A DNA stretch of 64,000 nucleotides from Cyanobacterium stanieri PCC 7202. GTDB taxonomy: Bacteria; Cyanobacteriota; Cyanobacteriia; Cyanobacteriales; Cyanobacteriaceae. Below are positions 1 through 64,000 of the stretch, piece after piece. A model generated the notes under the pieces. The model ran no database searches, was not told the origin of the DNA, and worked only from the letters and a program-made list of their open reading frames with translations. The stretch spans positions 2,489,547 to 2,553,546 of the forward strand of contig CP003940.1 of NCBI GenBank assembly GCA_000317655.1, given 5' to 3'. Made by a program: the position numbers and the translations under genes. Every line of letters begins with the position of its first letter. The stretch's first letter is position 1.

Positions 1-642
1 ATCAGAGGACCAGGGGGCGTAGGTAGACAATTAGGCGCCGAACATTCCCAAAGATTAGAAGCCTATTTCCAAGCCGTACCCGGTCTAAAAATTGTTGCTT
101 GTTCCACTGCTTATAACGCCAAAGGATTATTAAAATCAGCTATTAGAGACGATAACCCCGTTCTATTTTTTGAACACGTTTTATTATATAATCATAAAGA
201 GAATTTACCCGAAGACGAATACACCTTACCTTTAGATAAGGCAGAAATTGTCCGTAAAGGAAAAGATGTCACCATTTTGACCTATTCGAGAATGAGGCAC
301 CATTGCACCCAAGCCCTCAAACAACTAGAAAAAGAAGGTTATGATCCCGAAATTATTGATTTAATTTCCCTCAAACCCCTTGACATGGAAACCATCGGCG
401 AATCCATCCGTAAAACCCACAAGGTTATCATCGTCGAAGAATGTATGAAGAGTGGCGGTATTGGTGCAGAATTAACCGCATCCATCAACGATCAACTTTT
501 TGATGAATTAGACGCCCCCGTAGTGCGTTTAGCTTCCCAAGATATTCCTACTCCTTATAACGGCACTTTAGAAAGATTAACCATTGTTCAACCCAATCAG
601 ATTGTCGAAGCCGTACAAAAAATTATGAATAATAAAATTTAA
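1..642 (+). CDS. pdhB: Pyruvate dehydrogenase E1 component beta subunit, 3' part (5' end outside window)
   Basis: The frame is open from the first base and runs to a TAA at 642, giving about 213 C-terminal residues. They contain the transketolase pyrimidine-binding region ([10 protein letters not shown], then [10 protein letters not shown] and ARD-type spacing) followed by the transketolase C-terminal fold ([31 protein letters not shown]). This is the family pattern of the TPP-dependent E1-beta subunit, which with E1-alpha decarboxylates pyruvate and passes the acetyl group to the E2 lipoyl domain. The internal ATG at 277 is not the true start, because homology continues upstream of it. The E3 gene lpdA lies about 8 kb downstream on the other strand. 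Confidence 0.93.
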
Positions 643-693
643 CATCAATTCCCCTAGGGCAATATAGATAAACTACAAGCAATAATTGTCATT

Positions 694-714
694 GTAGGGT
701 GGGCAATGCCCACC
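694..714. repeat. Palindromic repeat GTAGGGTGGGCAATGCCCACC, copy 1
   Basis: A perfect inverted repeat (GGTGGGCA/TGCCCACC) between pdhB and secD. Near-identical copies, with ATT in place of AAT at the centre, lie at 37436 and 43431. It could form a short stable hairpin; no T-tract follows, so a terminator role is not supported. Confidence 0.75.
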
Positions 715-767
715 ATTGCCCATGTCATAACGCTATATTAAAAAAAACTTTTATTTAAAATTTTATT

Positions 768-2186
768 GTGGAAAGACAAAGAGCTTTTATCATACTAATT
801 ATAGTTTTGGTGGTAACAGCGATCATCACCCTTGTTAATTTACCCCTACAACTAGGGTTAGACTTGAGGGGAGGATCTCAGTTAACTATTCAACTAGAAA
901 CTACCGACGAAGTACCAGAGATTACGAGCGATCGCCTCGAGGCGGTAAGACAAGTAATTGATCGTCGGGTCAACGGATTGGGGGTTTCCGAGGCGATCGT
1001 GCAGAGTGTCGGAGATGATCGTATCCTTGTACAACTACCGGGGGTAAGCGACCCCCAAGAAGCCGAGAGAGTCCTTGGAGGCACCGCCCAACTAGACTTT
1101 AGGGTTCAGACCGATGATGCTCAAATACAGGCTCAAATCAATGTGCGTCAGCAAGAATTACAGCAACTGATTATTGAAGCCCAAGGCATTGAAGATGCCC
1201 AAGAAAGAGAAAATCAACTCAATCTGATTGAAGAAAAACAAGCAGAAATTGCCGATCTATCCCAAGGATTATATGTCAGAAGTGAGCTAAACGGTGAAAA
1301 ACTGCGTCGTGCCAGTTATCAACCCACCCAACAACCCAACGTTTGGGAAGTAGTATTAGAATTTGATAACGAAGGAGGACAACTCTTCGCTGAATTAACC
1401 AGAGATATAGCAGGGACAGGTAGAACATTGGGAATCTTCCTCGATGGAGAATTGATCAGCGCCCCTAGCGTCAGCGCAGAATATCGTAATACAGGAATTA
1501 TGGGGGGAAGAGCTAGTATTTCTGGAGGAAGTCCCGGATTTACCCTCGAAAGTGCCAGAGAATTAGCCCTACAACTCGAAGGGGGTGCATTACCCGTACC
1601 TGTGGAAATTGTGGAAAATCGTACCGTAGGCGCCACTTTAGGACAAGATAGTATTCGCCGTAGTATCATCGCCGCTTTGTCTGGTTTGGTATTAGTATTA
1701 GTATATATGGGAGTTTACTATCGCCTACCCGGACTATTAGCCGATTTTGCCCTCATCATTTACGGTTTACTTACCCTTGCTTGTTTTTCCCTCGCAGGAG
1801 TAACCCTGACTTTACCGGGGATTGCTGGTTTTATCCTCAGTATTGGTATGGCAGTAGATGCCAACGTGCTAATTTTCGAGCGCACCCGAGAAGAATTAAG
1901 AAGTGGTAAAACCTTATATCGTGCCGTGGAATCAGGATTTTCTCGGGCTTTTTCTAGTATCTTGGATAGTAACGTAACTACCTTAATCGCCTGTGCGGCT
2001 CTATTTTGGCTTGGTGCAGGATTAGTAAGGGGTTTTGCCCTCACCCTCGCCATTGGGGTATTGGTGAGTATGTTTACAGCGCTTACTTGCAGTCGTACCT
2101 TCTTATTAATTACTGTCTTAGGATTTCCCTCCGTCCGCCAAAAACCTCAATTATTCTGCCCTGACTTGAAAACCAAAAACCCTTAA
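768..2186 (+). CDS. secD: Protein translocase subunit SecD
   Basis: SecD, 472 aa. With SecF it forms the membrane complex that uses proton-motive force to pull exported proteins through SecYEG on the periplasmic or lumenal side. An N-terminal membrane helix (about residues 7-25) is followed by the DLRGGSQL motif, a large periplasmic P1 region with a charged coiled segment (about 120-170), and a C-terminal block of membrane helices containing the [18 protein letters not shown] signature. The start is GTG at 768, giving MERQRAF, with no upstream in-frame ATG close by. secF follows 100 bp downstream, so the usual secDF pair is intact, though the gap carries a heptamer repeat array. Confidence 0.96.
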
Positions 2187-2255
2187 CCATAGACAACTAA
2201 TTTAATTTGCTTTAGTTTATGGTTATTTGTCATAGTCTAATTTTGTACAAAAACA

Positions 2256-2294
2256 TTATCAACTATCAATTATCAACTATCAATTATCAATTAT
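2256..2294. repeat. Heptamer tandem repeat, 5 units of YTATCAA
   Basis: Five consecutive 7-bp units alternate TTATCAA and CTATCAA, ending directly at the secF start region. The period of exactly seven and the alternating first base are visible by eye. It belongs to the dispersed heptamer family seen at many intergenic sites in this window. Confidence 0.9.
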
Positions 2295-2300
2295 TTGAAC

Positions 2301-3251
2301 ATGATTCAATTTAATGTTGTCAAATGGGAGAAACTATGGTGGAGCATATCCGCCGTATTATGCCTCCTCAGTGTAGTGGCGATGGTGGTTTCTTATACAA
2401 CCATTGGCACCCCCTTACGCCCCAGTATAGACTTTGTGGGGGGAACTAGATTACAGTTAGAATTAGATTGTACCGTGGAAGGTAACTGCGATCGCCCTTT
2501 AACTGTTAATGAGGTTCGGGAAGTATTAGAAGCCCAAAACCTCGCCAATAGTAGTATTCAAATTGTCGGGGAAGATCAACAAGGTATTTCCATCCGTACC
2601 CAAACCCTTAACGTAGAATCCAGAACCCAACTAGAAGAAGCCCTCACCGAAGAAATAGGGGCTTTTGATCAAGAAACCCTACAAATTGATACCGTGGGGC
2701 CTAGCATTGGGCAGGAATTATTCACCTCTGGTATCCTTGCTCTCTTGGTATCCTTTTTCGGGATTGTGGTATATCTGAGTGTCAGGTTCAAAACCGACTA
2801 TGCCGTATTTGCTATCCTCGCCTTGGTTCATGATGTGTTAATTACCATGGGAGCCTTTGCCGTTTTAGGATTAGTCATCGGTGTAGAAGTAGATAGCTTA
2901 TTCCTAGTGGCAATCCTAACCATTATTGGTTTTTCTGTTAACGATACCGTAGTAATTTACGATCGCATCCGAGAAATCAGTAATGATGAACATATTGACA
3001 CTGAAACCATGAACGAAACCGTGGCGATCGCCGTTAACCAAACCCTTACCCGTTCTATCAATACCAGTTTAACTACAGTGTTACCTCTTGTGGCTATTTT
3101 CTTATTTGGGGGAGAAACCCTCAAATATTTTGCCCTTGCCTTAATTATCGGCTTTTTAGCAGGTTCTTATTCCAGTATTTTCGTGGCTAGTACCCTCTTG
3201 GGATGGTGGCGAAAATTGATCAATAAAAATCAATCTATGGCAATGAGTTAA
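2301..3251 (+). CDS. secF: Protein translocase subunit SecF
   Basis: SecF, about 316 aa, partner of SecD in the accessory Sec complex. It has an N-terminal helix (residues ~12-33), the [14 protein letters not shown] motif, a periplasmic domain, and five C-terminal membrane helices with [16 protein letters not shown], the SecF counterpart of the SecD signature. ATG at 2301 is preferred; a TTG two codons upstream (2295) is possible. No Shine-Dalgarno sequence is visible because the heptamer array runs up to the start. The gene ends two bases before the convergent ankyrin gene. Confidence 0.95.
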
Positions 3252-3253
3252 AA

Positions 3254-4525
3254 TTATTTAGGGGGGGAGTAATGGTTCAAAAACTCTGTCACATGGGGAA
3301 ATTGATTGTATTCGGCTAAACTTGCCGCCGTATAACCCTGATGATTGCAATGATGGATATTAATACCTTTTACTTGTAATAATAATTTCACCCCTTCTAA
3401 ATTTCCTCGATGGGCTGACCACATCAAAGCAGTACCTCCTCCCCTATCTTCCAAATTGACATCAGCACCAAAATGTAATAAACAACGAATCATATCCAAA
3501 TTATTTTGGTCACACACCTTCATTAATACTGTTTTACCATCAGCTAAACGGACATCAGGATTTGCCCCTGCTTTTAAGAGATAATAGGCGATTTCTTGCC
3601 AATTATTAATAATGGCAATACTTAGGGGGGTATCTTGACCATTAACATAATTAGGATTTGCCCCATATTTGAGTAATTCTGCCACAATTTCGCTATGTCC
3701 TTGTACACAGGCAACCAATAGTGGAGTATCTTTTTCGGCATTGATAGCATTGACATCGGCACCTTTTTTTAAAAGGGCTTCAACGATTTGAAAATGCCCT
3801 TCTAAACAAGCGAGATGGAGAGCCGTTTCCCTTTGACTATCTTGGGCATTGACATTTGCCTCTGCGTCTAATAAGGTTCTGACTATTTCTATATTTCCTT
3901 GGGCGCAAGCATTCATCAGGGGGGTAAAATCATCCCGATTACCCTGATTAACATCAATAGGGTATTTGAGTAAGGTTTTTACGATGCTTAGTTTATGGTA
4001 GTCGATGGCAAGATTTAATGCTCCTTCGTCATAATATAAATCGGCATCATGATCAATTAATAGTTCAATAATCGAGTTATGATTTCTTTTGATGGCTACC
4101 TGTAGGGGGGTATCCCCATCAATATCTTGACAATCTACTTTTGCCCCTTGTTTTAATAATAGTTCAGCAACTTCTTTATGTCCCAAATAACAGGCTATCA
4201 TTAACGGTGGAGTGCGATCGTCATTAGCTAAGTTTACATCAGCCCCCGACGCAATTAATAGTTCGCAAATATCAAAATAGTTTTTGGCACTAGCAAACAT
4301 TAAGGCGGTCATTTTATGGGGATGGTTTTGGTAATTGACATTTGCCCCTTTTTGAATCAGTAAATGGGCGATCGCCCGATGACCCCCTTGTACCGCATAA
4401 ATCAAAGGAGTATTATAATGAAAGTCAGGTTCATTCACCTTATCATTATCCTCCGCCAAAAGTTTTTCAACCAAGGAAAAATTTTGCTGTCTTACTGCCT
4501 GATGGATAGATAAAAGATTACTCAT
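3254..4525 (-). CDS. Ankyrin repeat protein
   Basis: A 423-aa protein made almost wholly of ankyrin repeats, about twelve units of ~33 residues with the usual TPLxxAxxxGHxxIVxxLLxxGADVN pattern, for example around residues 40-70, 103-135, 200-235 and 235-270. There is no signal peptide or membrane segment, so it is probably a cytoplasmic protein-binding scaffold; the partner cannot be told from the sequence. The unit at roughly 165-200 is divergent. It is convergent with secF (2-bp gap) and divergent from rpsP. Similar ankyrin proteins are common in cyanobacteria, and no specific function is inferred. Confidence 0.93.
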   Translation of the reverse strand: MSNLLSIHQAVRQQNFSLVEKLLAEDNDKVNEPDFHYNTPLIYAVQGGHRAIAHLLIQKGANVNYQNHPHKMTALMFASAKNYFDICELLIASGADVNLANDDRTPPLMIACYLGHKEVAELLLKQGAKVDCQDIDGDTPLQVAIKRNHNSIIELLIDHDADLYYDEGALNLAIDYHKLSIVKTLLKYPIDVNQGNRDDFTPLMNACAQGNIEIVRTLLDAEANVNAQDSQRETALHLACLEGHFQIVEALLKKGADVNAINAEKDTPLLVACVQGHSEIVAELLKYGANPNYVNGQDTPLSIAIINNWQEIAYYLLKAGANPDVRLADGKTVLMKVCDQNNLDMIRCLLHFGADVNLEDRGGGTALMWSAHRGNLEGVKLLLQVKGINIHHCNHQGYTAASLAEYNQFPHVTEFLNHYSPPK

Positions 4526-4748
4526 AGATAGTTAAATAACAGATAAAGGCGGATAATAGTGAATGACTCAATGGCAGTCTGAGGATTATTGAAGGGTCAA
4601 CCTAAACAAAAATAAATTTCTAACCCTTAACTTTGAGGTTTTCACAAAAAGCAATGTTAGCAATTAAGGGCAAATTTTAGTATTATAGTATAGGTCAATT
4701 AAATCTTAACCCATCAATTAGGATTAACAATACACTAAATTTATTATT

Positions 4749-4997
4749 ATGATTAAAATACGCTTAAAGAGATTAGGTAAAAAAAGAGAAGTTAGTTATC
4801 GTATCGTCGCCATCAACAGCCGTAGCCGTCGTGATGGTAGAGCATTAGAAGAATTAGGCTTTTATAATCCTCGCACCGACGAAACCAGATTAAACGTTCC
4901 CGCAATTGTTACCCGTTTAAAAGATGGCGCCCAACCCACCGAAACTGTGCGTCGTATTTTAGACAAAGCAAAAGTTTTTGAACAAGTAAATGCTTAA
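4749..4997 (+). CDS. rpsP: 30S ribosomal protein S16
   Basis: S16, 82 aa, the normal length for the family. It begins [20 protein letters not shown] and contains [18 protein letters not shown], the family hallmark. It binds 16S rRNA and is needed for assembly of the small subunit. It overlaps the next gene, khpA, by 8 bp, so the two should be co-transcribed and translationally coupled. A hairpin terminator follows khpA, marking the end of this two-gene operon. An AT-rich stretch (TATTATAGTATAGG, around 4680-4695) upstream is a plausible -10 region. Confidence 0.98.
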
Positions 4998-5418
4998 TAA
5001 ACAACCTTATCTTGATTTAGATAATGCTACTAGCCCTGATTATGATGGGCTAATTCGTTTCCTCGTTGAACCCCTACTCGAATCCCCTGAGTTACTCAGT
5101 TTTAATTGTGAATATATAGCTAGTACAAAAAAAATTTGGATTCGTCTGGCCTTAGAAGAAAAAGAAAAAGGCAGAGTGTACGGAAAAGGGGGACGTAACA
5201 TTCAGGCAATTAGGACTGTGTTACAAACAGCCGCACAAATGGTCGGTGATACTTTGTATCTTGAAATTCACGAAGATCAAGACCGTGGCAAATTTAGGTC
5301 TAGCCCTCGTCGCAAGTCTAATCATAACACAGGTTTTACACCAAAATCCCGTCCTAATGGCACTCCTCGCCCTCCCATTAAGAGACGTGGTCATGTCACC
5401 AAGCCTGTTATCGAATAA
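4990..5418 (+). CDS. khpA: KH-domain RNA-binding protein (KhpA/YlqC-like)
   Basis: A 142-aa protein with one KH domain, about residues 20-92, carrying the GxxG loop as [11 protein letters not shown] at about 60-70. The position straight after rpsP is the usual one for KhpA in many bacteria, where it acts as a small RNA chaperone. Here the protein has an extra basic, proline-rich tail (about 100-142: [19 protein letters not shown]), which probably adds non-specific RNA affinity (inference). ATG at 4990 overlaps the rpsP stop region. The symbol follows general usage, and a cyanobacteria-specific name may differ. Confidence 0.85.
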
Positions 5419-5433
5419 TTTTGCTTTTCTTTT

Positions 5434-5462
5434 CCCAACAGTTAATGCTGTTGGGTTTTTTT
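5434..5462 (+). terminator. Rho-independent terminator of rpsP-khpA
   Basis: The stem CCCAACAG/CTGTTGGG with loop TTAATG is followed by seven T. It lies 15 bp after the khpA stop. Confidence 0.93.
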
Positions 5463-5518
5463 ATCAGAATGGGAGCAAGAATACCCTATCCTTCTTTAAG
5501 GTAGGGTTCTTCAAGGTG

Positions 5519-5553
5519 TAGCCCCCTAAATCCCCCAATGCTGGGGGACTTTA
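5519..5553. repeat. C5/G5 hairpin repeat, copy 1 (inverted orientation)
   Basis: Read on the minus strand this is AAAGTCCCCCAGCATTGGGGG followed by ATTTAGGGGGCT. The same element occurs at 30249 and 59587 on the plus strand. It lies between the rpsP-khpA terminator and the dapL stop. Confidence 0.8.
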
Positions 5554-5564
5554 ATTATAAGAAA

Positions 5565-6806
5565 CTATGAGGCAAAATTAAAAGTCGTGGTGATACGCTT
5601 CATGGCTTCGATAACATTTTCACGACTGTTAAACGCACTAAGGCGGAAATAACCTTCCCCAGCCGCACCAAATCCAGATCCGGGAGTACCCACAATATGG
5701 ACGTTATGGAGCAATTTATCAAAGAAATCCCAGCTAGATAAACCATCGGGGGTTTTTACCCACACATAGGGAGCATTTACGCCACCATAAACGGTTAAAC
5801 CTGCCTTGGTTAATTCTTGGCGAATGATACTGGCGTTTTCGAGATAGAAATTGACCAATTGACTGATTTCAGCTTTTCCTTCGGGGGAATATACCGCTTC
5901 GGCACCCCTTTGGACAATGTAGGATACACCGTTAAATTTGGTAGATTGACGACGATTCCAGAGTTTCCAGAGTTCTACTTCAGAGCCATCACTGGCTTTT
6001 CCTTTAAGGGTTTTGGGTACTACGGTGAAGGCGCAACGGGTTCCCGTGAATCCTGCATTTTTGGAGAAGGAACGAAATTCGATGGCACATTCTTTGGCGC
6101 CTTCAATTTCAAAGATGGAATGAGGTAAATTAGGATCGGTAATAAATGCCTCATAGGCAGCATCAAAAAGAATAATAGAGCCGTTTTCTTGGGCATAGTT
6201 CACCCATTTTTGTAAATATTCTTTGGTGGCAGTGGCACCCGTGGGGTTGTTGGGGAAACAAAGGTAAATTAAATCTACTGCCTCGGAGGGAATTTCGGCG
6301 GTGAAATCATTATCGGCACTGATGGGGAGATATACTAAACCTTCATATTCTCCTTTCTCGTTAGCGTCTCCCGTGTGTCCTGCCATCACATTAGTATCCA
6401 CGTAAACGGGATATACGGGGTCAGTAACAGCAATTTTGTTATTTTTGCCAAAAATGTCTAAAATGTTGCCACAGTCGCATTTAGAACCATCGGAGATGAA
6501 GATTTCTTCGGGGGATACATCACAGCCACGGGCTTGAAAATCGTTCTCGGCAATTTTTTCCCTTAACCAGCCATATCCTTGCTCAGGGCCATATCCTTTG
6601 AATGAGGTGCGATCGCCCATATCCTCGATAGCTTTCATCATAGCATCACGACAGGCTTGGGGTAAGGGTTCGGTAACATCCCCAATACCCAATTTAATAA
6701 TATTTGCCTCGGGGTTTTCCTGAGCAAAAGCGCTTACTCTTCTACCAATTTCGGGGAATAAATAACCTGCCTTTAACTTTAAATAATTATCGTTGATACT
6801 TGCCAT
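5565..6806 (-). CDS. dapL: LL-diaminopimelate aminotransferase
   Basis: A 413-aa class I/II PLP aminotransferase of the DapL type used by cyanobacteria, plants and chlamydiae. It converts tetrahydrodipicolinate directly to LL-diaminopimelate for lysine and peptidoglycan synthesis. The N-terminus ([20 protein letters not shown]) and [11 protein letters not shown] are characteristic; FPNNPTGA (about 185) and the PLP lysine in SFSKNAGF (about 248-255) are present. ATG at 6806 gives the conserved N-terminus. The gene stands alone: no lysine-pathway neighbours are visible. Confidence 0.96.
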
Positions 6807-6904
6807 ATATAAATAATTGTAAAGAGACTATAAGCTATAGTATCACCCCAGATCCACCAAAGAAACAATTAGGTTTCCAGTAAAAAAGTGGAGTCATGGA
6901 GGCG

Positions 6905-6932
6905 GGGAATAGGCAATGGGCAATAGGCAATG
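6905..6932. repeat. Heptamer tandem repeat, 4 units of GGSAATR
   Basis: Units GGGAATA, GGCAATG, GGCAATA and GGCAATG run in register in the gap upstream of dapL. This is the G-rich branch of the dispersed heptamer family. Confidence 0.8.
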
Positions 6933-7018
6933 GTTTCCATATTTTTCTTGATTGGTGGAGTATCTATAATTAATTTTGTTGTTTTAACTGTGTTTTTATA
7001 AAAAAACTATTTTCCCAT

Positions 7019-7306
7019 TTAGAGAATATCAGCGATCGCACTTTCCAACTCAGCTTGAGTCAAATCAGTAATGATAAAAACCTCTTGTACACTTTTCCCC
7101 TGACGGGCAATGAGTTTAAAACCCCCCCGAATGGGCACAGAAACCTTCAATTTTAAATGGGGAATGTGACTGCGCGATCGACTCAAAACCGCAGGGGTAA
7201 TGGTACGAATCCCCTCATAAACAACCAATTTCTCCAAAATGGGGATCAAACCATCCAAATGAGTCGAATGATTCCAAACAATGCGTCCCTCCGATGACTT
7301 ACTCAT
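7019..7306 (-). CDS. DUF2103 domain protein
   Basis: A 95-aa protein starting MSKSSEGRIVWNHSTHLDGL, with a basic IPHLKLKVSVPIRGGFKLIARQ core; this matches the DUF2103 family as I remember it. The longer reading frame upstream (to 7477) is out of register with known members and overlaps clpS; the ATG at 7306 shares an ATGA overlap with the clpS stop, which decides the start. The tight coupling to clpS suggests co-expression. The family has no assigned function; the small basic fold would suit nucleic-acid or protein binding (inference). Confidence 0.8.
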   Translation of the reverse strand: MSKSSEGRIVWNHSTHLDGLIPILEKLVVYEGIRTITPAVLSRSRSHIPHLKLKVSVPIRGGFKLIARQGKSVQEVFIITDLTQAELESAIADIL

Positions 7307-7608
7307 GCTGCCTCCAATGGTGCCATGGTCAAACCCTCTCTCCTTAACTGTTGATGATATAATTCCGCCTGTTCCAACGGGCCCGCCCAAACCATCGCCT
7401 GTCCTTGAAAATGTACCTGATTCGTCAAATTCCACGCCAACTCCTCCGTCATTTTGGGAATATAACGCATCAAACAACTGGCAACATGTTCAAAGGTATT
7501 AAAATCATCATCCAAAACGATAACCTTATAATTAGGGTACGGTTTGCGGACAGTTTGTTCAGACTTCGTCGGAGTAACTATAGCACTTCCTAATACCATA
7601 TTAGTCAT
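7303..7608 (-). CDS. clpS: ATP-dependent Clp protease adaptor ClpS
   Basis: A 101-aa ClpS-family adaptor. It has a flexible N-terminal tail (about 1-25), then YKVIVLDDDFNTFEHVASCL, where the DDxxNT signature lines the N-degron pocket, and the helix with EQAELYHQQLRREGL. ClpS delivers N-end-rule substrates to the ClpA/ClpC unfoldase. It overlaps the downstream DUF2103 gene by 4 bp. The window also holds clpR, clpP3, clpP2 and clpX, but no clpC. Cyanobacteria commonly have two ClpS paralogues, and I cannot say which this is. Confidence 0.92.
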   Translation of the reverse strand: MTNMVLGSAIVTPTKSEQTVRKPYPNYKVIVLDDDFNTFEHVASCLMRYIPKMTEELAWNLTNQVHFQGQAMVWAGPLEQAELYHQQLRREGLTMAPLEAA

Positions 7609-7706
7609 AAAGGTTATTAATATCGGTTTTTTATAAAAACTTAATGCCTATGCCAATAATTATATAGCACTTCTCCAGCAAACATCGGACGATAATGGAT
7701 AATTGG

Positions 7707-7762
7707 TTACCCATTACCCATTACCCATTGCCCATTGCCCATTGCCTCTTACCTCTTGCTTA
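7707..7762. repeat. Heptamer tandem repeat, about 8 units of TTRCCCA and variants
   Basis: Eight 7-bp units: TTACCCA three times, TTGCCCA twice, then TTGCCTC, TTACCTC and TTGCTTA. It is the longest heptamer array in the window, lying between clpS and psbZ. The sequence drifts gradually from one end to the other, which suggests stepwise duplication and decay. Confidence 0.9.
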
Positions 7763-7845
7763 CTTCCCAAAATGTCCCAATTTAGCATAAACTATTTGAA
7801 GAAAGTTTGTTTAGTAAAAAAATATATTCAAGGAGATTAAAAAAG

Positions 7846-8034
7846 ATGGGAGCTATATTCCAATTACTTTTAACAGCATTGGTTCTTTTTTCTTTTGTGA
7901 TGATTGTTTACGTACCCGTTGCTTATGCCTCTCCCCAAAATTGGGAACAGTCTAAATCCATTCTCTATATTGGTTCTGGTTTGTGGGTAGCCCTAGTAAT
8001 TGCCGTCGCTGTACTTAACTTTTTCGTGGTTTAA
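7846..8034 (+). CDS. psbZ: Photosystem II reaction centre protein Z
   Basis: PsbZ (Ycf9), 62 aa, with two transmembrane helices (about residues 4-25 and 38-60) joined by [12 protein letters not shown]. It stabilises photosystem II supercomplexes in the thylakoid. The ATG at 7846 is chosen over an upstream in-frame start at 7807 because an AGGAG ribosome binding site sits at 7831-7835 and the resulting [13 protein letters not shown] matches the family. A weak hairpin terminator follows the gene. Confidence 0.97.
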
Positions 8035-8112
8035 GTTCAAAACTTCTTAATAAAAATTAATATTTCTTAAAGATTTTCTGAACAGAATAAACAACAATTT
8101 TTTTTAACCAAA

Positions 8113-8140
8113 AGGGGCTTTCATATAAGCCCTATTATTT
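8113..8140 (+). terminator. Probable terminator after psbZ
   Basis: GGGCTT/AAGCCC stem with TCATAT loop, followed by an AT-rich, moderately T-rich tail (TATTATTTT). The stem is short, so efficiency is uncertain. Confidence 0.55.
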
Positions 8141-8172
8141 TCATCGCAATAAGTAATTTTTTATTTTTAAAT

Positions 8173-8652
8173 ATGGCAGTTTTTGAAGGTAATTTTACCC
8201 AAGACATCCCAAGTCTTCGTTTCGCATTGGTAATTGGGCGTTTTAATGATTTGATCACCAATAAATTATTAACCGCCTGTCAGGATTGTTTAAAAAGACA
8301 TGGCATTGATGTAAACCCAGAAGGGGAGCAGGTGGACTATGCTTGGGTCCCCGGTAGCTTTGAAATCCCCCTTATCTCCCGCAAATTAGCAGAAACCAAA
8401 AAATATGATGCCATCATCTGTTTAGGAGCAGTTATTAGAGGTGATACCCCCCATTTCGACTATGTATCCAACGAGGTAGCCAAAGGGGTGGCATCGGCTT
8501 CCGTGCAGACTGGAGTACCAATTATTTTCGGTGTGTTAACCACTGACACCATGCAACAGGCTTTGGAAAGGGCAGGTATCAAGAGTAACCACGGTTGGGG
8601 TTATGCGATGAATGCGATTGAAATGGCTACCCTCATGAAACAATTTAAATAA
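8173..8652 (+). CDS. ribH: 6,7-dimethyl-8-ribityllumazine synthase
   Basis: A 159-aa lumazine synthase, the penultimate step of riboflavin synthesis: it condenses 5-amino-6-ribitylaminouracil with 3,4-dihydroxybutanone phosphate. Family motifs are [11 protein letters not shown] (about 24-34), VPGSFEIP (about 58-65), [16 protein letters not shown] (about 81-96, with the catalytic His) and [17 protein letters not shown]. Length is standard for the icosahedral type. The stop codon lies inside a partial copy of the TTAACCTCAGTTCGGGAT repeat, and a terminator hairpin follows. Confidence 0.97.
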
Positions 8653-8681
8653 CCTCAGTTCGGGATTTATCGGTATGGTGG

Positions 8682-8708
8682 GGGACGCAGAATGCGTCCC
8701 TTTCTCTT
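8682..8708 (+). terminator. Terminator hairpin after ribH
   Basis: GGGACGC/GCGTCCC stem with AGAAT loop, followed by TTTCTCTT. The hairpin is strong, but the T-tract is interrupted by C. Confidence 0.7.
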
Positions 8709-10125
8709 AACTAGCGCGTTTATATGCTTCGTCGAGTACCTCAGAAAGGGTAGGATGGGCGTGGACATTGAAGGCTAATTCGTGGACTGATTGACGAGAG
8801 GCGATCGCATTTGCCGCTTCCTGAATCAAATCAGAAGCATGGATACCGATGATATGTACCCCCAAAAGTTCCCCCGTGTCCTTACGATAAATTACCTTGG
8901 CGATACCATCAGTTTCTTTCTCTGCTAACGCCTTAGAATTCGCCTTAAAGTAGGTTTTCGCCGTCGCTACCTCAAAACCTTCATTTTTGCCCAACTCCTT
9001 GGCTTGAGGCTCACTAAGTCCCACATAGCTAATCTCGGGATGGGTGAAGGCCGCCGCAGGAATACTACGATAATCGATGGTTTTATCATTACCGCACATA
9101 TTTTCTACCGCCACAATACCTTGTCCAGAGGCAGCGTGCGCCAACATCATTTTACCATTGGCATCACCCACCGCCCAAAGATGGGGAACTACCTGACCAT
9201 CTTTTAAAACTTGCATTTTGTCGTTGACGGGGATAAAACCTCTTTCGGTTTCGATGCCCAAATTTTCTAAGCCCATATTTTGGGTAGCAGGAATGCGCCC
9301 GGTGGCAACTAAACAGGCATCCACTTCCAACACTTCCACCACTTCTTTGGTTTTAGCATCGGTTAACTCAATCATTACAGGGGTACCGGGGATTACCTTG
9401 GTGGCAAAAACTCCCGTATAGGTTTCAATGTCACGGCTGTTAATTAGTACCTTTTCCGCAATTTTAGCAATATCGGGATCAAAGGTAGGCATTAACTTAT
9501 CCATGGCTTCAATCATGGTGATTTCTGAGCCAAGGGCGGTATAAACATCTGCAAATTCTAAGCCGATATAACCACTACCAATAATGGCAATCCACTGGGG
9601 TAAAGATTCCAATCTCACCGCATGATCGCTAGTATAAACGGTTTTCCCATCAATTTCTACACCCCTTGGCACAAAAGGCACTGAGCCGGGGCAAAGCATA
9701 ATATCTCTGGCGGTAATGGTTTTTTCCCCTGATTCGGTTTCCACTGCCACTTTTTGAAGTGCAACTACTTTTCCCCATCCTCTGATGGTATCTACCTTTA
9801 ATCTTTTTAAACTGTTGGTTAAATCTCCCCTAATCTTACTCACTAAATCATTGGCATGGGATGCGATCGCACTGCGGTCAAAAGTAACACCACCAACGTT
9901 TACACCCATATCCTGTAAATGGGAAGTATCTGCCAATTCCCTTACTTTACCAGAAGCAGCCAAAAGGGCCTTAGAAGGGATACAACCACGGTTAACACAA
10001 GTACCACCCATATCCCCTGCTTCCACGATGGCAGTCTTTAAACCCATCTTAACGGCGTGTAAAGCGGCACCATGTCCACCGACACCTGCACCAATAATAA
10101 CTAAATCATAATCAAATTGACTCAT
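8707..10125 (-). CDS. lpdA: Dihydrolipoamide dehydrogenase (E3)
   Basis: A 472-aa flavoprotein disulfide reductase that reoxidises dihydrolipoamide in the pyruvate dehydrogenase and glycine cleavage complexes. It shows the FAD-binding [16 protein letters not shown] (about 9-24), the redox disulfide [16 protein letters not shown] (about 40-55), an NAD-binding [15 protein letters not shown] (about 180), VGDANGK, and the C-terminal active-site histidine in HAHPTLSEV (about 455). Start is ATG at 10125. pdhB of the same complex is at the window start; no E2 gene is adjacent. Confidence 0.95.
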
Positions 10126-10204
10126 AACCTTTTAATTTAACTTAATTTCAATCTTTCTATTTTACTTACATCTGTACCCATAAGTAATTAGGCTTTGGTG
10201 AAAA

Positions 10205-10400
10205 AGTGGTTTAGTAGGCTTGACACTCCCACCGACAAATCAAAGATTATGTCGGGGGATTCTTACTTCACAGACACTTAACTAGATTAAGCAAGTTGCC
10301 TTGTCTAATCCCCGTCAGTACGTCTCTATAAGCAATTTGATTCACGGTATGCCCTACCGCAATTAATCCTCTATTTCTAATTACCTCTGCACTAACCACA
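10205..10400 (-). ncRNA. Candidate omega RNA (reRNA) overlapping the tnpB 3' end
   Basis: TnpB proteins are known to use an RNA made from the 3' end of tnpB and the transposon right end, with the guide taken from flanking DNA. Here the right end has a clear hairpin (CCGACA at 10232-10237 with TGTCGG at 10250-10255, extended by TCCC/GGGA) 10-40 bp after the stop, then GTGTCA and host sequence. By analogy the guide would start near 10220 and read GCCTACTAAACC. The 5' limit is not visible and the coordinate is nominal. Confidence 0.45.
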
Positions 10401-11517
10401 TCTCTTGGTGCCGTATGACCACAAAACTGGCAACTATGTATTCTCTGAGTCAAATGCTTTTTGCCAGTGTGATTCCCACAGCTACTACATTCTTGAGATG
10501 TTCCGTTTTTGTCAACCTTGAGATAAAACTTACTTCTTTTCCAGCAGATATAAGGCAATATTTCATTAATAAACTGCCCTATACCCGAATCTAAAGATTG
10601 CTTTCTCACAATCCCTCGACTCCAAGAAACAAAATTTATATCCTCCACAAAAATGTTGTCAGTCAAATCGCAGAGGTAATTAGCTAACTTAAAATGCCAA
10701 TCACGGCGTGTGTTAGCTATTTTTTCATGAATTTTTGCTATCTTGTTTTGGAGTTTTAACCAATTATTAGAGCCTTTAATCTTATGTTTCAAGCGTCTTT
10801 GTAGCAATTTCAGCTTACTTTGTGCTTGTAACAAAAACTTAGGGGCTTTGATTAACTCTCCTCTATCTGTAGCTATAAATGATTCTATCCCCGCATCAAT
10901 TCCTAAACTTGTTTTTCCCACAGGTGCATCATAGCAAGATTCTTTAGATTGAAAAGCAATCATCAGATAATAACCTGATGCTTTTTTCACAATACGAGCT
11001 TGTTTAGGCTCAAACCCAGTGGGATAATCCCTAGATTGTTTAATTCTTAACCAGCCTAATTGTGGCAACTTAACCTTACCTTCCCCTAAACAATTTTTTA
11101 GCATGGCAGGGAAAACAAAACTTTTCATTTGCTTTTTAAATCTAGGAAAGCCATAACCCTTAGACTTCATATCGGAGAATGCTTTATCTAAAGTTTTCAG
11201 AGTTTGTTGTAATACTTGAGCATTAACAGATTTTAAATCTGGGTTAGTTTTCTTGGCAATGGTTAAGTTTTTTGCTTGGTTGTTATAACTAGGATATGGT
11301 GCGTTAGCCGGGATTATATACTCAGCAAATAATGAACAACGATCAACCAGTGATTTACGGCTGTTATACCAAGCCTTTCTTTCAGCTAAAGCGTAATTGT
11401 AAACCGACTTACAGACAGTCAAAATATGCTCAACTTCTTGAGTTTGTTGTCTATTTAGTTTTAGCCTGAACTGGTAAGTTAAGGTAATCACTGATTATTA
11501 GTCAACATTGTTTGTTG
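10221..11517 (-). mobile_element. IS605/IS1341-type element encoding only TnpB
   Basis: The element comprises tnpB, a right-end hairpin at 10227-10259 ending in GTGTCA on the minus strand, and a possible left-end hairpin CAACA/TGTTG at 11503-11517 just upstream of the start. No TnpA (Y1 transposase) gene lies within 2 kb on either side, so it cannot move by itself. The left boundary is an inference. Confidence 0.65.
10268..11491 (-). CDS. tnpB: RNA-guided endonuclease TnpB family protein
   Basis: A 407-aa OrfB/TnpB protein, ancestor-type relative of Cas12. An N-terminal helix-turn-helix region (OrfB_IS605, about 1-60) precedes a split RuvC nuclease in which all three acidic residues are visible: D199 in SLGIDAG, E283 in FVEDIN and D364 in APRDVV. 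A zinc ribbon is formed by C335/C338 (CSSCG) and C354/C357 (CQFCG). It therefore looks catalytically intact. Start is GTG at 11491. With no tnpA beside it, it is either mobilised in trans or retained as a guided nuclease. Confidence 0.93.
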   Translation of the reverse strand: MITLTYQFRLKLNRQQTQEVEHILTVCKSVYNYALAERKAWYNSRKSLVDRCSLFAEYIIPANAPYPSYNNQAKNLTIAKKTNPDLKSVNAQVLQQTLKTLDKAFSDMKSKGYGFPRFKKQMKSFVFPAMLKNCLGEGKVKLPQLGWLRIKQSRDYPTGFEPKQARIVKKASGYYLMIAFQSKESCYDAPVGKTSLGIDAGIESFIATDRGELIKAPKFLLQAQSKLKLLQRRLKHKIKGSNNWLKLQNKIAKIHEKIANTRRDWHFKLANYLCDLTDNIFVEDINFVSWSRGIVRKQSLDSGIGQFINEILPYICWKRSKFYLKVDKNGTSQECSSCGNHTGKKHLTQRIHSCQFCGHTAPRDVVSAEVIRNRGLIAVGHTVNQIAYRDVLTGIRQGNLLNLVKCL

Positions 11518-11907
11518 CCCTAATTGTATAACACAATCTCAATAACTAAAGAAAAATTATTGTTAGTAGTTACCAGAAGTTACCGAAAAATAAAGACTCG
11601 CTGTCGCTCGGTTTCTGTTGTGGGTCAAAATTCATCTCCCGTTAATTTCTGTGGGCTTTTTTTTCTTGATAAATGTAACCAGAGTCCTCTTTTGACACTG
11701 CCAGATAGATAAAAGAGTAATTGATAATTGATGATGAAATTTTTACTGTTGAAGACAAAAGACTAGAAAATATATTCTCGCAAAGACGGCTAATTCATAT
11801 ATTTTAAGGAACAAGAAGCCTTGGGAAAAATTTGGTTAAATAGTAGGAAAGTTAATTAAAATATAAGCAATTTATTTTTGTTTATTTTTATCAAAAACTA
11901 TTTAACC
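11518..11907. other. Gap without a recognised gene
   Basis: About 390 bp, AT-rich, between the tnpB element and pgeF. A 62-codon frame at 11524-11712 shows no recognisable family and sits in atypical sequence (CGCTGTCGCTCGGTTTC and TTTCTGTGGGC segments). It may be a remnant of an older insertion. No tRNA, terminator or clear promoter was identified. Confidence 0.5.
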
Positions 11908-12711
11908 ATGGCTTATTCTTCATCAAATCATTCTCAATGGCAATGGAAATCAACCCCTGACGGAGAATTTTTAACCTGTGAATTATTAAAAGATTGGTGT
12001 CATGGTTTTTTTTCGGTAGATTTTGCGGGGCAATCTCCTTTTCTTTTAAATAAGTATTTAGATGAATCAGCGCAGGTTTTTCGTCTCAAACAAATTCATA
12101 GTAATATTTTATTTTCTACTTCGGCGGTGGAAATTAATAAAGATGAACAAGGTAATATGACTTATTCCCAAGGGGATGGTATTATCACCGAAAAAGCGGG
12201 GGAGTCTGTATGGGTTGCTAGTGCTGATTGTACCCCAGTTTTAATTGCCGATCACACCCTAGGGAAAGTATGCGCCATTCATTCGGGTTGGCGTGGTACT
12301 GCTGCGAATATCGTACCAGATGCGATCGCCCTTTTTGATAAATTGGGTTCAAAAAAAGAAGATTTACTCTTTGCCCTAGGCCCTGCCATTAATGGAGAAG
12401 TATATCAGGTCGATATTCCTGTGGCATTAAAAGTATTATCGACCATTTTTGAAGGAGCAGAACAGGAAATTTTAGAGCAAGGATATAATTCCCCCCATAA
12501 AGTCATTTTAGCCGACGAACAAGAAGGTAAAGTAAGACTAGATGTTACTCAAGTAATTTACGCTCAAATTAGACAAAAAGGCATGGATAAAGAACAAATT
12601 GCGATCGCACCTTATTGCACCTACCAAACCCCAGAGCGCTTTTTTTCCTACCGTCGCACCCACCAAAAAAATGTCCAATGGTCAGGTATAATTTCTCATT
12701 CAGGTAGGTAA
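11908..12711 (+). CDS. pgeF: Peptidoglycan editing factor PgeF / YfiH-type multicopper polyphenol oxidoreductase family
   Basis: A 267-aa protein of the DUF152/YfiH (YlmD) family. Conserved elements are RLKQIHSN (about 62-69), GDGIITEKAG, ASADCTPVLIAD with the metal-site Cys (about 106-117), and CAIHSGWRGTAANI with the metal-site His. Members have been described as laccase-like, as purine nucleoside phosphorylases, and as a factor removing misplaced L-Ser from UDP-MurNAc. ATG at 11908 (MAYSSS) is preferred to a TTG ten codons upstream. modA follows 13 bp downstream. Confidence 0.88.
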   Translation: MAYSSSNHSQWQWKSTPDGEFLTCELLKDWCHGFFSVDFAGQSPFLLNKYLDESAQVFRLKQIHSNILFSTSAVEINKDEQGNMTYSQGDGIITEKAGESVWVASADCTPVLIADHTLGKVCAIHSGWRGTAANIVPDAIALFDKLGSKKEDLLFALGPAINGEVYQVDIPVALKVLSTIFEGAEQEILEQGYNSPHKVILADEQEGKVRLDVTQVIYAQIRQKGMDKEQIAIAPYCTYQTPERFFSYRRTHQKNVQWSGIISHSGR

Positions 12712-12724
12712 TAGGTAATGAACA

Positions 12725-13507
12725 ATGATGATTTTGATCAATCAAATAATAAAATATAGCCTACACTTTCTCGCATCCATCTTACTCCTCATCAGCTGTA
12801 CACCACAAAATAACTCATCCCCTACTATCCTAGTCGGTGCCGCCGCCAGTTTAGAATCCGTTTTGACAGAAATTGATCAACTATATCCCGATAACATTGA
12901 ATATACCTTTGCCTCCTCTGGCATCTTACAACAACAAATAGAACAGGGGGCAAATATTGACCTCTTCATCAGTGCCTCATCCCGACAAATGGATGCCCTA
13001 GAAGAAAAAAACCTCTTAATGCCCCAAACTAGAACAAACTTACTAACTAATCAAATCGTTTTAATCACCGCCATAGATAACCCCATAACCATCTCAGACT
13101 TTAATCAACTAAACACAGATAATGTTAACTTAATCTCCATGGGAGAGCCAAACAGTGTACCTGCAGGGCAGTATGGCAAAGAAATCTTAGACAATTTAAA
13201 CCTTTTTGAGAGCCTACAATCTCAATCAAAATTGTTATTTGCTAATAATGTTCGTGCCACCCTCACCCATGTGGAAACTGGTAATGCCGATGTTGGTATA
13301 GTTTATCTCACCGATGCCCAAAGCTCAAACCAAGTCAGAATAATAGCCACTGGCGACTCCCATCTACACTCACCAATTATTTATCCCGTGGCAATTACCC
13401 AAAACAGTCAAAATTTAGCCCAAGCCCAAAAATATTTAGAATTTTTAAAAACCGAAGAAATAGAAAATATTTTTACTCGTTACGGATTTGGCGTAAATAA
13501 TGGTTAA
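12725..13507 (+). CDS. modA: Molybdate ABC transporter substrate-binding lipoprotein
   Basis: A 260-aa periplasmic binding protein. A lipoprotein signal peptide (about 1-25, lipobox LLISC) is followed by the ModA fold: VGAAASLESVLTEI, FASSGILQQQIEQGA, DLFISASSRQMD, and the conserved GEPNSVPAGQYGKE. It captures molybdate (or tungstate) and hands it to ModB. The stop overlaps the modB start by 8 bp. Two ATG codons (12725, 12728) are both possible starts. Confidence 0.94.
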   Translation: MMILINQIIKYSLHFLASILLLISCTPQNNSSPTILVGAAASLESVLTEIDQLYPDNIEYTFASSGILQQQIEQGANIDLFISASSRQMDALEEKNLLMPQTRTNLLTNQIVLITAIDNPITISDFNQLNTDNVNLISMGEPNSVPAGQYGKEILDNLNLFESLQSQSKLLFANNVRATLTHVETGNADVGIVYLTDAQSSNQVRIIATGDSHLHSPIIYPVAITQNSQNLAQAQKYLEFLKTEEIENIFTRYGFGVNNG

Positions 13508-14156
13508 TTTTTCTCCCCTCTGGATTTCCCTCAAGGTGTCTATTATTGCCACCATTATTACTTTTGTTTTCGGGGTTGTCGTTGCCTATGGGGTATATAA
13601 CTATAAAGGCAAAGGTAAATCAATCCTAGAAGGGATATTGTTAATTCCCCTCATCTTACCCCCCACGGTGGTAGGTTTTATTTTGTTGGTACTTTTGGGC
13701 AAAAATGGCTTTATTGGTCAAACTTTAGCTCCATGGAATCTGAGTTTAGTATTTAATTGGTATGGTGCGGTGATAGCTGCCATGGTGATGGGATTTCCCT
13801 TGATGTTTAGAATTAGTTTGGGGGCTTTTGAACAAATTGACACCTCAATCCTCGATGCCGCCAGAATTGACGGGGCATCGGAGATGGTTGTTTTTGCTTA
13901 TCTTGCCATTCCTATGAGTATTCGAGGGATTCTTTCAGGATTGGTACTCACTTTTAGTCGCATCATGGGCGAATTTGGGGCAACTCTAATGATTGCAGGT
14001 AATATACCTAATAAAACCCAAACGGTACCCATGGCTATCTATTTCGCTGTACAAGGGGGAAATATGAGGGAGGCTTGGATATGGTGTGGGATACTATTAG
14101 GAATTTCTTTTTTGTCCATATTTGCCCTGAATTTCTTGTCTATTTTTAAAACCTAA
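13500..14156 (+). CDS. modB: Molybdate ABC transporter permease
   Basis: A 218-aa inner-membrane permease with about five to six helices and the EAA loop (DAARIDGASEMVVFAYLAIP, about 118-137) that docks to the ATPase. Length equals that of a plain ModB; many cyanobacteria instead encode a ModB-ModC fusion. There is no ModC domain here and the next gene, menA, is convergent, so the ATPase must be encoded elsewhere. Its start overlaps the modA end by 8 bp. Confidence 0.94.
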   Translation: MVNFSPLWISLKVSIIATIITFVFGVVVAYGVYNYKGKGKSILEGILLIPLILPPTVVGFILLVLLGKNGFIGQTLAPWNLSLVFNWYGAVIAAMVMGFPLMFRISLGAFEQIDTSILDAARIDGASEMVVFAYLAIPMSIRGILSGLVLTFSRIMGEFGATLMIAGNIPNKTQTVPMAIYFAVQGGNMREAWIWCGILLGISFLSIFALNFLSIFKT

Positions 14157-14182
14157 AATACAGGGGAAATATTCGGTTTTTG

Positions 14183-15097
14183 TTAGGAAAACCATAATCC
14201 TAAGCATAATAAGATGCCGCTGAGAAAGTGAAAATTGACGGCGATAAATTTGCTATTTTTGATTTTTTCTGGTTGATGGTGGTATTGATTGACGTGGTTG
14301 ATTAGTTGATAGGCGACGGGAAAACTCAACCAGACTAATAAACATTGTTGGGGTAGTTGCCCTGTGAATGTGAATATTGTACTGAGGATATAGACGAGGG
14401 CAACGGATATTATTAAAACATTTGCCCCTGTTTTGGTGCCAAGACGGACAATGGGGGATTTTTTTCCTGCGGCTAAATCATCTTTTATCTGGTGAAAATG
14501 GGAGCAAAATAAAATAATTGAGGTAGAAATGCCGATAATACTCGAAATAATCAGAGAATCTCCTGAAAATGACTGAGTTTGACTATAATAGCTAGATGCG
14601 ATCGCCATCGGGCCAAAAGTAAAAAAGCAAATAATTTCTCCTAAGCCCTGATAACCAAGGCGAAAAGGTGGCCCTTGATAGGTGTAACCCAAGAAACAAC
14701 TAGCCAAAATCAGCCATAAAACTGTCCAATCCTGTTGCCACCAATTGATCAAAAAAATTCCTCCTAATCCCAAAAGGAGGATAATATTGGCAATCCAAAA
14801 CACGAGAGTTTTATTTCCTGTTAAATTTACCACCGAATGATGTTTATTAACGTCTATGCCTGTATCGGCATCAAATACATCATTAGTTAGGTTTAACCAG
14901 GCTATAATGGCGATCGCACTTAATAAAAAAGTCAGAAAAACAGAAAGATTAAAAATTCCCGTAGCAAAATAAGCAAAAGCAGTACCAAAACTAATGGGAA
15001 TTACCGCCACAGTGTACATAGGAGGCTTGATAGCCGCTAACCAGAGTTTGCTTTTTGTTTGGGGGTTAGCCTGAGTAATTGGATTGGTAATCGTCAT
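14183..15097 (-). CDS. menA: 1,4-dihydroxy-2-naphthoate phytyltransferase
   Basis: A 304-aa UbiA-superfamily prenyltransferase with eight to nine membrane helices. The first Asp-rich motif reads NLTNDVFDADTGID (about 70-83) and the second HQIKDDLAAGKKS (about 202-214). It attaches the phytyl chain to DHNA in phylloquinone (vitamin K1) synthesis for photosystem I. It is divergent from menF, which acts earlier in the same pathway, with a shared 178-bp intergenic region. Confidence 0.93.
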   Translation of the reverse strand: MTITNPITQANPQTKSKLWLAAIKPPMYTVAVIPISFGTAFAYFATGIFNLSVFLTFLLSAIAIIAWLNLTNDVFDADTGIDVNKHHSVVNLTGNKTLVFWIANIILLLGLGGIFLINWWQQDWTVLWLILASCFLGYTYQGPPFRLGYQGLGEIICFFTFGPMAIASSYYSQTQSFSGDSLIISSIIGISTSIILFCSHFHQIKDDLAAGKKSPIVRLGTKTGANVLIISVALVYILSTIFTFTGQLPQQCLLVWLSFPVAYQLINHVNQYHHQPEKIKNSKFIAVNFHFLSGILLCLGLWFS

Positions 15098-15275
15098 GGT
15101 TACTTATATTCGATAAAATAGACAATAATTAAAGATTGGTTTTGTAAAAGTTCTTAATCTCCGCCAAGGTGGGGCATACGATTAAAACCAGATTTTAGTT
15201 AACATTTTCTATAGATACCATCAGTGATCCTCTGAGGTTAACAATTTAATATAAATATTCATAATTTTAAGTGTT

Positions 15276-16709
15276 ATGCCGGTCATTCCCGATAACCATT
15301 TTTTAACCGATTACTCCCAAAAACTCAAAGAATTAATTTTTTTGTCCCACCCCGTCAACAAAAATGACGAGCAAATAGTGTCTATTTCTCAAGAAATAAG
15401 TCCTATCGATTTATTGGTTTTTCTTGCTATGTTAAAACCAGAAAATCAAGTTTCTTTTTATTGTGAAAATCAAAGAAAACAGGAGGCGGTGGTTGCCATT
15501 GGAGCAATTAAAAGTTTGGAGGTTAAAAATGAACGGGGGGAAATGAATGGTCGTTATAACCGTTTCCAACAGTGTCAAAATTTTATTGAAGACAATCAAG
15601 ATAATATTGCCTTTGAAGATAACTTAGATAGTCAAAAAATACCTTATTTCTTCTCCTCTTTTAATTTTCTTGAACATAGTTCCGATAATTATCAAGCCTT
15701 TCCCCAAGCAAAAATATTTATCCCCTATTTGCAATTGGTCAAAAAAGCTAATAACTATCTAGTTATTGTCAATACCTATCATCCCAAAAAATCCCCCGAA
15801 TTAAATTTAATTAAGCAGTATTTAAAACAAGATTTTAGTCAAAATATTTTACATTACTATCATCGTTTTTATCATTCCCAATCTACCCCCTCCCGTTATA
15901 CCCTCGAACAATCTAACTATCATAATTTTACTGATAAAGTTAATCATAGTTTAAAGGCGATCGCCTCAGATAAATTAACCAAAATTGTTGTTGCCCATGC
16001 CCTAGAAATAAAACTCGAAGAAAATTTTAACATCATTAAATCCTTAACCAACCTGAGAGGAAATCACCCCGATTGTTATATTTTCTGTGTGGGTAACGAA
16101 AAAGAGGAATACTTCCTAGGCGCAAGTCCAGAAAGACTATTATCAATCCAAGATAGGCAACTGGTAACAGATGCCCTCGCAGGTTCGGCACCGAGGGGCA
16201 AAAATGACTATGATGATAGTATCTTGGGCGAAAATCTACTTAATAGTGAAAAAGAAAAAAGAGAACATCAGTTCGTCAGTGATTATATCTTTGAAAAACT
16301 CTCCATCATGGGTTTAAGTCCTAAAAGAGCGTCATTACAACTGTTAAAACTATCTAATATTCAACACCTTTGGACACCCATCTATGCTGAAATAAGGGAA
16401 GAGTGTAATCCCCTAGAAATTATTGCCCAACTACATCCTACCCCCGCAGTGGCAGGTATTCCCATTGATATAGCCTGTGAGGAAATCGAAAGTTATGAAA
16501 ATTTTGATCGCTCTTTATATGCCGCCCCCATCGGCTGGTTAGATACCAATGGTAATTGTGAATTTATTGTCGGCATTCGTTCGGCTTTAATTCAAGGTAA
16601 TTATGCCAGATTGTATGCGGGGGCTGGAATTGTGGCAGGTTCTAAACCTGATCAAGAATTAACGGAAATTGAGCTTAAATTTCAAGCTCTTTTACAGGCT
16701 TTGGTGTAA
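15276..16709 (+). CDS. menF: Isochorismate synthase
   Basis: A 477-aa chorismate-binding enzyme converting chorismate to isochorismate at the head of the phylloquinone pathway. The N-terminal ~200 residues are poorly conserved; the C-terminal domain has the family motifs: KIVVAHALEIKL, FLGASPERLL, LAGSAPRG, the metal-site HPTPAVAGIP (about 388-397), ESYENFDRSLYAAPIGW and YAGAGIVAGSKPDQEL. Start is ATG at 15276. Its divergent partner menA is in the same pathway. Confidence 0.93.
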   Translation: MPVIPDNHFLTDYSQKLKELIFLSHPVNKNDEQIVSISQEISPIDLLVFLAMLKPENQVSFYCENQRKQEAVVAIGAIKSLEVKNERGEMNGRYNRFQQCQNFIEDNQDNIAFEDNLDSQKIPYFFSSFNFLEHSSDNYQAFPQAKIFIPYLQLVKKANNYLVIVNTYHPKKSPELNLIKQYLKQDFSQNILHYYHRFYHSQSTPSRYTLEQSNYHNFTDKVNHSLKAIASDKLTKIVVAHALEIKLEENFNIIKSLTNLRGNHPDCYIFCVGNEKEEYFLGASPERLLSIQDRQLVTDALAGSAPRGKNDYDDSILGENLLNSEKEKREHQFVSDYIFEKLSIMGLSPKRASLQLLKLSNIQHLWTPIYAEIREECNPLEIIAQLHPTPAVAGIPIDIACEEIESYENFDRSLYAAPIGWLDTNGNCEFIVGIRSALIQGNYARLYAGAGIVAGSKPDQELTEIELKFQALLQALV

Positions 16710-16747
16710 TGAATATTTATTATTGCCATTGCCTATTCCCCGTTCCC

Positions 16748-17557
16748 TTAATAAAACATATAATTAAGATAGGCAGAAAGTAAGGTATCACCATAAAATA
16801 AGGCAATCATCGCACCAACTACCAAAAAAGGGCCAAAGGGCATTGGTTGACCTTTTTTTAAACTTCCTAGGGCGATCGCACTTATCCCCACCAAAGCACC
16901 CACCAAACAAGCCAAAAAACCCGTAATCAGGACATTTTGCCACCCCAACCATACCCCAATCATTGCCACCAATTTAGGATCTCCTCCTCCCATGGCAGGT
17001 TTTCCAAAAGCAAAAGTACCGATGATTAAAATGGCATCAAATAACCAAATACCCACCACGGCACTTAAAATTGCCACAAATAAAGACAAACTAGCTTCTG
17101 CCACTCCTCCATTCATTAAACCCAAAGCCGTTTGGAAACATAAACCCACTACCAAACCTGTTTGAGTTAAAACATTGGGTAAAGTTAAAGTGTCAAAATC
17201 AATCAAGGCGAGAACAATTAACCAACTGACAAAAATAAAATAACCCAGAGTTTGCCAAGAAATACCAAATTGTAAAAAGACGAGAACAAATAATAAACCT
17301 GTAAATGCCTCTATCAAAGGATAGCGGAAAGAAATGGGAGTTTTGCACCAACGACATTTCCCCCCCAACCACAACCAACCCAATACAGGCACATTTTCCG
17401 TTACTCCGAGGGGATGTAAACAATGGGGACAACGGGAGGGGGGATGAATTAGGGATATTTTGGCAGGTAGTCGATAAATGACCACATTTAAAAAACTACC
17501 AATACAAGCACCTAACACGAACACGATTAAATTTACCAGATAAGGGGCGATCGGCAT
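16748..17557 (-). CDS. pilD: Prepilin leader peptidase / N-methyltransferase
   Basis: A 269-aa polytopic membrane aspartic protease that cleaves and N-methylates type IV prepilins. The N-terminal helix with GACIGSFLNVVIYRLP precedes the cytosolic zinc-type cysteine pairs (RCPHC near 44 and CRWC near 70). The catalytic aspartates are in LIDFDTLTLPN (about 118) and MGGGDPKL (about 190). All features of a bifunctional PilD are present. No pilus genes are adjacent. Confidence 0.95.
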   Translation of the reverse strand: MPIAPYLVNLIVFVLGACIGSFLNVVIYRLPAKISLIHPPSRCPHCLHPLGVTENVPVLGWLWLGGKCRWCKTPISFRYPLIEAFTGLLFVLVFLQFGISWQTLGYFIFVSWLIVLALIDFDTLTLPNVLTQTGLVVGLCFQTALGLMNGGVAEASLSLFVAILSAVVGIWLFDAILIIGTFAFGKPAMGGGDPKLVAMIGVWLGWQNVLITGFLACLVGALVGISAIALGSLKKGQPMPFGPFLVVGAMIALFYGDTLLSAYLNYMFY

Positions 17558-17778
17558 ATAGTTTTAATTAGACAAAAAACAATGTTTTCCATACTCCAAA
17601 GCATCAACAGTCAAACTGAATTTTTAAGTTATCATCATTAACTGTTTGAGAAAATGTTAACATTATCCTTACTGCGAAAGGTAAAAAATCTGTCTATTAC
17701 TAAACAAAAAATACCCTCAACAGATCTGGTTAAACATCATTTCATAGTAGAAGATTAGAGAATCAAAGGTATCAATCT

Positions 17779-18752
17779 GTGGCTAGAAGAAAAAAAAATC
17801 TCCCTTAATTAAAGGCATTGTATGGGGAAGTACCTTAATCTTAACGGCAGGTGCTTCGGCTATGATAGGAATGTCTGTGGCTTTAAATGGACCTCTTCCC
17901 TTCAACCTAGAAGACATCTGGCAAAAAATAGAAGGAGTAAGACAGGCAGGTTTTAGCGTTCTATGGCAAAGAAAGTTAGATCAACCTGTTAATATTTTGG
18001 TGATGGGAGTTGATGCTCAACCGGGAGTTGCATCGGATTCGCCCCAAAGATTTTCTGCCCGTAGCGACACCATCCTCTTAGTAAGATTTGATCCTCATAA
18101 TGATAGTTTGAGGATGTTGTCTATACCCAGGGATAGCCGTATGAGATTTCCTAATGGTAATTGGGATAAGGTTAATGCAGCTAATGCCATTGGTGGTGTA
18201 GATTTAACGGTGGCGGTATTACAAAACAATCTTAATGGTGTTCCTATCCATCGATATGTGCGCATCACCACAGAATCTTTTCGGGAATTGGTTGATGCGG
18301 TGGGGGGAGTAGATGTTTATGTACCCATTGATATGCAATATACCGATCGCACTCAGGGACTATATATTGACTTAAAACAAGGGCAACAGGTATTAAACGG
18401 AGATCAAGCAGAACAATTTGTACGTTTTCGGGGTGATAATAAAGGAGATATTGGCAGAGTGGAAAGACAGCAGATTATACTACGGGGAGTAAAACAAAAG
18501 TTACAATCTCCCACCATGGTATTTAGAATACCCCAACTGTTAAATGTTGTTAATAACAACATTGATACTGATTTGACCAATCGGGAGGTGCTTACTCTAC
18601 TTTCCTTTGCCCAAGGATTAGAGCAAACAAATTTTGACACAACGGTATTACCAGGGCGCCCTAGTAGTCCTAGAGAATTTCGTCTTAGTTATTGGCTGAT
18701 TTCGGATAATCAAAAAAGTCAGGTTATTCGACCTTATTTGAACAATAATTAG
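17779..18752 (+). CDS. LytR-CpsA-Psr (LCP) family protein, 5' end frameshifted at an A9 run
   Basis: LCP proteins transfer glycan polymers to peptidoglycan. From ATG 17862 the 296-aa frame shows NILVMGVDAQPG, ARSDTILLVRFDP and LSIPRDSRM, and later VRITTESFRELVDAVGGVDVYV. That ATG falls within the membrane helix, and the same frame upstream (17790-17861) reads KKKSPLIKGIVWGSTLILTA without any start codon before a TAG at 17784. A GTG at 17779 with AAAGG just upstream encodes MARRKK in the other frame. One additional A in the A9 tract (17790-17798) would join them into a 324-aa protein with a normal basic N-terminus and TM helix. It may be a sequencing error, slippage or a real disruption. Confidence 0.85.
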
Positions 18753-18808
18753 GTCTGTGGATTAAAGTAGCGGTGACAACGCCACTACATTAAACCCATG
18801 AAAAAAGA

Positions 18809-19513
18809 TTAATCGCTAGGCAATTCTAAGCAGTATCCTGCACCATATACCGTTTTAATATAACGAGGACGACGGGGATCAGGTTCTAGTTTTGTCCTCA
18901 GATGGCGCACATGAACCCTGATGGTTTCAATGTCATCGTTGGGATCATATCCCCATACTTCTTTGAGAATATCGCTAGGGGAAACTGTCTGCCCATGTCT
19001 TTGCAGTAGGCAGTGTAATAGTTCAAATTCGAGATGGGTTAGTTTAATGGTTTTATCAAACCAAATCACCTCAAATCTTTCGGGAACGATGGTCAAAGGC
19101 CCATAGTTGAGAATTTCGCTATGTTTGGCACTTTGGGGGGTGCGATCGCTCCTACGTAACAAAGCCTTAACCCGTGCCAACATTTCCTCCACTTCAAAGG
19201 GTTTGGTGAGGTAATCATCGGCACCTGCATTAAAACCTTCTACTTTATTTTTTGTTTGACCCAACGCAGTTAACATCAGTACAGGGATATTGGCAGTACG
19301 TTCATCCCTTCTTAACCTTTGGCAGACGGTAAAACCATCTACTTTCGGTAACATCAAATCTAACATAATCAGATCTGGTTGTAGCTGTAGGGCCAGGGCT
19401 TGTCCTTTTATACCATCTTCGGCTTGGGATATATCATATCCTGCCATTTCGAGGTTAATTGCTACGAATTCAGAGATCGCTGGATCATCATCAATGACCA
19501 ATATTCGAGACAT
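18809..19513 (-). CDS. rpaA: OmpR/PhoB-family response regulator, RpaA type
   Basis: A 234-aa two-domain regulator. The receiver domain (about 1-120) has the acidic DDD pocket, the phospho-acceptor Asp in [13 protein letters not shown] (D53 region), and [11 protein letters not shown]; the winged-helix domain (about 130-230) has [14 protein letters not shown] and [26 protein letters not shown]. The N-terminus ([27 protein letters not shown] is the region, residues 1-27) resembles cyanobacterial RpaA, the circadian output and photosystem regulator, rather than RpaB, which starts differently. The paralogue call rests on memory of the family. It stands alone, convergent with the LCP gene. Confidence 0.85.
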
Positions 19514-19641
19514 TCTTTATCGTTTTGTTTACGTTTTAAATTGTTTTGTTAAAAAAAATTATGAAATTTTATCTTATGTTACTGATTATAAGCAATATTA
19601 CAAAGGGTGGATCTTTTTTATTTATGAAATGTTACTTAAAC

Positions 19642-19676
19642 GGGAACAGGCAACAGGCAACAGGCAACAGGCAACA
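19642..19676. repeat. Heptamer tandem repeat, 5 units of GGSAACA
   Basis: One GGGAACA and four exact GGCAACA units lie between rpaA and the Nudix gene. This is the least degenerate heptamer array in the window, so probably recent. Confidence 0.92.
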
Positions 19677-19713
19677 GTGTAAGTAGGTTGTACCTATTCG
19701 CTATTAAACTAAA

Positions 19714-20208
19714 TTACTTTTTACTGGGGCGATCGCCCGTTAGCTTATAATGGATATAATCTGCTAAGATACGATGGTGATCAAAACAGAGATTTTGAGG
19801 TAAATCCCAAAGAGGAAACACACCCACATTTAAAGCATCATCATCGGCCTGGGGGCTTCCCTCTGCCTTCGCAATAAAAACAATACTGATGGTATGCTTC
19901 CTTTTATCCCTATGGGGGTCAGAATAAACATAAAATTGCTCCACCAATTCCACCTTTAAACTCACCTCCTCCAATGCCTCCCGTACCGCCGCCGTTTCCA
20001 CCGACTCGCCATAATCCACAAATCCCCCCGGAATAGCCCATCCCAGAGGGTCAAATTTACGCTCAATGAGGAGAATGGGGGCAAACGAATGACTGGCAAA
20101 TTGATAAGCTGATTTGGGTGCCACAGATGCCATAGAATCCATTTCGATGATAATGTCCACCGTGGGGGCAGGATTTTTATAAATCACCGTATCAACATCT
20201 ACCGCCAT
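19714..20208 (-). CDS. Nudix hydrolase
   Basis: A 164-aa protein with a Nudix box at about residues 61-83: [21 protein letters not shown] fits G-x5-E-x7-REUxEE, with Ser replacing the last conserved Gly. The preceding [11 protein letters not shown] and the [16 protein letters not shown] tail are typical of ADP-ribose or nucleotide-sugar Nudix enzymes. The substrate cannot be assigned. It lies three bases after the sigC stop on the same strand, so the two are likely co-transcribed. Confidence 0.88.
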
Positions 20209-20211
20209 AGT

Positions 20212-21426
20212 TTAACTGATAATTTCTAAATAGTCATGTAATTGTTGACGGGTGTTGGGTTGTCTCAATTTTTGGATTGCCTTGGCTTGAATTTGTCTGA
20301 CCCTTTCCCGTGATAGGTGCATCATCTGGGCGGTATCACTGAGAGAGTAGGTTTTTCCATCCTCGAAACCGTAACGCAGACGTAATATTTTTGCCTCCCT
20401 TTCGCTCAAGGTATCTAGTAATGTACTGACATCTTGACGCATGGACAATAGCATCAAATTTTCTTCGGGGGTTGCGGAATCCGTTTCAATTAGTTCCACC
20501 AATTCGGTGTTATAATCTTCTCCCACCTTGGTTTCTAGGGAAATAGAGCGAGGAATTTGACTCAGGAAACTACGTAACTCAAAGGTGGTCATTTCCATTT
20601 TTTCCGCCAACTCTTCGGCTTTGGGAGTTCTACCGAGGGCTTGGGATAGTTGCCTTTGGGTTTTTTTCAATAAATTTAATTTTTCGGTAATATGGATAGG
20701 GATACGGATAGAACGGCTCTGAGTTGCGATCGCCCTTGTCATCCCTTGACGAATCCACCAATAGGAATAGGTACTGAAATGATAACCCTTGCGATAATCA
20801 AATTTTTCCACCGCCTTCTCCAAACCCAAAGTACCCTCTTGAATCAAATCCAACAAGTCTAAACCACGGTTTTGATACTTCTTGGCAATGGACACCACCA
20901 AACGCAGATTTGCATTAATCATCTGTTGTTTTGCCCTTTTACCCACCGACAAAATCTCTCTCAACTCATCCACACTTAAATCAGCCAACTCGGCCCACTT
21001 TTGAAAACCACTCTGCAAAACCTGTTCTAATTGAAGTGAGGTGAAATCAAGCTCTGCATACCATTCATCGAAACGAGGAAAACGAGACAATTTTTTTGAT
21101 AGAGACTCATAAACTTCAAAAACCTTGATATATTCAGCAATCTTTTCCTCTTCCCCGTGTTTATCCCGCAAATCGATCAGTTTTTTCGATGCCCTTACCT
21201 TTCTGGCTAAATCAATCTCTTGTTCTTTGGTGAGCAGAGGAATTCGCCCAATATCTCGTAAATACAGCCTGACAGAATCTCTGGAATTTGGAGGTCGATT
21301 TGCCGATTGGGTTTTTTCTGAAAAAGTCACCGTCGGAAATTCCCCAGATGATGATGAAGAAGCGGAGGGCAACTCTTGCATAGACGAGGCACAGACTTTT
21401 TCTGGGTGAAAATAAAACTTTGACAT
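20212..21426 (-). CDS. sigC: RNA polymerase sigma factor, group 2 (SigC-like)
   Basis: A 404-aa sigma-70 family factor. Region 1.2 (DSVRLYLRDIGRIPLLT, about 66-82), 2.1-2.4 (LRLVVSIAKKYQNRGLDLLDLIQEG and YWWIRQGMTRAIATQSRSIR), region 3, and 4.2 (LSRERVRQIQAKAIQKLRQ) are all present, but the acidic region 1.1 of a primary sigma is replaced by a Ser-rich stretch (ASSSSSGEF). ATG at 21426 (MSKFYFHPEK) gives the family length; the longer frame to 21480 is unlikely. The SigC subtype is inferred from length and the spacer between regions 1.2 and 2. Confidence 0.88.
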   Translation of the reverse strand: MSKFYFHPEKVCASSMQELPSASSSSSGEFPTVTFSEKTQSANRPPNSRDSVRLYLRDIGRIPLLTKEQEIDLARKVRASKKLIDLRDKHGEEEKIAEYIKVFEVYESLSKKLSRFPRFDEWYAELDFTSLQLEQVLQSGFQKWAELADLSVDELREILSVGKRAKQQMINANLRLVVSIAKKYQNRGLDLLDLIQEGTLGLEKAVEKFDYRKGYHFSTYSYWWIRQGMTRAIATQSRSIRIPIHITEKLNLLKKTQRQLSQALGRTPKAEELAEKMEMTTFELRSFLSQIPRSISLETKVGEDYNTELVELIETDSATPEENLMLLSMRQDVSTLLDTLSEREAKILRLRYGFEDGKTYSLSDTAQMMHLSRERVRQIQAKAIQKLRQPNTRQQLHDYLEIIS

Positions 21427-21711
21427 AATCGCTGTTCTTTTCCTAATATGACTTATTCGATTTCCCTCAATATACACCAAAAAAAATTTTTCGCTACATT
21501 TTTCGCAAAAAAACTTTATTCATCTTATCGAATGTATACATTGTTTAAGGTTTGTAATAAATTAAGATGTACAAGTTATCAAGGCAGGGAATAGGGAATG
21601 ATTTGCTTGAAAGAGCTACCCTTGTCAACGTTCGGTTATACTCATTTCTGAAAACCTGAGTCACAGGTTATTATAAACTTGTGCGAAATGTTATTAATGT
21701 AATATTAAGTA

Positions 21712-23148
21712 ATGATTGTATCTGATCCCCTATCTCTTAAGTTAACCAACCTTTTTCCTTCTAATGGTTCTTTTAATGCTCAGTTTGTGGATGTTCCCCG
21801 TGAAAAAACTGAACTAAAAGCACAGCAAGAGTGGGATAGTGCGATCGCATCTATACAACAATTATTACGCCTAACCATCGCCCCTCAACCCCCGAAAACC
21901 ACACAAGGGGTAGTAATTTCATCACCCACTCCTGCTATTACCCACACCGAGTTATTAAACAATTTAGAAATAGCAGTTTTTTCTCCCTCCCTAGAAGGAA
22001 AAATGATTCTCCCCGCCTGTGAAAAAAATACCGTCGTCACACAGCAACTTTTTTCCCCCATCAACATCCCTCTCCAACAACAAGACTCTCTCAATAACGA
22101 AGATTTTTGTCTTATTCTAACCAACGAATTTAGTTGTTTATTTGTCAAAGGAACTAACCTGCAAGGACAAAGTCTTTTTAACTTTTCCTTTGACCCAAAT
22201 TTAATTCATCAAGCATGGGTATTACTCAGAAAAAAATTAGTTATTAACTATCAATATCAAGAAAAATATTTACAAGAATTAATTAACAAATTCTCTCCTA
22301 AAATACCAGACTACAAAATTGTTAGTCAATTTAGTCAATCCCTGATGGAAAATTTACGATTAATAGATCTAAAATCTTCCGAAGCAATTACCAAAAAAGA
22401 ACCAAAACAACGTCGCCAAAGTATTTCTCTCAAGAAAACCCCCCTACCTCCTTACCCAGAAATTGAACTATTACAAGCCCTAACCCATGAAATTAGAACA
22501 CCTCTAACCTCTATAAAAACCCTAACCAAATTATTACAAAAAAAAGCCAAATCATCCCCCGATTTAGCTAAATATATCGAAATGATCGAACAAGAATGCA
22601 CCGAACAAATTAACCGTATGGACTTAATTTTTCGGGTAGCAGAATTAGAAGCAACACCCCATAAACAAAAAGAAGTTAATCTTGTTCCCATCTGCCTAGA
22701 ACAAATTTTGAATCAGACTATTCCTATCTGGAAAAGACAAGCTCAAAGACGGAATATTGTCCTTGATTTTATCGTACCCCAAAAATTACCTCAAGTAGTG
22801 AGCGATCCTGTAATTCTCACTCAAATGTTGGGAGGATTAATGGAAAAATTTACCCGTAATATTCCTAGCGGTGGACATTTTCAGGTGTTAGTTTTACCCT
22901 CTGGAGATCAACTAAAATTACAATTTTTATCTGAGTCAAATTTAAATAGTAATCAGGTAAAATGTTTAGGAAAATTACTTTTATTTCAACCAGAAACGGG
23001 TAGTTTATCTCTTAATCCTGATGTTACTAAGCATATTTTTAACGTTTTGGGGGGTAAATTAATCATTAAACAAAAACAGGATAAAGGTGAAGTTTTAACC
23101 GTATTTCTTCCTCTCGGAAAACAAAAACAATTGACGATGGAGAAATAA
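21712..23148 (+). CDS. Histidine-kinase-like protein with degenerate ATPase domain
   Basis: A 478-aa soluble protein with no predicted membrane helix. The N-terminal ~245 residues resemble a divergent sensor or GAF-like region and are not recognised. A HisKA-type phospho-acceptor helix follows (LLQALTHEIRTPLTSIKTL, H259), with a paired helix at 280-315. The C-terminal region has the outline of HATPase_c (VVSDPVILTQMLGGLMEKF, then FLPLGKQ), but the N-box asparagine is missing and no DxGxG or GxGL glycine-rich motifs are visible. It may need another kinase for phosphorylation or act as a scaffold (inference). It is divergent from sigC. Confidence 0.8.
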   Translation: MIVSDPLSLKLTNLFPSNGSFNAQFVDVPREKTELKAQQEWDSAIASIQQLLRLTIAPQPPKTTQGVVISSPTPAITHTELLNNLEIAVFSPSLEGKMILPACEKNTVVTQQLFSPINIPLQQQDSLNNEDFCLILTNEFSCLFVKGTNLQGQSLFNFSFDPNLIHQAWVLLRKKLVINYQYQEKYLQELINKFSPKIPDYKIVSQFSQSLMENLRLIDLKSSEAITKKEPKQRRQSISLKKTPLPPYPEIELLQALTHEIRTPLTSIKTLTKLLQKKAKSSPDLAKYIEMIEQECTEQINRMDLIFRVAELEATPHKQKEVNLVPICLEQILNQTIPIWKRQAQRRNIVLDFIVPQKLPQVVSDPVILTQMLGGLMEKFTRNIPSGGHFQVLVLPSGDQLKLQFLSESNLNSNQVKCLGKLLLFQPETGSLSLNPDVTKHIFNVLGGKLIIKQKQDKGEVLTVFLPLGKQKQLTMEK

Positions 23149-23208
23149 AATTTCTTTACGAAAAGAGAGAAAAAAGTATATAAATTAGAAAATATTGAGA
23201 TTGGTAAA

Positions 23209-24903
23209 CTAATTTTTCACCAAGATGGATTTATCATCATTAAACCTAACCATGGATTGATGATAATTTTTTAAACTTTCACGGTGTCCCACACTAATAT
23301 AAGTAATATTTTGTAATGTTAAATGATGGTATAAACGAGCCTCATTATCAATATCTAAGGCACTGGTAGCTTCATCTAATATGACGTATTTTGGTTTATT
23401 AACAAAGATACGAGCAAAGGCAACTCTTTGTTGTTCCCCCAAAGATAATACTTCCCCCCAGTCTTTTTCTACTTCAAAACCGCCAAATCTTTCCGCTAAA
23501 TTAGACAAGTTAACTAAGTTTAAAACCTCTTGTAATTCTTGATCACTTATGGATTTATCTACACTAGGATAGGTTAATTGTTCTCGTAGTGTGCCAATAA
23601 TCATATAAGGGCGTTGGGGTAAAAAGAGCATTTCGTCTAATTCTGGTCGATAAATTACTCCTGTGCCAGAATTCCATAATCCTGCGATCGCCCTTAGTAG
23701 GGAACTTTTACCGCATCCACTACTACCCATGATTAATAACCCTTGTTGGGGTGGTAATTCGAGGGAAAGATTATTAAACAGAGTATTTTGATAATTGGGG
23801 GTTTGCAAAGTTAATTCTTTGGTAGCTAATTTACCGTTAGTAATAGTATCAATAATTGGTTTATTTTTTGTATCAAGAGGTTTTTTATCTTCTATTTTTA
23901 AGAACTCGTAAAAACCTGATAAACGATTGACTCCTGCGGCAAAACTGGTTAGGGATTGGAAGCGACTGACAATAATATTCAATGAGAAAAAGACACGGGC
24001 AAATGCTCCTGTGGCTTCGCTGACTTTGCCTACTTCTAAATCCCCTGATAAAACACTAGGGGCGACTACTATAGCAGGTATCACATAGGGTAAAAACTCA
24101 AATGTGTTGACAAATAAACCTAAATATAATTCTTGCCAAATAATTAAAGAGTTAAAGTTTTTATACACATCGTCGAATAAATTTATCAGGTGTTTTTCCT
24201 CTTGTTTTTCCCCTTGATAAAAGGCAATAGATTCACTATTTTCCCTCACCCTTACTAAACCAAAGCGAAAGTTAGCTTCTTTTTGTAATTGGGCAAAATT
24301 GAGGTTGACTAATTTTTTTCCAAATACCCCCGCTGTGATAATGGTACCTGCGATCGCATATACTAATAAAAAGATAACTAACTGTTGAGAAATAGACCAC
24401 AAAACAGCACTAAAAGCAATTACCTGTAAAAATGATTGCACAATCACCAGTAAAAACAAAAGAGAGTCTTGGGTAAAACCCCTTATATCCTCAGAAATAC
24501 GTTGATCTGGGTTATCAATTTCCTTATATTTCGCACTCAACTGATAAAATGAACGATTAGCAAAATATCGCCCCAAAAAATGCTCACTCAACCATTTTCG
24601 CCAATATAAACCGAGTTTACTTTGTACATAGGAAAACCCTGCAAAAAGGGGAACATAAATTACTAACACCGTTAAAAAAGATCGCACCGCACCCCAAAAA
24701 AGGGCCTCATCTTTTGCGGCTAAAGTAGATATTAATTCTCCCTGATTACGGTTTAATAATACACTTAATTGAGTGTAACCGATTAATAGTAATCCTAATA
24801 ATATTAGTAGGGTAAAAGCTCCTTTTTTTTCTTCTCCTAACCAATATAATTTGGCAATATTCCAGAACTTTTTAAGGATATTAAAATTGACTTTTTTGTT
24901 CAT
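23209..24903 (-). CDS. ABC transporter, fused permease-ATPase of the ABCD/YddA (SbmA/BacA-like) type
   Basis: A 564-aa half-transporter. The N-terminal membrane domain has about six helices and the EAA-like NFRFGLVRVRENSESIAFYQGE (residues ~212-233) typical of the peroxisomal ABCD / YddA group. The NBD carries Walker A GSSGCGKSSLLRAI, Q-loop LPQRPYMIIGTLREQL, signature LSLGEQQRVAFAR, Walker B YVILDEATSALD and H-loop SVGHRESL. Cyanobacterial members are often annotated as vitamin B12, peptide or fatty acid transporters; the substrate is unknown. It starts 5 bp after the DUF3086 stop on the same strand. Confidence 0.9.
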   Translation of the reverse strand: MNKKVNFNILKKFWNIAKLYWLGEEKKGAFTLLILLGLLLIGYTQLSVLLNRNQGELISTLAAKDEALFWGAVRSFLTVLVIYVPLFAGFSYVQSKLGLYWRKWLSEHFLGRYFANRSFYQLSAKYKEIDNPDQRISEDIRGFTQDSLLFLLVIVQSFLQVIAFSAVLWSISQQLVIFLLVYAIAGTIITAGVFGKKLVNLNFAQLQKEANFRFGLVRVRENSESIAFYQGEKQEEKHLINLFDDVYKNFNSLIIWQELYLGLFVNTFEFLPYVIPAIVVAPSVLSGDLEVGKVSEATGAFARVFFSLNIIVSRFQSLTSFAAGVNRLSGFYEFLKIEDKKPLDTKNKPIIDTITNGKLATKELTLQTPNYQNTLFNNLSLELPPQQGLLIMGSSGCGKSSLLRAIAGLWNSGTGVIYRPELDEMLFLPQRPYMIIGTLREQLTYPSVDKSISDQELQEVLNLVNLSNLAERFGGFEVEKDWGEVLSLGEQQRVAFARIFVNKPKYVILDEATSALDIDNEARLYHHLTLQNITYISVGHRESLKNYHQSMVRFNDDKSILVKN

Positions 24904-24908
24904 TTAAT

Positions 24909-26324
24909 TTAAAAATAATCGTAACTCGCCATGGGTTTCTCTGGTGCGAATGCTAACCAGAGGGGAAATTGTAGTAGTGAAAGATTTACTCTGTCTTCGT
25001 TTTGATCCATAATAATTAAGGGTAAATCTCTCTCATCCATAATTCTATCTGCTTTTTGAGATAGTGCCTCGGCGGTTTCAAATAAGACAACCCCACGATT
25101 TGGACCAAAATCTCCCCGAGAAATACCCAGACAATCTTGTAATCCCCTACGCCATTCCCCTAGTTTTTCTGGGGTGTCGGATAAGATTAAGACCCGGAGG
25201 CGATCGCCATATAACTGTGATAATATCGATATGATAGCCGAGGCAATGAGAATATTTTGTAACCTTGATGTCATACCTTTTAATGCACCTCTACCTCCTT
25301 GGGTAAAAAACCAGTTAGATACCCTTTCAGCGTGGATTGGCTCGAAAGTGCGTCGCAACTGCCAGGAAGGGCCATAATAGTCTGGACGGGTACGATATTG
25401 ATCAATTAAACTACGAATAATTCTCGTTTCTTCTTGGAAACTTTTTTCGACAAATTGAGGATTAAGGTTATCAGTGGTATTACTTATCACGGGTTGAGGG
25501 TTATTGTTCGTTTCCCACCCATCCATATTATTAGTAGTATTGAGGTCAAGTTGTTCAGCAGCAATGGCTAAATCTTGTAAACTACCCACAAGATAATCTT
25601 TAAAACCCTGTACCCGAATAGCTAAATCTTGAGAAACTCCCGAAAATGTAGTTCTCATTTCCTTTTCTATTCTCTCTTTACGACGCTCTAATTTTTGCAC
25701 CGCAATCTCTAGGTTTTGCTTTTTATCCTCGAGAACTTTTAAACTTTCTTGCACTAAAATACTAATATTTTTAGTAGTTTCTTGTTGTTCTTTGATTAGT
25801 TGATCTTTTTGAACTAAAAGACTTTGGATTTCATGGATGAGGGTTTCTTTTTGGCTGTGTAAATCCCCTGTATCTTCTTTATCAGTTAGGGTATCCTGTT
25901 CACTGTCAGAAATTTCGTTTAATAATTCTTTTGCTACATCTTCATTATTAAAGTTGTCGATGTCATCATTTTGATCCATTTCTTGCATTTCTAAGGATAA
26001 ATTTTCTTCTACTATTTCCTTCACTGTTTCTTGGTTATCTTCTTCTGATAGGGTTTCAATTTCTGGGGTAGATTCTTCCGAGGATGGGATTATTAATTCC
26101 TCGTTATCGTTGGATTCTTTTTCAATGATAGAAGTGGTAACGATTTCTTTTTCTTCTTCCTCTGGGTTGTCATACGTCACAGTTTCTAACTCTTCTTTTT
26201 CTTCAAAGTCATAATTAGGGAGATTTCCTGCTTCTGTGGATTGACTATCCCATAAATCATCGTCATTACCGAAGGTATCTTCTATATTGTTATTTTGAAG
26301 GTTATTTTTATCTGTTTCTGACAT
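24909..26324 (-). CDS. DUF3086 domain protein
   Basis: A 471-aa protein in three parts: a very acidic, low-complexity N-terminus (about 1-160, rich in D/E/N), a coiled coil (about 165-225, HEIQSLLVQKDQLIKEQQ onward), and a globular C-terminal domain (about 310-471) with SWQLRRTFEPIHAERVSNWF and the LIIMDQNEDRVNLSLLQFPL stretch, which I recognise as DUF3086, a family seen in cyanobacteria. Function unknown. It is probably co-transcribed with the ABC exporter (5-bp gap) and DUF3119 upstream (50-bp gap). Confidence 0.82.
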   Translation of the reverse strand: MSETDKNNLQNNNIEDTFGNDDDLWDSQSTEAGNLPNYDFEEKEELETVTYDNPEEEEKEIVTTSIIEKESNDNEELIIPSSEESTPEIETLSEEDNQETVKEIVEENLSLEMQEMDQNDDIDNFNNEDVAKELLNEISDSEQDTLTDKEDTGDLHSQKETLIHEIQSLLVQKDQLIKEQQETTKNISILVQESLKVLEDKKQNLEIAVQKLERRKERIEKEMRTTFSGVSQDLAIRVQGFKDYLVGSLQDLAIAAEQLDLNTTNNMDGWETNNNPQPVISNTTDNLNPQFVEKSFQEETRIIRSLIDQYRTRPDYYGPSWQLRRTFEPIHAERVSNWFFTQGGRGALKGMTSRLQNILIASAIISILSQLYGDRLRVLILSDTPEKLGEWRRGLQDCLGISRGDFGPNRGVVLFETAEALSQKADRIMDERDLPLIIMDQNEDRVNLSLLQFPLWLAFAPEKPMASYDYF

Positions 26325-26374
26325 GGTAAATATACTACTTATATAATTTTATTTAAAGTTATTAATTTTAGTTT

Positions 26375-26767
26375 TTAATTATTTTTAGGGAAACATTTTT
26401 CTAAGCAATCCCGTAAAGTTTTAGCATCAAAGATAATGGGTAAAAAATGAATACTCTTAACTTCTTTAAAATAAAACAAAATAGGAACAGGTTGCCAATA
26501 AATTTCCCAGTTTTCCCATTCCGCATAGGGAAAAGTCCTAATCATTTTTTCTCCTCTATATACTTCTAAAGTATCTGGGGCAAATTTTAGTTTTATCTGG
26601 GTGGTTTGAATGGTTAAAAAGATACCAAATAAACCGACAACAGCACCTAATACGGGTTGAAGAAGTATTAAAGGAAAGGCACTGATAATGATAACAATGG
26701 GGATTCTAAAATTAGGGCTTAATTCGATGGTTTCAGATATTTTCGATGGAGTCTGATTAATATTCAT
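26375..26767 (-). CDS. DUF3119 family membrane protein
   Basis: About 130 aa. Two close hydrophobic helices (residues ~20-55, IPIVIIISAFPLILLQPVLG onward) precede a PH-like soluble part with LEVYRGEKMIRTFPYAEWENWEIYWQPVP and IHFLPIIFDAKTLRDCL. This matches DUF3119, a cyanobacterial and plastid family. ATG at 26767 (MNINQTPSK) is preferred to a TTG at 26797. Likely first gene of a minus-strand cluster with DUF3086 and the ABC exporter. Confidence 0.8.
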   Translation of the reverse strand: MNINQTPSKISETIELSPNFRIPIVIIISAFPLILLQPVLGAVVGLFGIFLTIQTTQIKLKFAPDTLEVYRGEKMIRTFPYAEWENWEIYWQPVPILFYFKEVKSIHFLPIIFDAKTLRDCLEKCFPKNN

Positions 26768-26843
26768 ATTTATTAATTTAAAAATTTCTTTCCTCAATTC
26801 TACCGAAATCAGTTAATTAAAATATACGCCCTTTGTGAGATTT

Positions 26844-26877
26844 GATCCCCCCTAACCCCCCTTGATAAGGGGGGAAG
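26844..26877. repeat. C-rich hairpin repeat GATCCCCCCTAACCCCCCTTGAT
   Basis: The stem CCCCCCTT/AAGGGGGG with a GAT loop is at 26856-26874, preceded by CCCCCCTAA. It is related in style, but not identical, to the C5/G5 hairpin family elsewhere in the window. Similar C-run repeats are common in cyanobacterial genomes. Confidence 0.7.
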
Positions 26878-26914
26878 TTAGTTTTAAATTTTCGTAAAGT
26901 TTAAGATATTATTT

Positions 26915-28186
26915 CTATAAATCATGGTGGGTAAAAGGTTTGGGATTTTGTCCGCTATAGGTGGCGGCGATGTCTCCGTTGCCTGTTAATTTGTATTTAT
27001 AGGTGACTAATCCTTCTAAACCTACTGGCCCTCGGGGGGGCATTTTTTGGGTGCTTATGCCTACTTCTGCCCCAAAACCGTAGCGGAAGCCGTCGGCAAA
27101 ACGGGTTGAACAGTTGTGATATACTCCTGCGGCATCTACTTGGTTGAGGAAGGTATCGGCGTTGTTTTGGTTTTCGGTGATGATGCCATCGGTGTGTTTT
27201 GAACCATAATTGTTAATATGGTCGATCGCCCCTAGTAAATCATCTACAATTTTGATAGAGAGAATCAAATCACTGTATTCGGTGCGCCAATCTTCCTCGG
27301 TGGCACTTTCACAATCGATAATAGCTTCGGTGGTGGCATCTCCTTTGAGTTTAACCCCCTTGGCGCTTAAGGCTTCGGCTACTAAAGGTAAAAATTTAGG
27401 GGCGATCGCACTGTGTACGAGTAAAGTTTCAATGGCATTACAAGCCGCAGGATATTGGGTTTTGGCATCCACGGTAACGGGAATCGCTTTATCTAAATCG
27501 GCGGATTCATCGATAAACAGATGACAAATGCCGTCAGCATGACCTAAAACGGGGATTTTGGTGTTTTCCTGCACATAACGGACAAATTCGTTAGAACCAC
27601 GGGGGATAATCAAATCCACATATTCATCGAGGGAGAGGAGGGTTTTTATTTCTTCTCGGGTGGTTAAAAGTTGCACTGCATCGGGATTAACCTCCGTCTG
27701 ACTGAGGGCTTCGTGAATTATTTTTACTAAAGTGGTGCAGGTGTTGAGCGCTTCCTTACCCCCTTTCAAAATTACTCCATTGCCCGATTTGATCGCCAAA
27801 CTGGTGATTTGAATCAGAGCATCGGGGCGCGCCTCAAAAATGACCCCCAACACCCCCAATGGGCAACTAACACGGCGTAGAATTAATCCTTGATCGAGTT
27901 CTCGGTGTAGGGTAAGAGTGCCGAGGGGATCTGCTAATTTTGCCACATCCCGCACCCCTGCGATGGCACCTTTTAACTTATTTTCCCCTAACAGTAAACG
28001 GGCAGAGAGTGCCTTAGAAATTACCCCCTCAGAAGCACGACAATCGGCATCATTGGCATCAATAATCTCTTTTTGATGTTTTTCGAGGGCGCTTGCGATC
28101 GCCTCTAGGGCTTGATTACGAGCCGTATCAGAAAGGATCGCTAATTGTTGCGCCGCCGTGCGAGTTTTTTGGGCAATTTCCTTCAT
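26915..28186 (-). CDS. proA: Glutamate-5-semialdehyde dehydrogenase (gamma-glutamyl phosphate reductase)
   Basis: A 423-aa NADPH-dependent enzyme reducing glutamyl-5-phosphate to the semialdehyde in proline synthesis. Visible motifs are [14 protein letters not shown] (about 113-126), [36 protein letters not shown], and the catalytic cysteine in [14 protein letters not shown] (about 246-259). C-terminal [15 protein letters not shown] and [14 protein letters not shown] are conserved. Start is ATG at 28186. proB is not adjacent. Confidence 0.95.
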
Positions 28187-28274
28187 AAAATCAACAATAA
28201 AAGTTTACAGTGTACAGTTAACAAGCAACAGTGTACAATTACAACTAAAAATAGACATTATATTAATTTTTAAC

Positions 28275-28295
28275 TGTCAATTGTCAATTGTCAAT
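28275..28295. repeat. Heptamer tandem repeat, 3 units of TGTCAAT
   Basis: Three exact units end 12 bp before the leuD start codon, so the leuD leader consists largely of repeat. Confidence 0.82.
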
Positions 28296-28306
28296 TGCCT
28301 AACAAT

Positions 28307-28891
28307 ATGAGTGAAAGAAAAATCGTAACTGGTAAAGGAATCCCCCTAGTGGGAAATGATATTGATACCGATAGAATTATCCCCGCCCGTTTCTTGCGTT
28401 GTGTCACCTTTGATGGTTTGGGAGAACAAGCTTTCGCCGATGATAGGGCATCCAATCCAGCACATCCCTTCAATTTACCTCAATACCAAAATGCTAACAT
28501 ATTGGTGGTTAACGCTAACTTTGGTTGTGGTTCGAGTCGTGAACACGCGCCCCAGGCGATCGCCCGTTGGGGTATAGATGCTATTATCGGGGAAAGTTTT
28601 GCCGAGATCTTTTTCGGTAATTGTCTTACCATGGGAGTACCCTGTGTTACCACCTCTTCCGCCAACATCAAAAGCATCCAAAACCTACTCAAAGAAAATC
28701 CCGATGTTAATATGACCTTAGACTTGGAGGATATGCAGGTCAAATGTGGTCGTTATAGTAGTAGTGTCAAAATGGACTCAGGCGCTAGAAGTATGTTAGT
28801 TTCTGGTAAATGGGATACCTGTGGTTTACTGACTAAAAATATTCCTCAAATCCAAGAAACCGCCACCAAACTCCCCTACGTGGCTTGGTAA
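28307..28891 (+). CDS. leuD: 3-isopropylmalate dehydratase small subunit
   Basis: A 194-aa small subunit of isopropylmalate isomerase (leucine synthesis). It has the swivelling-domain motifs [16 protein letters not shown] (about 17-32), [15 protein letters not shown] (about 68-82) and [18 protein letters not shown]. It pairs with a large subunit LeuC that is not in the window. ATG at 28307 (MSERKI) is favoured over a TTG at 28295. The leader carries a heptamer array and no evident Shine-Dalgarno sequence. Confidence 0.95.
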
Positions 28892-28992
28892 ATGGCAAAT
28901 CCCCCGTCATTGGCAAGGCTGATTTGTTTTCAGTACCAGACAAAGATGGGGGATAAAAAATTTGTGACCGTGGGCAAAATTAAGGGAAGTTA

Positions 28993-29886
28993 TTACACCT
29001 CTGTTTTACGCTTTTTACTGACAATGCCCAAAGTTCCCACACCTAATAAACCTAGTATTACTGTAGGCTCTGGAGTGGTAACGGTAGAAGAAGTTCCGGG
29101 GGGATCAAATAATTTCAACTCAAAAGAAACTCTTGCATTTGCACCAGAGGTTTGAGGGTTAATATCATCCCAGTCTAGGCTAAAAAACCCTGTCATTTTT
29201 CCAATTTCTACACCTGCAGCCCTATCCGTATCATTAATGACATAGAATAACTTATTAAACTGCTGCCCTAAAGTAGTAGGAGAAGTCGATGACACACTAA
29301 TATTTAGTGTTTCTGGAGATAACACTGAGTTATTATCTCCATCAACAAATTCGACAGTATCGACTCCAAGGGTAATCGTTGTATTGTTATCAACAACGGT
29401 TTGCCCGTTGCTAGGGAGCTGCGTATCAACTTTTGTAATTAAACCGAAAGCATTAAATTGATCTAATTCCTGCTGTTCAAATGTGTAGTTGATGCTTCTA
29501 TCCCCGCCGATAAAAACTTCTAAATCAGAATCAAAGGTTTTGAAAGGATCAAAAAACGTAAAAACAGCTTCATTCTTTGTTGGATCCCAAGTAAGGGTAT
29601 ATTGATATTCTAGTCCATTTGACCAAACAAAATCCAAATCACTTTGAGGAGTGCCAGTACTCGAACCATTTAATCCAAAAAAGCATTCTCTCGAACTTCC
29701 TCCCGCTTTACATTCGACTTCACCTATCTTCGTGATGCCATATTTATCTATAAATGCGTCTTCATCATTTCCTTCATTTATTAAAGTTGCGGAAAAGGCA
29801 GGGGCGGACAGGAGAGCAAGTGAACCAAGGGCTGTACCCAAGCCCACCCCCAGCAGTTGAGCGGTTGATTTTATTTTCATCGTCAT
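28993..29886 (-). CDS. PEP-CTERM sorting-domain exported protein
   Basis: A 297-aa protein with a signal peptide (about 1-32, LGSLALLSAPAFSA) and a C-terminal PEP-CTERM signal: TPEPTVILGLLGVGTLG then the basic KKRK. The middle is an Asn/Thr/Ser-rich beta-type sequence of no recognised family with one possible disulfide pair (ECKAG and SRECFFG). Proteins of this type are exported and processed by exosortase in cyanobacteria. No exosortase or polysaccharide gene is adjacent. Unrelated to neighbours leuD and rplA. Confidence 0.88.
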   Translation of the reverse strand: MTMKIKSTAQLLGVGLGTALGSLALLSAPAFSATLINEGNDEDAFIDKYGITKIGEVECKAGGSSRECFFGLNGSSTGTPQSDLDFVWSNGLEYQYTLTWDPTKNEAVFTFFDPFKTFDSDLEVFIGGDRSINYTFEQQELDQFNAFGLITKVDTQLPSNGQTVVDNNTTITLGVDTVEFVDGDNNSVLSPETLNISVSSTSPTTLGQQFNKLFYVINDTDRAAGVEIGKMTGFFSLDWDDINPQTSGANARVSFELKLFDPPGTSSTVTTPEPTVILGLLGVGTLGIVSKKRKTEV

Positions 29887-30024
29887 TTCACCAGTTAAAA
29901 ATATGTACGTATATACTTATCTGTACCTAAGTAAGTATACATCACTTTTTTTGAGGCGAAATCATCTTCATCAAAACTTTATATAAAAAATTGAAACAAT
30001 ATTGGACTCAGACAAACGATAAAA

Positions 30025-30247
30025 TAACTTCAGTTCAGGATAATAGCTGTCGGTATGGCTAGGTTTTAGGTGACTGGTTGCAGGTGCCAAGTCATAGTTT
30101 GTTCATTGTCAATTCTCCCTCATGACCCCACTTTTTCATCAACCCCTAACATAGACTTTTTGTAAATTCTTTAACCTAACACCTGATACCCGATACCTGA
30201 CACCTTTATTTGTAAAGACTAAAAATGTTATCCCGAACTCAAGTTAA
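30025..30247. mobile_element. MITE-like element with ~20-bp terminal inverted repeats, copy A
   Basis: Left end TAACTTCAGTTCAGGATAAT (30025-30044) and right end TTATCCCGAACTCAAGTTAA (30228-30247) are inverted repeats with few mismatches. A 7-bp direct repeat GATAAAA flanks both ends (30018-30024 and 30248-30254), which suggests target-site duplication. No gene lies inside, but a heptamer-like array (30179-30206) does. Shorter copies lie at 36811 and 60779 and a half copy after ribH. Confidence 0.6.
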
Positions 30248-30248
30248 G

Positions 30249-30286
30249 ATAAAAGTCCCCCAGAATTGGGGGATTTAGGGGGCTAA
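30249..30286. repeat. C5/G5 hairpin repeat, copy 2
   Basis: AGTCCCCCAGAATTGGGGGA plus TTTAGGGGGCT. The following ~45 bp (ATAACTGATTACTCGAACTTGATATTATC) also recurs, with changes, after copy 3 at 59587, so the duplicated unit is about 80 bp. Confidence 0.8.
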
Positions 30287-30351
30287 ACAGCGATTTTGTT
30301 CATAACTGATTACTCGAACTTGATATTATCCATTGCTTTTTGTGCTGACAC

Positions 30352-30380
30352 AAAAAAAGGATGCTCCGAAGAACATCCTT
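30352..30380 (-). terminator. Strong terminator after rplA
   Basis: Minus strand: a 10-bp stem AAGGATGTTC/GAGCATCCTT closed by a UUCG tetraloop in the stable C(UUCG)G context, followed by T7. It ends the secE-nusG-rplK-rplA transcript 23 bp after the rplA stop. Confidence 0.93.
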
Positions 30381-30402
30381 AATATGGAAAACTTAGATTA
30401 AT

Positions 30403-31116
30403 TTAAACATCACTAAGTTTAAGATCTCTGAGGGAGTTAATATCAACCTCAATGGAAGGCCCCATGGAAGAAGATACAAACACACTACGCCAGTAACGAC
30501 CTTTGGCGCCAGAAGGGCGATTACGATCTACAGTTTCTTGTAATGCCTTGAGGTTAGCGAGTAAATCCTCTGCACTGAAAGAAGACTTACCGAACATTAC
30601 ATGGACAATCCCGGTGCGATCGGCTCTAAATTCTAATTTACCTGCTTTAAACTCATTGATAGCAGAAGGTAAATCGGTGGTTACAGTACCACCTTTAGGA
30701 GAGGGCATTAAACCCTTGGGCCCTAACACACGACCTAATTTAGCGATTTTAGGCATCATGTCAGGAGTGGCGATTAATACATCGAAATCCATCATTCCTT
30801 TTTGAATTTCATCGATTAACTCCTCTTCACCACAAATGTCAGCCCCTGCTTCGGTAGCTTCTTTTACCTTTTCCCCTCTGGTGATTACCGCAACCTTGAC
30901 GGTTAAACCTGTACCCTTGGGAAGGCTTACGGTGGTTCTTAATTGTTGGTCAGTATATTTAGGATCGATTCCTAAACGAATATGTACCTCCGCACTTTCA
31001 TCAAACTTGGCGGTGGCAGTTTCTTTTAATAAATTGAGGGCTTCTAAAGGTTCGTAAGCCTTGGGCTCAACCTTTGCTAATGCCTCTTTGTATCTACGAC
31101 TTAATTTTTTACTCAT
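30403..31116 (-). CDS. rplA: 50S ribosomal protein L1
   Basis: A 237-aa L1, standard length, with the signature [44 protein letters not shown] and [15 protein letters not shown]. It forms the L1 stalk at the ribosomal exit site and in many bacteria represses its own operon. AAAGGAGA lies upstream of the ATG at 31116. The 149-bp gap to rplK could hold the regulatory site (inference). A strong terminator follows directly instead of rplJ-rplL. Confidence 0.98.
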
Positions 31117-31265
31117 TTATGTGTCTCCTTTGGGTCAATTAACGAAGTTAGCACTTCTCCCCTTTAATAAATTTTTCTAGTTTTGAGGACTATATAAAAG
31201 TCATCAAAATAATTAGCTTATGATTTTGGGATAATTTGCTTGAATAATCTACTGGGTAAAAAATA

Positions 31266-31691
31266 TTACTCAGCAACGGTAACGCCCATATTACGAGCGG
31301 TTCCTGCAATAATTTTCATGGCTGCTTCAATGTCATTGGCATTCAAGTCAGGCATTTTGGTTTGAGCAATTTCTCTCAATTGATCTTCAGTAATTTGGGC
31401 TACTTTTTCTCGGTTGGGTTCTTTGGAACCTTTATCAATGCCCACTGCTTTTTTGATTAATACAGAAGCAGGAGGGGTTTTGAGGATGAAAGTAAAACTG
31501 CGATCTTCATATACAGAAATCTCTACAGGAATAATCATCCCTGCTTGGTTAGAGGTTTGGGCATTGTATTCTTTACAGAATGCCATGATATTGACCCCAT
31601 GCTGACCGAGGGCAGGACCTACGGGGGGAGCGGGGTTTGCTTTACCAGCAGGTAAAGCGAGTTTGATTAGTGCAACGACTTTTTTTGCCAT
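31266..31691 (-). CDS. rplK: 50S ribosomal protein L11
   Basis: A 141-aa L11 with the N-terminal [35 protein letters not shown] and the RNA-binding C-terminal domain ending in [10 protein letters not shown]. It sits at the GTPase-associated centre. It starts at ATG 31691, 19 bp after the nusG stop, with AAAGGA upstream. Normal order nusG-rplK-rplA. Confidence 0.98.
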
Positions 31692-31710
31692 CGTTTATTC
31701 CTTTAAATTT

Positions 31711-32325
31711 TTATCCTTGTTTTTCTACTTGATTAAATTCGAGTTCTACGGGTGTATCTCTACCAAAGATGGAAAGTAGGGCTTTGAGTTTGTTTTTCTC
31801 GCCACTGACTTCGATTACTTCCCCTGCAAAGTCCTTGAATGGTCCACTGAGTACCAAGATTTGATCCCCAATTTCCATATCGATTTTTACGACAGGTTCA
31901 GCCTCATCCATTTGTTTGAAGATGCGATCAACCTCAGAAGGGGATAGGGGTAAGGGTTTGACATGACCTCTGCCTCTACCTACGGGGCGTTTTTGCTCCG
32001 CACCGACAAAGTTGATAACATTAGGAGTATTTTTGACCATTTGCCAAGCATGATCATCTAAGATCATTTGTACTAAGACATAGCCGGGTAATACCTTTTC
32101 TTCTCCTTGATAGCGACTGCCATCTTTACGGATTTTCACCGTAGGGCTTTGAGGAATACGCACCTCAAGAACTCTATCTGCTAAGTCGAAGCCGTGAATT
32201 CTTTGTTCTATGTCGGTTTTAACTTTTTTTTCGCAACCTGCAGAAACTTGGACTACGTACCAGCGAGGTTTACCCACTGCTACTCCTTTTTTCTGTTCGG
32301 TATCGTTTTCTGAGTATAAACCCAT
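31711..32325 (-). CDS. nusG: Transcription termination/antitermination factor NusG
   Basis: A 204-aa NusG. The NGN domain starts with RWYVVQVSAGCEKKVKTDIE (about 21-40) and the C-terminal KOW domain has the GDQILVLSGPFKDFAGEV motif (about 152-169). It contacts RNA polymerase and couples transcription with translation or Rho. A ~20-residue N-terminal extension is common in cyanobacteria. The ATG overlaps the secE stop codon (TAATG type overlap), so secE and nusG are translationally coupled. Confidence 0.97.
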   Translation of the reverse strand: MGLYSENDTEQKKGVAVGKPRWYVVQVSAGCEKKVKTDIEQRIHGFDLADRVLEVRIPQSPTVKIRKDGSRYQGEEKVLPGYVLVQMILDDHAWQMVKNTPNVINFVGAEQKRPVGRGRGHVKPLPLSPSEVDRIFKQMDEAEPVVKIDMEIGDQILVLSGPFKDFAGEVIEVSGEKNKLKALLSIFGRDTPVELEFNQVEKQG

Positions 32326-32554
32326 TAAAACACCTTCCCAGCTGACCAGCTAAATATGTTATCAACTAAATAGATAATGGTAGCTACCAATGTCACCATC
32401 AAGATTACAGCCACAGATTCACTAATTAGTTGTTGACGGGAGGGCCAGACAACTTTGGCGAGTTCTTCTTTTGTTTCTTGAACAAAGGTTGATTTGTCGC
32501 TTTTGACTGTTTGAGCCTCTTTATTTTTTTGGTAATAGTTTCTTTGTTGGTCAT
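32325..32554 (-). CDS. secE: Preprotein translocase subunit SecE, out of frame by one base at an A7 run
   Basis: SecE is the small essential subunit of the SecYEG channel. From the nusG overlap back, the frame reads EELAKVVWPSRQQLISE then a single TM helix (VAVILMVTLVATIIYLV), the SecE signature, but it has no start codon. The only good start, ATG at 32554 with GGAG upstream, is in another frame (MTNKETITKK). Adding one A to the A7 tract (32524-32530) gives one 76-aa protein of normal length. Position between trnW and nusG is canonical. Since the gene is essential, either the base is missing from the assembly or slippage restores the frame. Confidence 0.85.
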
Positions 32555-32664
32555 GATGACTCCTTATAGTTTTATAGATTGATTACTCGAGCGATAATTT
32601 ATCACCCTTGAATCTTCATTATAAGGTCACTTAAGCACAACATTATTAACCTTTTAGACACCAA

Positions 32665-32737
32665 CACGTCCTAGAGGACTTGAACCCCTGACATTCGGTT
32701 TTGGAGACCGACGTTCTACCAACTGAACTAAGGACGT
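32665..32737 (-). tRNA. trnW: tRNA-Trp (CCA anticodon)
   Basis: The 73-nt cloverleaf folds by eye: acceptor ACGTCCT/AGGACGT, D-arm GTTC/GAAC, anticodon stem TCGGT/ACCGA with loop CTCCAAA (anticodon CCA), T-arm AGGGG/CCTCT with TTCAAGT. The discriminator is G and the 3' CCA is not encoded. The position just upstream of secE is the usual one for trnW in many bacteria. Confidence 0.96.
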
Positions 32738-32853
32738 ATATTTGAATACTATAACTAATTTCAGTTTTATTTGTCAAGTATCAAACTTGCTGAAGTTCAT
32801 TCAGTATGTGTTGGTTTTAGAGGTTAACCATGGTGTTAAGATGACGAATGAAA

Positions 32854-33255
32854 CTATTTAGCTTTAGCTTTACTGGCTTTTTCGATGGGGCGATCAAAAC
32901 GTTGTTTGATTCTGGTAGCTTTACCAACTCTATCTCTGAGGTAGTATAGTTTAGCTCTTCTAACTTTACCTCTACGAATTACCTGAATGTTAGCAATCTT
33001 GGGAGAGTGTAAAAGAAATACTCTTTCTACTCCTACTCCTTGGAAGATTCTTCTGACGGTAATGGTTTCATTGATGCCACCATTGCGCATGGCGATGATG
33101 GTTCCCTCGAAGGGTTGTACTCTTTCTTTACCACCTTCTTGGATACGAACACCTACTTTAATGGTGTCGCCGACGTTAAGGGATGGTAATGAGCCTTTCT
33201 CTTTCATATAATCCGCCTCGATGGACTGGATTATGGCTTTTGCATTTATAGACAT
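32854..33255 (-). CDS. rplS: 50S ribosomal protein L19
   Basis: A 133-aa L19 with [45 protein letters not shown] and [21 protein letters not shown]. It sits at the 30S-50S interface. The C-terminal tail is lysine-rich. It is followed by trnW and secE on the same strand. Start is ATG at 33255. Confidence 0.97.
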
Positions 33256-33374
33256 TGATCTTTATTTTGTCCAAAACTCACAATTTATCATCATAGCTTT
33301 TTTTGCCATTTGTTGTCAATTCAATTGTGAGCAAGTTATTTACTTCTTTTTCTGTTCTGTGAGATATTTTTCTA

Positions 33375-33560
33375 TCATCGGGTTAGGGTGAATATGTGGG
33401 GATTTTGTAGAGATGAGTTGGGGATTTTGTCTGAAAAGCTGTTGATCAATAGTAATGGCACAATAAGAGTAGTAAGTGCGATCGCAGTTCCAAAAATATT
33501 TGCTGTTATCTGTCTAGGGTTAGTTTCTTGATTGTTGCTAGACCTACCACTGGCTTCCAT
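33375..33560 (-). CDS. Small hypothetical membrane protein
   Basis: 61 aa: a polar N-terminus (about 1-18, SSNNQETNPRQ), one hydrophobic helix (TANIFGTAIALTTLIVPLLLI, about 19-39; the stretch spans these residues) and a short polar tail. The layout resembles small single-helix cyanobacterial proteins, but I do not recognise a family. No strong ribosome binding site is visible. It fills part of the 500-bp gap between cobB and rplS; the remainder shows nothing. Confidence 0.45.
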   Translation of the reverse strand: MEASGRSSNNQETNPRQITANIFGTAIALTTLIVPLLLINSFSDKIPNSSLQNPHIFTLTR

Positions 33561-33765
33561 ATATTTACGTTGTTAAATCTTGAATTAAAAATAGACTGTT
33601 TTTTTATATACAATTCATTGTAACAGTTATTTTTAATTGTGATTGTGTTCAAAATAACTTTTTGTAAATTATTTTATTTTTTTTAACATTATTATAAATA
33701 TTGTCAAATTGTTAGTTTAAGATTATTAATCTAACAAATAGCCTATCATAAGAAATAGCAATAAA

Positions 33766-35133
33766 TTATCCATGGTATGATTTATCAAGGATTGGGGATA
33801 AATGGGCGGAAAAAATTTGTCCAAAATGTAGATGAATATAGGATGCGTAAGTATTATGATAATACCATCCTTGATAGTCTATCAATTGATTACGATAAGC
33901 ATCTTTAACTTTTATTAAAGGATTTTGTGGGGGGCAAGAATTAGTGGCACGATGAAATTCATGACCCCATAAAATTGTTTTTTCTGGTGCAAAAAAATTA
34001 TTTTTTAATATTTCTATTTTTCGATAGCCTAGGGTTAATTTTTTGCTCATCTTGGCGGTGTTGGGTAATACCCCTGTCATTGCCCATTTTTCACCTTCAA
34101 AGTCTTCGATATATTCTGAAAGGTACATCATACCACCACATTCTGCGTAGGTGGGAATCCCTGACAAAATGCTTTGTTTTAGTTGTTGTTTGATTGGTTC
34201 ATTTTCGCTCAACGGTTGGGCAAATACTTCGGGAAACCCTCCGCCAAAATAAAACATATTTACATTTTTAGGAATTTTTTTATCTGTTAGGGGACTCCAA
34301 TAAATTAACTCTGCTCCCTGATTTTTAAGAATATCCAAGTTATCTTGATAGTAAAAATTGAAGGCTGGATCAAGGGCGATCGCAATTATTTTGTTATGAT
34401 ATTGTTTTGTTTCTTTTGTTAATATAAAATTTTCATCATAGTTCTTGTATTTAAATTTTAATAAAGGCAATAATAAATCCCAATTAAATGATCTTTGAGC
34501 AATGGCTGCTAACTGTTTAAAAATGTGTTTATAGTTGGCAATTTCTTCGGTAGGAATTAAACCTAAATGACGGTCAGGGATAGTGATCTCAGAATTACGA
34601 AAAAATACCCCCAGAATAGGCATAGAAATTAATTGCAGAGCCTTTTTTAGATATTCTAAATGTTTCTCACTAGCTACCTTATTCAAAATAACTCCTGCAA
34701 TGGTAACACTAGGATCTAATTTACTATAACCAAGGGCGATCGCACTTACCGAACCACTTAAACGACTACAATCAATAATTAAGATAACAGGTAAATCCAA
34801 TAACTGAGCAACATGGGCAGTGCTACTATAATAAGGAGAATTACGAAAACTCAGACCATCAAATAAACCCATTACCCCCTCAATAACAGCAAAATCTTTC
34901 CCTTGACTATGATAATTAAACGATGATTTAACATAACTTTCAGAAGTCAAAATAGGGTCTAAATTGCGACAAGGAAAACCAGTCACCCGAGTATGAAACA
35001 TGGGATCAATATAATCAGGACCAACCTTAAAAGACTGTACTTTTTCTCCTTTTTCTTTTAGCCAAGATAACAAAGCTAGAGTAATAGTTGTTTTTCCAAC
35101 TCCACTCCTTTCTCCTGCAATAATTATTGACAT
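33766..35133 (-). CDS. cobB/cbiA: Cobyrinate a,c-diamide synthase
   Basis: A 455-aa glutamine-dependent amidotransferase of the CobB/CbiA family in the cobamide (B12-type) pathway. The N-terminal ATP-binding domain begins MSIIIAGERSGVGKTTITLA (P-loop) with FKVGPDYIDPMFH (about 36-48) and VIEGVMGLFDG. The C-terminal class I glutaminase domain has FYFGGGFPEVFA and the nucleophile in TYAECGGMMYL, with the His in GHEFHRA. No B12 riboswitch was recognised upstream. It is not clustered with other cobalamin genes here. Confidence 0.92.
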   Translation of the reverse strand: MSIIIAGERSGVGKTTITLALLSWLKEKGEKVQSFKVGPDYIDPMFHTRVTGFPCRNLDPILTSESYVKSSFNYHSQGKDFAVIEGVMGLFDGLSFRNSPYYSSTAHVAQLLDLPVILIIDCSRLSGSVSAIALGYSKLDPSVTIAGVILNKVASEKHLEYLKKALQLISMPILGVFFRNSEITIPDRHLGLIPTEEIANYKHIFKQLAAIAQRSFNWDLLLPLLKFKYKNYDENFILTKETKQYHNKIIAIALDPAFNFYYQDNLDILKNQGAELIYWSPLTDKKIPKNVNMFYFGGGFPEVFAQPLSENEPIKQQLKQSILSGIPTYAECGGMMYLSEYIEDFEGEKWAMTGVLPNTAKMSKKLTLGYRKIEILKNNFFAPEKTILWGHEFHRATNSCPPQNPLIKVKDAYRNQLIDYQGWYYHNTYASYIHLHFGQIFSAHLSPILDKSYHG

Positions 35134-35374
35134 TTTTTATCTATACAAAACCTACATAGAGCGAAAAATAAATAACCAATCAAACCATAAAAAAATAAAA
35201 CATTATTGTCCTACAATATCCCCATTTTACTAAAAAATATCAAACAATAAATTTTTGCCCCTGACCATATCTTAGAACCTACCAAAGAAAAAAAACTCCC
35301 CTAATCATCATTCCCCCCCACATTTAAAGATAAAATAAAAGATTGCAGAAAAAATTATCATACAAAATTATAAT

Positions 35375-36811
35375 ATGTCAGTTAGAGTTAGAATAGCACC
35401 CTCACCTACAGGAAACTTACACATAGGCACAGCGCGCACCGCCGTCTTTAACTGGCTGTTTGCCCGTAATCAACAAGGTAAATTTATCCTGAGAGTAGAA
35501 GACACCGACATCGAGCGCTCCAAAGTTGAATATACTGAAAATATTAAATCAGGTTTAGCATGGTTAGGATTAAACTGGGATGAAGGCCCTTTTTTCCAAA
35601 CCGAAAGACTAGATAAATATCGTCAAGCCATTCAAACCCTCATGGATAAAGGATTGGCATATCCCTGTTATTGTACCCCCGAAGAATTAGAGCAGATGCG
35701 GGAGACACAAAAAGCTAATAATCAAGCACCTCGTTATGATAATCGTCACCGCAACCTAAGCGCCGAACAAATTGCTGAATTTGAAGCCCAAGGGCGTAAA
35801 CCCGTTATTAGATTTAAAATTGAAGATGATCAACAAATCCTTTGGAATGATTTAGTTAGGGGTAAAGTTATCTGGCAAGGAAGCGATTTGGGTGGTGATA
35901 TGGTCATCGCTAGGGCGGCAGAAGGAGATTCTTTCGGGCAACCTCTTTATAATTTAGCGGTGGTTGTGGATGATATGGATATGGATATTAGCCATGTAAT
36001 TCGAGGAGAAGATCATATTGCTAATACTGCTAAACAGATTTTACTTTATCAGGCCCTCGGGGGTAAAGTTCCTGAATTTGCTCACACTCCTTTGATTCTC
36101 AACCCAGAAGGTAAAAAACTATCTAAACGGGATGGAGTTACTTCCATTGATGATTTTAGAAAAATGGGTTTTGTCGCCCCTGCCTTGGTTAATTATATGA
36201 CGTTATTGGGATGGACTTCCCCTGATGGAGAGGAAATATTTACCCTTGATGAAGCAGCGACGAAGTTTAGTTTAGAAAGGGTAAATAAAGCAGGGGCAAA
36301 GTTTGACTGGGATAAGTTGGATTGGATTAATAGTCAATATTTACATAATACTCCTGCTGAGGATTTGTTAACGGCTTTGACTCCCTATTGGCAAGAGGCT
36401 GGTTATGAGTTTGATGTGGAAACCCAAAAGGATTGGTTATTGGAATTAACTGCTTTAATTTCTACTAGCTTAACTCGTTTGACTGATGGGGTAAAAGAGA
36501 CTGCTTTATTTTTTGCCTCCGATGTTACCCTCAGTGATGAAGCCAAGGATTTTGTTACCCAAGATGGAGTAAAGGAGGTTTTGGGGGCGGTTATTTCGGC
36601 TACTCCTGATAATGTCACAGAAGATGATGCCAAGGGTATTATTAAGCAAGTAACCAAGGATTTGAAGGTGAAAAAGGGTTTAGTAATGCGCTCTTTGAGG
36701 GCGGGTTTAACAGGAGAGTTACATGGCCCTGATTTGATTCAAACTTGGTTGTTGTTACATAAAAAAGGTGTGGCAAAATCACGGTTAGAAAGTCTTTTTA
36801 ATTCTTTGTAA
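35375..36811 (+). CDS. gltX: Glutamyl-tRNA synthetase
   Basis: A 478-aa class I synthetase. The HIGH motif is in [18 protein letters not shown] (about 9-26), and the KMSKS equivalent is KKLSKRDGV (about 248-256). The anticodon-binding helical domain fills the C-terminus. In cyanobacteria the enzyme usually also charges tRNA-Gln for later transamidation. Start is ATG at 35375. The TAA stop lies in the left end of an inverted-repeat element, and the convergent gene ends inside the right end. Confidence 0.96.
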
Positions 36812-36876
36812 TTAACCTCAATTCGGGATAATAATTGTCGACAAGACTATCAATTTTATCCCGAACTCATGTTAAT
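36811..36876. repeat. Short inverted-repeat element, copy B
   Basis: ATTAACCTCAATTCGGGATA (36811-36830) and its inverted partner TATCCCGAACTCATGTTAAT (36857-36876) flank a 26-bp spacer. It is the short form of the MITE-like element at 30025. It contains the stop codons of both convergent neighbours and would form a ~20-bp hairpin in either transcript. Confidence 0.75.
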
Positions 36877-37358
36877 TATCAATCATTGCTAAAAGCTTTA
36901 ATAATTTCTCTTTTACTGATTCATGGGTATATTCATCATCAGGATGGGCTGGTTGTCCCGGTTTTTGAAAATAGGGGCGATCGCCACTTATTTGACCTGA
37001 TTTAACATCCACTTGTTTAACAAAATCATAGTATATATTATCATTAGATATAATATTATTTATCAGCACTTTTAAAGCTAATAAAGGCTGAGTTTTATGG
37101 TCGCTAATTTCCTCATCTGCCCCATCAATTATATTTTGTAAAACAGCCTGTAGCGCCCCCGAACTATCCCGCAAATTATTACTAACAAATAACTTAATTT
37201 CAGTTTTCAACTGCACAACAAAAGGCACAGGGGACTCTCCTTTCAAAAAAACCTCCTCCCTCCTGCCCAATCAAATCCGCCAAGGAAAACTCTCGCCCTC
37301 GCAAAGCATCTTTGCGCACTTCAATCTCTTTTTCTCTATCTTGATTCGATTCAGTCAT
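36872..37358 (-). CDS. Conserved cyanobacterial hypothetical protein, frameshifted at a T7 run
   Basis: The 132-aa frame ending at 36872 (GESPVPFVVQLKTEI, SSGALQAVLQNII) lacks a sensible N-terminus. A second frame starting ATG 37358 encodes MTESNQDREKEIEVRKDA then GREFSLADLIGQEGGGF and runs out at the same place. Removing one base from the T7 run (A7 on the plus strand, 37245-37251) joins them as QEGGGFLKGESPVP, giving about 161 aa. I recall related cyanobacterial proteins with a FLKGESPVP motif, but no known function. It is convergent with gltX. Confidence 0.72.
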
Positions 37359-37394
37359 AGTTTAGTTAGGTGAAAGAATGGGTTAATTAGGGCA

Positions 37395-37415
37395 GGGAAT
37401 AGGGAACAGGGAATG
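37395..37415. repeat. Heptamer tandem repeat, 3 units of GGGAAYR
   Basis: Units GGGAATA, GGGAACA and GGGAATG upstream of the frameshifted gene. A second array of four CAATGGA/CAATTAA-type units lies at 37461-37488. Confidence 0.78.
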
Positions 37416-37435
37416 ATTTTTTTGCTTTAATTAGT

Positions 37436-37456
37436 GTAGGGTGGGCATTGCCCACC
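37436..37456. repeat. Palindromic repeat GTAGGGTGGGCATTGCCCACC, copy 2
   Basis: Identical to copy 3 at 43431 and one base different from copy 1 at 694. It lies between two heptamer arrays in a 258-bp non-coding gap. Confidence 0.78.
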
Positions 37457-37636
37457 TAAACAATGGACAATGGACAATTAACAATTATTATCTCTTGCCC
37501 GGTTGATGAGCGTAGTCGAATCCGCAAGAGTGCCTATTCCCTGCCTTGATTAGTATTTTATTAAAACAGGATTTAGTATGACAACGATCACTAACAACCA
37601 AGAAACTATTTGTTCCCTTTTTAAGGCTAAATCAAA

Positions 37637-38092
37637 TTACATTCTTTCGATTATTTTTTGTACGATTTGTACCCCAGTAAACGCTTGCCAAGCAAAAATT
37701 AATAACATAGTCATATTCAAACCAACGTGGGATAAACGAGCCAAACTATTACCCTTTTGCATATAGGGTACCAAAGATGCAGAAGTTGTGACCATTGCCA
37801 TCATACCTAAACCTGCCAAAAGGTGAGGCCCAACAAATAATTTACCACTATTAATATAAGTAACTGCCATACCGCCTACGGTACCAAGTACAATTAAAGC
37901 CATAAACAAAGAACCAACTTTGTGATGACGGTTGATAAAATTTCCTTTAACTAATTCCTTTCTTTCTTCCTTATCTGCCTGACGAAGACGTTTTACTTTG
38001 ATACCTAAATATAGAGCGTAAATAGCCGTACCAAAAAGTACCCACATTAAAACAGGATGGGCAAACTGTGACCAAACTTTAATTGATTCCAT
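37637..38092 (-). CDS. DUF4079 family membrane protein
   Basis: A 151-aa protein with four hydrophobic helices (about 10-30, 60-80, 85-105, 122-145) and histidines near helix ends (FAHPVLMW, RHHKVGS, GPHLLAG, LSHVGLN). This matches the cyanobacterial DUF4079 family; the His placement resembles cytochrome b561-type haem ligands, so haem binding is a possibility (inference). Start is ATG at 38092 (MESIKVWSQF). It is divergent from clpR. Confidence 0.82.
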   Translation of the reverse strand: MESIKVWSQFAHPVLMWVLFGTAIYALYLGIKVKRLRQADKEERKELVKGNFINRHHKVGSLFMALIVLGTVGGMAVTYINSGKLFVGPHLLAGLGMMAMVTTSASLVPYMQKGNSLARLSHVGLNMTMLLIFAWQAFTGVQIVQKIIERM

Positions 38093-38238
38093 TTGTTTTC
38101 CTCAATCGATTTAAAAAACTAATTATAAAACTTAATATAAGTTAACATAAAAGTAGCAGATGCCGTAAATGCACAGAGTACCGAGATTATGTCACAATCA
38201 AAAGGAGATAGTTTAAGCTCAAAGTGAGAAACAAGAAT

Positions 38239-38925
38239 ATGAATTCACCTATTCAAGCAGTACAAGCACCCTATCGAGGTGATGCTTATTATCGTACTCC
38301 TCCCCCCGATTTACCTTCCTTATTATTGAAGGAAAGAATCGTTTACTTGGGTTTGCCCCTTGTCTCCCCTGATGAATATAAAGATCAAATTGGGATTGAT
38401 GTTACGGAGTTAATTATTGCTCAATTGTTATTTTTGCAATTTGATGATCCTGATAAACCCATTTATCTATATATTAATTCTACAGGAACATCATGGTATG
38501 GTGGAGAATCCATCGGCTTTGAAACCGAGGCTTTTGCTATTTGTGACACCATTAACTATATTAAACCCCCTGTTCATACTATCTGTTTGGGTCAAGCCAT
38601 GGGAACGGCGGCAATGATTTTAGCCTCTGGCACCAAAGGATGTCGGGCGAGTCTACCCAATGCTACCATTATTTTACACCAGTCTCGCCAAGGCGCCCAA
38701 GGTCAGGCTACTGATATTCAGATTAGGGCGAGGGAGGTAATTGTTAATAAAAAAGCCATGATGAATATTTTGGCAGAAAAAACAGGGCAACCCGTGGAGA
38801 AAATCGAAAAAGATACTGATCGTATGTTCTATATGAACCCTCAACAGGCAAAAGAGTATGGTTTAATCGATCGCATCTTAGAAAGTAGTAAAGAGTTACC
38901 ATCTCCTGCCCTAACTACCATTTAA
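38239..38925 (+). CDS. clpR: ClpR, inactive ClpP-like subunit
   Basis: 228 aa, ClpP fold without a complete active site: where ClpP has GxASSMGA-type serine context, this reads LGQAMGTAAMILASG with no serine at the nucleophile position; the histidine is kept (IILHQS), and the catalytic Asp position reads DRMFYM. In cyanobacteria ClpR forms mixed rings with ClpP3. The ATG at 38239 gives MNSPIQAVQAPYRGDAYYRT, typical for the family; a GTG at 38224 is possible. clpP3 follows 131 bp downstream, the usual pairing. Confidence 0.92.
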   Translation: MNSPIQAVQAPYRGDAYYRTPPPDLPSLLLKERIVYLGLPLVSPDEYKDQIGIDVTELIIAQLLFLQFDDPDKPIYLYINSTGTSWYGGESIGFETEAFAICDTINYIKPPVHTICLGQAMGTAAMILASGTKGCRASLPNATIILHQSRQGAQGQATDIQIRAREVIVNKKAMMNILAEKTGQPVEKIEKDTDRMFYMNPQQAKEYGLIDRILESSKELPSPALTTI

Positions 38926-39056
38926 GCATCAAATTAAGGGGCGATCGTCTTCTAGGGGAATAAAAACCGCTTAAGCCCTGTAGGATTATAGATCCAGATA
39001 GCCCCTAAACCAATAACAATAGACTAGAATAATAAATAAGATTAAGAGGAAAAAAT

Positions 39057-39656
39057 ATGCCCATTGGAGTACCTAGAGTTCCCTATCAAATGCCCGGACA
39101 ACCTTACAGCGACTGGGTAAATATATATGATCGCCTTTATCGTGAGCGTATTATTTTCCTTGGTAGAGGCGTAAACGATAGTTTAGCAAACCAAATTATC
39201 GCCGTCATGTTGTATCTTGACTCCGAAGACAACAACAAACCTATCTATTTATACATAAATTCCCCCGGTGGTTCAGTCACCGCAGGTATGGCAATTTATG
39301 ACACCATGCAACATATCAAATCAGAAGTGGTCACCATCTGTGTCGGTTTAGCCGCCTCCATGGGAGCATTTTTACTCGCCGCAGGTACCAAAGGAAAAAG
39401 ACTCGCCCTCCCCCACTCGAGAATCATGATTCACCAACCCCTAGGAGGTATTCAAGGGCGCCGTCAAGCCACCGACATCGAAATTGAAGCAAAGGAAATC
39501 CTACGCATCAAAAATGACCTTAACCGTATTATGGCATTCCATACAGGTCAAACTATCGAAAAAATCGAAAAAGATACTGATAGAGACTACTTCATGTCTG
39601 CACAAGAAGCCCTAGAATACGGCTTGATTGACAAAGTCATCGAAGAAAGAACCTAA
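39057..39656 (+). CDS. clpP3: ATP-dependent Clp protease proteolytic subunit ClpP3
   Basis: 199 aa with a complete catalytic triad: Ser in [12 protein letters not shown], His in [10 protein letters not shown], and Asp in TDRDYFMS. It forms the ClpP3/R core that works with ClpC, the essential protease in several cyanobacteria (family knowledge). The assignment as P3 rests on the clpR neighbour. A ribosome binding site AAGAGGA lies before the ATG at 39057. A hairpin terminator follows. Confidence 0.93.
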
Positions 39657-39731
39657 ACCCCAGTACATTTGTACATTGACAAATTCCCAAAGCATCAATT
39701 ACACTAAGGTTGTGTGGGGAGAGAATAAGAT

Positions 39732-39782
39732 GGAGAATCGAGACGAAACAAGGTAAGTCGCCGATTCTCTTTCTCCTTTTTT
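39732..39782 (+). terminator. Probable terminator after clpP3
   Basis: GAGAATCG (39733-39740) pairs with CGATTCTC (39762-39769) around a 21-nt loop and is followed by TTTCTCCTTTTTT. The loop is long for a terminator, so this could also be part of a small RNA. Confidence 0.55.
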
Positions 39783-39786
39783 AGGC

Positions 39787-39813
39787 AAAAAAAAATCCCC
39801 CAAAATATTTGGG
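39787..39813 (-). terminator. Terminator of the RRM protein gene
   Basis: On the minus strand CTCCCAAATATTTTGGGGGA forms a CCCAAA/TTTGGG hairpin followed by nine T. It lies about 28 bp after the RRM gene stop. Confidence 0.85.
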
Positions 39814-39840
39814 AGACATTTGCCAAACGAAAAATCCTGA

Positions 39841-40356
39841 TTAATTGCTGGTTTGAGAAGCGAACATTTCTTTCAACTTGCTTAACTCATCAGCCCAACG
39901 AGGATCAGGTTGTGCAGAATCCGCCGCAGAAAAAGATCTGGAGGTAGATTTAGAAGAACCTTTACGAGTCTTTTTACCTTTTTTACGTTTGCTAGGTTTT
40001 TCGGTGGTTTTACCGCCTTCGGCAGTAGCTTCATCCCCAGTGGTAACTTCACCGTTTTCCTTATCGCTTTTGTTACGAGGTAAAGCCTTCTCGATGAATA
40101 AAGTAAAATCATTACCTTCCTCATCTTTGAAAGGTTCACCGTTGTAGATTAAAGTTTGATCATTATATTTACTGATAAACTCTTCAGCGGCTTCATCACT
40201 AGGTACAGTTACGAAACCAAATCCACGACACTCATTTTTTTTGCGCTCTTTGATTAGTTTTGTGGTGAAAGGAGTTTCAAACTCACTAAACATTTTTTCT
40301 AAACTTTCTTTTTCTAATTCTGCTTTAGGTAGTTTTACATAAAGACGTACAGACAT
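39841..40356 (-). CDS. RRM-type RNA-binding protein
   Basis: A 171-aa protein with one RRM (about 1-90): RNP2-like VRLYVKLP and RNP1 RGFGFVTVP. The tail is long, charged and low-complexity, with KRKKGKKTRKGSSKSTSRSF and a final PDPRWADELSKLKEMFA helix. Cyanobacterial RRM proteins bind mRNAs, several being cold-induced or involved in localising photosystem mRNAs (family knowledge). GGAGG precedes the ATG at 40356. A terminator-like hairpin lies 84 bp upstream in the leader region. Confidence 0.9.
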   Translation of the reverse strand: MSVRLYVKLPKAELEKESLEKMFSEFETPFTTKLIKERKKNECRGFGFVTVPSDEAAEEFISKYNDQTLIYNGEPFKDEEGNDFTLFIEKALPRNKSDKENGEVTTGDEATAEGGKTTEKPSKRKKGKKTRKGSSKSTSRSFSAADSAQPDPRWADELSKLKEMFASQTSN

Positions 40357-40439
40357 TTTATTTCCTCCAAATATTGGCTATTTACTAAAATTTTCTAACT
40401 ATATAATTATCACCACAGAAAAACCTCAACCCAGACAAC

Positions 40440-40473
40440 AAAAAAGTTAGTAGGCTAAACCAAGCCACTAACT
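40440..40473 (-). terminator. Intrinsic terminator upstream of the RRM gene (attenuator or end of a small RNA)
   Basis: Minus strand: AGTTAGTGGCT-TGGTTT-AGCCTACTAACT, a stem of 7+4 bp with one bulge, followed by T6. It is 84 bp upstream of the RRM start and 316 bp after the J-like/HEXXH gene stop. It may end that gene's long 3' region, end an independent RNA within 40474-40788, or act as a leader attenuator for the RRM gene. The last two would be unusual. Confidence 0.82.
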
Positions 40474-40788
40474 GCTTCTTATCAACTTTCATTTTATGAT
40501 CGGCGGTGTATGCCTTTACAACCATTTTCTACTTTGATACCAATTTTAAATTGAAGAATCTTAAGGAAGTTTTGAATTTGAGTAAGGATAATCTGAGGTT
40601 TTGACTATTTTTTGCTACTTTAAAAACACGACTACAACTACCATAGTACCAGATTGGTAACAAAATGTTAAATCAAGATAAAAATTAAAGTAACTTGATT
40701 TCGATATAAAATTTTGGTTGAGATAGGGAACAGGGAATGGGCAATGGGGAATAGTATTTTTAATTTGGGGAATAGGTCATTGATATTT
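40474..40788. other. Gap with possible small RNA and a heptamer array
   Basis: AT-rich and non-coding. It holds a heptamer array (40726-40753: GGGAACA, GGGAATG, GGCAATG, GGGAATA) and, upstream of the minus-strand terminator, about 200 bp without a gene. No promoter is convincing by eye, although TACTAT near 40640 (minus strand) could serve as a -10 box. Confidence 0.5.
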
Positions 40789-42045
40789 TCATCGAAAAAG
40801 CTGACGTATTTTAACCCATAATTCAGGGCGACTTTTAAATAAATGAAATAGATAAAAACTAATAATCACCACAAGGCAAATATTGCCTAAACTAATATAA
40901 GTGCCGACAATTTGATTGGTACTCCATCCTGCATAATCATTTAAAATATTTAAATCTCCTCCCGAGTCTCCCCTACCTCCCCACAATGTACCCCAAGGGA
41001 TGCTATCTCTGCCGACGTTGATATTATGCCACTTGGTAAAACTACTAAAGAAGGTTATGGCACCGATGGCAACGGCACCGAAACGCCAAAAATCCCAGTA
41101 AAATTTTTCGGGTAAGCGCCAATAAAAGGCGATAATTAAGAGGGTGCTAAGGTAAAATTCCCCACCAATGCCACTAAATGCCATGAGGGTTACATAATCA
41201 GCATAGCTTGTCATCCAGGTAAGAATAAATTGTAAAATCATTAGGATGACGGCGACAATCATGGTGGAGTTTTTCTTTTCTTTCCACCCTGTATAAAAGG
41301 TTAATCCTAGTAAGAAAAGAATGCCAAAGTAAACAAAGTTGGATTTTTCAAGGGCGGTAATGGTAGCCCCAAAGGTAATCATTGCCCTATATCCTGAAAA
41401 CCAAGCAACGGTGGCATGACCAAATTCATGCACCCACATCCCGATAAACCATGTTAGCACTTCGGCGGAACTAAAAGCCAGTGCGATCGCCCCTGCTATG
41501 GGTAATACATAAGTATTTAAAGTTTTTTCTCCTTCCTGCAAAAGAATATAGTCATTAGCATAAACTTGGTTATGCTTATCAGGGGTGAGGTTTATATCTT
41601 CCTGCCAAAAATGAGTTTTTACGGTTTTCAAAGCCGTTACCCTGACGAGGGTATGGTGTAAATTGTCTGCCCCTCTGAGATATTGATAAATCAGATGGAG
41701 AATAGTTGCCTTTTGACGAGGTTTACTACCCCTAATTTTTATCTCCAAATATTCCACCGTAGTATCCACTCGAATCATCAAAGCCATTCCCCGTAACGCC
41801 CTAGCGATACCGTTGGTAATTTCTTGCTCATAGGCTTTTTGTTCTTGGGTAGATTCTTTTTGCTGTTGAGTTTTACGGTGATTCAACAGTGTTTGATAGG
41901 CGGTTTTAATAGTTTCTATCCTTTCCTTTTCCCCCTGCTTGAGACACTCCCCCACTAGGCGAAAATAAGCTCTTTCTATTTCTGCTATTTCCGCCGATTC
42001 ATCTAGTTCTAAAATCTGATAACATTCATTTAGGTTGATGTCCAT
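40789..42045 (-). CDS. J-domain-like / HEXXH membrane protein (putative M50-type metallopeptidase)
   Basis: 418 aa. The N-terminal ~60 residues (CYQILELDESAEIAEIERAY) look like a J-domain but without the HPD motif. A soluble middle (about 80-180) precedes about eight membrane helices. The second predicted helix contains WVHEFGHATVAWFSG, an HEXXH zinc motif at residues 206-210, as in intramembrane M50 proteases. A clear second M50 metal ligand (NxxPxxxxD) is not obvious; NILNDYAGW near 375 is a weak candidate. The start overlaps the ArsC-like gene end by 16 bp. Confidence 0.8.
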   Translation of the reverse strand: MDINLNECYQILELDESAEIAEIERAYFRLVGECLKQGEKERIETIKTAYQTLLNHRKTQQQKESTQEQKAYEQEITNGIARALRGMALMIRVDTTVEYLEIKIRGSKPRQKATILHLIYQYLRGADNLHHTLVRVTALKTVKTHFWQEDINLTPDKHNQVYANDYILLQEGEKTLNTYVLPIAGAIALAFSSAEVLTWFIGMWVHEFGHATVAWFSGYRAMITFGATITALEKSNFVYFGILFLLGLTFYTGWKEKKNSTMIVAVILMILQFILTWMTSYADYVTLMAFSGIGGEFYLSTLLIIAFYWRLPEKFYWDFWRFGAVAIGAITFFSSFTKWHNINVGRDSIPWGTLWGGRGDSGGDLNILNDYAGWSTNQIVGTYISLGNICLVVIISFYLFHLFKSRPELWVKIRQLFR

Positions 42046-42398
42046 GACAATTTTTCTCGTTTAACGGCATCGTTGGCACGAAATCCCACTAAAACTGCCT
42101 CCCCATCTTTGACAAACAAAGGTCTTTTTAATAGCATAGCATCTTCAGAAAAAGCCTCAATCCATTGTTCATCGCTCCATGTCTTTTTCTCCTCCCCCAA
42201 GGCACGGTAAGACATGCCCGAGGTATTACGCATGGATTTACTACCCAAGGATTTTACCCAGTCTGTAATCATTTCTTTGGTGGGTTTATTTTCTTTGGTG
42301 TTGATAAATTCGTAGTTAATATCGTTATCTTCTAACCATTGCATGGCTTTTTTACAAGTGCCACAGTTAGGAATACCATAGACTAAGATTGATTTCAT
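42030..42398 (-). CDS. ArsC/Spx/YffB-family thioredoxin-fold protein
   Basis: A 122-aa protein with the ArsC-family fold: YGIPNCGTCKKAMQWLE carries a CxxC (C13/C16 region) and KRPLFVKDGEAVLVGF the Arg-Pro and GF features. Such proteins are annotated as arsenate reductase-like or Spx-like; no ars genes are nearby, so arsenate as the substrate is not supported. It lies between the aspartoacylase-like gene (2-bp gap) and the HEXXH protein (16-bp overlap), so all three are probably one operon. Confidence 0.88.
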   Translation of the reverse strand: MKSILVYGIPNCGTCKKAMQWLEDNDINYEFINTKENKPTKEMITDWVKSLGSKSMRNTSGMSYRALGEEKKTWSDEQWIEAFSEDAMLLKRPLFVKDGEAVLVGFRANDAVKREKLSWTST

Positions 42399-42400
42399 TT

Positions 42401-43354
42401 TTATATTTCCTCGGCAGAAGCCAAATGAATGATAGCATCCCCCTGATTGACGAGGGGATTTTGTACATGACCAATTACTATACCGTTAAAAGGAGCTTTG
42501 ATGGCAACGCTTTTGTTACCAAAGGGATCAGTAATTTTTCCTAAAACCTGCTTTTTCCTTACCTCTGCCCCCAATTCTGTTTCTAATAAATATATACCGC
42601 TACTCGATGCCCGAATCCATTTCGATTTGTTAACAATGATGGATTTTTGTTCCAAGTCATGGTTATAAATATTGTACATTTTTAGGTAATTCATCACCCG
42701 TAAAATTCCCCTTACCCCCATATCAATGGCTTTACCGTCAAATCTGAGGGCTTCTCCCCCTTCGTACAATAGGATGGGAATACCTTTTTTACTGGCGGCT
42801 TGACGCAAAGAACCGTCTCTCGTGGTAGCATGAATCATTACTGGAGTGTTAAAGGCGATCGCACATTGTCTTGTTTCCTCATCCTCAAGGTTTGCTCGAA
42901 TTTGGGGTAAATTAACACGGTGAATCGCCGCCGTATGTAAATCAATGCCATGGGTACAATTCGCCACCACCTCTCGCATAAAAAGTTCCGCTAAACGAGA
43001 AGCCAACGAACCTGATTCTGAACCGGGAAAAGAACGATTCAAATCCCTTCTATCAGGCAAATAGCGGGATTGTTCAATAAAACCAAACACATTGACAATA
43101 GGCACCGCAATGATACAGCCTTTCAAACGCTGAGGATTGATTAAAGAAACCACACGGCGGATAATCTCCACCCCGTTAATCTCATCCCCGTGAATCGCCG
43201 CACTCAACCATAACCTCGCCCCATCCTCCTTACCATTAATCACCGTCACAGGCAAAGACATCATTGTCTGAGTTGGCAACTTTGCCACGGGAATTTGTAT
43301 CTGCTTCACCTGAGAAGGGGCAATTTCTTCCCCCGCAATGTTTATTTTACTCAC
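42401..43354 (-). CDS. Succinylglutamate desuccinylase / aspartoacylase family protein
   Basis: A 317-aa zinc carboxypeptidase-like hydrolase of the AstE/AspA family. Metal ligands are visible in AAIHGDEINGVEI (H, E; about 53-65) and GIDLHTAAIHR (H; about 138-148). Conserved ILLYEGGEALRFD contains the catalytic Glu. The C-terminal beta-domain (GAEVRKKQVLGKITD, PFNGIVIGH) resembles a biotinyl/lipoyl fold. The substrate (acyl amino acid) is not assignable. First gene of the likely operon with the ArsC-like and HEXXH genes. Confidence 0.88.
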   Translation of the reverse strand: MSKINIAGEEIAPSQVKQIQIPVAKLPTQTMMSLPVTVINGKEDGARLWLSAAIHGDEINGVEIIRRVVSLINPQRLKGCIIAVPIVNVFGFIEQSRYLPDRRDLNRSFPGSESGSLASRLAELFMREVVANCTHGIDLHTAAIHRVNLPQIRANLEDEETRQCAIAFNTPVMIHATTRDGSLRQAASKKGIPILLYEGGEALRFDGKAIDMGVRGILRVMNYLKMYNIYNHDLEQKSIIVNKSKWIRASSSGIYLLETELGAEVRKKQVLGKITDPFGNKSVAIKAPFNGIVIGHVQNPLVNQGDAIIHLASAEEI

Positions 43355-43430
43355 GAAAATAAATGATGTTTAGTAATTTTGAGGTAAGGGGTTTAAACCC
43401 CTTGTTGTCGTGACTTTTTTTGAAAAATTT

Positions 43431-43451
43431 GTAGGGTGGGCATTGCCCACC
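43431..43451. repeat. Palindromic repeat GTAGGGTGGGCATTGCCCACC, copy 3
   Basis: Identical to copy 2 and located in a 134-bp gap, directly after an unrelated palindromic stretch (GGGGTTTAAACCCC at 43389-43402). Confidence 0.78.
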
Positions 43452-43488
43452 ATTAAAGCTAAGGCAACGTAATGATTGGTCAATTTGT

Positions 43489-43869
43489 TTAATCTTGAAT
43501 ATAATCCTCTCCAGTCTTGAGGGCAATTTCTGCCCTTACAAACTCCCTACCCAAATAAGCGGCATGATCAAACATACTAACAGGGGCAGGACTGATTTCC
43601 TCAAAAAGTTTGATACAAATTTCCTTCGCAGTTTTGCCCGTAAATTTTGTCACCGCTTGACGGGGTTTTGCACCCTTACAGGCTATCACTTCCCCCGTAT
43701 CAGGATCAACTGCCAAACCTTGGTCATTAATAGCATTGCTATAATGTTCAGCACAAATTAACTCTTTTTCTCGGTCAATGGAGATGATAAAATATCCTTG
43801 AGGATCTAATTCTATGAAACGATTAGATAATCTATTGTCAGACTCGCTAAATTCCAATAATTTTGTCAT
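43489..43869 (-). CDS. DUF4346 domain protein
   Basis: About 126 aa with FIELDPQGYFIISIDREKEL and AVDPDTGEVIACKGAKPRQA, then HAAYLGREFVRAEIAL. This matches the DUF4346 family, found mainly in cyanobacteria and archaea and sometimes fused to tetrahydromethanopterin methyltransferase-like or dihydropteroate synthase-related domains. Function unknown. ATG at 43869 is preferred to a GTG two codons upstream. It stands alone. Confidence 0.78.
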   Translation of the reverse strand: MTKLLEFSESDNRLSNRFIELDPQGYFIISIDREKELICAEHYSNAINDQGLAVDPDTGEVIACKGAKPRQAVTKFTGKTAKEICIKLFEEISPAPVSMFDHAAYLGREFVRAEIALKTGEDYIQD

Positions 43870-44056
43870 TAACACTTAATTTTCAAAGCTCACAAGTTGT
43901 ATTGACTATTCTTCCATTGTCGATCATTTCTTGATCAATTGTCAATTAGACTACAATTTGTGTAAAAGGCTGTTGCCGTAAATGTTGCTTATTCGCTTTT
44001 ATCTAACCATATAAAAACAGTTTTGTTATTAATTCCTAATTTATTTTGACCAGATA

Positions 44057-44383
44057 ATGATTAATAAAAATCCTGAAGAAAATTTAAATAAATTCTGGTT
44101 ATCTTTATATTTAATGCCTGTAATTGGCGTTATTTTTGCTCTTATAACTGTACTTTTTTCCTCAGAATATAAAACCATCCAAGTAAAGAAAGTAAGCCGT
44201 TTATCTCTCAATTTAGGAGGAGGATGGTTAATAATTTATAGTAGCTTATGGTTAGGAAGTATTGTTAGTAATGACTTATTTTCTCTTCGTTTAATGTATC
44301 TTAATGGGATGTTGACCACAGGTTATTTTTTATTATGTTTGTTTTTTCTCATTAAATTGTGGGCGAGTAAAATTGACCCTTAA
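44057..44383 (+). CDS. Hypothetical membrane protein
   Basis: A 108-aa protein with three hydrophobic helices (about 14-36, 50-68, 80-102). A polar N-terminus (MINKNPEENLNK) would lie in the cytoplasm. I do not recognise a family by name, though the layout is that of several short cyanobacterial membrane proteins. It stands alone, divergent from DUF4346. Confidence 0.65.
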   Translation: MINKNPEENLNKFWLSLYLMPVIGVIFALITVLFSSEYKTIQVKKVSRLSLNLGGGWLIIYSSLWLGSIVSNDLFSLRLMYLNGMLTTGYFLLCLFFLIKLWASKIDP

Positions 44384-44532
44384 ATTTTCTTGAAAAAGCA
44401 CAGAAAATATTATGTTAAAAAAATGGTGCGATCGCCCTTAATACCAAATCCGATTTAGGTAATATACCTATGAAGCAACTTAAAATAGAGATGATTTAGC
44501 CTATCAATCTACCACTATAAACCTTGAAAAAC

Positions 44533-44560
44533 TGTTCCCCGTTCCCTATTCCCTGTTCCC
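44533..44560. repeat. Heptamer tandem repeat, 4 units of YRTTCCC
   Basis: TGTTCCC, CGTTCCC, TATTCCC and TGTTCCC in register, the reverse strand of the GGGAACA-type units found elsewhere. Confidence 0.82.
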
Positions 44561-44614
44561 CGCCCTAATTAGTATATTATTAGAATAGGATTTAGTATAA
44601 TATATATTGTTAAG

Positions 44615-45703
44615 TTATTGAGAAATAATTTTTGACCATAAAGCCCTAGTCCTAGATTGGTCATAAGGATTAAATCTTACAGCCAAATTACAAGCATCTA
44701 AAGCCTCTTTTTTTCTGCCCAATTGATTTAATATCTCTGCTTTTTGAATGGCAGAATAATAATGTTCTTGGAAATTATGGTGATTGTTAGGATGAATACT
44801 CAAGGCTTCGTCAAAAAAATTGAGAGCTTCTTCTAATTTGCCTTGTTTCGATAAAATATCCCCTTTTAATTGACGAACCATAATAGCATCCTTAACTATG
44901 TTAGGTTTTAAAATTAAACAAGAATCACAAGAACTTAACGCCTCAGATAATCTATTTAACGTAAAAAGAGTAATGGCCTTATCCAGATGAATGGCAGGAG
45001 AAAAAGGGTATAGTATTTGTGCTTGATTAAAATAATCCAAGGCATCGATAAATTTACGTTGAGCTCTCAAATCAAGGGCTTTTTTATATAATGAATCGGC
45101 TTTTTCATAATCTAAACTGACTCGCATTGTTTTCCCCTCCAAAACATCTTTTGGAGGAGCTTTTATATCCCCTGAAATCACTTCTTTTAAAGCCTCCAAA
45201 TAAACATAACCATCAACAAAAAACTCAAAATTTTGTGGCTTATTTAACCTTGTCCAGAAGGATTCTGATAATATTAAGTCAACATGATATTTAGTTGTTA
45301 ATCGTGAGCCAAATTCGTTTTGTGCTTTTTCAGAAATCAAATAACTATAATGTATTTTATAACTACTATCTGTTAATAAAGTATCTAAATCTTCCCTCTT
45401 TATAATGTCCAATCTCATGCCATATTCAAAGGGTGGAGCCGAAACAAAAGTGTCTTTAATTAGTGAGTGTAACTCTTCCACAATCAAAACACGATAATTA
45501 GATTCTGAAACATCAACGGCAGTCCAATTAGTAGCATCATTAAGAACACAACCCCACCAATTTCCTTCAAAATCTTGTTTAACCAACCCCTCACATTTTG
45601 ATGTAATATCATCTCTAATTTTCCAAACAAGACCATCATAATATTGAGCTAAACTATTCGCTTTTTCTTGGGTAAGACATTGAGCTAAAAAAATTACTCC
45701 CAC
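44615..45703 (-). CDS. TPR-repeat protein with an unrecognised N-terminal domain
   Basis: A 362-aa protein. The C-terminal half (about 200-355) is three to four tetratricopeptide repeats (ADSLYKKALDLRAQRKFIDA, DKAITLFTLNRLSEAL, LSKQGKLEEALNFFDEALSI). The N-terminal ~190 residues (MGVIFLAQCLTQEKANSL, with CEGL and WWGCVLNDATNW) match no family I know. There is no signal peptide of normal form, although a short hydrophobic start (MGVIFLAQCL) is present. Probably a protein-interaction factor. Confidence 0.82.
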   Translation of the reverse strand: MGVIFLAQCLTQEKANSLAQYYDGLVWKIRDDITSKCEGLVKQDFEGNWWGCVLNDATNWTAVDVSESNYRVLIVEELHSLIKDTFVSAPPFEYGMRLDIIKREDLDTLLTDSSYKIHYSYLISEKAQNEFGSRLTTKYHVDLILSESFWTRLNKPQNFEFFVDGYVYLEALKEVISGDIKAPPKDVLEGKTMRVSLDYEKADSLYKKALDLRAQRKFIDALDYFNQAQILYPFSPAIHLDKAITLFTLNRLSEALSSCDSCLILKPNIVKDAIMVRQLKGDILSKQGKLEEALNFFDEALSIHPNNHHNFQEHYYSAIQKAEILNQLGRKKEALDACNLAVRFNPYDQSRTRALWSKIISQ

Positions 45704-45951
45704 TAGGTTTATCCTCCTTTTTAAAAATCAATTACTTATCATTTACCTTGATAATTTGTAATTAGTGAAAAAGAATTGCTAATATTTATTTTAATCCTCG
45801 ATGTTTCCATACTAACTTATTAATTATAATATCTCTATTTCAACTAATTCAAAATTATATAATCCCTGAAAACAAGTAAAAAATCGTCTTACACCTGATA
45901 ATAGTTGCTATATTAATGGAAAAGAAATAGCTATTATCCTAAAAACAATTT

Positions 45952-47607
45952 ATGTCATCCATTACAAAAACAAAAACAAGCTCCCGCCAAAGAGAAATCA
46001 TTGAAATTGTCTTGGGAAATGGCTGGGATTATATGCGAGGTATTTTGACTGGGGGGAAATCTGGAGAACCCAAATTACCTACCCCAGAAGTGCTGAGGCG
46101 GATGTTAATTGAATTAGGCCCTTTTTATGTAAAATTTGGGCAATTATTAAGCACTCGCCCTGATTTATTACCTCCAAAATATATCGAGGCTTTAACTGCC
46201 CTACAGGCGAATGTGCCTCCTGTATCTTGGGGAGAGATAGAACAAAGTTTGGAAGAAGAATATAATCAACCCCTAGAAAATATTTTTTCTACCCTTAACC
46301 GTGAACCTTTGGCGGCGGGTTCCATGGCTCAGGTACATCGTGGTACTCTAGTTACAGGGGAAGATGTTGCTATTAAGGTACAACGCCCAAATATTGAAAG
46401 GGTGGTTAATCAGGATATTAACATTATCAAGGGTATTGCGGATTTAGTAGCCCTGAGTGATTTTGGTAATGATTATGATGTGGTCAGTTTAGCAGAAGAA
46501 TTTACTAATGCAGTATTGGCGGAGTTGGACTTTAGAAAAGAGGCGACTTTTACTGATAAATTAAGGGAAAATTTATCTAAAAGCAAGTGGTTTGATCCTC
46601 AGAAATTAATTGTACCTAAGATTTTTTGGGATTATACTACCAAGAAAGTTTTAGTCATGGAATGGTTAGATGGTAAGCCGATTTTGAAGGCAGAAATTCC
46701 TACTTTTGAGGAGCAACCAGAGAATAATATTAGAAGTGATTTAAGCACTATTTTATTTAGGGCTTTTTTCCAGCAAATATACATAGATGGTTTTTTCCAT
46801 GCAGATCCCCATCCGGGTAATATTTTTTATCTTGATGATGGTCGAATTGCTCTCATTGACTGTGGTATGATTGGCAGATTAGATCCTCGTACTCAACAGT
46901 TATTAACAGAAATGTTGTTGGCGGTGGTTGATATTGATGCTCAAAAATGTGCGCAATTAACTTTAGAATTATCGGAAAATATTTCTCTAAAAACTAATAT
47001 TGCTAGATTAGAAAATGATTATAATATTATGTTGAGAAAGTATTATAATTTAAGTCTTTCTCAGATTAATTTTAGTGAGGTTTTTTATGAAATTTTAGAG
47101 GTAAGTAGAAAGAATAAGGTTAAGTTACCGGGTAATATGGGTTTGTATGCCAAAAGTTTGGCTAACCTTGAAGGGGTTGCCCGTCAGTTTAATCCTCAAA
47201 TTAATTTGTTGGATGAAATTAAGCCTCTAACTATTGATTTACTTCGTCGTCAGTTATTTGGGGAAACTCCTTTACAGACGGTATTTCGCACGGTGTTAGA
47301 TTTAAAATCGGTGGGGTTGCGATCGCCCCGTCAACTTGATGTAATCTTAGATAGATTAAGTTCAGAAACCCTGCAATTTAACCTACAAATTAGGGAATTA
47401 GATAACCTACGCCGTAGCCTTGATGATTCTGCTAACCGTCTATCGTTTAGTATTGTAGTAGGGTCGCTGATTGTGGGTGCGGCGATTATTTCTACAGGTG
47501 CCACCACAGCCCAGTTAGTGCTGTTAAGTAATATCTTATTTGCCGTAGCTAGTTTTCTCGGTTTATGGTTGGTAATTAGTATTTTACGCTCAGGCAGACT
47601 GAGATAA
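45952..47607 (+). CDS. ABC1/AarF (UbiB-like) atypical kinase family protein
   Basis: A 551-aa protein with the ABC1 signature: YVKFGQLLSTRPDLLP (about 61-76), the Ala-rich nucleotide loop AAGSMAQVHRG, VAIKVQRPNIE, catalytic-type FFHADPHPGNIF and LIDCGMIGRL. One or two helices at the C-terminus (about 500-545) should anchor it in a membrane. Members support quinone or prenyl-lipid metabolism; cyanobacteria have several copies, and which of them this corresponds to is unknown. Confidence 0.92.
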   Translation: MSSITKTKTSSRQREIIEIVLGNGWDYMRGILTGGKSGEPKLPTPEVLRRMLIELGPFYVKFGQLLSTRPDLLPPKYIEALTALQANVPPVSWGEIEQSLEEEYNQPLENIFSTLNREPLAAGSMAQVHRGTLVTGEDVAIKVQRPNIERVVNQDINIIKGIADLVALSDFGNDYDVVSLAEEFTNAVLAELDFRKEATFTDKLRENLSKSKWFDPQKLIVPKIFWDYTTKKVLVMEWLDGKPILKAEIPTFEEQPENNIRSDLSTILFRAFFQQIYIDGFFHADPHPGNIFYLDDGRIALIDCGMIGRLDPRTQQLLTEMLLAVVDIDAQKCAQLTLELSENISLKTNIARLENDYNIMLRKYYNLSLSQINFSEVFYEILEVSRKNKVKLPGNMGLYAKSLANLEGVARQFNPQINLLDEIKPLTIDLLRRQLFGETPLQTVFRTVLDLKSVGLRSPRQLDVILDRLSSETLQFNLQIRELDNLRRSLDDSANRLSFSIVVGSLIVGAAIISTGATTAQLVLLSNILFAVASFLGLWLVISILRSGRLR

Positions 47608-47623
47608 ATAATATGGGGATAAT

Positions 47624-47651
47624 TGTCAATTGTCCATTATCAATTGTCAAT
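47624..47651. repeat. Heptamer tandem repeat, 4 units of TRTCMAT
   Basis: TGTCAAT, TGTCCAT, TATCAAT and TGTCAAT between two convergent genes. Confidence 0.82.
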
Positions 47652-47658
47652 TCCCCTT

Positions 47659-48963
47659 CTATCTTCCCGGTAGATAAAGACGCTTGAGAAAAGACATATC
47701 AACATTGCTAAAATTTACACTAAAAGCAACATTCACCTTTTCTAAACTCCTCACTAACCACATGGCCCCATCCTTGGTAAAAGACTCATAATGGTTAAAT
47801 AAAATAGAAAATCTTTTTTCCAAATAGGGCTTAATTTTACTACAAGTTAGAGCTAATTTGAGGAATAAACCAACGGTTTTTGTTGTACCCATATTACTAA
47901 TCATGTCCATAAAAATTAAATGGTTAGGATTTTGCGGACTTTCCACAATTAAATAATTAAAAAGTTGACTATAGGTGCGCATCTTCAAAAACTCATCGGG
48001 TTTTTTGTTATTATATTGAGGATATAAACCCTGAAATTGATCATAAAGTCTCTTATTAAAGCTGTTTTTGCCATATTTACCCTCAATGGATTGGGTAATA
48101 TATTCATAGAGATTATCTTTAAAAATTTGATAATTGCGCACCCCTTCAGTGTGGGTAATAAAGCTACGGGATAATTCTTTGTAAGAATAACCATTCTCTG
48201 CTACTCCTACATATTGTTTCAAACTACGTCCTAAATCTCTTTTGCTTAGTAGGGTAGGGTTTTCCACAGGAGTAATAATACGGCTATCGAAGGCTTCTCC
48301 AGTTTCTTTTTTCTGTGCCACCCTCAATTGATAAGTCACAAAACGAGAAAGATTGGTTTCAAATTTTCTTTCTAGTTCATGTTTCACTTTATAGACGGTT
48401 TCCTGTTGTTCTTGACTACTGCCTACTCCTAATAAACAATGATCATAAAGGTAAGGATAACGACTAATTAGATTACCGACAACCTCTTCCTTTTTTTCGC
48501 CCTTTCTAATTTTGCCCTCACCGATGACATTAGCAAGACGTTTTAATTGTTTATAATATTCACTATGGATAAATTCTCTAACACATTCTCTTAACTGTTC
48601 ACTAAAACTGCGCAGATAACCACGGTGGAGGCTTTTGGGTACATATTCAAAAGAGTTAACCAAATCCACAATATATCCCTGAGTTTGGGGGGATAATTGC
48701 CAACTGTTGACGAGAATATGGCAACAGCGGTTGAGAATGAGGGGAAATTGTTCTGATGAGTGAGGATTACCGATAATATGAGCTAAACATTCCCACACTT
48801 TTTGATCTTCATAACCTTGTGCCTGAATAAATAGCCGATTAAATCTTTCGATTACTTTTTCGGGGGATTCGGTTTTGACACAATAGACTAAATGATCAAA
48901 AAGATATTGTTCTCCGCCTGTATTATTAAATTGTGTGTGTCTGGACAATTTTGGGATATTCAC
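47659..48963 (-). CDS. Conserved hypothetical protein, 434 aa
   Basis: A basic, mainly helical soluble protein with no signal peptide or membrane helix. Notable stretches are RYPYLYDHCLLGVGSSQEQQ (about 189-208), KKETGEAFDSRIITPVENPT and LSKRDLGRSLKQYVG, and the end IDMSF-like SNVDMSFLKRLYLPGR. I do not recognise a named domain. The length and regular composition suggest a real, conserved protein rather than a spurious frame. Neighbours (ABC1 kinase convergent, murF divergent) give no hint of function. Confidence 0.8.
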   Translation of the reverse strand: MNIPKLSRHTQFNNTGGEQYLFDHLVYCVKTESPEKVIERFNRLFIQAQGYEDQKVWECLAHIIGNPHSSEQFPLILNRCCHILVNSWQLSPQTQGYIVDLVNSFEYVPKSLHRGYLRSFSEQLRECVREFIHSEYYKQLKRLANVIGEGKIRKGEKKEEVVGNLISRYPYLYDHCLLGVGSSQEQQETVYKVKHELERKFETNLSRFVTYQLRVAQKKETGEAFDSRIITPVENPTLLSKRDLGRSLKQYVGVAENGYSYKELSRSFITHTEGVRNYQIFKDNLYEYITQSIEGKYGKNSFNKRLYDQFQGLYPQYNNKKPDEFLKMRTYSQLFNYLIVESPQNPNHLIFMDMISNMGTTKTVGLFLKLALTCSKIKPYLEKRFSILFNHYESFTKDGAMWLVRSLEKVNVAFSVNFSNVDMSFLKRLYLPGR

Positions 48964-49120
48964 GGCAGTTCATGGTATGTTGTGGGTAATATAGTTATCC
49001 AATTTAATTTCTATTTTAAAGTAGAATTTTTCTTTTTATATCTGTTAAATTACTCAAGTTTTACCCGAAAAGGTTATCCTATTTATCAGTTAAAATACTG
49101 AACTTAATTGTAATTTTTTT

Positions 49121-50470
49121 ATGAATTTCTCTTTAAATATTAGTCAAATACGTGAAATCACCGAAGCATTTTGTGAGGCTGAAAACAATGCTATTTTAAC
49201 ACAAGAATGTAGGGGGATAAGCACTGATACAAGAAGTTTACAAGGGGGAGAGCTTTTCCTTGCTTTGAGGGGAGAAAACTTTGATGGTCATGATTTTTTG
49301 ACCGAAGCTATAAGTAAAGGTGCGATCGCCCTTATGGTGGATGAAAATCACCTAAGTGAGGAAAATTTTAATGTGCCGATCTTGAAAGTAAAAGACACTT
49401 TAGAAGCCTATCAAAAAATTGCCCATGGATGGAGAGAACAGTTAAATATTCCCATTATTGGAGTGACAGGTTCGGTGGGCAAAACTACCACAAAAGAGTT
49501 GATTAGTGCGGTGTTAAGCACTCAGGGAAAAGTATTAAAAACTAAGGCGAATTATAATAATGAAATTGGTGTCCCCAAGACCCTTTTAGAAATAACAAAA
49601 GAAGATAATTTTGCCGTAATTGAAATGGCCATGAGAGGGGAGGGAGAAATCGCTTTACTAACGGATATAGTGAATCCCACCATCGGTTTAATTACTAATG
49701 TGGGTACTGCCCATATTGGTAGATTGGGATCACGGGAAGCCATTGCTAGGGCGAAATGTGAACTGTTGGCAAATATGAATCCTGAAGGGGTAGCAATTTT
49801 AAATGCTGATAATGAATTGTTGATGGAAACTGCCAAGACGGTATGGCAGGGAAAAATCGTCTCCTACGGCTTGGAGCATGGCGATTTTCAGGGTCAAATC
49901 ATTGATGATGATAAAATTGAGGTGCAGGGAGAAATCTATCCCTTACCGCTTCAGGGTAGCCATAACGCCCTCAACTATTTAGGGGCGATCGCCCTTGCCC
50001 ATGTCCTCCAATTAGATTTAGAACCCCTCAAGGCAGGAATTGAGGTCAATATGCCCAAGGGAAGAGCGAACCGTTATCATCTCGATAACGACATCGTCAT
50101 CCTTGATGAAACCTATAACGCAGGGTTTGAGTCCATGCTGGCATCCCTTGAGCTACTCAAAAATACCCCCGGAGAGCGTAAAATTGCCGTCCTTGGTACC
50201 ATGAAAGAACTAGGGGAATACTCCCCCGCCCTCCATCATCAAGTGGGGGAAAAAGCCGAAGAATTAGAACTGGATCTGGTTTTAATTTTGGCCGATGAAG
50301 AAGACACCAAAACCATCGCCTCCGGGGCCAAAGGTATCCCCACAGAAATTTATGAAAACCACGACCAACTCCTCCATCGAGTGAAACAAATCATGACTAA
50401 AGGCGATCGCATCCTATTCAAAGCATCTAATTCCGTCGGTTTAAGTGCGATCGTTGATCAACTAATTTAA
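49121..50470 (+). CDS. murF: UDP-N-acetylmuramoyl-tripeptide--D-alanyl-D-alanine ligase
   Basis: A 449-aa Mur ligase, last cytoplasmic step of peptidoglycan precursor synthesis. N-terminal domain has GISTDTRSLQGGELFLALRG; the ATP site is GVTGSVGKTTTKELI (about 112-126), with NYNNEIGVP (about 141-149) as MurF signature and DETYNAGFESMLASLELL. Start is ATG at 49121. There is no mur or fts cluster; clpP2-clpX-ftsQ follow on the same strand. Confidence 0.96.
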   Translation: MNFSLNISQIREITEAFCEAENNAILTQECRGISTDTRSLQGGELFLALRGENFDGHDFLTEAISKGAIALMVDENHLSEENFNVPILKVKDTLEAYQKIAHGWREQLNIPIIGVTGSVGKTTTKELISAVLSTQGKVLKTKANYNNEIGVPKTLLEITKEDNFAVIEMAMRGEGEIALLTDIVNPTIGLITNVGTAHIGRLGSREAIARAKCELLANMNPEGVAILNADNELLMETAKTVWQGKIVSYGLEHGDFQGQIIDDDKIEVQGEIYPLPLQGSHNALNYLGAIALAHVLQLDLEPLKAGIEVNMPKGRANRYHLDNDIVILDETYNAGFESMLASLELLKNTPGERKIAVLGTMKELGEYSPALHHQVGEKAEELELDLVLILADEEDTKTIASGAKGIPTEIYENHDQLLHRVKQIMTKGDRILFKASNSVGLSAIVDQLI

Positions 50471-50477
50471 CCCTTAA

Positions 50478-50495
50478 GGGTAGGGAAACCTACCC
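50478..50495 (+). other. RNA hairpin after murF with GAAA tetraloop
   Basis: GGGTAGG-GAAA-CCTACCC, a perfect 7-bp stem with a GNRA tetraloop 8 bp after the murF stop. There is no T-tract, so it is likely an mRNA stabiliser or processing site rather than a terminator. Confidence 0.5.
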
Positions 50496-50595
50496 CAAAA
50501 TCTGCCTCCACCACCATCGAAAAAACCTAGAAAGTATTATAATATTAAGGTGTAACTCCTATTCATAGAGCTTTCACAAGAACCCTCATCAAGCT

Positions 50596-51312
50596 ATGCT
50601 AGAATCGCAATCTCCCAAACTAAACATTACCAGTAGTTACGGTCATCTTTCGACCCCCAAGACAGAAAGCATCAGTAACAACACCACCGTTCCCATGGTA
50701 GTAGAATCCTCGGGCATGGGTGAAAAAGTATTCGATGTTTACTCCCGTCTACTTCGGGAGAGAATCATCTTCCTCGGTACTGCCATTGATGATAAACTAG
50801 CCGATTCAGTAGTTGCTCAACTGCTTTACCTAGAAGCAGAAGATCCCAAAAAAGACATCTATATCTACATCAACTCCCCCGGGGGGTCCGTTTATTCTGG
50901 TATGGCAATATATGACACCATGCAACAAATAGAACCTGATGTATCTACAATCTGTTATGGTATCGCCGCCAGTATGGGTGCTTTCTTGTTGGCAGGGGGA
51001 GCCAAAGGCAAAAGACTAGGTTTACCCAACTCTCGGATTATGATTCACCAACCCCTAGGAGGTGCGCAAGGACAAGCCAGTGACATTGAAATCCAAGCCA
51101 AAGAAATTCTCTATATCAAACAAAGACTAAACGAAATTCTGACCCATCATACAGGGCAACCCTTCGAGCGTATTAGTGAAGATACCGAAAGAGACTTTTA
51201 TATGTCCTCCACCGAAGCCAAAGAATATGGAATCATCGATGATATTATCTTACGTGATGGAGTAAGCCTTCCCCTCAGTCGTAAAGATATTGATCTATCA
51301 GAAGCCCTATAA
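50596..51312 (+). CDS. clpP2: ATP-dependent Clp protease proteolytic subunit ClpP2
   Basis: A 238-aa ClpP with full triad: Ser in [12 protein letters not shown], His in [10 protein letters not shown], Asp in ERDFYMSS. An N-terminal extension of ~45 residues (Ser/Thr-rich, ending [19 protein letters not shown]) exceeds that of E. coli ClpP and is likely removed. Located 190 bp upstream of clpX, it is the ClpP2 type, which pairs with ClpP1 and ClpX in cyanobacteria. Confidence 0.93.
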
Positions 51313-51502
51313 CCAACACAAAAAATATTTCCCTCGGTAACATTATCAATTATATTTATTGTAATTTAAATGATAAATAGTATTTTTTGATTCACCCATA
51401 ATGTTACCTAACCGCCAAAATACTATTAAATCATTATAATTCTTAATTCCCTAATCTCTTTTTGAGAAGTCTATTTGTTAAAATAATAAAAAAAGCAGTT
51501 TT

Positions 51503-52846
51503 ATGTCTAAATACGACTCCCATTTAAAATGTTCTTTTTGTGGGAAATCCCAAGAACAAGTACGCAAATTAATTGCAGGGCCAGGGGTCTATATTTGTGA
51601 TGAATGCGTAGAACTATGTAACGAAATCTTAGACGAAGAATTAATTTCTGCCCCCCCTCGTCCTAGCAATCCTACCCTAAAAGGGAAACCTGTGCCGAAC
51701 CAAGCTAAATCGTCCAGTTTCACTCCTCTTTCCCTCAAAGATTTACCCAAACCCAAAGACATTAAGGCGGAATTAGATGAATATGTCATTGGGCAAGATG
51801 AGGCAAAAAAAGTTTTGTCCGTGGCAGTATATAACCATTACAAACGTTTGAGTATTAAGGAAAATCAAGATCCTTCCATTGCCCTAGAAGATAGTATCGA
51901 GTTACAAAAATCTAATATTCTCCTCATTGGCCCTACGGGATCTGGTAAGACTTTACTGGCTCAAACCCTTGCTAAAATATTAGATGTACCCTTTGCCATC
52001 GCCGATGCTACCACCCTCACCGAAGCAGGTTATGTAGGGGAAGACGTAGAAAATATCCTCCTCAGACTTCTACAAGTAGCAGATTTAGACTTAGAACAAG
52101 CCCAACGGGGAATTATCTACATCGATGAAATTGATAAAATTGCCCGTAAAAGTGAAAACCCTTCTATCACCAGAGACGTATCAGGGGAAGGAGTACAACA
52201 AGCACTACTCAAAATGCTTGAGGGAACTGTGGCAAATGTTCCCCCCCAAGGAGGTAGAAAACACCCCTATCAAGACTGTATCACCATCGACACCAGTAAC
52301 ATTCTATTCGTCTGTGGCGGTGCATTTAGTGGTCTAGAAAAAATTATTGAGCAAAATCATCAGCAAAAAGTTCTCGGTTTTGAAATTCCCGACGAAAATC
52401 AAACCAAAGAAGAAAAAATCGCCAACGCCGCCCGACAAATGCAAACCGATGATTTGGTCAAATTTGGTTTAATTCCTGAATTTGCAGGACGTTTACCCGT
52501 AGTTGCGGTGTTAGATTCCCTCAATGAGGAAGCCTTAACAGCTATCCTTACCCAACCTCGTAATGCCTTAGTTAAACAATATCAAAAACTGCTCGGTATG
52601 GATGATGTGATCCTCGAATTTGAACCCGAAGCCATCAGCGCCATTTCCCAAGAAGCCCATCGTCGTAAAACAGGGGCAAGAGCCTTGCGGGGTATCGTGG
52701 AAGAAATCATGCTCGATGTCATGTATGAAGTACCTTCTCGTAAAGATTTAAGAAAATGTTTAATTACTAAGGAAATGGTTGAAAAACGAAGCACTGCTGA
52801 GTTATTATTACATCCATCATCCTTACCGACTCCAGAGTCTGCTTAA
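51503..52846 (+). CDS. clpX: ATP-dependent Clp protease ATP-binding subunit ClpX
   Basis: A 447-aa AAA+ unfoldase. N-terminal C4 zinc finger (CSFCGKSQ and ICDECVELC), Walker [16 protein letters not shown] (about 141-155), Walker [13 protein letters not shown], the pore GYVGEDV loop, and the LGF tripeptide (KVLGFEIP) that docks to ClpP. Start is ATG at 51503. It is preceded by clpP2 and followed after 4 bp by ftsQ, which suggests co-transcription. Confidence 0.97.
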
Positions 52847-52850
52847 GTAT

Positions 52851-53687
52851 ATGACAGCCACCAAAAATTACATCTCTTCATCTCAAATCCATGAACATCG
52901 TAACCGATTGAGAAAAGAAAGAGCGCGTCGTCGTCGCATTGCTACCTGTCGTTTTTTAGTCATTTTTGGCACGGCAACGGCGGTTTTTTGGTGGATAACT
53001 TTACCTCAATGGGTTCTTGAAAGTAGCGAACAAATTAATATCACAGGTAATGAACTACTCTCAGAGCAAGAAATTCGTAGCTTGATTCCCTTAGAATATC
53101 CTCAGCCTATCCTTACCCTTTCAGGACAAGATTTGGCGGAACAATTGACCGAAAAAACTCCTTTACGGGATATTACGGTGACTAAAAAAATGTTACCCCC
53201 TAGTGTGACTATTAAGGTAGAAGAAGATCCCCCCGTTGCCATGGCCTATGGCCCGGTGGTCAATGAAAATGGACAAGTAACCATCGGACACCTTGGATTT
53301 ATCAATGCTGATGGTATTTTTATTGAAAAGGGTATGTATGAAAATTTACAGGAAAATCCCGATAAAATTCCTCCATTAAAAATGATTGGTACTCCTAATT
53401 TGTATTTGCTTTATTGGGAGGAGTTATATCGACTTTTAATCAATTCCCCTGTGGCTATCGAGGAGATTGATTGGCAAAATCCGAATAATATTATTCTCAC
53501 TACAGATTTGGGCAAAGTTCACCTAGGGGCTTATACTTCTCGCATTACTGAACAGTTGGAAGTGTTGGCAAGAATTATCCCTATTACTCAACAAATTCGC
53601 CGAGAGGATATTGTTTATATTGATTTGATCAATCCTAATCAACCTTTTATTAAGGAAAGACCAAAACCACAGGAGGGAAGTAATTAG
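52851..53687 (+). CDS. ftsQ: Cell division protein FtsQ/DivIB
   Basis: A 278-aa bitopic protein: a very basic cytoplasmic N-terminus (HRNRLRKERARRRRI, about 17-31), one membrane helix (about 33-52), then a POTRA domain (INITGNELLSEQEIRSLIP, about 62-80) and the beta FtsQ domain (KVEEDPPVAMAYG). The ATG at 52851 is chosen because it lies 4 bp after the clpX stop; the frame upstream overlaps clpX. In many cyanobacteria ftsZ follows, but here the next gene is an unrelated transporter on the opposite strand. Confidence 0.88.
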   Translation: MTATKNYISSSQIHEHRNRLRKERARRRRIATCRFLVIFGTATAVFWWITLPQWVLESSEQINITGNELLSEQEIRSLIPLEYPQPILTLSGQDLAEQLTEKTPLRDITVTKKMLPPSVTIKVEEDPPVAMAYGPVVNENGQVTIGHLGFINADGIFIEKGMYENLQENPDKIPPLKMIGTPNLYLLYWEELYRLLINSPVAIEEIDWQNPNNIILTTDLGKVHLGAYTSRITEQLEVLARIIPITQQIRREDIVYIDLINPNQPFIKERPKPQEGSN

Positions 53688-53717
53688 GTTTTGGCGAGAA
53701 AATAACCTGTCCATCCC

Positions 53718-54461
53718 CTAGGCTGCATCATGCCCATAGAAAGACACTCCCCCACCATAGGCAAAAGATAGATTTTCCTCTCGTAATACCTTCTCCCTTG
53801 TACCAGAGGCGATGAGACTTTTGTTGAGCAAAATCAGATCATCAAAGTTTTGGATAGATTCCCCCAAATCATGGTTAACCACCATCACGATTTTATTATT
53901 GTCTGCCAATTCTCGAAAAATGTTAAAGATAATTACCTCAGTTTTTTGATCCACCCCCACAAAAGGTTCATCAAAGAAAAATATATCAGCTTCCTGTGCC
54001 AAAGAACGGGCTAAAAATACCCTCTGTTGTTGCCCTCCCGATAGTTGTCCTATGGGGCGATCGCCCAAATCCCCCATCCCCACACGTTCGAGGCAACTTT
54101 GAGCCTTCATTTTACTAATGCGAGAAAAAGGACGAAACCAACCCGTCTTTTTTACCCTGCCCATCATCACCACATCCCACACCGTAGCGGGATAAGTCCA
54201 ATCAATTTGGCTTCTCTGAGGTACATATGCCACTCGATCCCGTTGTTGGCTCAAGGGTTTATCCCCCCATAACACCCGTCCAAATTGAGCCGAGATCAGC
54301 CCCAACATCCCTTTAATAAGGGTACTTTTTCCTGCCCCATTAGGCCCGATAATTCCTGTAACCCTCCCCGGTGCGATCATTAAATTAATGTTTCGTAGCG
54401 CTTCTACCTGACGATAACTCACCGTCAAATTTTCTACACACACAGGATTTAGGTTACTCAT
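53718..54461 (-). CDS. Metal-type ABC transporter ATP-binding protein (MntA/ZnuC-like)
   Basis: A 247-aa stand-alone ABC ATPase: Walker A GPNGAGKSTLIKGMLG, Q-loop VPQRSQIDWTYPATVWDVV, which is diagnostic for the Mn/Zn/Fe group, signature LSGGQQQRVFLAR, Walker B IFFFDEPFVGVD and switch His in VVNHDLGE. It could serve manganese or zinc uptake. The permease and binding-protein genes are not adjacent, so it must join partners encoded elsewhere. Confidence 0.9.
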   Translation of the reverse strand: MSNLNPVCVENLTVSYRQVEALRNINLMIAPGRVTGIIGPNGAGKSTLIKGMLGLISAQFGRVLWGDKPLSQQRDRVAYVPQRSQIDWTYPATVWDVVMMGRVKKTGWFRPFSRISKMKAQSCLERVGMGDLGDRPIGQLSGGQQQRVFLARSLAQEADIFFFDEPFVGVDQKTEVIIFNIFRELADNNKIVMVVNHDLGESIQNFDDLILLNKSLIASGTREKVLREENLSFAYGGGVSFYGHDAA

Positions 54462-54736
54462 TATCTACATTACTTTAATTTATCGTTTAGCTTATTTTAG
54501 CAAATAATGAAAACATTATGAAAGATTTATGGTAAAAAAATGAAAAATATTAGCAAAAAACCAAATCAAGCAAAATCAAGGTCAATTGTCAATGATCCCC
54601 ATCGGAGTATAATAAAACGTACTTGTTGAAAATAAAATTTTCAGACCCAAATCAATCAGATTATATAAATCCGATTTAGCGCCTAGACATCGGGCATAAT
54701 AATCAAAAAAACTAGAAAAATAAAGGAGTACACACC

Positions 54737-55072
54737 ATGAGTGACAACTGGGAAAACCAAGAACATAATCAAGAAGAAAACCAAGAAACTTCTGCCCTAG
54801 AAGTTGCCAACAAACCCACCGCCTTATTACCCAATAATAGACCAATTCAACCCAGTAGGCTAGAAGTAGTAAGCACCTATAAATCAGTGGGTTCCATACG
54901 TCCCATCACAAAATCTGATCTCAGTGTTAAAAATACCCTTGTATTATCAGGATCAAGACCTATTTCTGCTGGTACCTTACAAATTAGTGAACAGTATAAC
55001 GTCATGGGAAATCGTCCCGTAGCCTCCAACGAAATTGACGATGTATTTCTTTTAATGGGTTATTTAGACTAA
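54737..55072 (+). CDS. Small protein with four ~19-residue RPI repeats
   Basis: A 111-aa protein. After an acidic Asn/Gln/Glu-rich head (about 1-20) come four units starting RPI or RPV at residues 35, 55, 74 and 93, each with a following S/T, hydrophobic, and a small-Gly end (for example RPISAGTLQISEQYNVMGN). There is no signal peptide or TM. AGGAG lies 8 bp before the ATG at 54737. I do not recognise a named family; it looks like a cyanobacterial repeat protein of unknown role. Confidence 0.75.
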   Translation: MSDNWENQEHNQEENQETSALEVANKPTALLPNNRPIQPSRLEVVSTYKSVGSIRPITKSDLSVKNTLVLSGSRPISAGTLQISEQYNVMGNRPVASNEIDDVFLLMGYLD

Positions 55073-55082
55073 AACAACCACA

Positions 55083-55110
55083 AAAAAGCCCCTCTCTTGT
55101 GGGAGAGGGG
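55083..55110 (-). terminator. Terminator of ycf54 (possibly shared with the opposite gene)
   Basis: CCCCTCTC/GAGAGGGG stem with a 6-base loop. On the minus strand it is followed by GGCTTTTTTG, so it ends ycf54; the plus-strand gene stops just before it and may share it, though its own T-tract is weak. Confidence 0.82.
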
Positions 55111-55134
55111 TTATGACAAATCAATCCAAAAAAA

Positions 55135-55467
55135 TTAGTTACTTGTTACCAAAGAGGCAGTAGGCTGGGGAATAGAATCAGAAGGTGCCTCAAACTCTCC
55201 AGAAAGCACATATTCTAAACGTAATTTAAGGAAAGTAATCCACTCCTTATCCAAAGAAACCACCGCCGCAGAAGGTTGAGGACATTTTGCTTTCACATCA
55301 GCCAATTCAGGGGCTTCCAAAAAAGCAGGTTGCTTGATAAACCAAAAATCAATCTCTTTATTCTGTTCCTTATAAAATCTGTGTCTTTCGTCTAAAACCT
55401 CATGGAGATTTTCATTGTCACTGGTCAAAAACTTCTCACTGGCGGCAATATAATAATAAGTCGTCAT
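55135..55467 (-). CDS. ycf54: Ycf54-like Mg-protoporphyrin IX monomethyl ester cyclase factor
   Basis: A 110-aa protein beginning MTTYYYIAASEKFLTSD, with QNKEIDFWFIKQPAFLEAPE and KCPQPSAAVVSLDKEWI, which matches Ycf54 (Synechocystis Sll1780 type, by memory). It is needed for the activity or assembly of the oxygen-dependent cyclase that makes the chlorophyll E ring. It stands alone, 120 bp downstream of pdxJ on the same strand. A terminator follows. Confidence 0.9.
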   Translation of the reverse strand: MTTYYYIAASEKFLTSDNENLHEVLDERHRFYKEQNKEIDFWFIKQPAFLEAPELADVKAKCPQPSAAVVSLDKEWITFLKLRLEYVLSGEFEAPSDSIPQPTASLVTSN

Positions 55468-55587
55468 AAATCGATTTAAATAAGTTATTTTCTTAATATT
55501 TTCTACTAATATTCAGTGTAAATAAATACCGAGAAAAAAGACAAGGGCAAAACAGTTAAGAATTAACACAAATATTCAGGTTGTTGG

Positions 55588-56310
55588 TTACAACTCACCC
55601 CTCATTGCCAATTTCATTTCCCTTACCGCCCTTTCCAAGCCCACCAACACCGCACGGCTAATGATGCTATGACCAATATTCAACTCCTCCATACCCTCAA
55701 TACAAGCCACAGGGTAAACATTCCAATAAGTTAAACCATGACCAGCATTCACCCTCAAACCCAAATCCAAGGCTTGTTTTGTGCCTACCTTTAAGGCTTC
55801 CAACTCTTGGGCTTCAATGTCCTTATTTTCTGCATCGGCATACTTACCCGTGTGTAACTCGATAAATAAAGCCTTAGTTTTTGCTGACGCTTCAATTTGA
55901 GCCTCATCGGCATCGATAAACCAACTTACAGGGATACCAGCATCCTGTAACTTACTGACTACCTCAGTAAAACGAGTCAGATTATTAACAATATCAATAC
56001 CCCCCTCCGTGGTGACTTCCTCTCTTTTTTCGGGAACAAGGGTAACATAATCAGGCTTGACATCGAGGGCAATATTGATCATTTCTTCGGTGGGTGCCAT
56101 TTCTAAATTAAGATGGGTTCTCACCGTTTGCCTTAGTAGCTTAATATCTCGATCTTGAATGTGTCGTCTATCTTCTCTAAGGTGCGCTGTAATGCCATCA
56201 GCACCAGCCAACTCAGCTAATACGGCGGCACCAATGGGATCAGGTTCTACAGTACGTCTGGCTTGGCGAATAGTCGCCACGTGATCAATATTTACACCGA
56301 GGGTTAACAA
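55588..56310 (-). CDS. pdxJ: Pyridoxine 5'-phosphate synthase
   Basis: A 240-aa TIM-barrel enzyme of the DXP-dependent vitamin B6 pathway. Conserved: [16 protein letters not shown] (about 3-18), [15 protein letters not shown] (about 39-53), [27 protein letters not shown] and HGLTYWN. Length is normal for the family. Start is ATG at 56310. Confidence 0.96.
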
Positions 56311-56436
56311 TTTTATCTATTACTCCTGTTATATAGTTCTGACAAAAGTTTGATGGTAAACAAAAATCGGGAAATTCAACGTTTATATCTTTCTAGTCAA
56401 ATCTCCCAATACCTATTTACTTTTAGGGTTATGTAA

Positions 56437-56586
56437 TTATTTTACTTTATTTTGTAAGGCTTGAATTTGATGTAATAACAGATCGATTTCTGCTTCTAGG
56501 TGAATGTATTTTACTTGTTGATCTGCGTTGTAGGCTCTTTGTAATAATTCGATGTTGGAGTTTTTAGATTTTGATTGAGTAGTCAT
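56437..56586 (-). CDS. Small conserved-looking protein, 49 aa
   Basis: Starts ATG 56586 (MTTQSKSKNSNIELLQRAYN) and ends TAA at 56437. It is mostly amphipathic helix with heptad-like leucines (EAEIDLLLHQIQALQNKVK), so it may be a short coiled coil. It lies 126 bp upstream of pdxJ on the same strand. It reads like short cyanobacterial proteins I have seen, but I cannot name a family. Confidence 0.6.
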   Translation of the reverse strand: MTTQSKSKNSNIELLQRAYNADQQVKYIHLEAEIDLLLHQIQALQNKVK

Positions 56587-56837
56587 AGTTATAGAAGGTA
56601 TATTATTGTTGATTTTATTAAAGTTAAGTAACTGATTGTAACTTAGATTTACATGTTATGTTATTTATTAAGAAAAGTAAAGATGTATTTCCCTAACCTA
56701 ATGGGAAAACAAAGGACGAATAACCGATAAAATATAAAGACAATCATTAATAATAAGGATTAAGACTAAATCATTGTCGAATTTCCAGACTAAATTGTTT
56801 CACAGGTTGAAATATTATCAAAATATAAATTTGCTAT

Positions 56838-58022
56838 ATGCCTAAAATTGAAACTAGAACAGAACCCATGGTATTAAACATGGGGCCTCACCACCCTTCC
56901 ATGCACGGGGTTTTGAGGTTAATTCTTACCCTCGATGGCGAGGATGTGGTTGATTGTGAACCTGTCATCGGCTATCTTCATCGGGGTATGGAAAAGATTG
57001 CGGAAAACCGTACCAATGTGATGTATGTTCCCTATGTAAGTCGTTGGGATTATGCGGCGGGGATGTTTAATGAGGCAATCACGGTTAATGCCCCTGAAAA
57101 GTTGGCTGATATTGAAGTTCCTAAAAGGGCTCAATATATTAGGGTGATTATGCTTGAGCTTAATCGCATTGCAAATCATCTCCTTTGGCTTGGCCCATTT
57201 TTGGCAGATGTGGGAGCCCAAACTCCTTTCTTCTACATTTTCCGTGAGCGGGAAATGATCTATGATTTATGGGAAGCGGCTTCGGGTATGCGTCTTATCA
57301 ATAACAACTATTTCCGTGTGGGTGGGGTGGCTGTTGATTTGCCCTATGGTTGGGTTGATAAGTGTGAAGATTTTTGCGATTATTTCCTACCGAAAGTTGA
57401 TGAATATGAAAAACTAATTACCAATAACCCTATTTTCCGCAGAAGGGTTGAGGGTGTTGGTACTATTACCCGTGAACAGGCTATTAACTGGGGTTTATCT
57501 GGCCCTATGTTACGGGGTTCGGGGGTAAAATGGGATCTGAGAAAGGTTGATCATTATGAATGTTATGACGACTTTGATTGGGATGTACAGTGGGAAACTG
57601 CTGGAGATTGTTTTGCCCGTTATTTGATCCGCATTCGGGAAATGCGTGAGTCTGTGAAAATTATTCGTCAAGCGCTTAAGGGTTTACCGGGTGGCCCTTA
57701 TGAAAACCTAGAAGCTAAAAGAATAGCTGAGGGTAAAAAGTCTGAATGGAATGATTTTCAGTATCAGTACATCGCCAAGAAGGTAGCCCCTACTTTCAAA
57801 ATTCCTGAAGGTGAGCATTATGTTCGTATGGAAAGCGGTAAGGGTGAATTAGGTATCTTTATTGTGGGTAATAATGATGTGTTCCCCTGGCGTTGGAAAA
57901 TTAGGGCCCCTGATTTTAACAATTTACAGATTCTTCCTCATCTACTCAAGGGGGTTAAGGTTGCTGATGTGATGGCAATCCTCGGTAGTATTGATGTAAT
58001 TATGGGGTCTGTAGACCGTTAA
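56838..58022 (+). CDS. ndhH: NAD(P)H-quinone oxidoreductase subunit H
   Basis: A 394-aa subunit of cyanobacterial NDH-1, counterpart of the 49-kDa subunit of complex I near the quinone site. [31 protein letters not shown] and [13 protein letters not shown] are conserved; the C-terminus ends with [12 protein letters not shown] as in the family. It acts in respiration, cyclic electron flow and CO2 uptake on the thylakoid. It stands alone, with a clear terminator after it. Confidence 0.97.
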
Positions 58023-58044
58023 TATTGTCTTGAATTTTTGTGAT

Positions 58045-58071
58045 AAGGATGCTTCTCGGAGCATCCTTTTT
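58045..58071 (+). terminator. Terminator of ndhH
   Basis: AAGGATGCT/AGCATCCTT stem with TCTCGG loop, followed by TTTTTG and T8. Its stem sequence is nearly the same as that of the rplA terminator on the other strand at 30352. Confidence 0.92.
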
Positions 58072-58199
58072 GTTTTTTTTGATAATTATTAAAAAAAGTA
58101 ACAAGTGAGACATCATCCTTGACATAAAGTAATCTAATATGCTGTTAGTCAATCAAATATTGATGAATAATTTAACTGTGTATGAGGAGTGAGGTTATT

Positions 58200-58367
58200 A
58201 TGCAACCCCCAGCTAATTTAAGTTTAGAACAGCAGTTCAAGTTAGAGGTTTTGAAGGAACAAGTAAAAACCCTTTCTCAGGAACAAGCTCAAAATTATCT
58301 GATTGAGGTTTTTCGGCAGATGATGGTTAAAGATAACTTGGTTAAGCATTTGATGAAGGATGCTTAA
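58200..58367 (+). CDS. nblA: NblA-type phycobilisome degradation protein
   Basis: A 55-aa protein: LSLEQQFKLEVLKEQVKTLS and EQAQNYLIEVFRQMMVKDNL match NblA (Ycf18), a two-helix dimer that marks phycobilisomes for degradation during nutrient starvation. ATG at 58200 is favoured over an in-frame ATG at 58182 because GAGGAGTGAGG lies between them and gives good ribosome-binding spacing. A TTGACA at 58119-58124 may be a -35 box, but no paired -10 at normal spacing is clear and no NtcA palindrome was found. Confidence 0.88.
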   Translation: MQPPANLSLEQQFKLEVLKEQVKTLSQEQAQNYLIEVFRQMMVKDNLVKHLMKDA

Positions 58368-58450
58368 AAAATTATCGGGTCATTGTGGTGTTGTTTGCAG
58401 ATTAAGATATTAAAAGAATAGCAATGAGCAAACGATTAATTTAACTATCA

Positions 58451-59575
58451 ATGACCTATCAATATTTTGCCACTGTGGGCAGAGGTTTAGAAGATATTGC
58501 CTCCCAAGAAATTATTAAATTAGGAGGTCAAGATGTTCAAACAGATTTTACCGGGGTACATTTTAAGGGCGATCGCACCTTACTTTATCGAGTAAACCTA
58601 TGGAGTAGAACCATATTTAGGGTGTTATGGACTCTGCAAACCGTTCCTAGTTACGATCCCGAACAACTTTACAAAAACGTCAAAAAGATTGATTGGTCAT
58701 CCTATATCAATCCCTCCCAAACCTTAGCAGTGCATTGTACAGGGAAAAGCCCCCGTCTCAATCATAGTCACTTCACCGCCCTACAGGTCAAAAATGCGAT
58801 CGTCGATCAACAACAAGAAAAATACGGCACCAGATCCGACATCGACACCCAGAATCCAGACATCATCATCAACGCCCACATCCGTGAAAATAAATGTACC
58901 CTTAGCCTAGACAGTTCAGGAGACAGCTTACATCGCCGAGGTTATCACCCCGCCATGGGTATGGCACCCCTCAAAGAAACCCTCGCCGCCGCCCTGCTAT
59001 ATATGACAGATTGGACTCCCGAACTACCATTAATTGATCCCCTTTGTGGTTCAGGTACTTTTCCCATCGAAGCTACCCTCATGGCACTAAACATCGCCCC
59101 CGGCTTATATCGGCAAGAGTTCGCCTTTCAACGCTGGAATGATTACGATTCCGACTTATGGGATCAGATTTTCACAGAAGCCGAAGAAAGCGAAAAAGAA
59201 ACCATGCCCATCATTATGGGTAGTGATGCCGACGAAGAAGTAATCAAACAAGCAAGAAGTAACGCCCGTGCCTGTGGATTTGCTGATAAACTACAATTTC
59301 ACCACCAAAAATTAATTGATGTGGAAGCCCCAGCCGATCATGGTATCTTAATCTGTAACCCCCCCTACGGTAAAAGACTATCAGAAACAGAGCAACTATT
59401 TCCCTTCTATAAACTATTAGGAGACGTATTAAAACAAAGATTTAAAGGATGGACAGCCTATATTCTCTGTGGAAACAAAGAACTAACCAAAAAAGTAGGT
59501 CTGAGAACTTCCCAAAGGATTCCCGTGGATAATGGTGGTATCCCTTGTACCCTCTTAAAATATGAATTGTATTAA
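58451..59575 (+). CDS. THUMP-domain class I SAM-dependent RNA methyltransferase (RlmL/YpsC-like)
   Basis: A 374-aa RNA N2-guanine-type methyltransferase. The N-terminal THUMP region (about 50-160: LYRVNLWSRTIFRVL, AVHCTGKSPRLNHS) precedes the UPF0020 catalytic domain with PLIDPLCGSGTFPIEA (about 196-211), MGSDADEEVIKQARSNA and the catalytic ICNPPYGKRL (about 301-310). The probable target is 23S rRNA, as for RlmL or YpsC; the position is not assignable. Confidence 0.92.
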   Translation: MTYQYFATVGRGLEDIASQEIIKLGGQDVQTDFTGVHFKGDRTLLYRVNLWSRTIFRVLWTLQTVPSYDPEQLYKNVKKIDWSSYINPSQTLAVHCTGKSPRLNHSHFTALQVKNAIVDQQQEKYGTRSDIDTQNPDIIINAHIRENKCTLSLDSSGDSLHRRGYHPAMGMAPLKETLAAALLYMTDWTPELPLIDPLCGSGTFPIEATLMALNIAPGLYRQEFAFQRWNDYDSDLWDQIFTEAEESEKETMPIIMGSDADEEVIKQARSNARACGFADKLQFHHQKLIDVEAPADHGILICNPPYGKRLSETEQLFPFYKLLGDVLKQRFKGWTAYILCGNKELTKKVGLRTSQRIPVDNGGIPCTLLKYELY

Positions 59576-59586
59576 ATCAATCACCA

Positions 59587-59620
59587 TAAAAGTCCCCCAG
59601 AATTGGGGGATTTGGGGGGC
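59587..59620. repeat. C5/G5 hairpin repeat, copy 3
   Basis: AGTCCCCCAGAATTGGGGGA plus TTTGGGGGGC, nearly the same as copy 2, with similar 3' flank (TATAACTGACCACTCAGACTT). A decayed second copy (AAAGTTTCCCAGAATTGAAT, GAGGGCAAAACAACAA) follows at 59687-59728, so there are two in tandem. Confidence 0.8.
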
Positions 59621-59730
59621 GAAACAACAATATAACTGACCACTCAGACTTAATACTATCTTAGATTAAAATCAAAAACCATCATCAAAGTTTCCCAGAA
59701 TTGAATGATCACGAGGGCAAAACAACAACC

Positions 59731-60615
59731 TTAAGGCACAATCATCGAACCAATACCATCATCAGTAAAAATTTCCAATAACAAAGCATGGGGAATCCTG
59801 CCATCAATAATGTGAGCCGCTTTTACCCCTTGGGCAAGACAACGCACACAACAATTTACCTTCGGTATCATTCCCCCTGATACTACCTCTTGATCGATTA
59901 AATCCCTTGCGTCCTGAATAGAAAGTTTATAAAGTAAAGTGGAGGGATCATGATAATCCTCTAAAATTCCGGGAGTATCTGTCAAAAGAATTAACTTTTC
60001 TGCCCCCAAGGCAGCGGCAATTTCCCCTGCCACCGTATCCGCATTAATATTGTGGGCTTGTCCTTCAACGTCCGCTGCCACACTAGAAATAACAGGCACA
60101 TAACCACTTTTTACCAAAGAATCCACCAACGCACTATCCACGCTAGTAACTTCTCCTACAAAGCCCACCTGCTCACGATTTACCGATCGCGCCTGGATCA
60201 AATTACCATCTTTTCCGCAAATACCAACCGCTTTACCCCCTGCATTGTTAATCAGGGTGACTAACTCCTTATTTACCCTACCTACCAATACCATTTCTAC
60301 CACATCCATGGTTTGGGCATCAGTTACCCTCAAACCGTCTTTAAATTGGGGTTGAATACCGAGTTTAGTTAACCAGATATTAATTTCTGGCCCTCCCCCA
60401 TGGACAACCACAGGATTTAAACCCACGGAAGCCAAGAAAACAATATCCCTAATCACTCCCTCTTTGAGATGTCCGTCTTTCATAGCGGCACCACCATATT
60501 TGACAACAATGGTACGTCCTGCAAATTTTTGGATATAGGGTAGGGCTTCACTTAAAACTCTAACCCTTGTGGCTTCTGATTCTTTATAGTATTCGCTTTC
60601 CCTGTTATCTACCAT
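59731..60615 (-). CDS. argB: Acetylglutamate kinase
   Basis: A 294-aa amino acid kinase-family enzyme, second step of arginine synthesis. The ATP site [10 protein letters not shown] (about 36-45), [12 protein letters not shown] (about 71-82), [23 protein letters not shown] and [13 protein letters not shown] are conserved. The arginine-sensitive N-terminal helix ([20 protein letters not shown]) is present, so PII (GlnB) and arginine control are expected as in other cyanobacteria. Start is ATG at 60615. Confidence 0.96.
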
Positions 60616-60778
60616 TTTCTACGTATTTTGACATTATTTAAGTATTCACTCTAATAACAAGGTACTACGAAAATTGTTCATACAAAACAAATGGGAGTTT
60701 TTGACCGTGATGATTAATTAATTTTCTATTTTCTGGTTAGGGCGGGGAGAAGGCAAGGGGCTTAAGCCCCTTGTTACA

Positions 60779-60855
60779 AAACTTGAGTTCGGGATAAGCA
60801 ATTATTATCTCTTGCTTGTTGCCTTTTCCCGACTGACAACCATTATCGCAAACTG
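60779..60855. repeat. Inverted-repeat element, copy C (divergent)
   Basis: AACTTGAGTTCGGGATAAGC on the left and TTATCGCAAACTGAGGTTAA on the right are inverted, with more mismatches than copies A and B. It sits just downstream of the holA stop. Confidence 0.55.
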
Positions 60856-60862
60856 AGGTTAA

Positions 60863-61837
60863 TTAAAGATTTGTGAGTTTAATTATGGCTTTTTGGAGGG
60901 CATTAATGGGAATTTCTCCTCTTTTTAAGTTAAGTTCTAATTCTAGTAAAATGGGCAATGTAGATTGTAGTTTTTGGGCAGAGATATTATTAACTTCTTT
61001 GCGGAGAAAATAAATTCTTTTGGGATTATTAACATCTGCTTGTTTGGCAATAATTTTCTCGTCTTTTTCTCCCGATTCAATGACGGTTTTTACCATTGTC
61101 CAGGTGCGAAATTGTCCCACAAGGGTAGCAACAATTCTTAAGGCAGGTTCGTTTAAATTAATTAATTCTTGGGCGAGTTGGATGGCTTTGCCTGTATCTT
61201 GGCTGAGAATGGCTTGGGCGAGTTGTAGGCTGTTTTGATTACTGACGTTGACAAGGGAGGTAACGGTTTCTTGGGTGATGGGTTGGGGGTTATCTCCTTG
61301 GTAGATGGCGAGTTTTTCTAACTCTTGCCACAATAGGCGACTGTCATTACCGACACAGGTGGCGAGGGTTTGGACGGCGGAGGAAGATAGTTTGATGTTT
61401 TTTTCTTGGGCTGTTTCTTCTACTCTTTTGATTAATACGTCGGTTTGCCAGATAGGAATCAGGGAAAATTCTTTTATTTTGGTATATTGATTGATTAATT
61501 TGGTGCTTTTGATTCTGGCATCGGGTTTTTTGCGACTGGTAAGTAATAAATGGCTGGTGTCTGGCATCTGTTGCAGGGTGTTTTTTAGTAGAGATAATAA
61601 TTCGTCGCTACAGGTTTGACATATATTTGTATCGTTTAGCCATACAAGACGATCGCCACTACCAAAGGGAGGAGTCATAACCTCCATTAAACCTTGTTTT
61701 ATGTTGTCTTCTTTATCACCGCTTATTTTTTCATAGTTAAACTGTACCCAGTTTGAATCTATTTTATCTTCTTTTAAAGTGGCGATCGCCCTATTCATGG
61801 CGAAGTCATCTTCGCCCCAATAATAATGAACTGTCAT
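60863..61837 (-). CDS. holA: DNA polymerase III delta subunit
   Basis: A 324-aa clamp-loader delta subunit: N-terminal YYWGEDDFAMNRAIATLK and FGSGDRLVWLND, middle SHLLLTSRKKPDARIKSTKL, and the C-terminal collar domain with LWQELEKLAIYQGD and LNLKRGEIPINALQKAII. Length is typical. It opens the beta clamp during loading at replication forks. It lies 18 bp downstream of queC, so the two are likely co-transcribed. Confidence 0.93.
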   Translation of the reverse strand: MTVHYYWGEDDFAMNRAIATLKEDKIDSNWVQFNYEKISGDKEDNIKQGLMEVMTPPFGSGDRLVWLNDTNICQTCSDELLSLLKNTLQQMPDTSHLLLTSRKKPDARIKSTKLINQYTKIKEFSLIPIWQTDVLIKRVEETAQEKNIKLSSSAVQTLATCVGNDSRLLWQELEKLAIYQGDNPQPITQETVTSLVNVSNQNSLQLAQAILSQDTGKAIQLAQELINLNEPALRIVATLVGQFRTWTMVKTVIESGEKDEKIIAKQADVNNPKRIYFLRKEVNNISAQKLQSTLPILLELELNLKRGEIPINALQKAIIKLTNL

Positions 61838-61855
61838 AGATTATTGTTTTTATAC

Positions 61856-62527
61856 TTACTTAACGACGGCTAATTCAGGGTAACCTGCATCTATCAAAGC
61901 CTTGTTTCTAATACGGCAAGAATCACATACTCCGCAAGGGGTTTCGCCTCCCTGATAACATGACCATGTTTTTTCGATAGGCACGTTAAGGGCGATCGCC
62001 CTTTGTACTATTTCTACTTTCGATAAAGTTACAAGAGGAGCTATTAACTGGGGGGATTTTCCTTCGATACCCACCTTAGAGGAAAGATTGGCGAGGTTTT
62101 GGAAGGCGGTTAAATATTCGGGGCGACAATCGGGATAACCGGAATAATCCACGGCGTTAATACCCAAATAAATAGCCTCTGCGCCCTTGGCTTCGGCGAG
62201 GGAAAGGGCAATGGCAATGAAAACCGTATTACGCCCTGGCACATAGGTTGAGGGGATTTCATCAGCTTTTACTCCATCTTTGGGGATATTCATTGTCGCA
62301 TCGGTGAGAGATGAACCACCCCACAAAGAAAGATTCACATCGATAATATAATGTTCTTTGATGCCCAAGGCTTCGGCGACATTGCGGGATGCCTCCAATT
62401 CCTTGAGATGTCTTTGTCCATAACGAAATGATAAGGCTATTACATCATAACCTTCTTTAAGGGCGATCGCGCCGCTAGTGGCAGAATCTAAACCTCCTGA
62501 TAATAATACAATGGCTTTTTTGTTCAT
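61856..62527 (-). CDS. queC: 7-cyano-7-deazaguanine synthase
   Basis: A 223-aa QueC: P-loop-like [15 protein letters not shown] (about 8-22), [27 protein letters not shown] and the zinc cysteines [18 protein letters not shown] (about 190-207). It makes preQ0 from CDG for queuosine-type tRNA modification. ATG at 62527 is used; a further 16 upstream residues to 62575 are not conserved in character. Other que genes are not adjacent. Confidence 0.95.
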
Positions 62528-62617
62528 AGTAATAATTAGGGTTTGATGAAAAATTGGAATCGAAATTTTCAGCACTAAATAATCAAATCTTTGCTTATTT
62601 TTTTTAATTATTATAGT

Positions 62618-63682
62618 TTATAAATAATCTTGATTATTCTCTTTATTTTGTAATAATTTTAGTGCCTTTTTTATGTCCTGAGTTTGGTTTTTATTAACCA
62701 CCAAAGTAGCATTACCATCTCTGACAATTACTATATCTTCTAAGCCAATAGTCATAATTATTTCATCATTTTGACTACTATAAATAATAGAATTTTTAGT
62801 CTGATAATTAACACTATTAGTATTAGTCACATTATCATCATCAGTTTTAGATAACAACCTTTCTAGGGCATTCCAATCCCCCAAGTCATCCCAAGGAAAA
62901 TCTGCAGGTAATACATAAGCCGAGGCAGTTTTTTCCATTAAAGCATAGTCAATGCTAATTTTTTCCAAATCAAAATATCCTTGTTCTCCCTTTTCCCGTA
63001 AAGGTTTCAAGATTTGAGGGGCAAACTTTTCCAACTCTTGTAATACAAAATTTACCTCAAAAATAAACATCCCACTATTCCAACTATAATCCCCCGTGGC
63101 GATGAATTTAGAGGCGGTTTCTTGGTCTGGTTTTTCCGTAAAACGAGTTACTTTATACACAGGTAAACCGTTTATTTCCCCTTCCTTTTCTCCCTGTTGG
63201 ATATAGCCATAACCCGTAGAGGGATAAGTCGGATTAATACCAAGGGTGACAATAGCTTTTTGAGTTTGGGCAAACTCAACTCCAGCCTGAATCGTTTTTA
63301 TAAAGCCCTCTGGGGAGTTAATCCAATGGTCAGCGGGGAAAAAACCTGCGATCGCATCATCACCGAAAAGCCGTTGTACCTCAAGACTAGCCCAAGCCAC
63401 AGCGGGGGCGGTATCTTTACCTTCAGGCTCCACTAAAATATTTTTTTCAGGTAACAAAGGCAACTGTTGCCTCACATTCTCCGCCACCAAAGCCGAAGTA
63501 ATCACCATCAAATTATCCCAACCATCCACCAAAGGCAAAAGACGGTTAGCCGTAGCCTGTAAAAGACTGATACCACTACCATCCAGACATAAAAACTGCT
63601 TGGGGCGGGTGCGACGACTCAAGGGCCAAAAACGCTCACCCTTTCCCCCCGCCAAAATTACAGGAATAAATTTCGATTTCAT
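62618..63682 (-). CDS. manC: Mannose-1-phosphate guanylyltransferase
   Basis: A 354-aa nucleotidyltransferase that makes GDP-mannose. The N-terminal AGGKGERFWPLSRRTRPKQF (about 11-30) and FFPADHWI, FTEKPDQETA motifs are present, and the C-terminal phosphomannose isomerase domain of long ManC proteins is absent, so it is the short form. GDP-mannose feeds surface polysaccharides. The MATE gene is upstream on the same strand. Confidence 0.92.
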   Translation of the reverse strand: MKSKFIPVILAGGKGERFWPLSRRTRPKQFLCLDGSGISLLQATANRLLPLVDGWDNLMVITSALVAENVRQQLPLLPEKNILVEPEGKDTAPAVAWASLEVQRLFGDDAIAGFFPADHWINSPEGFIKTIQAGVEFAQTQKAIVTLGINPTYPSTGYGYIQQGEKEGEINGLPVYKVTRFTEKPDQETASKFIATGDYSWNSGMFIFEVNFVLQELEKFAPQILKPLREKGEQGYFDLEKISIDYALMEKTASAYVLPADFPWDDLGDWNALERLLSKTDDDNVTNTNSVNYQTKNSIIYSSQNDEIIMTIGLEDIVIVRDGNATLVVNKNQTQDIKKALKLLQNKENNQDYL

Positions 63683-63748
63683 CTTTCTAAAAAAACTAAA
63701 TTAATGAATAATACTAAATTCTATAGTAATAATATATTAATCGTGGCG

Positions 63749-63776
63749 GGGAACAGGGAACGGGGAACAGGCAACA
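63749..63776. repeat. Heptamer tandem repeat, 4 units of GGSAACR
   Basis: GGGAACA, GGGAACG, GGGAACA and GGCAACA, followed at 63797-63830 by degenerate TCAATTA-type units, so both heptamer branches occur side by side. Confidence 0.85.
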
Positions 63777-63805
63777 GATAATAATCGTTTACTGTCAATT
63801 CTCAA

Positions 63806-64000
63806 TTATTCATTATCAATTATCCATTGCTTTCCTGCCAAAGTTTGAAATCGCCACACAAAAACCACAGAAGCAATAATTACCCCAATCAAAAGTCCTA
63901 ACCACAAACCCACAGCCCCCAAATTTAAGCCAAATGCAAACCAGTAAGCACAGGTTAAGCCAATGCACCAGTAGAATAGGAAACTTAAAACCATTGGCAC
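63806..64000 (-). CDS. MATE-family efflux transporter, C-terminal part (5' end outside window)
   Basis: The last 64 residues of a multi-helix protein: MPMVLSFLFYWCIGLTCAYW then FGLNLGAVGLWLGLLIGVII and RFQTLAGKQW. The YW...LGAVGLWLGL pattern is that of helices 11-12 of MATE (NorM) transporters. Stop is at 63806. Substrate unknown. The start visible in the window is not necessarily real because the frame is open to the edge. Confidence 0.82.
   Translation of the reverse strand: MPMVLSFLFYWCIGLTCAYWFAFGLNLGAVGLWLGLLIGVIIASVVFVWRFQTLAGKQWIIDNE

Follow-up and report, generated by a model that had tools for sequence, protein, structure and literature searches.

In the deposited genome of Cyanobacterium stanieri PCC 7202 the gene for SecE, a translocon subunit that is essential in other bacteria, is disrupted by a one-base shift of frame, which most probably stems from a sequencing error. 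The only secE found there is whole but for a single base and its domain is conserved, yet the start codon and the domain lie in different reading frames, which part at a run of seven A residues. Here, the window denotes the whole stretch of DNA that was analysed, 64,000 nucleotides at positions 2,489,547–2,553,546 of a genome comprising a single contig of 3,163,381 bp. The features of the locus, in window coordinates, are as follows.

31711..32325, minus strand: nusG (TIGR00922, 197.7 bits; also in the list of open reading frames)
32325..32525, minus strand: the SecE frame from the A7 run on, 66 codons and a stop, matched by Pfam SecE, TIGR00964 and solved SecE chains
32426..32554, minus strand: open reading frame from the secE ATG in the recorded frame, 42 amino acids, without a family match
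32524..32530, minus strand: the A7 run, read from the sequence, at which the ATG frame and the SecE frame split
32552..32554, minus strand: recorded secE start codon ATG, read from the sequence; the same start region, GGAGTCATCATGACCAACAA, is found in Cyanobacterium sp. HL-69 and in genome G004
32560..32565, minus strand: Shine–Dalgarno-like AAGGAG, read from the sequence, with a 5-nt spacer to the secE ATG
32664..32738, minus strand: tRNA-Trp gene upstream of secE (tRNA call)

The ATG at 32554–32552 is the only start on the minus strand at secE that possesses a ribosome-binding site, and in a Pfam profile search its 42-residue product matched no family. The SecE domain is encoded one frame back from this ATG, in the codons from 32525 to 32328. 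From stop to stop this second frame comprises 85 open codons (32582–32328; stop 32327–32325), and its last 66, starting at 32525, match Pfam SecE (PF00584) with 62.1 bits (cut-off 22.7), TIGR00964 with 59.8 bits (cut-off 27.55) and solved SecE chains with a best E value of 9e-07. The gene occupies the canonical place before nusG, the ATG of which shares one base with the secE stop codon (TAATG). It resembles bacterial SecE (PF00584, TIGR00964) in its domain, in the length of its downstream frame and in its place between tRNA-Trp and nusG, and differs in that the recorded start codon and the domain are offset by one base; as recorded, no single frame leads from a start codon to the end of the gene. 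The junction of the frames is at codon AAT 32525, before which either one additional base or a −1 shift is needed, and one added base yields a SecE of 76 codons. An earlier note on this DNA had described a secE with an intact signature and TM helix that is out of frame by one base at the A7 run 32524–32530, has its only ribosome-binding start in the other frame, sits in its canonical seat before nusG and is restored to 76 residues by one added A; each of these statements agrees with our results, coordinates included.

A usual start codon inside the SecE frame was considered and rejected, since neither ATG, GTG nor TTG occurs as recorded between the upstream stop of this frame and the domain. 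It is highly improbable that SecE is instead initiated within its frame at an unusual codon, or that the culture was mixed at the run and carried A8 together with A7. The SecE frame contains no stop codon as far back as 32582, which would leave room for such a start, but its codons near the Shine–Dalgarno sequence are ATA AGG AGT CAT CAT GAC CAA, of which ATA alone is conceivable as a rare start codon, and this ATA overlaps the Shine–Dalgarno sequence. Homopolymer runs are well known to mutate easily, as a mixed culture would suppose; however, A7 would have to be in the majority to yield the recorded consensus.

Rescue of the cell by a second secE elsewhere was rejected on the basis of a search of the whole genome, in which a single SecE match lies above the cut-off. 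The next four matches at E ≤ 10 have E values of 0.054–7.2 and are all under the cut-off, so that the absence of another secE, which the earlier note had reported for the window, extends to the entire contig. SecY is present in one copy in the genome and is whole, with an open frame of 438 amino acids.

Among 100 genomes, that of PCC 7202 included, SecE was matched in 98. The start of the gene was compared in two sets of relatives that overlap in part, a start being counted where any ATG, GTG or TTG, and nothing more, stands between the upstream stop and the SecE domain. The first set, returned from these genomes, has 30 loci, namely that of PCC 7202 and those of 29 relatives, and all 29 of the latter carry an in-frame start codon before the domain. 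The second set comprised the best 80 of 484 loci, of which 79 have an in-frame start codon; the sole exception, L055, is cut by the end of its own contig. The start region GGAGTCATCATGACCAACAA, shared by PCC 7202 with its congener HL-69 (locus L021) and with G004 (L027), is in frame with SecE in both of the latter. At the place of the A7 run HL-69 has AAGCAAAAAGGC and G004 has AAGCAAAAAAGC, both in frame and neither an A7 run, and conservation of the A7 site in HL-69 or G004 was rejected. The comparison with sister strains, proposed in the earlier note, thus confines the shift to the record of PCC 7202 among the relatives compared.

Selection on the SecE domain was estimated as dN/dS by the Nei–Gojobori method over 54 codons. 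PCC 7202 compared with HL-69 gives a ratio of 0.17 and with G004 one of 0.11; with G002, where dS is near saturation, it is 0.04. HL-69 and G004 compared with each other give a dN of 0.024 and a dS of 0.706, a ratio of about 0.03 that is lower than those of the pairs with PCC 7202, and therefore the constraint on secE in the branch of PCC 7202 may be slightly relaxed; the changes concerned, approximately eight, are few and mild.

If the A7 run is real, the only SecE of the cell would be made through slippage of the ribosome or of RNA polymerase on a run of just seven residues, which we consider unlikely. For the ribosome, a −1 shift is conceivable in which tRNA-Lys, paired with the second AAA of ACC_AAA_AAA_AUA, moves back by one base while AUA is waiting, after which reading of secE would continue with AAU AAA GAG; we regard this as improbable. 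The run permits re-pairing of AAA to AAA in the P site, but it departs from the canonical X_XXY_YYZ pattern. AUA has the lowest usage among the isoleucine codons (3,211 of 22,699 in the sample), and a small output of SecE might be enough. A 4-bp stem begins 6 nt beyond the run and the folding of the 99 nt beyond the run exceeds that of shuffled sequences to some degree (z = −1.84, matched by 10 of 200 shuffles), whereas the near structure is weak (z = −0.84 for 69 nt) and the stable helix begins only about 70 nt beyond the run. By eye, no internal Shine–Dalgarno sequence was seen directly 5′ of A7. The occurrence of the same sequence elsewhere also speaks against a shift: AAA AAA ATA is found in frame 26 times in 796 long open reading frames of the sample, groEL and pth included. 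In groEL (TIGR02348, 830.9 bits) and pth (TIGR00447, 204.6 bits) A7TA stands in frame in the same phase as in secE, so that strong or efficient slippage at this A7-TA is unlikely. The A7 site is moreover missing in HL-69 and G004, in which the slippery site of a programmed −1 frameshift would be expected to be kept. In the PMC literature nothing was found on frameshifting or slippage in secE, the matches being off-topic by their titles.

RNA polymerase could instead insert an extra A into some transcripts of a real A7 and so restore the frame, a reading to which we assign a very low likelihood. Polymerase slippage is known for long A-runs: passages of the published accounts give about 20–25% slippage at an A11 run in Citrobacter tssM1 (PMC4256274) and slippage in 12–50% of transcripts at long poly(A) tracts of insect endosymbionts (PMC5009743), and bacterial slippage runs are put in a passage of a review at nine A or T, or longer (PMC5009743). 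The secE of PCC 7202 is like these cases in that the frame is lost at an A-run; however, its A7 is shorter than the runs described, its host is no endosymbiont and the site is missing in HL-69 and G004. The composition of coding sequence in the PCC 7202 sample also speaks against slippage at such a length. Compared with codon shuffles, A7 and A8 are in excess (363 versus 228, or 1.59 times, and 123 versus 90, or 1.37 times) and A9 or longer is scarce (14 versus 55, or 0.25 times), as if the cost of slippage begins only at nine; HL-69 shows the same pattern. Across the PCC 7202 and HL-69 samples, coding runs of A5–A8 occur at approximately 1.4–1.6 times the shuffled number, while those of A9 or longer occur at 0.25–0.34 times and those of T9 or longer at 0.04–0.11 times, a sharp drop at nine. 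In favour of polymerase slippage, eight other genes of PCC 7202 are one A short at A-runs. If the A7 is real, slippage in secE may perhaps reflect a more general tolerance of one-A losses in this genome, because these eight genes, two of them conserved, are broken alike in 40% of it.

The same eight genes bear on the reading in which the base is missing from the record alone. They were identified in a sample of 1.264 Mb consisting of the window and 60 stretches of 20 kb (approximately 40% of the genome) and were judged to be broken at A6–A8 runs, each one A short. Positions are given within the numbered stretches.

L122:2013: A7, one A short; the first half matches DUF2357 with 21.6 bits, under the cut-off of 23.3; it has no PADLOC match and is termed defence-like from its neighbour
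L122:4866: A7, one A short; the second half matches PADLOC PDC-M26A
L130:6253, in dndC (L130:4922-6498, minus strand): one base short at A7 or at a run beside it, near C6A7GA7; the DndC halves cover profile positions 9–61 and 54–473
L142:8208 (L142:7483-8750, plus strand): A8, one base short; the first half is Csm6-like with 25.5 bits, under the cut-off of 27.5; of 14 relatives two have the gene, both whole, with 428 and 438 amino acids
L146:13235, in a pseudouridine synthase gene (L146:12948-13555, minus strand): A6 or a nearby C5, one base short; the halves match PF00849 at 2–118 with 54.2 bits and at 123–152 with 21.6 bits, the latter under the cut-off of 26.8; open over 192–247 amino acids in the ten strongly matching relatives of 14
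L146:18303, in a TnpB gene (L146:17480-18705, minus strand): A7, one base short
L150:5224, in the gene for a small protein without a Pfam match (L150:5012-5436, plus strand): A7, one base short; open over 139–159 amino acids in ten of ten matching relatives (of 14)
L210:11267, in a type IIG restriction enzyme gene (L210:10298-13050, plus strand): A6, one base short; both halves match PDLC03621, at 347–657 and 840–1012

All eight breaks point in one direction (8/8 one A short, p = 0.008), which fits undercalling. The support that they lend to an undercall is limited, since six of the eight genes are defence-like or mobile, classes that frequently undergo real decay. Like secE, the two conserved genes, L146:13235 and L150:5224, are intact in relatives and broken in PCC 7202. 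The neighbouring PDC-M26A and DUF2357-like genes (L122:808-5527; C1:1120808-1125527, minus strand) are both split at an A7.

These breaks emerged from a scan of runs that gave 26 rows in the 1.264 Mb of PCC 7202 and 17 rows in a 0.8 Mb sample of HL-69, all 43 of which were judged on translations. In PCC 7202, 14 rows resolve into the eight breaks, with several rows per break, and 12 are adjacent genes, gene ends or chance. In HL-69 one A/T-run break is one base short, at a T6 in a HinP1I-like restriction gene (L193:10890; L193:10602-11452, minus strand), the halves of which match profile positions 20–117 and 115–208 and which is whole, with 283 amino acids, in G007. A transporter gene of HL-69 (L194:9863; L194:9240-11442, plus strand), with halves matching PF00324 at 2–218 and 219–439, has one base too many at a G5, two further breaks are in transposase genes (L188:3712 and L171:12406), and the rows besides these are adjacent genes or chance. 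The excess of PCC 7202 over HL-69 in A/T-run breaks that are one short is not significant (8 versus 1, p = 0.08; 7 versus 1 without tnpB, p = 0.12; 8 versus 2 with the A6 transposase counted, p = 0.19). A stricter rule-based scan gave four A-run breaks in PCC 7202 and none in HL-69 (p = 0.14); it additionally returned in PCC 7202 a shift away from any run at L119:15738 and a stop at L129:17520, and none of this kind in HL-69. At L119:15738 (minus strand) the gene end is shifted at a tandem pair of a 13-base unit, AAATTATCAAGAT, which resembles the result of a small duplication. An initial frame-break scan had listed 27 candidates in 464 kb, mostly neighbouring genes, of which nine pairs were translated. 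The secE gene itself escapes the run scan, its upstream arm being about ten codons long. A scan directed at N-termini returned secE and four other rows of PCC 7202 without a start in the second frame, and six rows of HL-69; the one of the four that was inspected, L151:3110, was not kept, and the six HL-69 rows lie in L171 (a transposase gene), L175 and L190, the latter two resembling, by eye, copies of this transposase gene. A deficit of A8 relative to A7 was also tried as a mark of undercalling and was rejected, as the counts of A7 to A8 or longer (363:137 in PCC 7202 and 224:109 in HL-69, p = 0.10) do not differ clearly.

We estimate the probability that the deposited sequence lacks one A, and that the run is A8 in the living strain, at approximately 0.8. 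Several lines of evidence favour this missing A. The gene is whole, conserved, single-copy and presumably needed, and its single lesion belongs to a frequent class of error; no convincing stimulator of frameshifting was recognised; groEL and pth carry the same site in frame; other A-runs of the same record are also one A short; and the A7 site is not conserved, being absent from HL-69 and G004. As in a homopolymer undercall in a finished genome, secE is one base short at A7 with no other lesion in the gene, and the other short A-runs of this record are of the same kind. We infer that the base is missing by an error of the record rather than of the cell. The earlier note had posed a wrong assembly against slippage or frameshifting as alternatives; we favour a wrong record, and slippage of ribosome or polymerase is less likely. 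Searches of the PMC literature found no account of the sequencing method of this genome and no mention of its secE. With A8, the living strain would have an ordinary in-frame secE of 76 codons, read from the ATG at 32554, and the real gene would be seated between tRNA-Trp and nusG.

Either outcome has consequences beyond this locus. We know of no described case of an essential translocon subunit that relies on recoding at so short a run, and if the A7 is real PCC 7202 would provide one, with its SecE dependent on recoding at a very short run. If, as is more probable, the base is missing, an uncorrected error would stand in an essential gene of the record, and perhaps in a few other genes as well; secE of this strain would be annotated as a pseudogene, with misleading results for surveys of gene loss or of recoding.
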